Both the position numbers and the translations under genes were made by a program. Below, in pieces: positions 1-38,518 of a stretch of DNA of 38,518 nt. The notes beneath the pieces were generated by a model. That model worked only from the letters and a program-made list of their open reading frames with translations, was not told the DNA's origin and searched no databases. The stretch's first letter is position 1. Every line of letters begins with the position of its first letter. Source of the DNA: Hydrogenothermaceae bacterium (GTDB lineage Bacteria > Aquificota > Aquificia > Aquificales > Hydrogenothermaceae); contig JAOABH010000007.1 in NCBI GenBank assembly GCA_026418455.1, positions 81,554 through 120,071 of the forward strand, in the 5' to 3' direction.

Positions 1-611
1 ACTTCTTCCTGTCTTACTGAGGTAGCATCACATATCGTGTTAAACACTTTAAGTTCTTCTGTATTTTCTGCCAGATAACCTACAGCTTCTCTGAAAAAAT
101 CTTCACTTTGAGTAGTCTGAGCTACTACTCCTATTCTGTTTCTCTTTGGGATTTTTTTAACTAAATCTTCGAAGTTTTCCACTACAATACCCTGTCCTCC
201 GGACTCCTCAAGATGCCCCAAAGTTCCTATAACTTCCGGATGTCCCTCTTCTCCTATTATCACGACAAAGTAACCTTCATCTACCAACTGTCTTACTTTA
301 TCGTGGACTTTCTTAACAAAGGGACAAGTTGCATCTAAAACATTTACTCCAATATTTTTAAGTTTTCTCTCTACTTCTGGCTTTACTCCGTGGGATCTTA
401 TTATAACTGTTTCTCCTGGTTTAAGTTGTGAGTAATCGGAAAGCTCTTTTATACCGAGATTTTGTAGATAGTTTACCACTTGTTTGTTATGGATTATGGG
501 ACCGTTTGTGTAAGCATGTCCGAGCTCTTCTCCGGCTTTCTTTGCCATATCTACCGCTATTCTTACTCCAAAACAGAAACCTGCAGTCTGTGCTACTTTT
601 ATATTAACCAT
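1..611 (-). CDS. ispH: IspH (LytB), 4-hydroxy-3-methylbut-2-enyl diphosphate reductase, 3' part off window
   Basis: Last enzyme of the MEP isoprenoid pathway; a cytosolic [4Fe-4S] enzyme that reduces HMBPP to IPP and DMAPP. The N-terminal 203 residues are in the window. They begin MVNIKVAQTAGFCFGV and show all three cluster cysteines in context: GFCFG (C13), DATCPF and NTICDATSVRQ. The conserved IRSHG and HNKQV motifs (substrate-binding histidines) are also visible. The gene runs leftward and its C-terminus lies beyond base 1. Its ATG (609-611) overlaps the end of plsC by 8 bases, so the two are probably translationally coupled in one operon with the DUF507 gene. Confidence 0.95.
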   Translation of the reverse strand, partial: MVNIKVAQTAGFCFGVRIAVDMAKKAGEELGHAYTNGPIIHNKQVVNYLQNLGIKELSDYSQLKPGETVIIRSHGVKPEVERKLKNIGVNVLDATCPFVKKVHDKVRQLVDEGYFVVIIGEEGHPEVIGTLGHLEESGGQGIVVENFEDLVKKIPKRNRIGVVAQTTQSEDFFREAVGYLAENTEELKVFNTICDATSVRQEE

Positions 612-1227
612 CTTTATTACCTCTCTTTAAATTCTTGATCTCTTCCATAACTTTTTCTGCAATATGTTCATAACTACTTAATCCATGAAAATTTACAGGC
701 TTACCTACTTTCACCTCAATATTATACATAAATAATTTAGGCAATTTTGACTTTACAGGAAATACTTTATCTGTTCCTTCTATCAAAACTGGTATAACCG
801 GAACTTTTGCTCTCTCTATCAGAAATCCAACTCCCGGTTGAGCTTTTCTAAACTCTCCCGGTTTTGCTCGTGTGCCTTCCGGAAATATACCTATACAGTA
901 TCCCTCTTTTAACACATTGAAAGCCTTTTTTAGTGTAGATATATCTTTCCCATCTCTGTTTACAGGAATTGCTCCTGCTTTTTTTATAAACCATCCAAGT
1001 ATAGGGACCTCAAAAAGTTCTTTTTTTGCCATAAATAGAATCGGTCTTGGTGATATGATATTTAGCACAGGTGGATCAAGATGGCTTCTATGGTTAGCCG
1101 CTATTATACAGCCTCCCTCTTTTGGTATATTATCCGTTCCCTCTACTTTTATCCTTAGTAAATATCTAAATATCGGTCTTACAGTATAAAATATCCTGTA
1201 ACCTATCTCTGAATAGGGTTTCAACAT
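604..1227 (-). CDS. plsC: 1-acyl-sn-glycerol-3-phosphate acyltransferase (PlsC/LPLAT family)
   Basis: Acylates lysophosphatidic acid to phosphatidic acid in membrane lipid synthesis, acting at the inner face of the cytoplasmic membrane. The 207 residues carry the HX4D catalytic block (AANHRSHLDP, about residues 44-53), the acceptor-binding block FPEGTRAKPGEF (about 115-126) and the later block VPVIPVLIEGTD. The length is normal for the compact bacterial family, and a single hydrophobic N-terminal stretch could contact the membrane. It lies 15 bases after the DUF507 gene and overlaps ispH by 8 bases. Acyl-chain and acceptor specificity cannot be told from sequence; family assignment is secure. 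Confidence 0.9.
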   Translation of the reverse strand: MLKPYSEIGYRIFYTVRPIFRYLLRIKVEGTDNIPKEGGCIIAANHRSHLDPPVLNIISPRPILFMAKKELFEVPILGWFIKKAGAIPVNRDGKDISTLKKAFNVLKEGYCIGIFPEGTRAKPGEFRKAQPGVGFLIERAKVPVIPVLIEGTDKVFPVKSKLPKLFMYNIEVKVGKPVNFHGLSSYEHIAEKVMEEIKNLKRGNKDG

Positions 1228-1242
1228 CTACCTCAAATGTTC

Positions 1243-1791
1243 TCATAGTAATCCACGTCTTTTTAAGGCGTCTTCGTATATTCTGTTATATAGAATTCTC
1301 CACTCCGGAGTTCCTTCAACTATCTTCTTTGAGTAAGATTTAATTCTCTGTCTTACCTCTTTATCTATCTCTTTCTCTTCCCTTATCATAGATTTTAACT
1401 TTTCTACTATAACTCTCCTTATGTAATTTGGATGTTCAAAAATCTCTATAGAAGGGTCTAACTCTATATATTTTTTTATTTTGTTTGCTATCTGATTTAT
1501 TCTCTCCTCCGGTTCAAGGTGGATATTTTTGTCTTCGGCTAATTTCTCTTTAACTTTCATAACAGCCGTTCTATATCTTATATCCTCACTTTCTATCAAA
1601 TGAATATGCTGACTTACCAACCTTTCAGCTTCTTCTTCAAGTTGTCTCTCCTCTTCTATAGCCTCTTGAAGTATATTATTTATCTTATCTCTGAATTCTT
1701 GAGGATTTTCAGGCTCTACCAGATGTCTCTCTATAAGTTCCTTTGTGAGGCTATCGACAACTCTTTCAACCAGCTTTGCTGGTAATTTCAT
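1243..1791 (-). CDS. DUF507 family protein
   Basis: A charged, helical, soluble protein of 182 residues of the DUF507 family, which is common in Aquificota and Deltaproteobacteria-like lineages and has no known function. It reads as two similar DUF507 halves, each with a long glutamate/lysine-rich helix and isolated arginines; no enzyme motif is visible. An ATG at 1797 sits directly against the ribosome binding site GGAGG (1798-1802), while the ATG at 1791 is six bases from it. I therefore chose 1791, giving MKLPAKLVERVVDSL. It is first in the leftward operon with plsC and ispH, which does not reveal its role. Confidence 0.8.
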   Translation of the reverse strand: MKLPAKLVERVVDSLTKELIERHLVEPENPQEFRDKINNILQEAIEEERQLEEEAERLVSQHIHLIESEDIRYRTAVMKVKEKLAEDKNIHLEPEERINQIANKIKKYIELDPSIEIFEHPNYIRRVIVEKLKSMIREEKEIDKEVRQRIKSYSKKIVEGTPEWRILYNRIYEDALKRRGLL

Positions 1792-1829
1792 CAGCATCCT
1801 CCGGGTTTAAAAATTAAAAAAAGTTAATG

Positions 1830-1835
1830 TATAAT
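1830..1835 (+). promoter_or_regulatory. -10 box for aroD
   Basis: TATAAT preceded by TG lies 32 bases before the aroD ATG. The -35 region 17 bases upstream (TTAAAA) is poor. The intergenic stretch 1792-1866 must also hold the promoter for the leftward DUF507 operon; TGTTAAAAT on the minus strand near 1836-1844 is a possible extended -10. Confidence 0.4.
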
Positions 1836-1866
1836 TTTAACATAAAAACTAAATTAGGGGTTTTTT

Positions 1867-2565
1867 ATGGTAAAAGTTGCAGATAAACCATTAATTGCAT
1901 TACCTGTAAAAGATGAAAATTTAGAAGATACATTAAGAAAAGCTAAAAATCACGGTGTAGATATCATTGAGGTAAGAGTTGACCAATTTTCTAACATAGA
2001 ACTGGATTATATAAAAGATGTTGTTAAGAAGGTAAAAAGTTATGATTTCATCGTTCTTATAACTGTTAGATCCAAAATTGAAGGTGGTGGAAGAGATATT
2101 CCGGATACAGAAAGGGTGAAGATTTTTGAAACTGTTATGGATATAGCAGATATCCTTGATATAGAGTTTAGTTCAGAAGATATAAGAGAAGAGATTATAA
2201 ATCTTGCTAAATGTAATGGAAAGTTATCTCTTGTATCTTACCATGATTTTGAGAAAACTCCCCATATAGACTTTATTCAGAACTATATAGATGTTGTAAA
2301 ATCAATCGGTGGAGATATAGTTAAATTTGCTTTTAAGGTGAATAGTTTTGAAGATGTGGCAAATATAATGTGTATTACCCATAAAAATAGAGATAAGAAT
2401 ATAGTAGCTATAGCAATGGGAGATATTGGTAAGATAAGCAGAGTGGCTGGCTTTATTTTTGGAAGTATTATCACATACACATATATAGGTGAATCTTTTG
2501 CTCCTGGACAGATAGAAATCGGCAAACTAAAAGAAGAGCTTAATTTTTACAGGATAATAGATTAA
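1867..2565 (+). CDS. aroD: 3-dehydroquinate dehydratase, type I
   Basis: Third step of the shikimate pathway: converts 3-dehydroquinate to 3-dehydroshikimate by a Schiff-base mechanism. The 232-residue length is typical of the type I (AroD) class-I-aldolase-like barrel. Visible active-site elements are EVRVDQF (about 35-41), TVRSKIEGG (about 66-74), the general base H126 in SYHDF and the Schiff-base lysine K153 in GGDIVKFAF. The C-terminal substrate-binding arginine is in KISRVAGF. A GGGG-like ribosome binding site precedes the ATG. It is followed after 24 bases by a redoxin gene on the same strand. Confidence 0.93.
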   Translation: MVKVADKPLIALPVKDENLEDTLRKAKNHGVDIIEVRVDQFSNIELDYIKDVVKKVKSYDFIVLITVRSKIEGGGRDIPDTERVKIFETVMDIADILDIEFSSEDIREEIINLAKCNGKLSLVSYHDFEKTPHIDFIQNYIDVVKSIGGDIVKFAFKVNSFEDVANIMCITHKNRDKNIVAIAMGDIGKISRVAGFIFGSIITYTYIGESFAPGQIEIGKLKEELNFYRIID

Positions 2566-2589
2566 AAATTAAAGTAGGAGGTTTGTGTT

Positions 2590-3141
2590 ATGGCTTTGAT
2601 GTATTCTGTTGATATACCTCTTGGCACAGAAATGCCGGAATTTGAATTAAAAGACCCCTTTGGGAATGTTTATAAAAGTGATGAACTGTTTGGAGAGAAA
2701 GGGTTACTTGTTGTGTTTACCTGTAATCACTGTCCTTATGCAATAGCAGTTTGGCCAAGATTGATAAGACTTTCTAAATATGCAAAAGAACTTGGTATAA
2801 ATACTGTGGCTATAAATCCTAATATCCATCCTAACTATCCGGAAGATGCTCCGGAGAAGATGATTCAGAAGATTAAAGAGTGGGGCATACCTTTTCCATA
2901 TCTGATAGATGAAACTCAAAATGTAGCAAGGTCTTTTAAGGCTCAATGTACTCCGGATATATATCTGTTTGATAAAAATAAAAAGTTAGTTTATCACGGT
3001 AGAATAGATGATAACTGGCAAGATGAGAGTAAAGTGACAAAAGAAGAGTTAAAAGAAGCTATAGAAAATTTAGCTTCTGGCAAGCCTATTAATTCTATCC
3101 AATACCCTTCTATGGGTTGTTCAATAAAGTGGAGAGAGTAA
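2590..3141 (+). CDS. thioredoxin/AhpC-TSA-fold redox protein with CXXC
   Basis: A 183-residue cytosolic redoxin with no signal peptide. The N-terminal part (GTEMPEFELKDPFG) is the usual AhpC/TSA opening. The active-site motif is FTCNHCPYA, a CXXC formed by C45 and C48. Two further cysteines lie in AQCTPDIYLFD and in the C-terminal SMGCSIKW, which is characteristic of a widespread thioredoxin-family subgroup related to peroxiredoxin-like thiol proteins. The substrate is unknown; a thiol-disulfide reductase or peroxide-related role is inferred from the fold. A strong ribosome binding site (AGGAGG) precedes the ATG, and it probably shares a transcript with aroD. Confidence 0.8.
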   Translation: MALMYSVDIPLGTEMPEFELKDPFGNVYKSDELFGEKGLLVVFTCNHCPYAIAVWPRLIRLSKYAKELGINTVAINPNIHPNYPEDAPEKMIQKIKEWGIPFPYLIDETQNVARSFKAQCTPDIYLFDKNKKLVYHGRIDDNWQDESKVTKEELKEAIENLASGKPINSIQYPSMGCSIKWRE

Positions 3142-3163
3142 TGTTTAATCTGTTAAAAACATA

Positions 3164-3192
3164 TTGCATAAAACATTATAAGATGCTATAAT
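3164..3192 (+). promoter_or_regulatory. promoter of the tRNA-Lys/Glu/Val cluster
   Basis: TTGCAT (3164-3169) and TATAAT (3187-3192) are separated by exactly 17 bases, and the -10 carries an extended TGC just upstream. Transcription would start about 3199, a few bases before tRNA-Lys. This is one of the best sigma-70-type promoters in the window. Confidence 0.8.
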
Positions 3193-3207
3193 ATCTATCT
3201 GTCTTTT

Positions 3208-3280
3208 GAGTCGCTAGCTCAGTCGGCAGAGCACCGGTCTTTTAAACCGGTGGTCCTGGGTTCGATTCCCAGGCGACTCA
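3208..3280 (+). tRNA. tRNA-Lys (anticodon TTT)
   Basis: A full 73-base cloverleaf: acceptor arms GAGTCGC/GCGACTC, D arm GCTC/GAGC, anticodon stem CCGGT/ACCGG with loop CTTTTAA (anticodon 3241-3243), T loop TTCGATT and discriminator A. The 3' CCA is not encoded, so it must be added by CCA-adding enzyme. First of three tRNAs transcribed together. Confidence 0.97.
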
Positions 3281-3293
3281 CTCAGCTGAATAT

Positions 3294-3368
<75 letters not shown>

Positions 3369-3390
3369 TTTCTCTTTCTATAATCTATGT

Positions 3391-3463
3391 GGTCGGTTAG
3401 CTCAGTTGGCAGAGCACCTGCTCGACACGCAGGGGGTCATAGGTTCAAGTCCTATACCGACCA
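3391..3463 (+). tRNA. tRNA-Val (anticodon GAC), unusual C33
   Basis: A 73-base cloverleaf: acceptor arms GGTCGGT/ACCGACC, D arm GCTC/GAGC, anticodon stem CCTGC/GCAGG with loop TCGACAC (anticodon GAC at 3424-3426), T loop TTCAAGT and discriminator A. Read this way, position 33 is C rather than the nearly universal U. No CCA is encoded. Last gene of the cluster; an AT-rich run follows. Confidence 0.92.
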
Positions 3464-3511
3464 CTTTAAATTTTTTATTGAATTTTTAATAGTATGTCTG
3501 TAAATTAGAGA

Positions 3512-3552
3512 TCTGCCTATCTTGACGGCGTAACTGTGCCAAGATAGACAGA
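3512..3552. repeat. long imperfect inverted repeat (hairpin) between tRNA-Val and tatA
   Basis: Arms 3512-3524 and 3540-3552 pair over 13 positions with a single mismatch (TCTG, then CTATCTTG, against CAAGATAG, then CAGA) around a 15-base loop. It sits between the ends of two convergent transcripts, the tRNA cluster and the tatA operon, so a bidirectional terminator is the simplest reading. Neither strand shows a T-run right after the stem, so it is not a textbook intrinsic terminator. It could also belong to a small RNA. Confidence 0.6.
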
Positions 3553-3583
3553 GGATAAAGAGAATTATAAATCTGAAAATATA

Positions 3584-3811
3584 TTAAACTTTCTCTTTAA
3601 CTTCTTCTTTTTTTACAACCTCAGCTTCTATCTCTTTTGGTTTTACGACCTTCTCTTCTTCCTTCTTTTCTCCTTCTCCAGATATAGCAGACTTAAAGCT
3701 TCTAATACCTTCTCCTATTCCTCTTCCAATCTCTGGAAGCTTCTTAGCTCCAAAGAGCAGAACTAAAATTCCGAATATAAGCAGAAGTTCAGGCAGTCCA
3801 AGTGATGGCAT
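3584..3811 (-). CDS. tatA: Sec-independent (Tat) translocase subunit TatA/E
   Basis: Pore-forming component of twin-arginine protein export. The 75 residues have the standard layout: a short periplasmic N-terminus, one transmembrane helix (LPELLLIFGILVLLFG, about residues 6-21), the hinge FGAKKLPEIG, an amphipathic helix (GIGEGIRSFKSAI) and an acidic/lysine-rich tail. The phenylalanine-glycine hinge and the LPE motif separate TatA from TatB-type proteins. A strong AAGGAGG site precedes the ATG. It is last in the rpsU-yqeY-cvpA run but probably has its own promoter. No tatC is in the window. Confidence 0.93.
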   Translation of the reverse strand: MPSLGLPELLLIFGILVLLFGAKKLPEIGRGIGEGIRSFKSAISGEGEKKEEEKVVKPKEIEAEVVKKEEVKEKV

Positions 3812-3853
3812 AATACTTTCCTCCTTATATACAAAAAAATTTTTTACTTTAAA

Positions 3854-3862
3854 ATTATATCA
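3854..3862 (-). promoter_or_regulatory. extended -10 for tatA
   Basis: On the minus strand TGA-TATAAT (-10 at 3854-3859) overlaps the stop codon of the upstream cvpA-like gene, about 43 bases before the tatA ATG. The -35 region is weak. It suggests tatA can be expressed separately from the ribosomal-protein operon. Confidence 0.4.
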
Positions 3863-4294
3863 GATAAAATTTTTGAAAATAGAGATAATTTTGGATTGAG
3901 ATATAAGCTTTTCAGCCAAAGGACTGCTTGATTCTATCTTTATTAGAAAAAATAGTATCAGCAAAAAAGATACTATCCCCAGAGAAGCACCCATAAATTT
4001 ATCAGTAATAACTATTTTTCTCTTTTTGTATATTTTTAATTTAAGTAATTTCTCAACTATTATAAATGTAGAGATTACGAAAACAAATATTAAGAAAAAG
4101 GCTAAAAAGTCTAAAAAGAAAAAGCTTCCAGAGAAAAATTTAGATAAAAAGTTACTAAAAGTTTTGTAAATAGGTATAGATATATAAAGACCGAGTAAAA
4201 AACCGGCTACATTCAAAAATAGCCCCAAGAAACCCCTATAAACTCCCTGCAACAGTAGATAAACAAAGAGTACAGTTAAAATCAGATCCATCAT
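3860..4294 (-). CDS. CvpA family membrane protein
   Basis: A 144-residue protein with four predicted transmembrane helices (roughly 3-22, 24-45, 60-82 and 102-122). Its N-terminal pattern MMDLILTVLFVYLLLQGVYRG matches CvpA, a family linked to colicin V production in E. coli and to envelope stress or biofilm phenotypes elsewhere. The molecular function is not established. The C-terminal tail is short. The start codon overlaps the yqeY stop by one base (TAATG), indicating translational coupling; two in-frame ATGs (4294, 4291) are adjacent. Confidence 0.8.
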   Translation of the reverse strand: MMDLILTVLFVYLLLQGVYRGFLGLFLNVAGFLLGLYISIPIYKTFSNFLSKFFSGSFFFLDFLAFFLIFVFVISTFIIVEKLLKLKIYKKRKIVITDKFMGASLGIVSFLLILFFLIKIESSSPLAEKLISQSKIISIFKNFI

Positions 4295-4740
4295 TAAGAT
4301 AATTTTTCTTTAACTATCCTACTTATAACAGAACCTTCTGCTCTTCCTTTTACCTTTTCCATTACAGATTTTACAACTTTCCCCATATCCTTAATAGAGG
4401 ATGCTCCTAATTCTTTTATGGTTTCCTCAACTATAGAAGTCAGCTCTTCTTCCGAAAGAGGTTGAGGGAGGAACTCTTGAACAACATTAATTTCAGCAAG
4501 CTCTTTATCTGCCAAATCCTGTCTTCCGGCGTTGATATATTGCTGATAGGCCTCTTTCCTCTGTTTTACATATTTTTGTAAAATTCCTAATATCTCTTCA
4601 TCCGAAAGCTCTTTTTTGGAATCTATCTGAACTTTTTTAATCTCGGATATGAGCATCCTTATGGTGGATAGTCTATCTTTATCTCCGCTTTTTAAAGCAT
4701 TCTTCATTTCATCTTGAAGCTTTTTAAAAAGCTCTGACAT
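4294..4740 (-). CDS. yqeY: GatB/YqeY domain protein
   Basis: A 148-residue cytosolic helical protein of the GatB/YqeY family, related to the tRNA-binding C-terminal domain of amidotransferase subunit GatB. Motifs typical of the family are RLSTIRMLISEIKKVQID, LQKYVKQRKEAYQQY and the end GRAEGSVISRIVKEKL. A tRNA-related role is inferred from the family. It overlaps rpsU by one base (TAATG); the rpsU-yqeY pairing is widely conserved in bacteria and supports the call. Confidence 0.9.
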   Translation of the reverse strand: MSELFKKLQDEMKNALKSGDKDRLSTIRMLISEIKKVQIDSKKELSDEEILGILQKYVKQRKEAYQQYINAGRQDLADKELAEINVVQEFLPQPLSEEELTSIVEETIKELGASSIKDMGKVVKSVMEKVKGRAEGSVISRIVKEKLS

Positions 4741-4934
4741 TACAGTAACCCTTTCTTCTTAAGAGCTTTGATTAATCTTTTTCTTGCTGCTCTCTGTTTT
4801 CTCTTCTTCTTTACAGATGGCTTTTCATAAAACTCTCTTCTCTTATATTCTGTAAGGATACCTTCTTTTTCTACGATCTTCTTGAATTTTTTGAAAGCTC
4901 TCTCAAAATCTCCTTCTACTTGAACTAATGCCAT
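4740..4934 (-). CDS. rpsU: 30S ribosomal protein S21
   Basis: Small-subunit protein that binds near the anti-Shine-Dalgarno end of 16S rRNA and helps initiation. The 64 residues show the usual S21 features: [25 protein letters not shown], then [18 protein letters not shown] with the dense basic tail. The ribosome binding site AGGAGG is about 11 bases from the ATG. A nearer ATG at that site is out of frame, so I kept 4934. First gene of the rpsU-yqeY-cvpA(-tatA) operon, with a clear promoter. Confidence 0.95.
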
Positions 4935-4974
4935 TAAACTTCATACCTCCTAAAATTAAATTTTCAGAATATCT

Positions 4975-5003
4975 ATTTTAAATCTTTTATAAAAAAAATG
5001 CAA
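4975..5003 (-). promoter_or_regulatory. promoter of the rpsU operon
   Basis: On the minus strand TTGCAT (4998-5003) and TAAAAT (4975-4980) are exactly 17 bases apart. Transcription would begin near 4968, giving a leader of about 34 bases with the AGGAGG site. The -35 overlaps the region needed by the divergent ilvE promoter, so the two may compete. Confidence 0.7.
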
Positions 5004-5017
5004 CCAAATTAGCTATA

Positions 5018-5026
5018 TGATAAAAT
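5018..5026 (+). promoter_or_regulatory. extended -10 for ilvE
   Basis: TGA-TAAAAT (-10 at 5021-5026) lies 28 bases before the chosen ilvE start. TGCAAC at 4999-5004, 16 bases upstream, could act as -35 and overlaps the -35 of the leftward rpsU promoter. Confidence 0.4.
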
Positions 5027-5054
5027 TTTTTCAATAATGGTTAAGGAGGTAGAT

Positions 5055-5963
5055 ATGGCGATTGTTTATTTTGAGAACAGATTTGTTGAGGAAGAAGAAG
5101 CAAAGATAAGTATAAAAACAAACTCATTTCACTATGGAACTGCCGTATTTGAAGGTATAAGAGCTTACTATAACAGGGAAGAAGACACTATGTATGGATT
5201 ATTCTTTAAGGAACATTACCAGAGATTATTTCAAAATATGAGAATTTTAAACATGGAAATAGAAGAAACAGTAGATGAACTCGTAGATATAACTGCTGAA
5301 CTTGTAAAAAAGAATAATCATAAAGAAGATGTTTATATAAGACCTATTGTGTATTTTGCAGACCTTGCTATAGGTCCGAAGTTGATAGGTTATAAGGCAA
5401 AGATAGCTATATATACATTACCATTGGGTGATTATATAGACACAAACAAAGGTATAAAGGCAAAAGTTTCTTCTTGGACAAGATTAAATGACAATATGAT
5501 CCCACCAAGATTGAAAGTAACAGGTGCCTATGTTAACAGTGCAATGGCTAAGACAGAAGCTCTTTTAAACGGTGCCGATGAAGCCATAGTTTTAAATCAG
5601 AAAGGATATGTGGCAGAAGGTAGTGCAGAAAATATCTTTATTGTAAGGAATGGGAAATTGATTACTCCTCCCGTCAGCGAAGATATACTTGAAGGTATAA
5701 CAAGAAATGCCGTTATGGATATAGCTAAGGATATTGGGATACCAGTAATAGAGAGAAGTATATCAAGGACAGAGCTTTATGTGGCAGATGAAGTATTTTT
5801 CTGTGGAACAGGAGCTCAGATATCTCCTGTTGTGGAAATAGACCAGAAGAAGATAGGAAACGGAGAAGTTGGACCTATCACTAAAAAAATAAAAGATATA
5901 TACTTTGACGCGGTTAGAGGGAAAATAGAAAAATACAGACATTGGGTAATACCGATAAAGTGA
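5055..5963 (+). CDS. ilvE: branched-chain amino acid aminotransferase
   Basis: PLP-dependent fold-type IV transaminase for the last step of valine, leucine and isoleucine synthesis. The core motifs are HYGTAVFEGIRAY near the N-terminus, RPIVYFADL, the PLP lysine in PPRLKVTGAYVNS (K154 from this start), YVAEGSAENIF and DILEGITRNAV. The ATG at 5037 has the ribosome binding site (AAGGAGGT, 5043-5050) inside its own reading frame, so the ATG at 5055 is the real start, giving 302 residues beginning MAIVYFENR. Its stop overlaps the next gene (GTGA). Confidence 0.92.
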   Translation: MAIVYFENRFVEEEEAKISIKTNSFHYGTAVFEGIRAYYNREEDTMYGLFFKEHYQRLFQNMRILNMEIEETVDELVDITAELVKKNNHKEDVYIRPIVYFADLAIGPKLIGYKAKIAIYTLPLGDYIDTNKGIKAKVSSWTRLNDNMIPPRLKVTGAYVNSAMAKTEALLNGADEAIVLNQKGYVAEGSAENIFIVRNGKLITPPVSEDILEGITRNAVMDIAKDIGIPVIERSISRTELYVADEVFFCGTGAQISPVVEIDQKKIGNGEVGPITKKIKDIYFDAVRGKIEKYRHWVIPIK

Positions 5964-6589
5964 TTTTAGATGAGTTAAAGAAAGATTTAAATAGAAAATT
6001 TGGTTTATCAGATATCTACGATGAAGGCTCTACCTCAGGTAGAGTCCTATATTTTGATATAGGTTATGGTGAAAAATTTGTACTATTCACTCTTCCGATA
6101 GATAAAGATTTTGATTTATCTCTTTTGAAATACAGTATGCCTTTGGAGGTTTTAAAAGAATCTGTTAGAAGGTTTATAGAAATTAAAGCTCCTACAGGCT
6201 ACAGGATCAGGTTTTTAATCTCTTTTGATAAAGAAGATAGATATAATCCTGTGATTTCTCATATATCAAAGATAGGTAAGGATAAAATTTTGATACTTGT
6301 AAATCTTGAAGAAACGGGACTGGGAAATGAGAAAATAGTTATAAATGGTTTGGATTATATGTCTCTTTTAAAGATTGATAAGATTTTGGATGAAAATAAA
6401 TTTAGAATTGGTAAAATTTTTAGGAAGGATGGTATATCTTTAGCATATAAAACAGATATAAAGGTTTTGGAATTTGTATCATTTCCGAATGAATTTAAGG
6501 ATGTATTGAAAAGGGAATTTTTTGATAAAAAAAGGGTAGACTTTATAGTTATGTTTATATTTACTTTTCTTAAGAAGGTTTTTAGATGA
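5960..6589 (+). CDS. unknown protein, possible catalytically dead M28-peptidase-like fold with hydrophobic C-terminal tail
   Basis: I do not recognise this 209-residue protein with certainty. The start is taken as GTG at 5960, overlapping the ilvE stop (GTGA); a TTG at 5942 is also possible. The order of segments resembles an M28 aminopeptidase fold: GYGEKFVLFTLPIDKD where M28 has the zinc HxD strand, then APTGYRIRFLISFDKED where M28 has the paired glutamates, then ILILVNLEETGLGNEKIVING. The zinc ligands themselves are mostly absent, so if the fold is right the protein is not a peptidase. The C-terminus (FIVMFIFTFL between basic residues) is short and hydrophobic, possibly a tail anchor. It overlaps the next gene by ATGA, so the two proteins probably work together. 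Confidence 0.55.
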   Translation: MILDELKKDLNRKFGLSDIYDEGSTSGRVLYFDIGYGEKFVLFTLPIDKDFDLSLLKYSMPLEVLKESVRRFIEIKAPTGYRIRFLISFDKEDRYNPVISHISKIGKDKILILVNLEETGLGNEKIVINGLDYMSLLKIDKILDENKFRIGKIFRKDGISLAYKTDIKVLEFVSFPNEFKDVLKREFFDKKRVDFIVMFIFTFLKKVFR

Positions 6590-7419
6590 GGAATTATTTT
6601 GGGTTTTTGATAAGGTTTATAATATCGGCTACCGTTATCACAACGGCTATATTATATCAGTATGATTTTAAAGTTCCGTTAATTATTTTAAGTGTTATAT
6701 ATTTTTTTCAGTATATTTTACTTTACCCTTTTTTATCTGATCGGTTATTAAAACATATTGTTTATATTGTTGATTTTCTGTTTATAGGTTATGTTGTGTT
6801 TGTAACAGATAATGTTTATCTGTCTCTTTTTTCGGTTATGCTTGTTTTGAGTGTTACTACAAAGATAGATATGATTATCCTCTTACTTTTTATGTTGTCA
6901 ATTTTTGGATTATCACTGTATAAATATGGATTTTATGAATTTACTCTTCTGTTTCTGTATGTGGGATTTTTGGCATCTATATTTGAATTTTTCCGGAAAA
7001 AATTAGAGTTTGAAAGCAGATATAATAAACTTTTAGAACTATCAAAGAATATATACAGAGACAACCTTATCTGTAGTGATAAGTTGGATTTTTTTCAGAG
7101 ATATTATAATGTAAATTTAGCTATAAGAAAATTAAAAGAAAAAGATATAAAGCCGGAAGAGTTTGTAGAGATACTATATAAAAATCTAAATTGTGATACG
7201 GTAATAATTTTGGATAAAACTGATAAATCTTATAGCTGTAAAGGGTTTTACTGTTATGATGATATTTTAAATTTTATAATTAATGGAGATATAGTTGGTT
7301 TAAAAAATAGATTAAATGTAAAATTTGTGGTTTTAAAAGATATGGGAGAGTTGTCTTTAATACTTATCTATAAAGATTATATAAGAGTAGATAAAGAACT
7401 ACTTGAGATTATAGTTTGA
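6586..7419 (+). CDS. unknown membrane protein with GAF-like cytoplasmic domain
   Basis: A 277-residue protein. The first 140 or so residues form about five hydrophobic helices (around 7-25, 30-48, 57-77, 83-105 and 113-130), like the membrane sensor part of signalling proteins. A short coiled linker (EFFRKKLEFESRYNKLLELSKNIY) leads to a C-terminal alpha/beta region with DTVIILDKTDKSY, compatible with a small or truncated GAF domain. No kinase, GGDEF or other output domain follows. It starts inside the stop of the preceding gene (ATGA). Its 3' end overlaps the convergent dnaA gene by 11 bases. Function unknown. Confidence 0.7.
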   Translation: MRNYFGFLIRFIISATVITTAILYQYDFKVPLIILSVIYFFQYILLYPFLSDRLLKHIVYIVDFLFIGYVVFVTDNVYLSLFSVMLVLSVTTKIDMIILLLFMLSIFGLSLYKYGFYEFTLLFLYVGFLASIFEFFRKKLEFESRYNKLLELSKNIYRDNLICSDKLDFFQRYYNVNLAIRKLKEKDIKPEEFVEILYKNLNCDTVIILDKTDKSYSCKGFYCYDDILNFIINGDIVGLKNRLNVKFVVLKDMGELSLILIYKDYIRVDKELLEIIV

Positions 7420-8758
7420 GTAATTTATCTTTCAAAAATTCAATTACTAAAGAAAACTTCCTATCTTTCTCCATCTCTTCTTTTACTTTCTCTATTGCAT
7501 TTATAATAGTTGTATGGTCTTTTTTCTTAAAAGCTCTTGATATAGTCTGGAGAGACTCATCTGTAAGCTCTCTTGATAGATACATTGCGACCTGTCTTGC
7601 CGTTATAACTTTTTTCTTTCTTGAATTTCCTAAAAGTTCACTTACATTTACATTAAAATGATTTGCAACTTCTTGTTGTATTTTTTCAACAGTAATTGGT
7701 TGTATATTTTTTATCTCTATGCTATCTTTAAGTATATTTCTTGCATTTTCGAGGGTTATACTTTTTCCCATAATTTCATAGTAAGCTTTTAACTGTTTTA
7801 GTGAGCCTTCAAGTTCTCTTACAGAACTTTCAAAAGTTTTAGCCAAGAACAGTATAACATCCTTTGGTAAGGATATACCGATATCCTTTGCTTTTTTCAT
7901 AATGATACCTACTTTCGTTTCCACATCTGGTTTTGTTATTTCAGTTATAAGTCCACTGGCAAATCTACTTGTTAATCTTCTTTCAATTCCTTCAAGCTTT
8001 GAAGGTGGTTGGTCTGAAGAGAGTACAATCTGTTTTCCTAAGGTGTACAGCACATTGAATATATGGTAAAACTCTATCTGTGTCCTCTCTTTACCTATCA
8101 GAAATTGCATATCATCTATAAGTAGAAGATCTGTATCTATATACTTTTTTCTAAAATCTAAAATTTTTCCCCTCTGTATGTAGGCAAAAAGTTCAGAGGT
8201 AAATGTGTCTGCTGTAGTGTAGAGTATTTTACTCGTAGGATTTTTCTTTAACATCTGGTATGCAGTAGCGTGTAATAGGTGTGTTTTCCCAAGTCCAACA
8301 TCTCCATATATAAAAAGTGGATTGAACACTTTCCCTGGATTCTCAACTACAGATAAGCAGGCTGTATATGCTATTTTATTACAGTTTCCTATTACGAGAT
8401 TTTCAAATGTAAATTTTGGGTTTAGTGTAAGATAGTGGTGATAATGTTCCTCTTCTTTTTTCTTAGAGGATCTGTTTGATGTTTTTTTACTATACTCTTC
8501 CTGTTGGGATACAATATGTATCTTGGTCTTTTTCCCGAAAATATTCTGGGCAGTATCTTCGATTATCTGAGCGACTTCTGATTCAAGCCAATCTTTAAAT
8601 ACTTTATCCGGAGCATATATATATAGAATCCCATCGTTGTAGTATATATTTTCAATAGAGTTTAGTATTGCCATAGACGAAGGGTCTACCTTGTTTTTTA
8701 TGAGAGAGAGAACACTTCTCCACATTTTACTTTCTGCAATATTTTTACCAAAATCCAA
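7409..8758 (-). CDS. dnaA: chromosomal replication initiator DnaA
   Basis: AAA+ initiator that binds DnaA boxes and opens oriC. Domain I spans about residues 10-80 (KMWRSVLSLI...FKDWLESEV). A lysine-rich linker follows. The AAA+ domain has Walker A GDVGLGKT (about 152-159), Walker B LLLIDDMQF (about 211-219) and the arginine-bearing RRLTSRFASGL. Domain IV ends with the DNA-binding signature KKDHTTIINAI. The AAGGAGGG site (8766-8773) is seven bases from a TTG at 8758, so that TTG is preferred over the TTG at 8776, which overlaps the site. This gives 449 residues. It is not next to dnaN here. Confidence 0.95.
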   Translation of the reverse strand: MDFGKNIAESKMWRSVLSLIKNKVDPSSMAILNSIENIYYNDGILYIYAPDKVFKDWLESEVAQIIEDTAQNIFGKKTKIHIVSQQEEYSKKTSNRSSKKKEEEHYHHYLTLNPKFTFENLVIGNCNKIAYTACLSVVENPGKVFNPLFIYGDVGLGKTHLLHATAYQMLKKNPTSKILYTTADTFTSELFAYIQRGKILDFRKKYIDTDLLLIDDMQFLIGKERTQIEFYHIFNVLYTLGKQIVLSSDQPPSKLEGIERRLTSRFASGLITEITKPDVETKVGIIMKKAKDIGISLPKDVILFLAKTFESSVRELEGSLKQLKAYYEIMGKSITLENARNILKDSIEIKNIQPITVEKIQQEVANHFNVNVSELLGNSRKKKVITARQVAMYLSRELTDESLQTISRAFKKKDHTTIINAIEKVKEEMEKDRKFSLVIEFLKDKLLKL

Positions 8759-8789
8759 GGTTTCTCCCTCCTTCAATTAAGGGATAAAG

Positions 8790-8795
8790 ATTATA
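8790..8795 (-). promoter_or_regulatory. -10 box for dnaA in an AT-rich leader region
   Basis: TATAAT on the minus strand lies 31 bases before the dnaA TTG; no good -35 is seen. The stretch 8759-8950 between dnaA and the upstream gene is very AT-rich with runs of A and T. One DnaA-box-like sequence is present: TTATCAATA at 8885-8893, seven of nine matches to TTATCCACA. It may autoregulate dnaA, but the evidence for an origin is thin. Confidence 0.4.
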
Positions 8796-8950
8796 GTCTT
8801 GCTCTGTTAAAATTTCCTAAAAAAATTTTTTGACTTTTAGAAAAATTATGGTAAAATTTTTTGTAACTTCGTAAAATAAAAGATTTATCAATAACTTAGA
8901 TATAAAAATCAACAGTGTAGGTTTAAAGAAAGTATGTATTTATCAGATAT

Positions 8951-9244
8951 TTAGAAATTAACGTTAAACTCTCTTTCCAAGTATATTTTAAGTTCTTCTC
9001 TTCTATCTGTTATTACAAAAACTTCTTGTACTGTTGAACCTTTTTTAAGCAGGAGCTTTGCTCCTGCCTGTGTATCATACTGGTATGTTATCTTTTTACT
9101 TCCACTCTGGGCTTTTGGGCTTGTATATATCCTTCCCGGAATTACAGATTTAACCAATTCAGCCTCTACGAGAGTTTCTAAATACTTCTCAAAATCTTCT
9201 ATTATTGAATGCTCTCTCTTTACTCCCTTTTTCCTGTACTTCAT
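8951..9244 (-). CDS. small conserved protein, DUF2103-like
   Basis: A 97-residue soluble basic protein. The pattern KRKGVKREHSIIEDFEKYL...VIPGRIYT...TYQYDTQAGAKLLLKKGSTVQEVFVIT resembles DUF2103, a family described as possibly metal-binding and of unknown function; I give this at moderate confidence. The single histidine in REHS and the invariant-looking VQEVF are the most distinctive points. The ribosome binding site is weak (AAGAG against the ATG). It starts three bases after tal ends and is 192 bases upstream of dnaA on the same strand. Confidence 0.65.
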   Translation of the reverse strand: MKYRKKGVKREHSIIEDFEKYLETLVEAELVKSVIPGRIYTSPKAQSGSKKITYQYDTQAGAKLLLKKGSTVQEVFVITDRREELKIYLEREFNVNF

Positions 9245-9247
9245 CTC

Positions 9248-9904
9248 TTAAAAAGGTTTTTCAGGAACACTTTCCCAATCTTTTAAGAATCTTTCAAGTC
9301 CTATGTCCGTAAGCGGATGTTTTATAAGTTGAGCTATAACACTATAAGGAATGGTGGCTATATCTGCTCCAGCTATAGCTGATTCAATTACGTGTATAGG
9401 ATTTCTAACACTTGCAACTATGATTTCACTTTTAAATCCATAGTTATCTTTTATCTGTTTTATCTGTTTTATCAGATCCATCCCCGTATGGCTTATATCG
9501 TCAAGTCTTCCTACAAACGGAGATATGAATGATGCTCCGGCTTTCATTGCAAGGAGAGCCTGTGCTGGAGAAAATACGAGAGTTACATTCGTTTTAATAC
9601 CATTTCTCTCAAAATGGACTACAGCTTTTAAACCTTCTTCCGTTATCGGAATCTTTATAACTACATTACTACCGAGTTCTGCTAACTTTTCTCCTTCTCT
9701 TATCATTCCTTCTGCATCTGTAGATGCCACTTCAAGGCTTACAGGTTTGTTTGGGACTTCTGAAAGTATCTCTTTTACTACTTCCATAAACGGTTTTTTT
9801 ACTTTTGCTATAAGTGTTGGGTTTGTTGTAACTCCATCAAGTATCTTTAGCTGGTTTGCCTTTCTAATCTCTTCCACGTTTGCTGTGTCAATGAAGAATT
9901 TCAT
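9248..9904 (-). CDS. tal: transaldolase (short, FSA/TalC-type)
   Basis: Class I aldolase of the non-oxidative pentose phosphate pathway. The 218-residue length marks the small transaldolase/fructose-6-phosphate aldolase subfamily. Visible active-site elements are D6 in [17 protein letters not shown] (N28), SLEVASTD, the Schiff-base lysine K84 in [19 protein letters not shown] and [10 protein letters not shown]. Sequence alone does not separate transaldolase from F6P aldolase activity, though most Aquificota proteins of this size are annotated as transaldolase. It has an AAGGAGG site 10 bases from the ATG and begins three bases after the M23 gene. Confidence 0.92.
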
Positions 9905-9907
9905 CTG

Positions 9908-11203
9908 TTACTGACCTCCTTTCAGTTGTTTTAGTGGTGTATAAAATCTTGTATCTAACCATTTTGGATCAAACCATTCTATAGGATTTACCTCTATTCC
10001 TTCTACTAACACTCCATAATGTAGATGGTCTCCTACTGCAAGTCCTGTTGTTCCTGTTTTCCCTATAACTGTGTTTTTATCCACTTTTTGTCCTTTTTTA
10101 ACGTATATCTCACTTAGGTGTGAATAAAGGGAGTATACACAACTTCCGTGGTCTATTATAACTGTATTGCCATATATACCTAAAAATCCTGTAAATACTA
10201 CTTCTCCTTTGTTTGATGCTTTAACGGGAGTATTTTTTATTGAGGCAAAATCAAAACCCTTATGATAAGCATCAGCTCCTTCTATGATTTGACCGTTGTA
10301 TCTGTACTTCCTGTAATCTGCAAATCCACCGAGTTTTGCGGAGTTTTCAAGATATGTGAAATAACCATCAAACATAGGTTCTTTGTTTTTACATTCAGAA
10401 GTTATTCTATGTATTGTGTCTTCATTTTCTTTTCTTAAGGTTACATTTACATATTTAAATAACTCTATCTTGTCAGGAATATTTTTATCAGAGAGAGGTC
10501 TTACTTTTGTTTCTATAAAGTTGTCATCTATGTTTAAGACTGATTTGGCATAGTTTACCTTTTTAAGTGAGTAGTTTAGAGAGTGTAATGTTTTGTTTCC
10601 GGCTTTATCTACAACTCTTAATGTTAGAGGTAGATATCCATCTTCAAAGTAAGGATAACTAAATGGACATACATAGCCATATGTAAAATCTAAACACCTG
10701 TATAAATAATTTCCTATCTTCACTTCTGCATCTGATAGTGGCTCTGAGGATTTAAAAAACACAAATCCTGTTCCGCCGTTTATTATATTCCTTGTCCAAT
10801 CTACTATGGATATGATAGGTGGTGTAAGGTCTATAACTATATCTTTCTGGTAAACTGTGGTCCTTTTGATTAAGCTATTGTTTGTAGCTTCTACTTTTAA
10901 AGTTGCTTTTCCTTCAAAAAGTCCAACTTTTTTAGGATTTATAGGTATATTTTCGGTTATCTCTTTTATGTTCTCTGACTCTTTTGAGTATATACTTACT
11001 TCTTTACTGTTTTGGGATATTGATACTTTCAGTTTCAATATTCCGGACTGTCTGTCTTCTGCTTTTAGATGAAGTGTGTATTCACTGCCTATACTTTCTA
11101 CATCTTTTAGAGTTAGCTGCGGTTTTGAAAAGTCAATCTTGCCGGCAAAAAATAAACCGGCAAGTATTAAGGTAGGCAATAGGAGTATTATTAACTTTCT
11201 CAT
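9908..11203 (-). CDS. M23-family peptidoglycan endopeptidase, exported
   Basis: A 431-residue envelope protein. It has an N-terminal signal or anchor (KLIILLLPTLILAGLFFAG), then about 270 residues of beta-rich Ig-like sequence (KEVSIYSKES, VDLTPPIISI, VVDKAGNKT), then a C-terminal M23/LytM domain. The zinc motif is complete: HKGFDFAS (HxxxD), the catalytic histidine in YSLYSHLSE and HLHYG. It is therefore probably active in cutting peptide cross-links rather than being a degenerate activator. It overlaps leuA by one base (TAATG) with a GAAGGAG site, and leads into tal. Confidence 0.9.
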   Translation of the reverse strand: MRKLIILLLPTLILAGLFFAGKIDFSKPQLTLKDVESIGSEYTLHLKAEDRQSGILKLKVSISQNSKEVSIYSKESENIKEITENIPINPKKVGLFEGKATLKVEATNNSLIKRTTVYQKDIVIDLTPPIISIVDWTRNIINGGTGFVFFKSSEPLSDAEVKIGNYLYRCLDFTYGYVCPFSYPYFEDGYLPLTLRVVDKAGNKTLHSLNYSLKKVNYAKSVLNIDDNFIETKVRPLSDKNIPDKIELFKYVNVTLRKENEDTIHRITSECKNKEPMFDGYFTYLENSAKLGGFADYRKYRYNGQIIEGADAYHKGFDFASIKNTPVKASNKGEVVFTGFLGIYGNTVIIDHGSCVYSLYSHLSEIYVKKGQKVDKNTVIGKTGTTGLAVGDHLHYGVLVEGIEVNPIEWFDPKWLDTRFYTPLKQLKGGQ

Positions 11204-12753
11204 TACACTCCTTCAGATATTCTTTTTTCCATAAAAGCTTTTCTTGCCATGTACCTGTTATAGGCATCGATATATGCTTTTAAACTTGCTTCTATTATAT
11301 CTGTTGAAATTCCTTTTCCGGAAGCTACATTTTCACTATCTTCAAATCTTACCATAACTCTAACTTCTCCCATGGCATCTTTTCCGGAGCTTAGGGACCT
11401 TATCGTGTAGTCCATAAGCTTACCTTTTATATCCAAAGCTTTTTCAACAGCATTTATAACTGCATCTATTGGACCATCACCGGAAGCTGTCTCTATAATC
11501 TCATTACCTTCTTTTTCTAACTTTACCGTTGCTGTAGGTATTACACTGTTTCCGTTTAAAACATGGAAATATTTAACTTTTACTTCTTTATCAAAATCTG
11601 ACATCTCTTCAAGGATTAAGGCTTCTATATCTTCATCAAACACTTCTTTTTTCTTATCTGCAAGGGCTTTAAATTTAACGAAAAGTTTATCGATATCTTC
11701 CTCTGATAAATTTGTGTATCCAAGCTCGTTTAATCTTGTTTTGAAGGCATGTCTTCCTGAATGTTTCCCAAGTATTATCTTTGAAGCGGGTACTCCCACA
11801 TCTTCAGCTCTCATTATCTCATAAGTCTCTCTGTGGGCTAATATACCGTGCTGATGTATTCCGGCTTCATGGGCAAAAGCATTATCTCCCACTATTGCTT
11901 TGTTTGGTTGGACAAAACTTCCTGTTATTCTACAAAGTAATCTACTTGTTTTGTATATCTCTTTTGTATTTATGGTTGTGTATATACCTTTAAAATAGTC
12001 ATGTCTAACTTTTATAGCCATAACAACTTCTTCAACTGCTGCGTTTCCGGCTCTCTCTCCTATACCATTTACCGTAGCATGAACCTGTCTTGCCCCGTTT
12101 TTAACTGCGGATAGAGAGTTTGCAACGGCCAAACCAAGGTCATTGTGACAGTGAACACTGATTATAGCTTTATCTATATTTGGAACGTTATTTTTAATAT
12201 CTGCTATGAGCTGTCCAAACTCCTCCGGAATTGCGTATCCTACCGTATCTGGAACATTTATGGTTTTAGCTCCGGCTCTTATCACTGCTTCAAAGACTCT
12301 GTATAGAAACTCCCTTTCAGACCTAAAGGCATCTTCTGCTGAAAACTCAACGTCATCTGTAAATTTAAGAGCATATTTTACCGCTTCCACGGCTCTTTCT
12401 AAAACTTCATCCGGTTTCATTTTAAGTTTATACTGCATATGAATTGGAGAAGTAGCTATGAATGTGTGTATCCTTCTGTTTTCTGTATGGGATAGTGCTT
12501 CCCCGGCTCTCTCTATATCTGAATGTAAAGCTCTTGCTAAGGAGCAGACTTTCGCATTCTTTACTTCTTGAGCCACTCTCTTAACAGCTTCAAAATCTCC
12601 TTCAGATGCTGCTGCAAATCCAGCTTCTATAACATCAATACCAAGCTTTTCAAGTTGGAGAGCCATTTTAACCTTTTCTTCCACCGTCATAGAAAAACCT
12701 GGTGCCTGCTCTCCGTCTCTCAATGTGGTATCAAATATGTATAGTTTCTCCAT
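11203..12753 (-). CDS. leuA: 2-isopropylmalate synthase
   Basis: First committed step of leucine synthesis: condenses acetyl-CoA and 2-oxoisovalerate. At 516 residues it is a full-length bacterial LeuA with catalytic barrel, linkers and regulatory domain. Motifs are FDTTLRDGEQAPG (residues 7-19), the metal-binding SVHCHNDLGLA (about 199-209), VNGIGERAGNA and the GDNAFAHEAGIHQHG segment of the linker domain. The C-terminal alpha/beta domain (from about 390) is the leucine feedback region and is intact, including SGDGPIDA. The CAGGAGG site is well placed. It follows the coiled-coil nuclease gene by 29 bases and overlaps the M23 gene. Confidence 0.95.
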   Translation of the reverse strand: MEKLYIFDTTLRDGEQAPGFSMTVEEKVKMALQLEKLGIDVIEAGFAAASEGDFEAVKRVAQEVKNAKVCSLARALHSDIERAGEALSHTENRRIHTFIATSPIHMQYKLKMKPDEVLERAVEAVKYALKFTDDVEFSAEDAFRSEREFLYRVFEAVIRAGAKTINVPDTVGYAIPEEFGQLIADIKNNVPNIDKAIISVHCHNDLGLAVANSLSAVKNGARQVHATVNGIGERAGNAAVEEVVMAIKVRHDYFKGIYTTINTKEIYKTSRLLCRITGSFVQPNKAIVGDNAFAHEAGIHQHGILAHRETYEIMRAEDVGVPASKIILGKHSGRHAFKTRLNELGYTNLSEEDIDKLFVKFKALADKKKEVFDEDIEALILEEMSDFDKEVKVKYFHVLNGNSVIPTATVKLEKEGNEIIETASGDGPIDAVINAVEKALDIKGKLMDYTIRSLSSGKDAMGEVRVMVRFEDSENVASGKGISTDIIEASLKAYIDAYNRYMARKAFMEKRISEGV

Positions 12754-12782
12754 ATTATTCCTCCTGCAAAAATAAGTTTCCG

Positions 12783-13796
12783 CTACTTTTCTGAAACCTC
12801 ATTGTAATTTAAAATATCCATCTCATCACCTTTCATAGCAAGAGCATATATCTTGTTTCTTGTAAGATATGAAACAATATCTTCTGGCATGTAAAGAGTT
12901 GAAAATATAGGTATAAGTTTTTTATCCTTATACTCTGGAAAGTAATCCCAAAACTCTCTACTCTTCACAAACTCCACAAACTCCTTTGCATATTCTGGTC
13001 TTGGATTTGCTTTTGTTTCATTAAGAAGTACAACATCATCACATACAAGTATAAAATCAAACTCCTTTCTTTTACTTCTATCTGCAAAATGTCTCTTTTT
13101 AATCCTTATACCGTCAAATATAACATCAACACAACCAAAATATTTTTTGGCTATCGTTTCTATATTTGGGGCTACTATATCTTCAACCAAAGTTCCTAAT
13201 CTTAGAACCATCTCTTCCCACTTTTTCCTATCTTCTCTTTTTTGTTGTTCAAACTTTCTATCCCATTCCTGTTGAGATTTTTTAAACTCTTCTTCCCGTT
13301 GCTGTTTTTCTCTTTCAAACTTTTCATTCCATTCTTTTCTTTCTCTTTCAAATTTTTCGTTCCACTCCTGACGGTCCTTTTCTCTTTTTTCTTCGGCCTC
13401 TTTCATACGTTTCTCCCACTCTTGACGATCTTTTTCTCTTTTTTCCTCGGCCTCCTTCATACGTTTCTCCCATTCTTGACGATCTCTTTCAAACTTTTCG
13501 TTCCATTCTTTCTTTTCCCTCTCAAACTTCTCGTTCCATTCTTGCTTTTCCCTTTCAAACTTTTCGCGCCATTCCTGTTTCTCTTTTTCAAATTTTGCAT
13601 TCCATTCTTGCTTTTCTCTCTCAAACCTTTCATTCCATTCTTTCTTTTCTCTTTCAAATTTCTCATTCCACTCTTGGCGGTCCTTTTCTCTTTGGATTTC
13701 AGATTCTTTTATACTTTTATAAAGTTCTCTAACCAATTCAAGAAGCTTATCTGCTGTTTCTTCAAGACTTTCCACTCTTTCTTCTATATAAGCCAT
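12783..13796 (-). CDS. coiled-coil repeat protein with C-terminal PD-(D/E)XK nuclease-like domain (DUF3782-like)
   Basis: A 337-residue protein. Residues about 35-195 are a long charged coiled coil built of 11-residue repeats (EREKQEWNEKF and variants), interrupted by two exact-length 18-residue units (EWEKRMKEAEEKREKDRQ). The C-terminal 130 residues form an alpha/beta domain with a PD-(D/E)XK-like core: D247 in EFDFIL, then E260-x-K262 in LLNETKAN. This matches a group of thermophile proteins (DUF3782 and relatives) suspected to be nucleases; the cellular role is unknown. The ATG at 13796 is eight bases from GGAGG (13805-13809), so it is preferred over an upstream TTG at 13811. Confidence 0.8.
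   Translation of the reverse strand: MAYIEERVESLEETADKLLELVRELYKSIKESEIQREKDRQEWNEKFEREKKEWNERFEREKQEWNAKFEKEKQEWREKFEREKQEWNEKFEREKKEWNEKFERDRQEWEKRMKEAEEKREKDRQEWEKRMKEAEEKREKDRQEWNEKFERERKEWNEKFEREKQQREEEFKKSQQEWDRKFEQQKREDRKKWEEMVLRLGTLVEDIVAPNIETIAKKYFGCVDVIFDGIRIKKRHFADRSKRKEFDFILVCDDVVLLNETKANPRPEYAKEFVEFVKSREFWDYFPEYKDKKLIPIFSTLYMPEDIVSYLTRNKIYALAMKGDEMDILNYNEVSEK
13305..13680. repeat. in-gene 33-base and 54-base tandem repeats
   Basis: The coiled-coil part of the nuclease gene is made of 33-base units encoding 11 residues. They are centred on a recurring (minus strand) GAATGGAA-like core, with two adjacent 54-base units at 13381-13434 and 13435-13488 that differ at few positions. 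Such near-identical tandem units are prone to expansion and contraction in steps that keep the reading frame. Confidence 0.85.
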
Positions 13797-13832
13797 TATC
13801 AGAACCTCCAAAGCTTTCGGTTTGGAATAGAA

Positions 13833-13841
13833 ATTATAGCA
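13833..13841 (-). promoter_or_regulatory. extended -10 for the coiled-coil nuclease/leuA/tal run
   Basis: On the minus strand TGC-TATAAT (-10 at 13833-13838) lies 36 bases before the ATG. A TTGCAA at 13853-13858 is only 14 bases from it, too close for a normal -35. The same 141-base divergent region has TATAAT at 13883-13888 on the plus strand for the amidase gene. Confidence 0.45.
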
Positions 13842-13952
13842 TATAAAACCTTTTGCAATGATATAAGGCTATTATATTTTGATATAATTTTCTTCATACT
13901 TTTTGATAATGTATTTACTAAAACTACCGAAAAATTAGAAGGTGGATTTTTT

Positions 13953-15191
13953 ATGGTTAAAGTTTTAGTTTTTGTTTTACTTATCTTTTCTATAAGTTTT
14001 GGGTTTGAGATTAGAGGTGGTGATAGGGGACAGGAGTATCGTATTGTTATTCAGACGAGAGATAATGTTGATTTTGATGTTTTACAGGTAGATAAAACTG
14101 TAATTATAAGAGTTAATGAAGCCTTAGATATTAACAAGGTAAAAACTGTTGATGGGACTCCTATTCAGCAAATGGAGATATATCAAACAGAGGACAGATC
14201 AAAATCTGTTATATATATACAGACAGTTTCAAACATTCCTATAAAGACTTTCTCATTACAAAATCCAAATAGATTGGTCCTTGATATTAAGAAGGTTTCC
14301 GCTATCTCAAATATAGAGTTTAAACCTGAGGTAAAGACTCAAGAAAAATCTAAAAATAAGAGTAATAATTTAGATTATGTTGATTTAGATAGGATTTTGG
14401 CAACGATCTCAAAAGAAAAGGAAGATGACAACTACATAGAGATTGATCTGTCTGCTTACAAAAATTATAAAGGTAAGAAGAAAGTTATAGTTATAGATCC
14501 CGGGCATGGAGGACAAGATCCAGGTGCAACTGCAAACGGATTGAAAGAGAAAGATATAAATCTAAAGATTGCCAAAATGTTGAAATCCTACTTTGACAGA
14601 GATCCGAGATTTATTGCCTATCTTACGAGAGATGATGATATCTATATCCCTCTTTACGATAGAACATTAATAGCTCTTGAGAAGAAAGCAGACCTGTTTA
14701 TCAGTATCCATACCAATGCATCGGAAAATCCAAATTTAAACGGAACCTATGTTTACACACTTAATCTAAGAGGTGCTACATCTAAACTTGCAAGGATGGT
14801 TGAAGAGAGAGAGAATAAAACCGTCTTGAAGGTAGTTAAAGTAAGTGCAAATCCTAATGTTAATAAGATAATAGCGGATATGGCAATTAGCCACACTATG
14901 ACAGAAGGACTAAATTTTGCAAAATTTATAGAAGTTAATTACAAAAATTTAGTTAAAGATACAGATTTTAAAAGAATTGAATCTGCAAACTTTGCAGTAT
15001 TAAAAACCCCTTCTATTCCTTCTGTTCTTTTTGAAACAGCTTTCATAACAAATGAAAGAGATTCTCAGCTTTTAAAAGATGATAAATTTTTAGATAAAGT
15101 AGCAAAAACACTTTATAAATCAACTTCCGACTACTTTTTTAGATATAAGAATCTTGTGTTTAAAGAGGGAGTGGGTGATAGTAGGAATTGA
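13953..15191 (+). CDS. N-acetylmuramoyl-L-alanine amidase with AMIN domain
   Basis: Periplasmic zinc amidase that cuts the stem peptide from MurNAc, usually at division septa. The signal peptide is VKVLVFVLLIFSISFG (2-17). An AMIN domain follows (about 20-125), which localises such enzymes to the cell wall. The Amidase_3 domain (about 175-400) has all catalytic residues: H185 in IDPGHGGQDPGA, E199 in LKEKDIN, H253 in SIHTNAS and E361 in VLFETAFITN. The reading frame stays open far upstream through the antisense of the repeat gene, but the GAAGGTGG site at 13938-13945 and the signal peptide fix the start at 13953 (412 residues). It overlaps coaX by 17 bases. Confidence 0.93.
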   Translation: MVKVLVFVLLIFSISFGFEIRGGDRGQEYRIVIQTRDNVDFDVLQVDKTVIIRVNEALDINKVKTVDGTPIQQMEIYQTEDRSKSVIYIQTVSNIPIKTFSLQNPNRLVLDIKKVSAISNIEFKPEVKTQEKSKNKSNNLDYVDLDRILATISKEKEDDNYIEIDLSAYKNYKGKKKVIVIDPGHGGQDPGATANGLKEKDINLKIAKMLKSYFDRDPRFIAYLTRDDDIYIPLYDRTLIALEKKADLFISIHTNASENPNLNGTYVYTLNLRGATSKLARMVEERENKTVLKVVKVSANPNVNKIIADMAISHTMTEGLNFAKFIEVNYKNLVKDTDFKRIESANFAVLKTPSIPSVLFETAFITNERDSQLLKDDKFLDKVAKTLYKSTSDYFFRYKNLVFKEGVGDSRN

Positions 15192-15921
15192 TATAGGTAA
15201 TACAACTGTTGAATTTGGTATTATTAGAGGAGAAGAGATTGTTAGCTTTAAATTTGCATCTGATAGAGATAAAACTGTTGATGACTGGCTTATCAATATA
15301 GATTTTGTTGTTAAAGATGAAAAACCTATGGATATCCTGATATCATCAGTAGTACCACCAATAGAGGAAAAGGTAGAGAAAGCATTCCTTAAATACTTTG
15401 GTAAAAGCCCGTTGATTATAGGAAGAGATGTAAAGATTCCTATAAAAATTAATTATGAGAATGAAAAAGAGGTTGGAATAGATAGATTAGTTAATGCTTA
15501 TGCCGGACTTAAACTATTTAAACCACCATTTATAGTTATAGATTTAGGAACTGCTATAACTTTTGATGTTGTAAATGAAAAAGGTGAGTATGATGGTGGA
15601 ATGATATTCCCTGGAATGGAAACATCTATAGATACACTTTTTTCAAAAACAGCTAAACTGCCAAAAGTTAAACTTGAAAAACCTAAAATATTGATAGGAA
15701 AAAATACTGTTGGAAGTATTCAATCTGGAATATACTACGGCTATATCTCCTTAATAGAAGGAATGGTTGAAAAGATTTCAGCTTACTATAAATTTAATTT
15801 TAGTATTATACTTACCGGAGGTCATTCTTATCTGATATCTTCTGGTTTAAATATAAAGCATAAAGTAGTGGAAAAGTTATCTATGCTGGGAATAAAATTT
15901 TTAGCAGAGGAGATGCTATGA
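15175..15921 (+). CDS. coaX: type III pantothenate kinase
   Basis: Phosphorylates pantothenate, the first step of coenzyme A synthesis; the CoaX type is not feedback-inhibited by CoA. ASKHA-fold motifs are visible: VGIDIGNTTVEFG at the N-terminus, GIDRLVNAYAG, IDLGTAITFDVV with the catalytic aspartate upstream, GGMIFPGM and LTGGH. The GTG at 15175, six bases from GAGG, gives the usual start VIVGIDIGN and 248 residues; a TTG at 15154 would add seven unrelated residues. It overlaps the end of the amidase gene by 17 bases and is probably in its operon. Confidence 0.92.
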   Translation: MIVGIDIGNTTVEFGIIRGEEIVSFKFASDRDKTVDDWLINIDFVVKDEKPMDILISSVVPPIEEKVEKAFLKYFGKSPLIIGRDVKIPIKINYENEKEVGIDRLVNAYAGLKLFKPPFIVIDLGTAITFDVVNEKGEYDGGMIFPGMETSIDTLFSKTAKLPKVKLEKPKILIGKNTVGSIQSGIYYGYISLIEGMVEKISAYYKFNFSIILTGGHSYLISSGLNIKHKVVEKLSMLGIKFLAEEML

Positions 15922-15925
15922 CTGT

Positions 15926-15954
15926 TTTACCCCCCCTCGCCAAATAAATATAAT
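15926..15954 (+). promoter_or_regulatory. candidate promoter of the GGDEF/EAL gene with a C7 tract in its spacer
   Basis: TATAAT at 15949-15954 with a weak TTTACC at 15926-15931, 17 bases upstream. Transcription would begin about 15961, only some 9 bases before the GTG start. A run of seven C (15930-15936) falls at the -35/spacer boundary and stands out in this AT-rich DNA. Confidence 0.4.
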
Positions 15955-15969
15955 ATTATCAATAACTTA

Positions 15970-18900
15970 GTGAATGATATGGAGATTAAATTTTCTATCT
16001 GTCCACATGATACTGCAAAAGGGTTAGAAAAGTGGAAAATCTTTGTAGAAAAATTAGAGAAGAAACTTGGATTAAATGTAGATTTTCAGCCTTTTAGTTC
16101 TTTTGCTGAAGAAGATATTAGGTTAAATCAAGAATTTTTCCATATATATTACAGTTCTCCTTCTAAGCAGGTTGAACTTTTAGAAAAAGGATATCTTCCT
16201 GTGGCTAAGTTTAAAGGTCAGGTAGATAGTCTATTTTTAATAACAAAAAATGGAATTCCTAAAGAAGGAGAAATAAAAGTAGCTTTACCATTTTTAAAAC
16301 ACGTTGTATATGGAATTTTGGATTTAGATATAAGTAGAGTAAGGTTGATATTTACAAAAGATTTCGTGGAAGTTTTCCAACTGGTAAAAGAGGGTAAGGT
16401 AGATGTTGGTGTAATGTATAATGAAACCTGGGATCAGATAGAAAACAGAGAAGATGTAAAGATAATTGAAGATTCAAAGTTAGATACTCACCGTATATTT
16501 ATGGTACATAATTCAATCTATGATAAAGTAAAACCGGTTCTACTCTCTTTTGATGAAGTCGAGGAGGCTACCTTAGATGATGTTCAAAAGGCAAGGAATC
16601 TTATAGAAAAGTTTGAAAAGTTTTCTATAATCTGGAAAGATGAAAGTATAGTAAGATCTATAAAAGATTCTCCTTTTATAGGAGTTATGATTTATAGGGA
16701 TAAAATTTTGTATATTAATGATTTTGTTTCTAAAATCTCAGGTTTTTCAAAAGAAGAACTTATAGGAATGTCTATATTTGATCTGGTGGATAGAGTTAAA
16801 GATGAAAATATAAAACAGACTATAAAAGAAAATATTCAAAAGAGATTGGAAGGAAAACATGGTATATATACATATGTTGATCTACCGTTTTTAACTAAAA
16901 ATGAAGAAATTGTTTATCTATATATTTATTCTGACACTATACTTTATTTTGGAGAGTATGCAGGAATAGTATTTGTAATTGATGATACCAAGAGGAAAAA
17001 ATTAGAAAATATAAATAATCTACTTAAAGAAGTAAATGATGCAATTATACATTCAACATTTGAGGAAGAGCTATTTGAAAAGATTGCTGATGCATTAGTA
17101 AATAAAATTGGATTAAAACTTGTATGGATAGGAAAGGAAAAACCAGATACAAAAGAGATTATACCCACATTTTATAAAGGAGAGGCTATAGATTATTTAA
17201 AAGAAATAAAAATCTCATCAAGGCAAGATATACCAGAAGGACAAGGTATTACAGGAAGAGCATACAGAGAAAATAAAATATATATAAATCCAGATAGTTA
17301 CTCTTCTGATATTATGAGTCCCTGGAGAGAAAAATTATTAAAATACGAACTACTCTCTTCTATAGCTATTCCTATAACCAAGGGAAGTAAAGTAGAGTAT
17401 GTTTTAACTTTGTATAGTTCGGAGAAAAATTTCTTTAAAGAAGAGTTTTTAGATATATTGTATGAGTTGAAAAAAGATATAGAATTCACTCTGGATAAGA
17501 TTGAGAGTATTAAAAAATCCATAATTATTGGAAATGCTATAAATTATTCAAAATCTTGGGTAATTGTAACTGATGAAGAAGGAAATATTACATTTATAAA
17601 TGATTTTGTGTCTGAAATTTCTGGATATTCTAAGGGAGAGCTTATAGGTAAGAATATGAGGATTTTTAAATCTGGACATCATACTCCGGAATTTTACACG
17701 GAGCTATGGAGAAAGATAAGATCTGGAGAACCATTTATGGCAATTTTTGTTAATAGATCAAAAGATGGTATTACATTTACATTGGAACAGTCTATTTATC
17801 CTGTAAAGCTTCCGGGAGGCATTGTTAGATATGTTTCCATAGGAAGAGATATAACGAAAGAGCAACAGATATCATCGGAGCTAACTAAACTGAAATTCTA
17901 TGATGTTTTAACAGGACTTTACAATATAAATGGGTTTAGTTTTAGGTGTAATGAGGAAATCAAGGGAGAAGATAATATATGTCTTATACTTGTTGATATA
18001 GCTAATTTCACTGATATAAATAAGATATATGGTTTTAAAGTTGGTGATGAAGTGTTGAGACTTATAGCTGAAAAATTGAGAAATAGTTTTAGAGAAGGAG
18101 ATATAATCGGTAGAGTTGGTAGTGATGAGTTCGGAATATTGCTTAGAGGCATTAAGAACTTAGGTAGTATAACAGTTATTCTGGAAAAACTAAAGAACTC
18201 TCTGAAATCAAAGTTAGTTATAGAAGGAATAGATATACATATATCAGTAAATGGTGGGATATCTATATATCCACAGGATGGGAAAACATTTGAAGAGTTA
18301 TATGCCAAAGCTTCTCTTGCCATTAAAGAGGCTAAAAAAGAAGGTAGTGGAGTTATCAGATTTTATAATAAAGATTTAGAAGAAACTACGGAAAGAGTAA
18401 AATTTGCTGAAAATTTGGTGTTAAAAGCTTTTGAGAAAAATCTCTTTTTATTTTTCTTACAACCTTACTTTAAAGCAGAAGACTTAACATTGGCAGGTTT
18501 TGAAGCACTTATAAGAATAAAAGACGAAGATGGAAAGATATATACACCAAATTTCTTTATTGATTATCTTGAAAATAGTGAGTATATCAGAGAGTTTGAA
18601 AGTTGGGCTGTGAGAGAAGCAATTAGAATATCAAGAAAATTTAATATTCCAATATCACTAAATATCTCTGCTAAATCCTTTTCTGATGACACTTTTATCT
18701 CCAAACTGATAGATATACCGGAAGATGTGTCTATTACCTGTGAGGTAACGGAGAGAGTTTTCTCCAAGGAGTTTGAAAAAATCAAGAAATTTATTGAATC
18801 TATTACTAACAAGAAAAATATAAAGATAGCTATAGATGATTTTGGAACCGGTTACTCTTCTCTAAACTACATAAAAGAGCTTCCTGCTGATATTTTAAAG

Positions 18901-19128
18901 GTAGATATGTCGTTTGTTAGGACGATGTTAGATAACGAGAGAGATAAGGCATTGGTAAAAACGATAATAGATATTGCTAAAAATTTAGGTTTAGAGTCCT
19001 TAGCAGAGGGAGTGGAAAACCACGAGCAGTATGAGATGTTGAAAAATATGGGTTGCGATTATGTCCAAGGTTTTCTTTTTGGTAAACCTATGCCAGAGGA
19101 AGAAGCAGAGAAACTTATGAAATCTTAG
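15970..19128 (+). CDS. multidomain c-di-GMP regulator: PhnD-like / PAS / GAF / PAS / GGDEF / EAL
   Basis: A 1052-residue protein without signal peptide or membrane helix, so probably cytosolic. Residues 1-215 resemble PhnD-type periplasmic binding proteins (FSICPHDTAKGLEKWKIFVE...DVGVMYNETW). PAS about 225-345, GAF about 350-510, PAS/PAC about 520-640, GGDEF about 645-800 and EAL about 810-1050 follow. The diguanylate cyclase motif is altered to GSDEF (717-721), though the inhibitory RxxD (708-711) is intact. The EAL domain looks active: EAL at 845-847, LNISA, TCEVTER, DDFGTG (956-961), K977 and AEGVE (1012-1016). Net phosphodiesterase activity, tuned by ligand or redox input, is the likeliest role. 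No Shine-Dalgarno is seen; ATG 15979 is an alternative start. The 3' end overlaps the MNT gene. Confidence 0.88.
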   Translation: MNDMEIKFSICPHDTAKGLEKWKIFVEKLEKKLGLNVDFQPFSSFAEEDIRLNQEFFHIYYSSPSKQVELLEKGYLPVAKFKGQVDSLFLITKNGIPKEGEIKVALPFLKHVVYGILDLDISRVRLIFTKDFVEVFQLVKEGKVDVGVMYNETWDQIENREDVKIIEDSKLDTHRIFMVHNSIYDKVKPVLLSFDEVEEATLDDVQKARNLIEKFEKFSIIWKDESIVRSIKDSPFIGVMIYRDKILYINDFVSKISGFSKEELIGMSIFDLVDRVKDENIKQTIKENIQKRLEGKHGIYTYVDLPFLTKNEEIVYLYIYSDTILYFGEYAGIVFVIDDTKRKKLENINNLLKEVNDAIIHSTFEEELFEKIADALVNKIGLKLVWIGKEKPDTKEIIPTFYKGEAIDYLKEIKISSRQDIPEGQGITGRAYRENKIYINPDSYSSDIMSPWREKLLKYELLSSIAIPITKGSKVEYVLTLYSSEKNFFKEEFLDILYELKKDIEFTLDKIESIKKSIIIGNAINYSKSWVIVTDEEGNITFINDFVSEISGYSKGELIGKNMRIFKSGHHTPEFYTELWRKIRSGEPFMAIFVNRSKDGITFTLEQSIYPVKLPGGIVRYVSIGRDITKEQQISSELTKLKFYDVLTGLYNINGFSFRCNEEIKGEDNICLILVDIANFTDINKIYGFKVGDEVLRLIAEKLRNSFREGDIIGRVGSDEFGILLRGIKNLGSITVILEKLKNSLKSKLVIEGIDIHISVNGGISIYPQDGKTFEELYAKASLAIKEAKKEGSGVIRFYNKDLEETTERVKFAENLVLKAFEKNLFLFFLQPYFKAEDLTLAGFEALIRIKDEDGKIYTPNFFIDYLENSEYIREFESWAVREAIRISRKFNIPISLNISAKSFSDDTFISKLIDIPEDVSITCEVTERVFSKEFEKIKKFIESITNKKNIKIAIDDFGTGYSSLNYIKELPADILKVDMSFVRTMLDNERDKALVKTIIDIAKNLGLESLAEGVENHEQYEMLKNMGCDYVQGFLFGKPMPEEEAEKLMKS

Positions 19129-19448
19129 TATATTCTTATACCAGTAGTTTTGGCTTCTAAGGATATGAAATCTTCACTGTCAAGAGGTCTGACTATAAGG
19201 TCAATTTTTTGCTCTCCTATCTCTTTTTCAAGATTTACAAGAAAATTAAGCTTTTTATTAAGTATGTCTTTATAATTAGCGATTTCAAGGTAGATATCTA
19301 TATCTCCACCTTTTTTAAAAAGGTCGGCTCTAGATCCAAAAATCCAAACTCTAACATCTTCTCCGAATATCTCTTTTGCAAGCTTAACAATTAAATCTAT
19401 TACTTCGGAAGATAATCTAACTTTGTTGTAAATTTCTTTCGCTAACAT
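19125..19448 (-). CDS. MntA-like minimal nucleotidyltransferase antitoxin
   Basis: A 107-residue protein of the MNT (DNA polymerase beta-like) family. The NTP-binding motif is FGSRADLFKKGGDIDIYL: G38-S39 and the metal-binding D49-x-D51, with one residue fewer than usual between GS and DxD. A third acidic position is in KIDLIV. In type VII toxin-antitoxin systems MntA AMPylates a tyrosine of the HEPN toxin HepT and so neutralises it. The gene overlaps the upstream HEPN gene by 32 bases, the standard toxin-first arrangement. Its ribosome binding site is weak (AAAGA). It converges with the GGDEF/EAL gene with a 4-base overlap. Confidence 0.85.
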   Translation of the reverse strand: MLAKEIYNKVRLSSEVIDLIVKLAKEIFGEDVRVWIFGSRADLFKKGGDIDIYLEIANYKDILNKKLNFLVNLEKEIGEQKIDLIVRPLDSEDFISLEAKTTGIRIY

Positions 19449-19878
19449 AATCTTTTATCCTTTTGAATATATCTTTTATCTTCTCTTGATTTTCCAGAGC
19501 CATTTTAATCGCTTCCACCTTTAAATCTGTTTCCCACGGGTATATATGAACAAACTCGTTTCTTAATTTTCTAATAGTATTCCAGTAATCTCCACTTTCT
19601 AAAAATCCGTATTTTTCCAATGTGTTAAGTATATCAATAAAAGAGACTTCTGTGTAAAATTTTCCAGTAAGCATCTCAAATATTATAGGAAAAAGTTTTT
19701 CTCCCATAGCACTTTGAAGTTTTATAAACCGGAAAATATATGCATCAAGTATCATTAGATGTTCGTAATCAAATGTATCCATTTTATCTATTTCTAAATT
19801 ATTTATCTTTTCGGCTTCATAATCTAAAAGCTCTAAATGTTTTTCTATTTCTTGAATCACAATTTCTACTCTTTTCAT
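19417..19878 (-). CDS. HepT-like HEPN ribonuclease toxin
   Basis: A 153-residue helical HEPN protein. The RNase motif RxxxxH is present as R106-N-E-F-V-H111, followed by Y113 in HIYPW. This RNxxxHxY form is the DUF86/HepT signature, and the tyrosine is the residue AMPylated by MntA in studied pairs. It is somewhat longer than typical DUF86 proteins (about 110-140). The preceding helices (DYEHLMILDAYIFRFIKLQ) match the HEPN core. The promoter places transcription start at about the ATG, and there is no ribosome binding site, so the mRNA may be leaderless. Toxicity is inferred from the family. Confidence 0.85.
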   Translation of the reverse strand: MKRVEIVIQEIEKHLELLDYEAEKINNLEIDKMDTFDYEHLMILDAYIFRFIKLQSAMGEKLFPIIFEMLTGKFYTEVSFIDILNTLEKYGFLESGDYWNTIRKLRNEFVHIYPWETDLKVEAIKMALENQEKIKDIFKRIKDYVSERNLQQS

Positions 19879-19884
19879 AAGAAA

Positions 19885-19936
19885 AGTTTAACCTATTTCT
19901 TTCCTACTTGCAATGGCTGTTAAAAAGAAATATAAT
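19885..19936. promoter_or_regulatory. divergent promoter pair sharing one palindromic -35 (hepT and tRNA-Ser)
   Basis: TTGCAA at 19908-19913 is its own reverse complement. On the plus strand it is 17 bases from TATAAT (19931-19936), giving a start about 19943 for tRNA-Ser (19950). On the minus strand it is 17 bases from TAAACT (19885-19890), giving a start about 19878, which is the first base of the hepT ATG. Only one polymerase could use the box at a time. Confidence 0.6.
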
Positions 19937-19949
19937 ATAGACTGTTTTT

Positions 19950-20040
19950 GGAGAGGTGGCTGAGTGGTCGAAAGCGGCTTCCTGCTAAGAAGTTGTGCGG
20001 GGTAAAACCTGCACCGCGGGTTCGAATCCCGCCCTCTCCG
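19950..20040 (+). tRNA. tRNA-Ser (anticodon GCT)
   Basis: A 91-base class II tRNA: acceptor arms GGAGAGG/CCTCTCC, D arm with GTGGTCGAAAGC loop, anticodon stem GCTTC/GAAGT with loop CTGCTAA (anticodon 19984-19986), a long variable arm pairing GTGCGGGG with ACCTGCAC, T arm GCGGG/CCCGC with loop TTCGAAT and discriminator G. CCA is not encoded. A strong promoter lies immediately upstream. The Rpn nuclease gene begins 26 bases after its 3' end. Confidence 0.97.
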
Positions 20041-20066
20041 CTCAAACATAATTGTATGATTTATTT

Positions 20067-20864
20067 ATGGAAAAAGAAAGCCAGAGATTAGACATAACTC
20101 TCGGAGATGTTATAAAAGCTATACCGCCTAAATTTGTAAAAATATTAGCTGGAAAAAATGCCAAAACACTTTTAGATACAGTATTCAAACAGACAAAAGA
20201 AAGAAAATTAGACTTCCTCTTAGAACTTGAAGATAACTCAATATTTCACCTTGAAATCCAATCAACCAATGATAAAAACATGCCATACAGAATGCTTGAA
20301 TACTACCTTTTAATAAAATCAAAATACAACAACAGAAACATAATACAGAAAGTACTCTATGTAGGAGATGAACCGTTGAATATGGAAGATGGCATAGAAC
20401 TTCAAAACCTACACTTTAAATATGAACTATTAGACATAAAAGATATATCGTGTAGAGAATTGATAGAGAGTCCGGATATAAATGACAAGATACTTGCAGC
20501 ACTGTGTAAAATAGAAAATCCAGAAAACTATCTTTTAACAATATTTGATATACTATCTAATATACCTGAGAGAGAAAGGAAAGATTATATCGTTAAGTTG
20601 TTGACTGTATTAGATTTTAGACCTAAATTAAAAGAAGTAGCCTTAACATTGAAGGAGGAAAGTAAAATGCCGTTGACAATAACAAGAGAGATGATAGAGA
20701 AAGACCCCTTTTATAAAAAAGGACTGGAAGAGGCGAAGAAAGATGATATAGTAAGATTGTACACAAAGATGTCGTTATCCATAGATAAGATAGCAGAAGT
20801 GTTAGGTGTTTCACATGATTTTGTTATAAAAACACTGGAAGAAAAAGGTTGTCCTGTAAAATAA
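20067..20864 (+). CDS. Rpn family PD-(D/E)XK nuclease (transposase_31-like)
   Basis: A 265-residue protein of the Rpn/YhgA family, DNA nucleases reported to stimulate RecA-independent recombination. The nuclease core shows D49 in RKLDFLLEL and the E63-x-Q65 form in FHLEIQSTNDKNMPYRMLEYY, which is the signature stretch of the family. The C-terminal 50 residues have a helix-turn-helix pattern (SIDKIAEVLGVSHDFVIKTL). A TTG at 20052 could add five residues; neither start has a Shine-Dalgarno. It follows tRNA-Ser by 26 bases with no obvious promoter between them. No transposon ends were seen. Confidence 0.85.
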   Translation: MEKESQRLDITLGDVIKAIPPKFVKILAGKNAKTLLDTVFKQTKERKLDFLLELEDNSIFHLEIQSTNDKNMPYRMLEYYLLIKSKYNNRNIIQKVLYVGDEPLNMEDGIELQNLHFKYELLDIKDISCRELIESPDINDKILAALCKIENPENYLLTIFDILSNIPERERKDYIVKLLTVLDFRPKLKEVALTLKEESKMPLTITREMIEKDPFYKKGLEEAKKDDIVRLYTKMSLSIDKIAEVLGVSHDFVIKTLEEKGCPVK

Positions 20865-20889
20865 TCATCTTAAATCCTAAAAATATATG

Positions 20890-20918
20890 TTGATTTATTT
20901 TTAAACTTTATTTATACT
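20890..20918 (+). promoter_or_regulatory. promoter of the exporter operon
   Basis: TTGATT (20890-20895) and TATACT (20913-20918) are 17 bases apart, with a leader of about 45 bases ending in AAGGTGG before the adaptor ATG. It separates this operon from the Rpn gene. Confidence 0.65.
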
Positions 20919-20968
20919 AATTTTCAGTTTTCTTAACCAGAAAAATAAACATTACAAGGTGGATTTAA

Positions 20969-22084
20969 ATGAAAAAGTTTATCCTTATTTTCTTTATTGT
21001 AATAGCCTTAATTGTATCACTAAGTTTTGTAATCAAGAAACAGAACGGATATAAAACCTATAAAGTAGTTTCAAAGGAGATAGTTGAATCTGTTTATGCT
21101 TCTGGATACATAGATACAAGGGATAGTGTATTAGTTAAGTCAGAAGTCTCTGGCTATGTAGAGAAGATATTTGTTAAAGAGAATGATTATGTTAAAAAGG
21201 GACAGGTTTTAGCCAAAATATCAAATCCAACCCTTTATGAAAATCTCAAAGATATCCAGTCTCAGATAGAACTTACAGATCAAAGATTAAAAGAAGATTC
21301 AGAGTTCCAAAGAGAGATTAAAAACTCAATAGAAATAAAAAGATTAAATTATGAAAATTTAAAGAATGTATACGAGAGAAGGAAAAAACTTTTTGAGAAA
21401 GGACTTATACCTAAGGAATCTTTTGAAGAAGTAGAAAAAAGTTTAAAAGTAGCGGAAAAAGATTATCAAAAACAGATTGAAAATTATAGAGATAGTATAG
21501 AGTCTCTAAAAAGTCAGTTAAAGTCTCTCATGGCAAAGAAAGAGGCTATAAACAGAGAGATTGATAAATACAGTATAAAATCTCCTATAGATGGAAAAGT
21601 TTTGAGGAAATTTGTAAATGAAGGAGATTATATAAACAGTATGACTGCATCAAATCAACTTTTTATGATAGGCAATCCACAGAGGATTGAAACTGTGCTA
21701 AATGTTGATGAGGAGTATATTCCTTTACTAAAGGAGGGTCAGAAGGTTTTGATTGTGATTGATTCTTACCCAGAAGATGTTTTTGAAGGTAATATAACGT
21801 TAATAGAGTCTGCTACTGATAGAAATACAAGAACTGTAAAAGTTAAAGCTGATGTAAATTATACTAAACCTGTGGTTGTAGGTATGGTTGTAGAGGCTAA
21901 TATAATTCTTAATAAGAAGAAAGGTATTTTTATTCCATCTGAAAGTTACAAAGATGGCTATGTTGAGATTTTGGAAAACGGTAAAGTTGTAAAGAAAGCT
22001 GTTAAAGTTTCTATGAAGAACTACAACGGTTATCTACAAGTTTTAGATGGTCTCTCGGAAGGGCAGGAGATTGTGATAAGATGA
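20969..22084 (+). CDS. MacA/HlyD-type membrane fusion (periplasmic adaptor) protein
   Basis: Links an inner-membrane ABC transporter to an outer-membrane channel. The 371 residues start with a membrane anchor (KKFILIFFIVIALIVSLSFVI). A lipoyl/barrel-hybrid half follows (SEVSGYVEKIFVKENDYVKKGQVLAKI), then a coiled-coil hairpin of about 110 residues (about 90-200), the second lipoyl half (YSIKSPIDGKVLRKFVNEGDYI) and beta-barrel and membrane-proximal domains. Its stop overlaps the permease start (ATGA). Neighbours make a MacAB/YknXYZ-like set; no TolC-type channel is in the window. Confidence 0.88.
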   Translation: MKKFILIFFIVIALIVSLSFVIKKQNGYKTYKVVSKEIVESVYASGYIDTRDSVLVKSEVSGYVEKIFVKENDYVKKGQVLAKISNPTLYENLKDIQSQIELTDQRLKEDSEFQREIKNSIEIKRLNYENLKNVYERRKKLFEKGLIPKESFEEVEKSLKVAEKDYQKQIENYRDSIESLKSQLKSLMAKKEAINREIDKYSIKSPIDGKVLRKFVNEGDYINSMTASNQLFMIGNPQRIETVLNVDEEYIPLLKEGQKVLIVIDSYPEDVFEGNITLIESATDRNTRTVKVKADVNYTKPVVVGMVVEANIILNKKKGIFIPSESYKDGYVEILENGKVVKKAVKVSMKNYNGYLQVLDGLSEGQEIVIR

Positions 22085-23331
22085 CTCATATACTTTTTAT
22101 AGCTTTAAAGTTTATACTTGAAAGAAAGAGACAGACCTTTGTATCTATTGCAGGAGTTTCCATAGGAGTTGCTGCCTTTATAGTAATGGCATCTCTGATG
22201 AACGGATTTCAAAACTACTTTATAGAACAGGCTATAGATCTAAACGCTCATATAACAATAAAAGTAAAACCTCAGACAGTTGAGGATAAAATAGTAAGAA
22301 GATACTATGGAGAAAATGTAGTTGCAGATGTCTATGGTGCAAAACCTGAGGAGAAGAAAGATAAGATAACAAATTACAGATTTATAATATCTAAATACTC
22401 AAAAGAACCAGATTTTTTGGGACTTGCACCTCACCTTGTAGGTCAGGCAATAGTTAAATACTCAACTTTGGAGAAATCTGCTACTGTGATAGGTATAGAT
22501 CCTATCCAGGAGAGAAAAGCTTCTGTAATAGATAAATTTGTGGAAAATAGTAATATAAACAGTCTTTTAACAGATAGAAACAGTATTATCATAGGGAAAC
22601 TTTTAGCCAAGGATTTAGGTATAGATCAGTTAAATAAGAAGGTGATAATAACCTTCCCTAATGGATCTCAAGGAATATTTAAAGTTGCCGATTTTTTTAA
22701 CTCCGGTATAACAACTTTGGACCAAACAAGACTTTACATTAACATAAGAACTTATCAAGCTATGACAAACAGACCTGGAGAGGTAAATGAGATTATAATT
22801 AAACTGAAAGATGTGAATAAAGCAGAGAGGTTGGCCAGAAAGATAGGATCGGAAACTGGATATTACGCAGAAAGTTGGCAGAAAGCCTATAAAAATTTCC
22901 TACAACTCTTTAAAATACAGAACTACATAACATATATGATTGTTTTTGCAATTCTTGTTGTGTCTGCATTTGGAATATTTAACATCATAATGATGGTAGT
23001 TATGGAAAAAAGAAAAGATATAGCAATTCTTATGGCAATGGGATATGAAAAAGAAGATATAATAAAGATATTTACAGTTCAGGGGCTTTTAAATGGAGTT
23101 GCAGGTGCTGTTATAGGAAGTGTTGTAGGCTATGGTATTCAGGAGTGGCTTTCTTCTATTAACCTTGATGTTGAAGGGCTTGTAAGGGCAAAAGGGTTTA
23201 TTCTTGACAGAAGTTTTATCTACTACATATACGGTGTCGTATTTGCCTTTGTTTTCTCTTTAGTTGCATCTTTTTATCCATCTTATAAAGCTTCTAAGTT
23301 AAATCCAGTTGATATATTCAGGAGTGGTTGA
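22081..23331 (+). CDS. ABC transporter permease, FtsX/MacB-like
   Basis: A 416-residue FtsX-family permease with one N-terminal transmembrane helix (about 20-40), a large extracytoplasmic domain (about 45-280) and three C-terminal helices (about 285-310, 335-355 and 385-405). The conserved coupling segment is VVMEKRKDIAILMAMGYEKEDI. Such permeases do not move substrate through a channel but transmit force to the adaptor (MacB) or extract lipoproteins (LolC/E). The adaptor gene upstream favours a MacB-like exporter over a Lol function, though the ligand is unknown. It starts inside the adaptor stop. Confidence 0.88.
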   Translation: MTHILFIALKFILERKRQTFVSIAGVSIGVAAFIVMASLMNGFQNYFIEQAIDLNAHITIKVKPQTVEDKIVRRYYGENVVADVYGAKPEEKKDKITNYRFIISKYSKEPDFLGLAPHLVGQAIVKYSTLEKSATVIGIDPIQERKASVIDKFVENSNINSLLTDRNSIIIGKLLAKDLGIDQLNKKVIITFPNGSQGIFKVADFFNSGITTLDQTRLYINIRTYQAMTNRPGEVNEIIIKLKDVNKAERLARKIGSETGYYAESWQKAYKNFLQLFKIQNYITYMIVFAILVVSAFGIFNIIMMVVMEKRKDIAILMAMGYEKEDIIKIFTVQGLLNGVAGAVIGSVVGYGIQEWLSSINLDVEGLVRAKGFILDRSFIYYIYGVVFAFVFSLVASFYPSYKASKLNPVDIFRSG

Positions 23332-23991
23332 TTGAAGACCATCATAAAGCTTTCAAAGATAAATAAAATTATAGGACAGGAACATATCCTTAAAGATATA
23401 GATTTAGATATATACGAAGGGGAGTTTGTAAGTATAATAGGACCTTCCGGTTCTGGGAAAAGTTCACTTCTCTACATAATAGGACTTTTGGATACTCCAA
23501 CTTCCGGTAGCATATATATAGACGGTAATCTGATAGATTTTAAAAATCAGAGAGAGATAGCAAGATTGAGAAATACAAAGATGGGTTTTGTTTTTCAGTT
23601 TCATTATCTTATAAATGAGCTTACAGCTTTGGAGAATGTTATCGTTCCTCTTATAAAAGCCAGAGTTGAGATAGGTAAATCTAAGGTTATAGCAAGAGAA
23701 CTTCTTAAAAAAGTGGGACTTGAAGGTAAAGAAGATAGAAAACCTTACCAGTTATCTGGAGGACAGCAACAGAGGGTTGCAATAGCAAGGGCACTGTCAA
23801 ACAATCCTCAAGTTATAATAGCAGATGAACCTACCGGAAATCTTGACTCCAAAAACACCCAGATTGTAATGGATATTTTCAAACAGCTAAATACCGAAGG
23901 TAAAACGATAATAATGGTAACCCACGAGCTTGAACTTGCCAATCAGACAAACAGAATAATCTCTATGAAAGACGGTAGAATTGTTTCATAA
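23332..23991 (+). CDS. ABC transporter ATP-binding protein (MacB/LolD type)
   Basis: Nucleotide-binding subunit of the preceding permease, 219 residues. Walker A is GPSGSGKSS (about 37-45), Q-loop FVFQFHYL, signature LSGGQQQRVAIARAL, Walker B VIIADEPTGNLD and switch histidine VTHE. The GNLD ending and compact length fit the MacB/LolD/FtsE group. It starts with TTG directly after the permease stop, with AGGAG seven bases upstream. Last gene of the three-gene exporter operon. Confidence 0.92.
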   Translation: MKTIIKLSKINKIIGQEHILKDIDLDIYEGEFVSIIGPSGSGKSSLLYIIGLLDTPTSGSIYIDGNLIDFKNQREIARLRNTKMGFVFQFHYLINELTALENVIVPLIKARVEIGKSKVIARELLKKVGLEGKEDRKPYQLSGGQQQRVAIARALSNNPQVIIADEPTGNLDSKNTQIVMDIFKQLNTEGKTIIMVTHELELANQTNRIISMKDGRIVS

Positions 23992-24039
23992 AATTTATGG
24001 TAAACTATTTATATGAATAAAGTTGACGAGGTGTGGTTT

Positions 24040-25059
24040 ATGAAAGAGTTTATAAACGGTCTTGCAGATAGGGTTCTATCGGGAGAAAAGTTATCAAAAG
24101 AAGATGGATTAAAGATACTACAAACACCGGATGAGTATCTGATAGATCTGTTGAAACAGGCTTCAAAGGTAAGAGAATATTACTTTAACAACGAGATGGA
24201 GTTCTGTTCCCTTATTAATGCAAAAAATGGTGCCTGTAGTGAAGACTGCTCATTCTGTGCTCAGTCATATCACTTCAAAACACCTATAAATGCTTACTCT
24301 CTTGTTAGTAAAGAGGAGATGCTTGAAGGTGCGGAAAAAGCTGTTATGATAAATGCAAACAGATACTGTATCGTGGTAAGTGGAAGGAGAGCTTCAAGAG
24401 AAGAGATAGAAAAAATAGCAGAAGCTGTTGTGGAGATTAAACAAAGATATCCAGTAAAAGTTTGCTGTTCTCTCGGAAGTGTTGATAAGGAAAGTCTTCA
24501 GATACTTAAAGAAGCCGGAGTAAATAGGATAAACCACAACCTTGAAACCTCAAAAAATTACTTTGGCAAGATAGTGACTACACATCCTTGGGAAGAGAGA
24601 TATCAAACCATCAAAAATATTCAGGAGATTGGACTTTCTACCTGTAGTGGTGGCATATTCGGTATGGGAGAATCAGATGAAGATATAGTTGATCTTGCAG
24701 ATACTTACAGAGATTTAGATGTCCATTCTATACCTCTAAACTTCCTTATGCCTATTCCTGGAACTCCACTTGAAAGATCACATAACTTAACACCCCAAAA
24801 ATGTCTGAAAATAGTGGCTCTATTCAGACTTTTCAATCCAAAAACAGAGATAAGACTGTGTGGTGGTAGAGAGGCAAACTTAGGAGAGTTACACGATTTA
24901 GCTTTTGAGGCAGCAAACTGTCTCATGGCAGGAGGTTATCTGACAAGAGCAGGGAGAGAGCCGGGTAAAGATGAAGAGATGGTTAGGAAATTAGAGAGAG
25001 TTTTAGTTAAAAATGGAAGAAACTTCTCTATCCACGATAGAGTAGGACTTAAAACTTAA
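24040..25059 (+). CDS. bioB: biotin synthase
   Basis: Radical SAM enzyme that inserts sulfur into dethiobiotin. From this start the 339 residues have the [4Fe-4S]-SAM motif C66-xxx-C70-xx-C73 (CSEDCSFCAQS). Further BioB blocks are NRYCIVVSGRRAS, CCSLGSVD (cysteine ligand of the second cluster), GVNRINHNLETS and TEIRLCGGREAN with the arginine ligand. The ATG at 24013 would place the ribosome binding site GAGGTG (24029-24034) inside the frame, so 24040 is chosen. No other bio genes are nearby. It converges with mazG with a 4-base overlap. Confidence 0.94.
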   Translation: MKEFINGLADRVLSGEKLSKEDGLKILQTPDEYLIDLLKQASKVREYYFNNEMEFCSLINAKNGACSEDCSFCAQSYHFKTPINAYSLVSKEEMLEGAEKAVMINANRYCIVVSGRRASREEIEKIAEAVVEIKQRYPVKVCCSLGSVDKESLQILKEAGVNRINHNLETSKNYFGKIVTTHPWEERYQTIKNIQEIGLSTCSGGIFGMGESDEDIVDLADTYRDLDVHSIPLNFLMPIPGTPLERSHNLTPQKCLKIVALFRLFNPKTEIRLCGGREANLGELHDLAFEAANCLMAGGYLTRAGREPGKDEEMVRKLERVLVKNGRNFSIHDRVGLKT

Positions 25060-25820
25060 CTTTCAAACTGTTTGGCTTCATTCCAATATTTATCCATCTC
25101 CTCTAAGGGCATCTCCTCTAAGGATTTGCCCATCTCTCTTGCTTTTTGCTCTATGTAGTTGAATCTTTTAACCATTCTATCTATAGATAGATGTAAAGCT
25201 TCTTCCGGGTCTATCTTCATAAATCTTGCAAGATTTGTAAGTGCTATAAGTATATCTCCAAGTTCATGTCTTCTCTCTTCTTTCGTTTTTGCTTCTTTAA
25301 GTTCTTGAAGCTCTTCCTCAACCTTTTTCCACACATCATCTATACTGTCCCATTCAAAACCTACCTTTGCAGCTCTATTTTGAACCTTTACCGCTCTAAT
25401 GAGTGCTGGCATTCTTTTAGGGATACCTTCGAATATAGATTTTCCATCCTTTTCTCTCTGTTTTATTTTATGCCACTGGTCTAAAACTTCCTCACTACTT
25501 TCAACATTGCTCTCTCCAAATATATGTGGATGTCTTCTTATCAACTTTTCAATTAACTTTTCTATAACAACATTTATATCAAATCTACCTTCATCTTTCT
25601 TTATCTGACTGTGAAAAACAACCTGTAATAAAACATCTCCTAACTCTTCTATCATCTTATCATCGTTATCTTCCTCTATAGCTTCAAAAAGTTCATAAGC
25701 CTCTTCTATAAGGTTATTTTTTATAGATTTATTTGTCTGTTCTCTATCCCAAGGACACTCTCTCCTCAACTTTTCAACTAAATCAACCAACCTTTGAAAA
25801 TTCTCACACTCTTTTTTCAA
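25056..25820 (-). CDS. mazG: nucleoside triphosphate pyrophosphohydrolase MazG
   Basis: House-cleaning enzyme that hydrolyses NTPs to NMP and pyrophosphate. The 254 residues contain two MazG domains. The N-terminal one has CPWDREQTNKSI and IEEAYELFEAIEEDNDDKMIEELGDVLLQVVFH, with the metal-binding EExxE and ExxD residues. The second has KVEEELQELKEAKTKEERRHELGDILIALTNLA. The length matches E. coli MazG-like two-domain proteins. It starts with TTG eight bases after GAGAGG. It is not next to mazEF here. Divergent from uvrC. Confidence 0.92.
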   Translation of the reverse strand: MKKECENFQRLVDLVEKLRRECPWDREQTNKSIKNNLIEEAYELFEAIEEDNDDKMIEELGDVLLQVVFHSQIKKDEGRFDINVVIEKLIEKLIRRHPHIFGESNVESSEEVLDQWHKIKQREKDGKSIFEGIPKRMPALIRAVKVQNRAAKVGFEWDSIDDVWKKVEEELQELKEAKTKEERRHELGDILIALTNLARFMKIDPEEALHLSIDRMVKRFNYIEQKAREMGKSLEEMPLEEMDKYWNEAKQFES

Positions 25821-25844
25821 TCTGTAAACCTCTCTTAAAATAGC

Positions 25845-25856
25845 TATAATATTATA
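25845..25856. promoter_or_regulatory. palindromic double -10 between mazG and uvrC
   Basis: TATAATATTATA is a perfect 12-base palindrome that reads TATAAT on both strands: 25845-25850 rightward for uvrC and 25851-25856 leftward for mazG. Leaders would be about 30 and 24 bases. The -35 regions are poor on both strands. Confidence 0.35.
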
Positions 25857-25886
25857 TTCTACATATTTTTTATTAAGAGGTTAAGA

Positions 25887-27620
25887 TTGAAGTCAGATTT
25901 TAGCTGGGCTTTAGAGTATATAGATAAAGCTCCGGAGAGTCCGGGAGTGTATATTTTCAGAAACAAAGATAAGTTTTTATACATAGGTAAAGCGGTAAAT
26001 ATTAAAAATAGGTTGAGAGGACATTACAATCTTATAAAAGATGACCCAAAAGAGAAAAAGATTTTTAGTGAAAGTAAATCAATAGAGTGGATAGTAACAA
26101 AATCCGAATACGAAGCTTTTATCCTTGAAAATGAGATGATAAAACTTCACAAACCTAAGTATAATGTTATGCTTAAATCTGGAAGTGGATATCCTATGAT
26201 AGTTATAACAGATGAGGAGTATCCTACCATTAAAATAAGCCGAAAATTTGGAGAGATTAAAGGAGAGTATTTTGGACCATTTTTACCTGCAAAAAATGCA
26301 AGAGCCTTAAAGGATTTGATTCATAAACTGTTTAAACTTAGAACATGTGACCCTTTACCTGTGAGAAATATGGTATGTTTTGATTACCACCTTGGACTAT
26401 GTAGTGGACCATGTGCAAATAAGATAACTAAGAAAGATTACCAAAGTGACGCTCAAGTTGCCAAAGCTTTTCTATCAGGAAATGTAAAGAATGTGATTTA
26501 TAAACTGTATGACAGATTAAAAGAGTATTCAGAGAAACTTATGTTTGAAAAGGCTGCCGTAGTTAGAGATCAGATAAAAGCTCTTGAGACTGTTGTAAAA
26601 AAACAGGAAGTTGTAGGACTTGATATAGAAGAGGCAGATGTTTTCTATATAACTTCAACGGATATATACCTGATAGTAGTCCGGGGGCATACCATAGTAG
26701 GCAAAGAGAAGCTTAATATATCAGACAGAGTAAATAATGAATTGGTTAATGTCGTTATGGAGTATTATGATAGAGGAAACTACATACCACAGACTATAAT
26801 GGTAAATAAAACTATAGATGAAGAAGAATTTCTTATAAGATGGTTAAAAGAGTTTAAAAAGAGAGATGTGAATCTCAGTTGTACATTACCTAAACAGATT
26901 CTAAACTTTATAGAGAGAAATATATCTGATGTAGACTTGACTGTTGTTTCTAAAATTTTTGAGGATGTTTTTGGCTTTAAATTACCAAGTAGGATAGAGT
27001 GTTTCGACATATCACATCTGCAGGGAGTTTTTACTGTAGGGTCTTGTGTTGTTTGGGAAAATGGTAGTATGAATAAGAGAGAGTATAGGAGATACAGAGT
27101 TAAAACCGTAGATTATATAGATGATTACAGCTCATTGAGGGAAGTTTTAACAAGGAGATTCTCAAAATATAAGGATTTACCTAATCCTCCGGAAGTTGTT
27201 TTGATAGATGGAGGAAAAGGACAGCTTTCTATAGGTGTTGAGGTTAAAAATAAGTTAGGATTAGCAGATCTAAAAATTTTTTCAATAGCAAAGAAGGAAG
27301 AGATTATCTTTACAGAGGATGGTCAAGAGGTTCATTTATTTGATTACCAGCCACTTTTGAAACTCTTTACATCTATAAGAGATGAAGCCCACAGATTTGC
27401 TTTAAGTTATAACAGAAAATTGAGAGAAAAACACACCTTAAAATCTGTCCTTGATGATATAAAAGGTATAGGAGAGAAAAGGAAAGAACTACTTTATAGG
27501 AGTTATAAAACTGTTGATAATATATTAAAAGCTTCTGATGAAGAGCTAAATAAACTCGGAATACCTGTAAAACTTTCTCAGAAGATAAAGCGTTATCTAA
27601 AAGGAGAGAAAGTTGATTAA
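25887..27620 (+). CDS. uvrC: excinuclease ABC subunit C
   Basis: Makes the two incisions in nucleotide excision repair. The 577 residues have the N-terminal GIY-YIG nuclease (SPGVYIFRNKDKFLYIGKAVNIKNRL), a cysteine-containing region (LRTCDPLP...CSGPCANKIT), the UVR motif (SEKLMFEKAAVVRDQIKALE), the RNase H-like second nuclease (RIECFDISHLQG, VLIDGGKGQL) and C-terminal helix-hairpin-helix motifs (LDDIKGIGEKRKELL). The TTG start is six bases after AAGAGG. It overlaps the next gene by 8 bases. Confidence 0.95.
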   Translation: MKSDFSWALEYIDKAPESPGVYIFRNKDKFLYIGKAVNIKNRLRGHYNLIKDDPKEKKIFSESKSIEWIVTKSEYEAFILENEMIKLHKPKYNVMLKSGSGYPMIVITDEEYPTIKISRKFGEIKGEYFGPFLPAKNARALKDLIHKLFKLRTCDPLPVRNMVCFDYHLGLCSGPCANKITKKDYQSDAQVAKAFLSGNVKNVIYKLYDRLKEYSEKLMFEKAAVVRDQIKALETVVKKQEVVGLDIEEADVFYITSTDIYLIVVRGHTIVGKEKLNISDRVNNELVNVVMEYYDRGNYIPQTIMVNKTIDEEEFLIRWLKEFKKRDVNLSCTLPKQILNFIERNISDVDLTVVSKIFEDVFGFKLPSRIECFDISHLQGVFTVGSCVVWENGSMNKREYRRYRVKTVDYIDDYSSLREVLTRRFSKYKDLPNPPEVVLIDGGKGQLSIGVEVKNKLGLADLKIFSIAKKEEIIFTEDGQEVHLFDYQPLLKLFTSIRDEAHRFALSYNRKLREKHTLKSVLDDIKGIGEKRKELLYRSYKTVDNILKASDEELNKLGIPVKLSQKIKRYLKGEKVD

Positions 27621-28161
27621 GAAGTTAGTTTTTGGATTTTTATCGCTTTTTATGATATTAACGAAGAGCTACGGAGAAGAGGTTGTAATAATAGGAGACA
27701 GTTTGACCGTAGGTAGTCAGAAGTATATTAAATACTTCATTCCTAAAGCTGTTATAGATGCAAAGGTTGGAAGGAAGTTCCAAGAGGTTATGGATATAAT
27801 AAAAAATCTTGAAATTAATGGAAATTTAAAAGACATTGTTGTTATAAGTCTTGCTACAAACGGTGAGATATCTTTACAGGAACTTGTTTATGTAGTTGAC
27901 TATCTATCAGAGAAAGGTAAAAAGGTTATCCTCGTGAATACGAAAGTTCCAAGAAGATGGGAGGATATAAATAACTATAATATCTATCTTGCTAAAGCTT
28001 TAAGACCTCATATAGAGGTTGTTGATTGGAAAAGGATTAGTGATTATTACTGTAAGACATATCAATGTTTTAGAAGTGATGGATACCATCTTACAGATGT
28101 TGGAAGTTATATATATAGCTATGTTATTTACTACTATATAAAAAATATTGGTGTAAACTGA
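27613..28161 (+). CDS. exported SGNH/GDSL hydrolase-like protein
   Basis: A 182-residue protein with a signal peptide (IKKLVFGFLSLFMILTKSYG) and one SGNH domain. Visible blocks: I, VVIIGDSLTVGS with the nucleophile serine; II, the glycine in DAKVGR; III, ATNG with the asparagine; V, SDGYHLTDVG with the catalytic D-x-x-H. It is clearly related to the C-terminal domain of the next gene (shared IDAKVGR, NTKVPRRW versus NAPVPWK). It probably acts in the periplasm on acetylated glycan or peptidoglycan. The TTG start lies inside the uvrC end, four bases after GGAGAG. It precedes the acyltransferase by one base. Confidence 0.82.
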   Translation: MIKKLVFGFLSLFMILTKSYGEEVVIIGDSLTVGSQKYIKYFIPKAVIDAKVGRKFQEVMDIIKNLEINGNLKDIVVISLATNGEISLQELVYVVDYLSEKGKKVILVNTKVPRRWEDINNYNIYLAKALRPHIEVVDWKRISDYYCKTYQCFRSDGYHLTDVGSYIYSYVIYYYIKNIGVN

Positions 28162-28162
28162 T

Positions 28163-30118
28163 ATGGATTATATAAAAGGTCTTGATGGGTTTAGGGGCAT
28201 ACTTGTTTTAGTTATTGCTGTTTTCCATACATTTACGGTTTTTTATCCTAATTATCTACTTTACTTTCCCGGTGGATTTTTGGCTGTTGAGTCTTTCTTT
28301 GTTCTATCTGGATTTTTAATAACGAGGACTCTTATAAAAACTTTTGAAAAAGAAGAGAACAGATTTACCGCCTTTTTAATATATTTAAAAAGAAGATTCT
28401 TAAGGATATTCCCAGCTCTATTTTTTATGATAACTATATTATATAGTATTCAAAAAGTTTTGAACATTAATATCTCAAAATATTTTGAAGAGGAATCTCT
28501 GTTTGGGCTATCTTTTAGTTATAACTTCTATCTTATATTTAAGGAAATTCCTTACTTTGAAAGATTTGAGGATGTTAAACTTTTACTCCATCTATGGTCT
28601 CTATCTATAGAGGTTCAGCTTTATCTTTTAGTAGGTTTTATACTTTTGATTTCTTCATTTTTAGGAAGTTTTAGTAAAGCTTTTAAATTTACTGTCTTTT
28701 CTATCTTAACAATCGGCTCTATAGCTGTAAACTTTTTTTATTTTAACATCCTTGATGTAGATATAAACAAAATTTACTTTGCTACGGAAAGTAGAAGTTT
28801 TGGTTTTTTTATAGGTGGGATTTTAGGTCTGTATGAGGACAAAATCAGAGGTATATTTGGAGAGCTTTTTGGATATTTAACTGGATTTTTAGGTTTTTCT
28901 GGACTTATAGCTACATTTTTCTTATTCAGTTATTACACAGATTGGTTTTATCCTTTTGGATTTTTGGTTGCCGACTTGCTAACTGTATCTATCATTATAG
29001 GATTTTTAAACTCTGAGTATATCAAAATATCTATGGGTATATTTGACAAATTTGGTGAGAGGTCTTACTCTTTTTACCTGTGGCATTACCCTATTTTTTC
29101 TATAATAAATAGCTTATATGGGGTTAATCCTCTGTTTATTTTTATGGCTTATTTATTAACTGTGTCTATCTCTGATCTAAGCTACCAGCTTATAGAAAAA
29201 CCTTTCAGAAGGTTGGAGTTTGGTATAAAACCTATTCCTCTCTTTTTATCTTCTACGGCTTTTATAGTAATATTTACCTCATTTTTTGGTTTATCAAATA
29301 CTCAGAAAATCATACTACCTCAGATGGATATATCAAAGACAGTCCAAGAGAAAAAAGTTGAGAATAATCAGATAGGCGAAACTGTGAGTGTTGTCAATTT
29401 AGATGAAGATACAAAAGAAACTCCAGAGTATATTAAAGAGATTAAATATGATAGGACAGTTGACGTAGTAGGAAAGAGAGCTATTATTATAGGAGATTCT
29501 GTTTTACTTGGAGCATCAAGCTATATTAGAAAAATCATACCTACTGCAAAGATAGATGCAAAAGTAGGAAGACAGGGGGTAGAAATTCCATCTCTTATAG
29601 AGAGTTATAAAGAAGATATAGAGAAAAGTGATGTAGTAGTTTTTCATATAGGGACTAACGGTTATATTAAACAAAGTTTACTTGAAGAGATTGTCAACAA
29701 AATAGGAAAAGATAAAAAGATATACTTTATAACAGTAAATGCTCCGGTTCCGTGGAAGGAAAAAGTTAATCAAAATATCAGAAGTTTATCAAAATATAGA
29801 AATGTGTCAGTTATAGAGTGGGATAAAGTAGCTGATGATCAGCTATTGGCAAAAGATAAAATTCATCTTACTGGAAAAGGTATTGTTAAATACAGTAAAC
29901 TGATTGCAACTACACTTGGAGTTGATAGTAATGTTGTGTATTCAAAATTAGGCAAAATTTCAGTTAACTCTTCTGATTTATCTAAAGTTGATGAAAATAA
30001 GGATCCTGAAGGTAAAACTACTAAAGATGAAGAGAATAGCAATGATATCAATTCTAAGAGAGATGAGAACCAAATTATAGCGGAAGATATTTTAAAAGCT
30101 ATAAATGAAACTCACTGA
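28163..30118 (+). CDS. OatA/OafA-like O-acyltransferase with C-terminal SGNH domain
   Basis: A 651-residue membrane protein. Residues 1 to about 380 are an Acyltransferase_3 domain of about ten transmembrane helices, with DGFRGI at the start, the catalytic H22 in VFHTF and WSLSIEVQLYL. A linker follows (about 395-435). The periplasmic SGNH domain (about 438-595) has GDS (S446), GTNG and DKIHLTGKG. An Asn/Asp/Lys-rich tail (about 605-651) ends it. In OatA the membrane domain passes acetyl groups to the SGNH domain, which O-acetylates peptidoglycan MurNAc; an O-antigen substrate is the alternative. It converges with ftsI with a 7-base overlap. Confidence 0.88.
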   Translation: MDYIKGLDGFRGILVLVIAVFHTFTVFYPNYLLYFPGGFLAVESFFVLSGFLITRTLIKTFEKEENRFTAFLIYLKRRFLRIFPALFFMITILYSIQKVLNINISKYFEEESLFGLSFSYNFYLIFKEIPYFERFEDVKLLLHLWSLSIEVQLYLLVGFILLISSFLGSFSKAFKFTVFSILTIGSIAVNFFYFNILDVDINKIYFATESRSFGFFIGGILGLYEDKIRGIFGELFGYLTGFLGFSGLIATFFLFSYYTDWFYPFGFLVADLLTVSIIIGFLNSEYIKISMGIFDKFGERSYSFYLWHYPIFSIINSLYGVNPLFIFMAYLLTVSISDLSYQLIEKPFRRLEFGIKPIPLFLSSTAFIVIFTSFFGLSNTQKIILPQMDISKTVQEKKVENNQIGETVSVVNLDEDTKETPEYIKEIKYDRTVDVVGKRAIIIGDSVLLGASSYIRKIIPTAKIDAKVGRQGVEIPSLIESYKEDIEKSDVVVFHIGTNGYIKQSLLEEIVNKIGKDKKIYFITVNAPVPWKEKVNQNIRSLSKYRNVSVIEWDKVADDQLLAKDKIHLTGKGIVKYSKLIATTLGVDSNVVYSKLGKISVNSSDLSKVDENKDPEGKTTKDEENSNDINSKRDENQIIAEDILKAINETH

Positions 30119-31809
30119 TTTGAAGGTTGTTTATCTGGCTTATTTTTGTAATAAAACATAACTCTATCTACAAGATTTTTTAAAACATCTGCAGATACTC
30201 CTCCACCACCTATATGTTCTCCGGGAAATTTAGGTTTTGGTTCATTTGCAAAAATTACCACAGTGAATTTAGGATCAGATACAGGAAAGAAACCAGCAAA
30301 CCATGTGTACCATTTGGTATTAGAAAGAGCTTTTATAGATGGGTCATACTTTTGGGCTGTCCCAGTCTTTCCTGCAATAGTAAAAAATTCAGATTTACCT
30401 CCCTTTGCAGTTCCATTTTCAACAACCTCTATCATGGCTGGGATAACTTTATCTAACACTTCTTTTGAAAAAACCTTTCTAACAACTTGTGGCTGACTAT
30501 ACTGGATAAACTTTCCAGAATTATCTGTTAATCCTTTTACTAAGATAGGTTTTACAAGATAACCACCGTTTGCAAAAGCAGAGTAAGCAACCGCTACCTG
30601 AAGAGGAGTAGCAGTCCAGTTTTGTCCTATTGAAGAGTAAGCTACATTTACTGGTCTGTAATCTGGTCTTAAAAATCCGGAAGCTTCTCCTGGAAATATA
30701 CCTGTTTTCCTTCCAAAACCAAGCTGAATATACTTATCATATAGTCTTTTGGAATCTAATCTTAAAGCTATCTTTATAGCTCCTACGTTAGATGAATGTT
30801 GAATTATCTGTATAGGAGTTAAAAGTCCAAATCTTTTATGGTCCCTTATTCTTACTCCATCAACCTCTATACCTCCATTTAAACAGTCTATAACTTCGTT
30901 CATATTAACCTTTCCTTCCTCTACAGCCTCTGCTAAAACTATCGGCTTTGCAACGGAACCTACTTCATAAGCATGTTGAAAGTTTATATTTTTTCTAATT
31001 TTGTATTTGTAATAATAGTTAGGGTCATAGTTAGGATACGTTGCAGATGCTAAAATCTCCCCTGTTTTTGGATTCATTATAAGAACAGATGCTTCAAGAG
31101 GATCCCTTTGAACTACTAACTCTTTTAACGCCTCTTCCGCAATATACTGAATGTTTAAATCTATAGATAGGACAGCATTATATGAAAGTTTCTCCGCAGA
31201 AGCTTTTTCTATTGATACTGGATTACCTTGAGCATCCCTTAGAACAATAAGGTCTGCTATACCTCCACCTAAGTAATCATTTAACAAGTACTCAACTCCT
31301 TCAAGTCCAAGTCCGGTTTTTCTACTTACATAACCTATCGTTGAGCCAGCAATCTCATTCTGGGGATAATATCTTATATTTGTTTCCTCTATTCCTATGT
31401 TCCACTCTTTTAAATCTGATCTGAGTTTTAATATTTTTGGTTTTAACTCAAGGTCTACATTATCTGTTATTACGGTGTAATTTTTTCTTGTGTTTAGTAT
31501 ATTTAAAAGCTCCTCATAGGGTATCCCTAACAGAAGTGAAAGCTGCTTTGCTGTTGTTTCCTTGTTTTTTATAAATTTTGGTACTACATAGACAGCAAGT
31601 TTTGGGACACTGATAACTAAAAATTTCCCGTTTCTATCGTATATTGTCCCTCTTGGAAGTTTTATCTTTTCACTTTGAAAATACTGGTTTTTTGCCGTAT
31701 TTAGGTAGTGTTCTTGATTTATCCACTGAAGGTATAACATCCTTCCGGTTATTATGCAAAAGAGAGAAAAAAAGAGGAATAGAACTAATTTTACACGGCT
31801 TTTGTCCAT
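30112..31809 (-). CDS. ftsI: peptidoglycan D,D-transpeptidase FtsI (penicillin-binding protein)
   Basis: Class B penicillin-binding protein of the division septum. The 565 residues have an N-terminal membrane anchor (VKLVLFLFFSLFCIITGRMLYL), the PBP dimerisation region starting KLPRGTIYDRNG, and a transpeptidase domain with SVAK (S285-K288), SSN (339-341) and KTGTA (481-485). The gene order rsmH-ftsL-ftsI is the start of the dcw cluster and decides for FtsI over the elongation protein PBP2. It overlaps ftsL by one base. Downstream mur genes are missing; OatA converges instead. Confidence 0.93.
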   Translation of the reverse strand: MDKSRVKLVLFLFFSLFCIITGRMLYLQWINQEHYLNTAKNQYFQSEKIKLPRGTIYDRNGKFLVISVPKLAVYVVPKFIKNKETTAKQLSLLLGIPYEELLNILNTRKNYTVITDNVDLELKPKILKLRSDLKEWNIGIEETNIRYYPQNEIAGSTIGYVSRKTGLGLEGVEYLLNDYLGGGIADLIVLRDAQGNPVSIEKASAEKLSYNAVLSIDLNIQYIAEEALKELVVQRDPLEASVLIMNPKTGEILASATYPNYDPNYYYKYKIRKNINFQHAYEVGSVAKPIVLAEAVEEGKVNMNEVIDCLNGGIEVDGVRIRDHKRFGLLTPIQIIQHSSNVGAIKIALRLDSKRLYDKYIQLGFGRKTGIFPGEASGFLRPDYRPVNVAYSSIGQNWTATPLQVAVAYSAFANGGYLVKPILVKGLTDNSGKFIQYSQPQVVRKVFSKEVLDKVIPAMIEVVENGTAKGGKSEFFTIAGKTGTAQKYDPSIKALSNTKWYTWFAGFFPVSDPKFTVVIFANEPKPKFPGEHIGGGGVSADVLKNLVDRVMFYYKNKPDKQPSNQ

Positions 31810-32123
31810 TATTTATTTACATCTATAAATTTTACCTGCCTGTAGTCAACATTTACCATTCCGAGATCAGTTTTTGCTATTGTGTTTATTCTCTCCGGAG
31901 TTGAAAGCTCTGTTATCTCTTTCTTAAGTTCAAAGTTCTTTGATAGTAACAAAGATTTAGTATGGTTCAATTCATAAACTTCCTTTTCTATGGAGAAAGT
32001 TAAATGACTATAACCTATTAATGTAATTAGAGATACAAAGATTACTGTTAAAGATAGCTTATTTCTTTTAATCAGAGCTGTTATATCTCTTATTAATACT
32101 ACTTTATCACTTACTGCTATCAT
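31809..32123 (-). CDS. ftsL: FtsL-like cell division protein
   Basis: A 104-residue bitopic protein: a short cytoplasmic N-terminus, one transmembrane helix (LSLTVIFVSLITLIGYSHL, about 23-41), then a periplasmic coiled coil with leucine spacing (YELNHTKSLLLSKNFELKKEITEL) and the ending STPERINTIAKTDLGM, typical of FtsL/DivIC proteins. FtsL bridges FtsB and FtsI-FtsW in the divisome. Sequence conservation in this family is low, so the location between rsmH and ftsI carries much of the call. One base separates it from rsmH; it overlaps ftsI by one base. Confidence 0.83.
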   Translation of the reverse strand: MIAVSDKVVLIRDITALIKRNKLSLTVIFVSLITLIGYSHLTFSIEKEVYELNHTKSLLLSKNFELKKEITELSTPERINTIAKTDLGMVNVDYRQVKFIDVNK

Positions 32124-32124
32124 T

Positions 32125-33006
32125 TTAAACTCTCCTTGCCACTCTCAATTTCCCACTCCTGGAAGGAGGATTTTCTCTTAATTCCTCTTCCGATGGAGTT
32201 ATAGGCTTTTTCGTCAAAATTTCCAATAACTTTAACTCTTTAAACCTTTTAAAACAGTTTTTTACTATTCTATCTTCAAGAGAGTGGAAGGATATAACCA
32301 TAATAAGACCATTTTTTTCAAGTAGATTTACAGCCTTACTTAAAGCCGTTTCTATTTGATTCAACTCATCATTTACAACTATCCTGATAGCCTGAAAGGT
32401 TTTTGTTGCCGGATGTATCTTTGAAGACCTTCTTAAAGAAGGTGGATAACATTGGATAACTATATCTGCAAGTTCCTTTGTAGTTTCTATCTTTTTTTTC
32501 TTCCTATTTTCTACTATCTTTTTAGCTATACATCTTGCAAATCTCTCTTCTCCATATTCTTTAATAATTTTAAAAAGTTCATACTCTTTAAATGTATTTA
32601 CTACATCGTAAGCTGTTAAATACTGACTTTTATCCATTCTCATATCCAAGAACTCTTCTCTCTGGAAAGAGAATCCTCTATCCATTTTAAGTTGAAATGT
32701 AGATACACCTAAATCAAATAAAAAACCGTTTACCTTTTCTAACCCAACTTCTTGGAGAACTTTGTCAATATCTTTGAAAGCCGACTTTTTTATAATGACT
32801 CTATCTTTAAATTTAGATAACCTTTGGGAAGCTATCTCAATGGCATAATCATCCCTATCTATGCCTATGATTTTTATGTTTGGATTGCTTTCTAATATAA
32901 GATAGGAATGACCTGCTCCACCTAACGTGGCATCTACAAGCCATCCTTCTATATCTTTTGTAAAGTTGATTATCTCTCTATATAAAACTGGGTAATGCTC
33001 TATCAA
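32125..33006 (-). CDS. rsmH: 16S rRNA (cytosine(1402)-N(4))-methyltransferase
   Basis: Methylates C1402 in the decoding centre of 16S rRNA, using SAM. At 293 residues it has the RsmH/MraW blocks: HYPVLYREI, DATLGGAGHS (SAM motif I), GIDRDDYAIE, FLFDLGVSTFQLKMDRGFSF, PATKTFQAIRIVVNDEL, MVISFHSLEDRIVK and a C-terminal basic end. The TTG start follows the stop of the metallo-beta-lactamase-fold gene directly and has no clear ribosome binding site, so translation probably depends on the upstream gene. Confidence 0.94.
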   Translation of the reverse strand: MIEHYPVLYREIINFTKDIEGWLVDATLGGAGHSYLILESNPNIKIIGIDRDDYAIEIASQRLSKFKDRVIIKKSAFKDIDKVLQEVGLEKVNGFLFDLGVSTFQLKMDRGFSFQREEFLDMRMDKSQYLTAYDVVNTFKEYELFKIIKEYGEERFARCIAKKIVENRKKKKIETTKELADIVIQCYPPSLRRSSKIHPATKTFQAIRIVVNDELNQIETALSKAVNLLEKNGLIMVISFHSLEDRIVKNCFKRFKELKLLEILTKKPITPSEEELRENPPSRSGKLRVARRV

Positions 33007-33771
33007 CTATGCAACAAACCTTTTTGTAGGTATCTTATAAACTTCATCCATTAGATCAACACCTGTATCTAAACTCTCTACCCAGTTTATAAATTTATTA
33101 ACCATATCTTTACCTTTAAAAATTGCTCCATGTTGAGGTGCTATTGTCTCTATATCAAGCTGTCTTACCATTTTCGCCCAGTTTTTCAATGCCCTGCCAC
33201 TTGCTATATATCTTCTGTGGAATCCTTCCATATACTTTATATGTTCCTCAAAATTCTCCACGAACATATAATCCTGTCCTAAGGAGGCTCCTAAATCTCC
33301 GGAGTAAAGTATTTTGGATACGGAATCGTAAACCTGAAAGTTCCCTGGTGAATGTAACCAGTGAGCCGGTAATATATATATATCTGTATTTCCCAACTTA
33401 ATTATTGTCCCTTCATCATCTATCCCTTTTATTCTATCAACAACGAGTCTGTCAACACCAAAGTGTGGTATAAATCTAAGCCAAAGTTTAGAAGCTATAG
33501 CAGTTGCCTTTGTTGTCATAAGCCAACCGTTTGCAGCAGCAACAATATCAGGGTCTTGGTGGGAGAAAAATATCCACTCTAAATTATCAACACCTATGAT
33601 AACTCCTATCTCCTGAAGAAGATGCTTAAAAACTTTGTGTCCGCCTGGGTCAAGTATTATACCTTTCCCGTTGTCAACTATAAGATGGACATTTGCCTGA
33701 ACCATCTCACCGTGTCCAAAATCTTCCAGAAGGATATTCTTATGAGTGCCGTTATCAAATAAGGTTTCCAT
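33007..33771 (-). CDS. metallo-beta-lactamase-fold protein of the diiron (flavodiiron/ODP) type
   Basis: A 254-residue soluble protein with the ligand set of diiron metallo-beta-lactamase-fold proteins rather than zinc hydrolases: H71-Q-D73-P-D75 in FFSHQDPDIV (replacing HxHxDH), H140 in HWLHSPGNF, D159 in LYSGDLG and a late histidine in APQHGAIF. Related proteins bind or reduce oxygen or nitric oxide. There is no flavodoxin or rubredoxin domain, as in stand-alone oxygen-binding diiron proteins. A clear promoter and GGAGGAG site precede it. It is placed directly before rsmH-ftsL-ftsI. Confidence 0.8.
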   Translation of the reverse strand: METLFDNGTHKNILLEDFGHGEMVQANVHLIVDNGKGIILDPGGHKVFKHLLQEIGVIIGVDNLEWIFFSHQDPDIVAAANGWLMTTKATAIASKLWLRFIPHFGVDRLVVDRIKGIDDEGTIIKLGNTDIYILPAHWLHSPGNFQVYDSVSKILYSGDLGASLGQDYMFVENFEEHIKYMEGFHRRYIASGRALKNWAKMVRQLDIETIAPQHGAIFKGKDMVNKFINWVESLDTGVDLMDEVYKIPTKRFVA

Positions 33772-33799
33772 ATCTCCTCCTTTCTAACGATAATAATAT

Positions 33800-33828
33800 A
33801 TTTTATATGACTGAAATCATAAAAGCAA
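33800..33828 (-). promoter_or_regulatory. promoter with palindromic spacer upstream of the diiron protein and rsmH-ftsL-ftsI
   Basis: On the minus strand TTGCTT (33823-33828) and TAAAAT (33800-33805) are exactly 17 bases apart. The spacer contains TATGA-N6-TCATA (33806-33821), an inverted repeat well placed to be an operator. Transcription would begin about 33793, 22 bases before the ATG at 33771. Confidence 0.55.
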
Positions 33829-34260
33829 ATAGTTATAAACTCTACTATCTATCTTAACTATCTCATCAAACAGAAAATATTCTACTTTTGGTTTTTTTCT
33901 ACTTTTCTTAAAAACTATACTTTTTATTTCGTCATTTTTTAAGTAATCATAAACAGGTTTTTTACCTATGGCATCTTTAAAGCCTGCTATCACTACTGCT
34001 GATAGAATGAGGTCTATATCTATGATGGGATAGTTGTCATATAAACATAGAGCTAAAGAACCTAAAGCTGTCACTCTTTCCAATATTCCGTTTTTGTAAT
34101 TCCTTGATTTTTTGTCTTTGGCAATCTTAAAAAGATTAAACCACTCTTCATTTTTTAAAAACCTATTTACTTCTTCTTTGTATACAGGTTTTTTAATACT
34201 CTTTACTATCAACTCCAACTGGTTAAGTAGAAATTCCTCAGCATAAGGTGTTTTATCCAT
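33817..34260 (-). CDS. degenerate HD-domain protein
   Basis: A 147-residue soluble protein. Residues 54-100 match the core of HD-domain phosphohydrolases of the YhaM type in order and spacing: NYKNGILERVTALGSLALCLYDNYP and DIDLILSAVVIAGFKDAIGKK, against GGLLEHT...LAGALLHDIGK in the active family. The first metal histidine is R62 and the HD pair reads K95-D96, so metal binding is probably lost. A regulatory or binding role is the inference. It overlaps the PpiD-like gene by 8 bases and lies 45 bases before the diiron gene promoter region. Confidence 0.6.
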   Translation of the reverse strand: MDKTPYAEEFLLNQLELIVKSIKKPVYKEEVNRFLKNEEWFNLFKIAKDKKSRNYKNGILERVTALGSLALCLYDNYPIIDIDLILSAVVIAGFKDAIGKKPVYDYLKNDEIKSIVFKKSRKKPKVEYFLFDEIVKIDSRVYNYLLL

Positions 34261-35632
34261 TCTCTAAAATCCTCTTGTTTATCTTTATCTTTGCTTTTTC
34301 TTTAAGTTTATCTACATACATTCTGTATATGTCGTTAAATTTCTGATTTTTAACTAAAGGTAAAATACTTTTTTTCATCTCTTCTACTTTATTTTTATCA
34401 GGTTGTGATATTCCAGTTAGATTGAATATCATTATTCCTTCCCTTACATTTATAGGTGTAGATGTCTGTCCTAATTTCAGATTTAATATTTTGCCAGAAT
34501 CATCAGCTTTTATACCGTATTTTACTATTAACTCCTGTAATGTGATATTATCAACATTTTCTCTTATAGTTTGGTTGTTTTTTAGTAAATCTACCAATGT
34601 TTGATTTGATTTTTGTAATTCCTCTATGGCTTTTTGTGTCTGCTCTTCTTTTAATTTTCTGGCTATAGATTCTTTTACAGATTCAAAAGGTGTTTCTTGG
34701 TAAACTTCACCTAAGTATTTTGCTATGTAATAACTATTTCCATTTTTTAGAAAGAGGATATCTTTATTTTCCGATAAACTCTCCATGCCAGATATTAAAT
34801 CAGAAGGTAAATCTGTTTTTGATTTTATATTGGTTAATGTATCTTCGTATAGCTTCTCTGCATCTGGAGAAACAGGTTTTCCAGATTTTAAGTTTGTAAA
34901 ACTTTCCTTGGCAACTGCCTGTGCTTTATCTTCACCGAGTTTTTGAATATCTATTCTATACACTACTATTTTTTTATCTTTTGATGATGCATAATCCTTT
35001 TTATGTTTTTCATAATAATCTTTTATCTGTTGGTCTGTAATGATAGGTTCTTTTGGTTTTATCAAAGTTACTTCACCGGATATGTTTGTAAGTTGTTTCT
35101 TTGTGAATGTTTCAACTTCATCATCTGAAACATAGAGAGAAGAGAGCAGTATTGCTCTTACATTATTTACAGTTAACTCTTTTCTTAATATCTCCTCAAA
35201 ACCTTCTGGAGACAGTCCTAAGGAGTTTATGGTTTGGATGTATAGCTGTTTGTCGAATTTGCCATTTACTTGAAAAGCTGGGATATTTAATATCTCTTCT
35301 TTCACCTGTTGAAAAGTTGCTACTAATCCTTCTTTCTCTGCTTCTTGATATATTAGTTCTGTCTGTATTAAATCATCTATAACTTCTTTCACTATCTCTT
35401 TTTTAAATTGAGTAGGGTCTATATTTTGGGCTTGTAGATTTCTCGTAGCCATCTCATAGGCATAGTTAAAATGGTAAAATGGAATCTCTCTACCATTAAC
35501 TTCTGCAACTCCGTTAATTTCACCGCTAAATTTGTATATTAATATGGCTACCAAAGATGTAGCTACAAAAGCAAAAACTGTAATATACATAACGATATGT
35601 TTCCATTTAGAGCTGGCAATCTTATCAAACAC
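34253..35632 (-). CDS. SurA/PpiD-like periplasmic chaperone
   Basis: A 459-residue inner-membrane-anchored protein: cytoplasmic SKWKH, one transmembrane helix (about 14-36), then a SurA_N-type chaperone domain (AEVNGREIPFYHFNYAYEMA, QEILNIPAFQVNGKFDKQLYIQTINSLGLSPEGFEEILRKEL in segments). PpiD has the same layout. The middle region where PpiD carries a parvulin domain (about 210-320) keeps only a loose outline and no clear parvulin active-site pattern. It probably helps outer-membrane protein folding. The GTG start is seven bases after AGAGG. Confidence 0.82.
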   Translation of the reverse strand: MFDKIASSKWKHIVMYITVFAFVATSLVAILIYKFSGEINGVAEVNGREIPFYHFNYAYEMATRNLQAQNIDPTQFKKEIVKEVIDDLIQTELIYQEAEKEGLVATFQQVKEEILNIPAFQVNGKFDKQLYIQTINSLGLSPEGFEEILRKELTVNNVRAILLSSLYVSDDEVETFTKKQLTNISGEVTLIKPKEPIITDQQIKDYYEKHKKDYASSKDKKIVVYRIDIQKLGEDKAQAVAKESFTNLKSGKPVSPDAEKLYEDTLTNIKSKTDLPSDLISGMESLSENKDILFLKNGNSYYIAKYLGEVYQETPFESVKESIARKLKEEQTQKAIEELQKSNQTLVDLLKNNQTIRENVDNITLQELIVKYGIKADDSGKILNLKLGQTSTPINVREGIMIFNLTGISQPDKNKVEEMKKSILPLVKNQKFNDIYRMYVDKLKEKAKIKINKRILENG

Positions 35633-35671
35633 TTTTCAACCTCTGACTTTTTAAATTATTATATCAGAAGG

Positions 35672-36142
35672 TCAGTATGTATTTTTAAGTAAATAGCTGT
35701 TTAATTTTTCATTCTGTTTTTTGTTGAGTATGGACTGGATAGTTTTAAAAAGATTTATATCAAGGACAGATAGCTCAGTTTTAAGTTTTGCTATATCTAT
35801 AAGTAAATCTTTTATTTTCTGAGAGTCGTTTGTTTTTATAACTAAATTTCTCAGTTCTTCTTCTTTATCTTTTACTATTCTTGCTTTTCCAAGCATTATT
35901 GGGAATATTTTGTTATATTCTGAGTTTATGTCGTTTATCTGCTTTTCTGTAAGTTCAAGTTCATTTTTCTTTAACATAACTAAATCATAAACATTTAGAC
36001 TTTCAACTAAAAAGTATCTTTCTATCCAAGAGTAGTCTTCTGTTTTTGGGTTTGTCTGGGCTACAATGTATATGCTTTTATCCTTTGCAAAAGAAAAAGT
36101 GTTAGCTAATACCAATAACATTAAAACAGCTCTAAAAACCAT
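35672..36142 (-). CDS. CpxP/Spy-like periplasmic protein (LTxxQ)
   Basis: A 156-residue exported protein with a signal peptide (FRAVLMLLVLANTFSFA) and a long helical body. It carries the LTxxQ-type motifs of the CpxP/Spy/ZraP group: LELTEKQINDINSEYNKI and later LNKKQNEKLNSYL, separated by the antiparallel helices KARIVKDKEEELRNLVIK and LLIDIAKLKTELSVLD. Family members are periplasmic chaperones or metal-stress proteins. An AGGAG site is six bases from the ATG. It follows the rhomboid gene by 45 bases, with no two-component system nearby. Confidence 0.72.
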   Translation of the reverse strand: MVFRAVLMLLVLANTFSFAKDKSIYIVAQTNPKTEDYSWIERYFLVESLNVYDLVMLKKNELELTEKQINDINSEYNKIFPIMLGKARIVKDKEEELRNLVIKTNDSQKIKDLLIDIAKLKTELSVLDINLFKTIQSILNKKQNEKLNSYLLKNTY

Positions 36143-36187
36143 ACTTTGCTCCTAATAGGATTAGGTCTACACTTTCGGTATATTTTT

Positions 36188-36838
36188 TTAAAACTTTAAT
36201 GGATTTTTTATAAAGAGTCTTAAGGTATACCATCCTGTTAAAAATCCTCCTATATGGGCATACCAAGCAACTCCTCCAAGTGTCACAGGGATAAACATTG
36301 CCGATAGTACCTGAATTAAAAACCAGTAACCTATAAAAAACCAAGCCGGAAGTGTAAAGATAAAAAATATAAAAGGAGGGATTACAGCAAGAACCTTTGC
36401 AAAAGGAAACAATCTCATATAACCTGCCAATATACCACTTATAGCACCCGATGCTCCTATCATAGGAGTGTTTAAATCTCCCGTAATTAATGAAACAGAA
36501 GATTGTAAAAATGCAGACCCAAGTCCGGAGAGTATATAAAAAGTTAAAAATTTAACTTTTCCCAATGCATCTTCCACATTATTACCAAAAACCCACAGAA
36601 AGAGCATATTACCTAAAATATGTCCCACATCTCCGTGTAAAAACATATGTGTAAAAATAGGAAGTAAGTTAAATTCAACTATATCTGTCGGTAGAAGTCC
36701 AAATGAGTATACAAAAAGTTGAAGCTGGTTTTCTGGAAGAGAAAGTTCATAAAGAAATACACCGGTGTTTATCCCTATAAGTAAAACAGTTAAAACTGGG
36801 AAGCTTCTTGTGGGGATGTTATCTCTTATTGGTATCAT
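36188..36838 (-). CDS. rhomboid family intramembrane serine protease
   Basis: A 216-residue protein with about six transmembrane helices. The catalytic dyad is S130 in GASGAISG and H195 in AHIGGF. Also present are the FTHMFLHGDVGHILGNMLFLWVFG segment (oxyanion-side histidine and the L1/TM2 HxxxN pattern) and the N-terminal PIRDNIPTRSFPVLT typical of bacterial rhomboids of this clade. It cleaves transmembrane substrates within the bilayer; the substrate is unknown. It begins directly after the MFS stop with AAGAGA upstream. Confidence 0.92.
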   Translation of the reverse strand: MIPIRDNIPTRSFPVLTVLLIGINTGVFLYELSLPENQLQLFVYSFGLLPTDIVEFNLLPIFTHMFLHGDVGHILGNMLFLWVFGNNVEDALGKVKFLTFYILSGLGSAFLQSSVSLITGDLNTPMIGASGAISGILAGYMRLFPFAKVLAVIPPFIFFIFTLPAWFFIGYWFLIQVLSAMFIPVTLGGVAWYAHIGGFLTGWYTLRLFIKNPLKF

Positions 36839-38041
36839 TTAATTTCTCTTTACCGGCATTTCCATAGGAATGACAAGTATCATCCATATCAATGTTAACA
36901 AGGTCAAAAATATAAAGTTAAGTTTAAAAGTTGGGTCTATTTTAGCAAAATAGCCACCTACAGCACCACCTACAAAAGCTCCTATAAACTGGGAAGTATT
37001 AAACACTCCAGAAGCTGTTCCTTTAACCTTTGGGTTTGCGTACTTACTCATCAGAGATGGCATTATAGGTTCCAGCATCATAAATCCAGTAAAGTAAACC
37101 ACTATTGCTAACACGGTTAGATAGAAATTTTCTTTAAACACCATAAACATTATGAAAGATACAATCAAAATTCCAATACCTAACAGTTTTACCTGTTTTA
37201 CTTTATTTTTTTTCTCAGCTATTATTGTAGAAGGAACCATTAGAGTTAGACCAACGAAAAACATAAGTAGATATATTTTCCATAAATCTCTCAAATCTAT
37301 ACTATGTTGATGGGCAAAGATTAGAGGTACAACTGTGAATACAGCTGTTAGAGTCATATGTAAAACAAACATTCCAAAATCCATCTTGAGAAGGTTTTTA
37401 TCTTTTAAAACTATTGATAGGTAAGAGGCTGTAAATTCGGCATCATCATGGTGGACTACTTTCTCCGGCTCTTTTATACCAAATATTATGTAAGGTAAAG
37501 ATATGAGAGCAAGTATTCCGGTAAATAGAAAAACTCCGGCAAGTCCAAAGTAAGATGCTATCAGTGGTCCTAAAACCATACCAAAAGCAAAAGCCATACC
37601 TATAGATGCTCCAATTGTAGCCATTGCTCTGGTTCTTATCTCTTCTCTTGTAAGGTCAGCAAGTAATGCTATAACTACGGAAGAAACAGCTCCTATACCT
37701 TGAAGTAATCTTCCTATAATTAGAAGGTGAATGTTCTCTATATAGGAAGCATAGGCTGACAAAAAACTACCGAGTATAAATATTATTGTACTTGAAATAA
37801 TTATTGGTTTTCTGCCTATTTTATCACTCCAAAGACCATAAGGTATCTGAAATATTGCCTGTGTTAGTCCGTATGCACCTATTGCTAAACCTGCTAAAAA
37901 TGCATCAGAACCGGGCATAGATTTGGCATAAACACTTAAAACTGGTAGGGCTAAAAATAACCCGAGCATTCTTAGAGAAAAAACTCCAGCAAGGCCAAGA
38001 GTAATTTTCTTTTCCTGAGCTGTAAAATCTTTATCTATCAT
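36839..38041 (-). CDS. major facilitator superfamily transporter (YajR-like drug efflux group)
   Basis: A 400-residue 12-helix MFS protein. Motif A is GLWSDKIGRKP in the loop after helix 2 (about 67-77), followed by LQGIGAVSSVVIALLADLT (motif B/C region of drug:H+ antiporters) and a second-half repeat (SGVFNTSQFIGAFVGGAVGG). The N-terminal RMLGLFLALPVLSVYAKSMPG is typical of the YajR subgroup, although the C-terminal cytoplasmic YAM domain of YajR is absent. Substrate unknown. Its ATG overlaps the DUF29 stop (TAATG) with an AGGAGGTG site. Confidence 0.88.
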   Translation of the reverse strand: MIDKDFTAQEKKITLGLAGVFSLRMLGLFLALPVLSVYAKSMPGSDAFLAGLAIGAYGLTQAIFQIPYGLWSDKIGRKPIIISSTIIFILGSFLSAYASYIENIHLLIIGRLLQGIGAVSSVVIALLADLTREEIRTRAMATIGASIGMAFAFGMVLGPLIASYFGLAGVFLFTGILALISLPYIIFGIKEPEKVVHHDDAEFTASYLSIVLKDKNLLKMDFGMFVLHMTLTAVFTVVPLIFAHQHSIDLRDLWKIYLLMFFVGLTLMVPSTIIAEKKNKVKQVKLLGIGILIVSFIMFMVFKENFYLTVLAIVVYFTGFMMLEPIMPSLMSKYANPKVKGTASGVFNTSQFIGAFVGGAVGGYFAKIDPTFKLNFIFLTLLTLIWMILVIPMEMPVKRN

Positions 38042-38518
38042 TACACCTCCTTATTCATAGCTTCTTCATAACTGTAAGGGCAATCTTTTGGAATTGTGGG
38101 TATAAGATGTTCCAATCCCATATCTTCAAGGTCAGAAATTATAATGTTAACTGCATAGTCCCAAGCCTTATCTATCTCTAAAGGAAGCTTTATTTTCAAG
38201 CTTGGTGAATGTTTTAACATCGTTTCTATTTGTCTTCTGGAGTTTTTTATACTTTTAATCCAACCGTATCCTCCCTCTTGCTCTCCGGCTTTTGTGTATT
38301 TCTTCAGATTTTCTAATTTATAGATATGTGCCAAGATTACTGCAAGATAGCTGATACATGCTTTTAAATCAGACCTGCCCATATCTTTAATCTCCTCAAG
38401 TAAATTATCCCAGTCAACCATGTCGTAAGCTTTATCTTTCAGTAGTTCTAAATTTACCTCAACCCAGAGAGGAAAATCCTTATCGTATAACTGTCTTAAC
38501 TCTTCCTTTGTTAATGTT
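38041..38518 (-). CDS. DUF29 family protein, 5' end off window
   Basis: The reading frame continues without a stop from 38041 to the right edge. It includes upstream codons reading TLTKEELRQLYDKDFPLWVE and then NLELLKDKAYDMVDWDNL, so the Met at 38421 is internal and the true start is at or just beyond 38518. The pattern LYDKDFPLWVE..LELLK..., DWDNLLEEIKDMGRSD, LAVILAHIYKL and W-containing RRQIETMLKHSPSLK is the DUF29 fold seen in cyanobacteria and Aquificota. No function is known. It is coupled to the MFS gene by a one-base overlap. Confidence 0.85.
   Translation of the reverse strand, partial: TLTKEELRQLYDKDFPLWVEVNLELLKDKAYDMVDWDNLLEEIKDMGRSDLKACISYLAVILAHIYKLENLKKYTKAGEQEGGYGWIKSIKNSRRQIETMLKHSPSLKIKLPLEIDKAWDYAVNIIISDLEDMGLEHLIPTIPKDCPYSYEEAMNKEV

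Follow-up and report, generated by a model that had tools for sequence, protein, structure and literature searches.

A gene of M28 peptidase ancestry behind ilvE in the Aquificales with repeated loss of catalytic residues, and a putative membrane partner in one family

The DNA analyzed here, termed the window, was a stretch of 38,518 nucleotides in which a branched-chain aminotransferase gene was followed on the same strand by two further genes, designated A and B. The features of this locus were as follows.

5037 to 5963, plus strand: ilvE, branched-chain aminotransferase (NF005146, E 5.4e-120; TIGR01122, E 1e-112)
5960 to 5963, plus strand: GTGA, overlap of the A start with the ilvE stop (TGA, 5961-5963), read from the sequence
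5960 to 6589, plus strand: gene A, pseudo-M28 peptidase that has lost its PA domain (orthologs, fold of an ortholog, profile-profile match)
6053 to 6079, plus strand: FDIGYGEKF of A, from the residue table (D39, G41 and G43 in the numbering of the 215-aa form)
6317 to 6337, plus strand: GLGNEKI of A, at the former DxxGW zinc-ligand loop, a signature of the dead clade of the window's family
6586 to 6589, plus strand: ATGA, overlap of the B start with the A stop (TGA, 6587-6589), read from the sequence
6586 to 7419, plus strand: gene B, membrane protein with a GAF-like domain (AlphaFold model, hydropathy, VIA matches)
7237 to 7254, plus strand: CKGFYC, a Cys pair of the form C-x(3-8)-C within the GAF-like domain of B
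7409 to 8776, minus strand: dnaA, convergent neighbor of B, outside the unit (TIGR00362, E 2e-146)

The initial annotation had described the ilvE/A and A/B junctions as four-base overlaps, and both were exact in the sequence. Translation of A yielded 209 aa from the GTG at 5960 or 215 aa from an alternative in-frame TTG at 5942. The start at 5960 was favored because a GTG, ATG or TTG at the −4 nt position was the first available A start in 18 of the 36 loci of the window's family in which ilvE and A are joined. The gene downstream of B varied between genera, and dnaA was therefore not regarded as part of the unit. A search of Rfam at the gathering score returned tRNAs only and thus gave no curated leader or riboswitch upstream of ilvE.

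Families are numbered below. The window's own family, f1, is by inference the Hydrogenothermaceae; named relatives came from Persephonella, Hydrogenothermaceae and Aquificota MAGs. Families f2 (presumably the Aquificaceae) and f3 are the remaining families of the window's order, the Aquificales, and f4 and f5 lie outside the order. The window's genus is g1, and g9 is its sister genus. Searches that started from the window protein detected A in 37 of 112 genomes from the order; a profile search detected it in 89 of 136 genomes of the phylum, with no f4 or f5 genome among the 89.

The relationship of A to M28 peptidases was examined by profile and structural comparisons. The window protein had no Pfam or NCBIfam match above the cut-off, PF04389 included, this model appeared in only 1 of 21 A relatives at an E value of 0.036, and a PDB sequence search with the A profile gave no match at an E value of ≤1. 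Matches of A or B to DUF6198, DUF6057 and DUF6702 (E 0.004 to 0.014) were taken as noise. The fold was computed on a long ortholog, L066, with which window A shares 34% identity (AlphaFold pLDDT 90.6, pTM 0.88). In a Foldseek search this model matched PA-containing M28 aminopeptidases, with 2ek8 at an E value of 5.5e-16; 122 chains lay at ≤0.001. On re-ranking by VIA, the human transferrin receptor came first (Z 22.0, rmsd 3.8, 325 residues aligned), practically tied with PaAP, BSAP and 2ek8 at a Z of ∼21, and 1amp followed at 17.5. In profile-profile comparisons against intact M28 orthologs from f2 and f3, the long f1 forms matched seven such proteins with a probability of 99.3 and an E value of 1.4e-20, and four short forms from g1 and g9 matched with a probability of 78.7 and an E value of 1.7e-5. 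The suggestion that A is an M28 homolog whose zinc ligands were lost was thus upheld by the M28-plus-PA fold of the ortholog, by the profile match and by the residue replacements described below. The short hydrophobic tail that had been singled out in A corresponded to the helix with which the M28 fold ends (residues 316 to 332 of the L066 model) and not to a separate anchor.

The f2 and f3 orthologs, where complete, were 352 to 387 aa long and lay directly behind ilvE. Six of them matched PF04389 at E values of 4e-20 to 2e-36, five being intact and one, L138, half-dead; the PA model PF02225 was above the cut-off in three of the six. In most f1 genera A measured 329 to 343 aa, with 369 aa in G084 and 278 to 300 aa in g2, and the long f1 forms carried an additional N-terminal half that is missing from window A. 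The PA domain was present in these long relatives and absent from A in g1 (2/2 genomes) and g9 (7/7 genomes), where forms of 192 to 215 aa were found. As g1 groups with g9 on the ilvE tree with a support of 99, a single loss of this domain suffices. A second M28 protein might have taken over the activity of A; M28 proteins of 286 to 289 aa were present in a number of f1 genomes, but the sole PF04389 match in the window's genome was a partial one, over positions 11 to 68, to another frame of 366 aa.

The state of the active site was scored from six residues, namely the His of AHxD, the Asp of the second motif, the Glu-Glu pair, the Asp of the NxD motif and the His of RHT, with roles as in the enzymes of S. 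griseus and V. proteolyticus; alignments to solved M28 chains showed most of these positions. Window A has P, K, E, E and D at the ligand places of H, D, E, D and H and a Lys in place of the catalytic base; the one Glu retained at a ligand place may be an accident of alignment. The full set (H, D, E, E, D, H) was found in none of the 39 f1 loci, a few of which were incomplete or split, and in 39 of the 64 loci of f2 and f3 (33/58 and 6/6, respectively). The other 25 comprised 2 loci cut by a contig edge and 23 broken copies, distributed over g14 (5/5), g16 (13/13), g13 (3/5), a single g17 locus and g18 (1/6). In g16 the catalytic base was Arg, Gly or Cys in all 13 copies. The g16 proteins, which include L138, were only half-dead, having the first His in 11 of 13 and the ligand Glu in 12 of 13, and could serve as natural intermediates for assays. 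Zinc ligands and the catalytic Glu have been lost throughout the window's family, and in the sister family several lineages have lost them too.

A minimum of five changes between the intact and dead states was obtained both on a tree of A from which the catalytic columns were excluded (39 intact and 60 dead rows) and on an ilvE tree (37 intact and 57 dead rows), these being quick trees with long branches and the counts being blind to loss versus gain. The f2 and f3 rows alone still gave five changes on the A tree. Two sequences were left out of the counts, G060 (204 aa, where its contig stops) and G024 (whose contig does not reach the last ligand); with G060 kept, the A tree gave six changes. 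Since the intact residue set is that of the M28 family, the direction of change was inferred to be loss. On the A tree f1 joined g14 of f2, a grouping that may reflect long-branch attraction, and an ilvE set thinned to 57 rows did not reject a topology that places f1 and g14 on the same side (p-AU 0.586). The two groups may thus share one loss of catalysis.

Conservation of gene order was then compared across the order. Of the 103 A loci, 97 had ilvE as the gene immediately upstream (36/39 in f1, 55/58 in f2 and 6/6 in f3), and the two genes overlapped in 84 (25, 55 and 4 loci, respectively). Behind ilvE in f4 and f5, no A gene was present in the four readable loci; a fifth, L211, ended too early. 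The six exceptions within the order were G014, with no ilvE match; G020, at a contig edge; G050, with ilvE and A on different contigs; G066, also at a contig edge, with the A-B pair on another contig than ilvE; and G067 and G068, in which A and B lie beside a divergent gene that resembles aldo/keto reductases by eye and ilvE is on another contig, both assemblies having 7% contamination. A linkage of ilvE and A that spans the order is a new observation, and the A orthologs there are mostly intact M28 proteins in the sister families. Literature searches among open-licence papers listed none whose title or abstract dealt with the A-B pair or with ilvE and M28.

The pairing of A with B, in contrast, was confined to f1. 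In all 36 f1 loci in which both genes were readable they were adjacent, with an overlap in 28, and the pair of the initial annotation is therefore a conserved one. Neither of the two contrary outcomes foreseen there, unrelated folds or genes never paired elsewhere, came about. The remaining three f1 A loci (G070, G083 and G089) reach a contig end, and in G083 a fragment of B adjoins A at the edge. None of the 64 f2 and f3 loci had B beside A, though A was dead in 23 of them, and a dead A therefore does not need B. In f1, B occupies the position usually held in f2 by a LolA-like gene, which lay behind A in 39 of 58 f2 loci (12/15 in g12, 13/13 in g16 and 5/5 in g14) and in none of the six loci each of g11, g18 and f3.

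These distributions bear on what the partner of A might be. One alternative is that the conserved partner is IlvE, with A, whether intact or dead, stabilizing or regulating the aminotransferase and B being a separate protein that rides at the end of the transcript. The order-wide, mostly overlapping ilvE-A arrangement and the restriction of B to one family are what this alternative would produce. However, A and B adjoined each other without exception, and they stayed together away from ilvE in two genomes and probably a third (G067 and G068, and by contig G066). With ilvE not seen next to A in 3 of 39 f1 loci, an obligate link to IlvE was disfavored, and we consider this alternative rather unlikely.

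A second alternative is that the overlaps only secure expression from a shared transcript, the three proteins having unrelated jobs. These genomes are small and gene overlaps in them are common, and the LolA-type gene that stands in place of B in f2 indicates that the end position is exchangeable. This reading was nevertheless judged unlikely, as ilvE, A and B stay together while the genes that flank them differ between genera, and as G067 and G068 have the A-B pair without ilvE. The separation of ilvE from A and B in part of g2, together with the location of B at the LolA place, favored a working pair over mere co-transcription. Overall, these comparisons suggested that A and B probably cooperate in binding or sensing, without enzymatic activity; judging from gene order, they may also be in physical contact and may be linked to branched-chain amino acids.

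Motifs outside the lost catalytic set were examined for signs of a retained function. The two Gly of a GxG motif (FDIGYGEKF in the window) were kept in both intact and dead orthologs, and one Arg was also common to both forms. At the former zinc-ligand loop, GxGNEK was conserved in 37 f1 rows (0.89 and 0.95 for the two Gly and 0.78 for each of N, E and K). This motif and the shared GxG and Arg are the trace expected of a putative binding role that A has kept. High conservation of GxGNEK, two Arg and an FPxD motif in the dead clade could also indicate that A remains enzymatically active, using a different metal or a newly formed active site. This seems very unlikely, given that f1 has changed at five ligand positions and at the catalytic base and that g16 and g14 of f2 lost their residues in other ways, with no common replacement.

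Selection on A was estimated from dN/dS ratios. Thirteen pairs of dead A genes had values of 0.078 to 0.158, five of the pairs retained for A having a dS of >1 and the pair G000/G078 having been dropped for saturated dS. Four intact A pairs had values of 0.046 to 0.069, ilvE had values of 0.022 to 0.085 and ten B pairs had values of 0 to 0.174. Dead copies of A are thus kept under purifying selection, which indicates that A probably has a conserved non-catalytic role. The fast divergence of A, the loss of the PA domain in g1 and g9 and a frame split by stops into two in G082 (L022; a sequencing error or fresh decay) might suggest a decaying remnant on its way out, but the presence of A in 39 of 41 f1 genomes, nearly always as an open frame, and these low ratios make this exceedingly improbable.

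Gene B was examined with an AlphaFold model of the window protein (pLDDT 84.8, pTM 0.52). Hydrophobic helices extended to about residue 136, a helix ran on to residue 184 as a long coil and a small alpha/beta domain followed, of which residues 190 to 277 are GAF-like. The initial annotation had estimated about five helices; the model has six hydrophobic helices, one of them short, and the sixth extends into a 66-residue helix (119 to 184). The GAF-like assignment of the end was at most moderately supported, as VIA gave matches with a Z of 8 to 9 but Foldseek gave none at an E value of ≤0.001. In the VIA comparisons, the CodY GAF domain aligned over 105 to 110 residues (Z 8.1 to 9.2, rmsd 2.7 to 3.0), phytochrome domains scored about equally (Z ∼8 to 9) and a Nostoc response regulator reached a Z of 9.5. 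ImcA headed the VIA list (Z 12.7, rmsd 8.1), but this match and those to adenylyl cyclase membrane regions were taken as helix-bundle matches. Window B had no Pfam or NCBIfam match above the cut-off, and PF01590, the Pfam GAF model, was found in 1 of 13 B members at an E value of 0.0044. A PDB sequence search with the B profile gave only coil and helix matches (best E 0.0033), and a comparison of that profile with an alignment that itself contains B sequences was excluded as circular. As had been proposed, B has no output domain: the protein ends with the GAF-like domain, and no domain of the histidine kinase or diguanylate cyclase type was found in Pfam or NCBIfam. Of 37 B sequences, 31 have a C-x(3-8)-C pair within their GAF-like portion and 6 do not.

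Four B-like membrane proteins were encoded in f2 beside a TusA-type gene (L136:4022-5492, L144:3903-5385, L145:4959-6444 and L150:4176-5633) and matched the B profile at E values of 2e-8 to 1e-12 (hmmsearch). They have a similar length and membrane-coil plan to B; unlike B, they lie at another locus, lack the Cys pair and have a shorter last domain. The L136 neighbor, the one in which the TusA label was tested, had a TusA domain plus a Se/S-carrier domain in Pfam, which suggests a sulfur-trafficking context for this f2 branch.

For A itself, computation established the M28 fold (on the long ortholog), the constancy of the locus, the loss of zinc ligands and the catalytic Glu, and purifying selection. 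The interpretation that we favor, and to which we give somewhat better than even chances, is that A is a pseudoenzyme derived from a PA-M28 aminopeptidase that became fixed behind ilvE, that it has a non-catalytic role and that in f1 it works with the membrane protein B. Under this interpretation, A would have kept an older non-catalytic job: its active-site face, now reshaped and carrying the conserved GxGNEK, would bind a small ligand, peptide or protein. In the window's family it would act together with B. The B protein would sit in the membrane with its coil and GAF-like domain facing the cytoplasm, and A might dock at this cytoplasmic part as a binding or output subunit, the tight gene overlap leading to matched amounts of the two. 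The least certain step is that the unit may read or control branched-chain amino acid status through IlvE. A bolder version, which we hold to be fairly improbable, is that catalysis was never the main part of the essential role of the ilvE-linked M28 protein, which would instead regulate branched-chain amino acid status by binding a ligand. The peptidase chemistry would then have been dropped in several lineages, and the Hydrogenothermaceae would have joined the protein to a membrane GAF-like sensor, giving a receptor of two proteins with a dead peptidase as output in place of the usual kinase or cyclase.

Known systems offer partial parallels. The PA-M28 aminopeptidases, such as 2ek8 (Aneurinibacillus AM-1), BSAP/YwaD (6hc6) and PaAP, have the same two-domain fold as the long A ortholog, whereas in window A the PA domain is missing, as are the catalytic Glu and the set of zinc ligands. 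The ectodomain of the transferrin receptor, a dead PA-M28 protein and the top structural match of L066 alongside the M28 aminopeptidases tied with it, retains the fold as a binding body without catalysis. Nicastrin is another dead M28 relative. Both are animal ectodomains with a further helical domain, whereas A is bacterial and is paired with a separate membrane gene. For B, the parallel is the GAF domain of CodY, a branched-chain amino acid sensor of Firmicutes (PMC5314169). The likeness lies in the alignment of the GAF-like end and in the location of B in a unit that adjoins ilvE; B differs from CodY in having membrane helices instead of a DNA-binding domain, and the resemblance is tied with that to phytochrome domains. 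M28 had 0 mentions in passages of a review of pseudopeptidases (PMC11266112).

The interest of the locus is raised by its order-wide conservation with repeated loss of catalysis, the membrane partner being putative. Inferences of a change from enzyme to pseudoenzyme usually rest on a single event each. At this syntenic locus, orthologs whose catalytic set is intact, partly lost or wholly lost occur side by side, quick trees require no fewer than five changes of state, and selection persists. What a peptidase does besides cleave can thus be tested with natural pairs. The favored interpretation would also give a partner to a membrane protein family of deep-branching thermophiles.

Several other genes in the window were noted. 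The gene at 15970-19128 encodes 1052 aa with a phosphonate-binding-like N terminus followed by PAS, GAF, PAS, GGDEF and EAL domains. At 19125-19878, a nucleotidyltransferase gene (Pfam) overlaps a 153-aa gene in a layout like that of HEPN-MNT toxin-antitoxin systems, and the 153-aa product, which had no Pfam match for HEPN, would be the putative HEPN member. A membrane protein encoded at 28163-30118 is presumably of the acyltransferase type with an SGNH-like C terminus, and the adjoining gene at 27613-28161 is assumed to encode a free-standing SGNH-like protein. A 342-aa protein encoded at 12783-13811, with no Pfam match at an E value of ≤0.001, contains an extended stretch of EKQEWNEKFER-type repeats, and its C-terminal region presumably resembles a nuclease domain.
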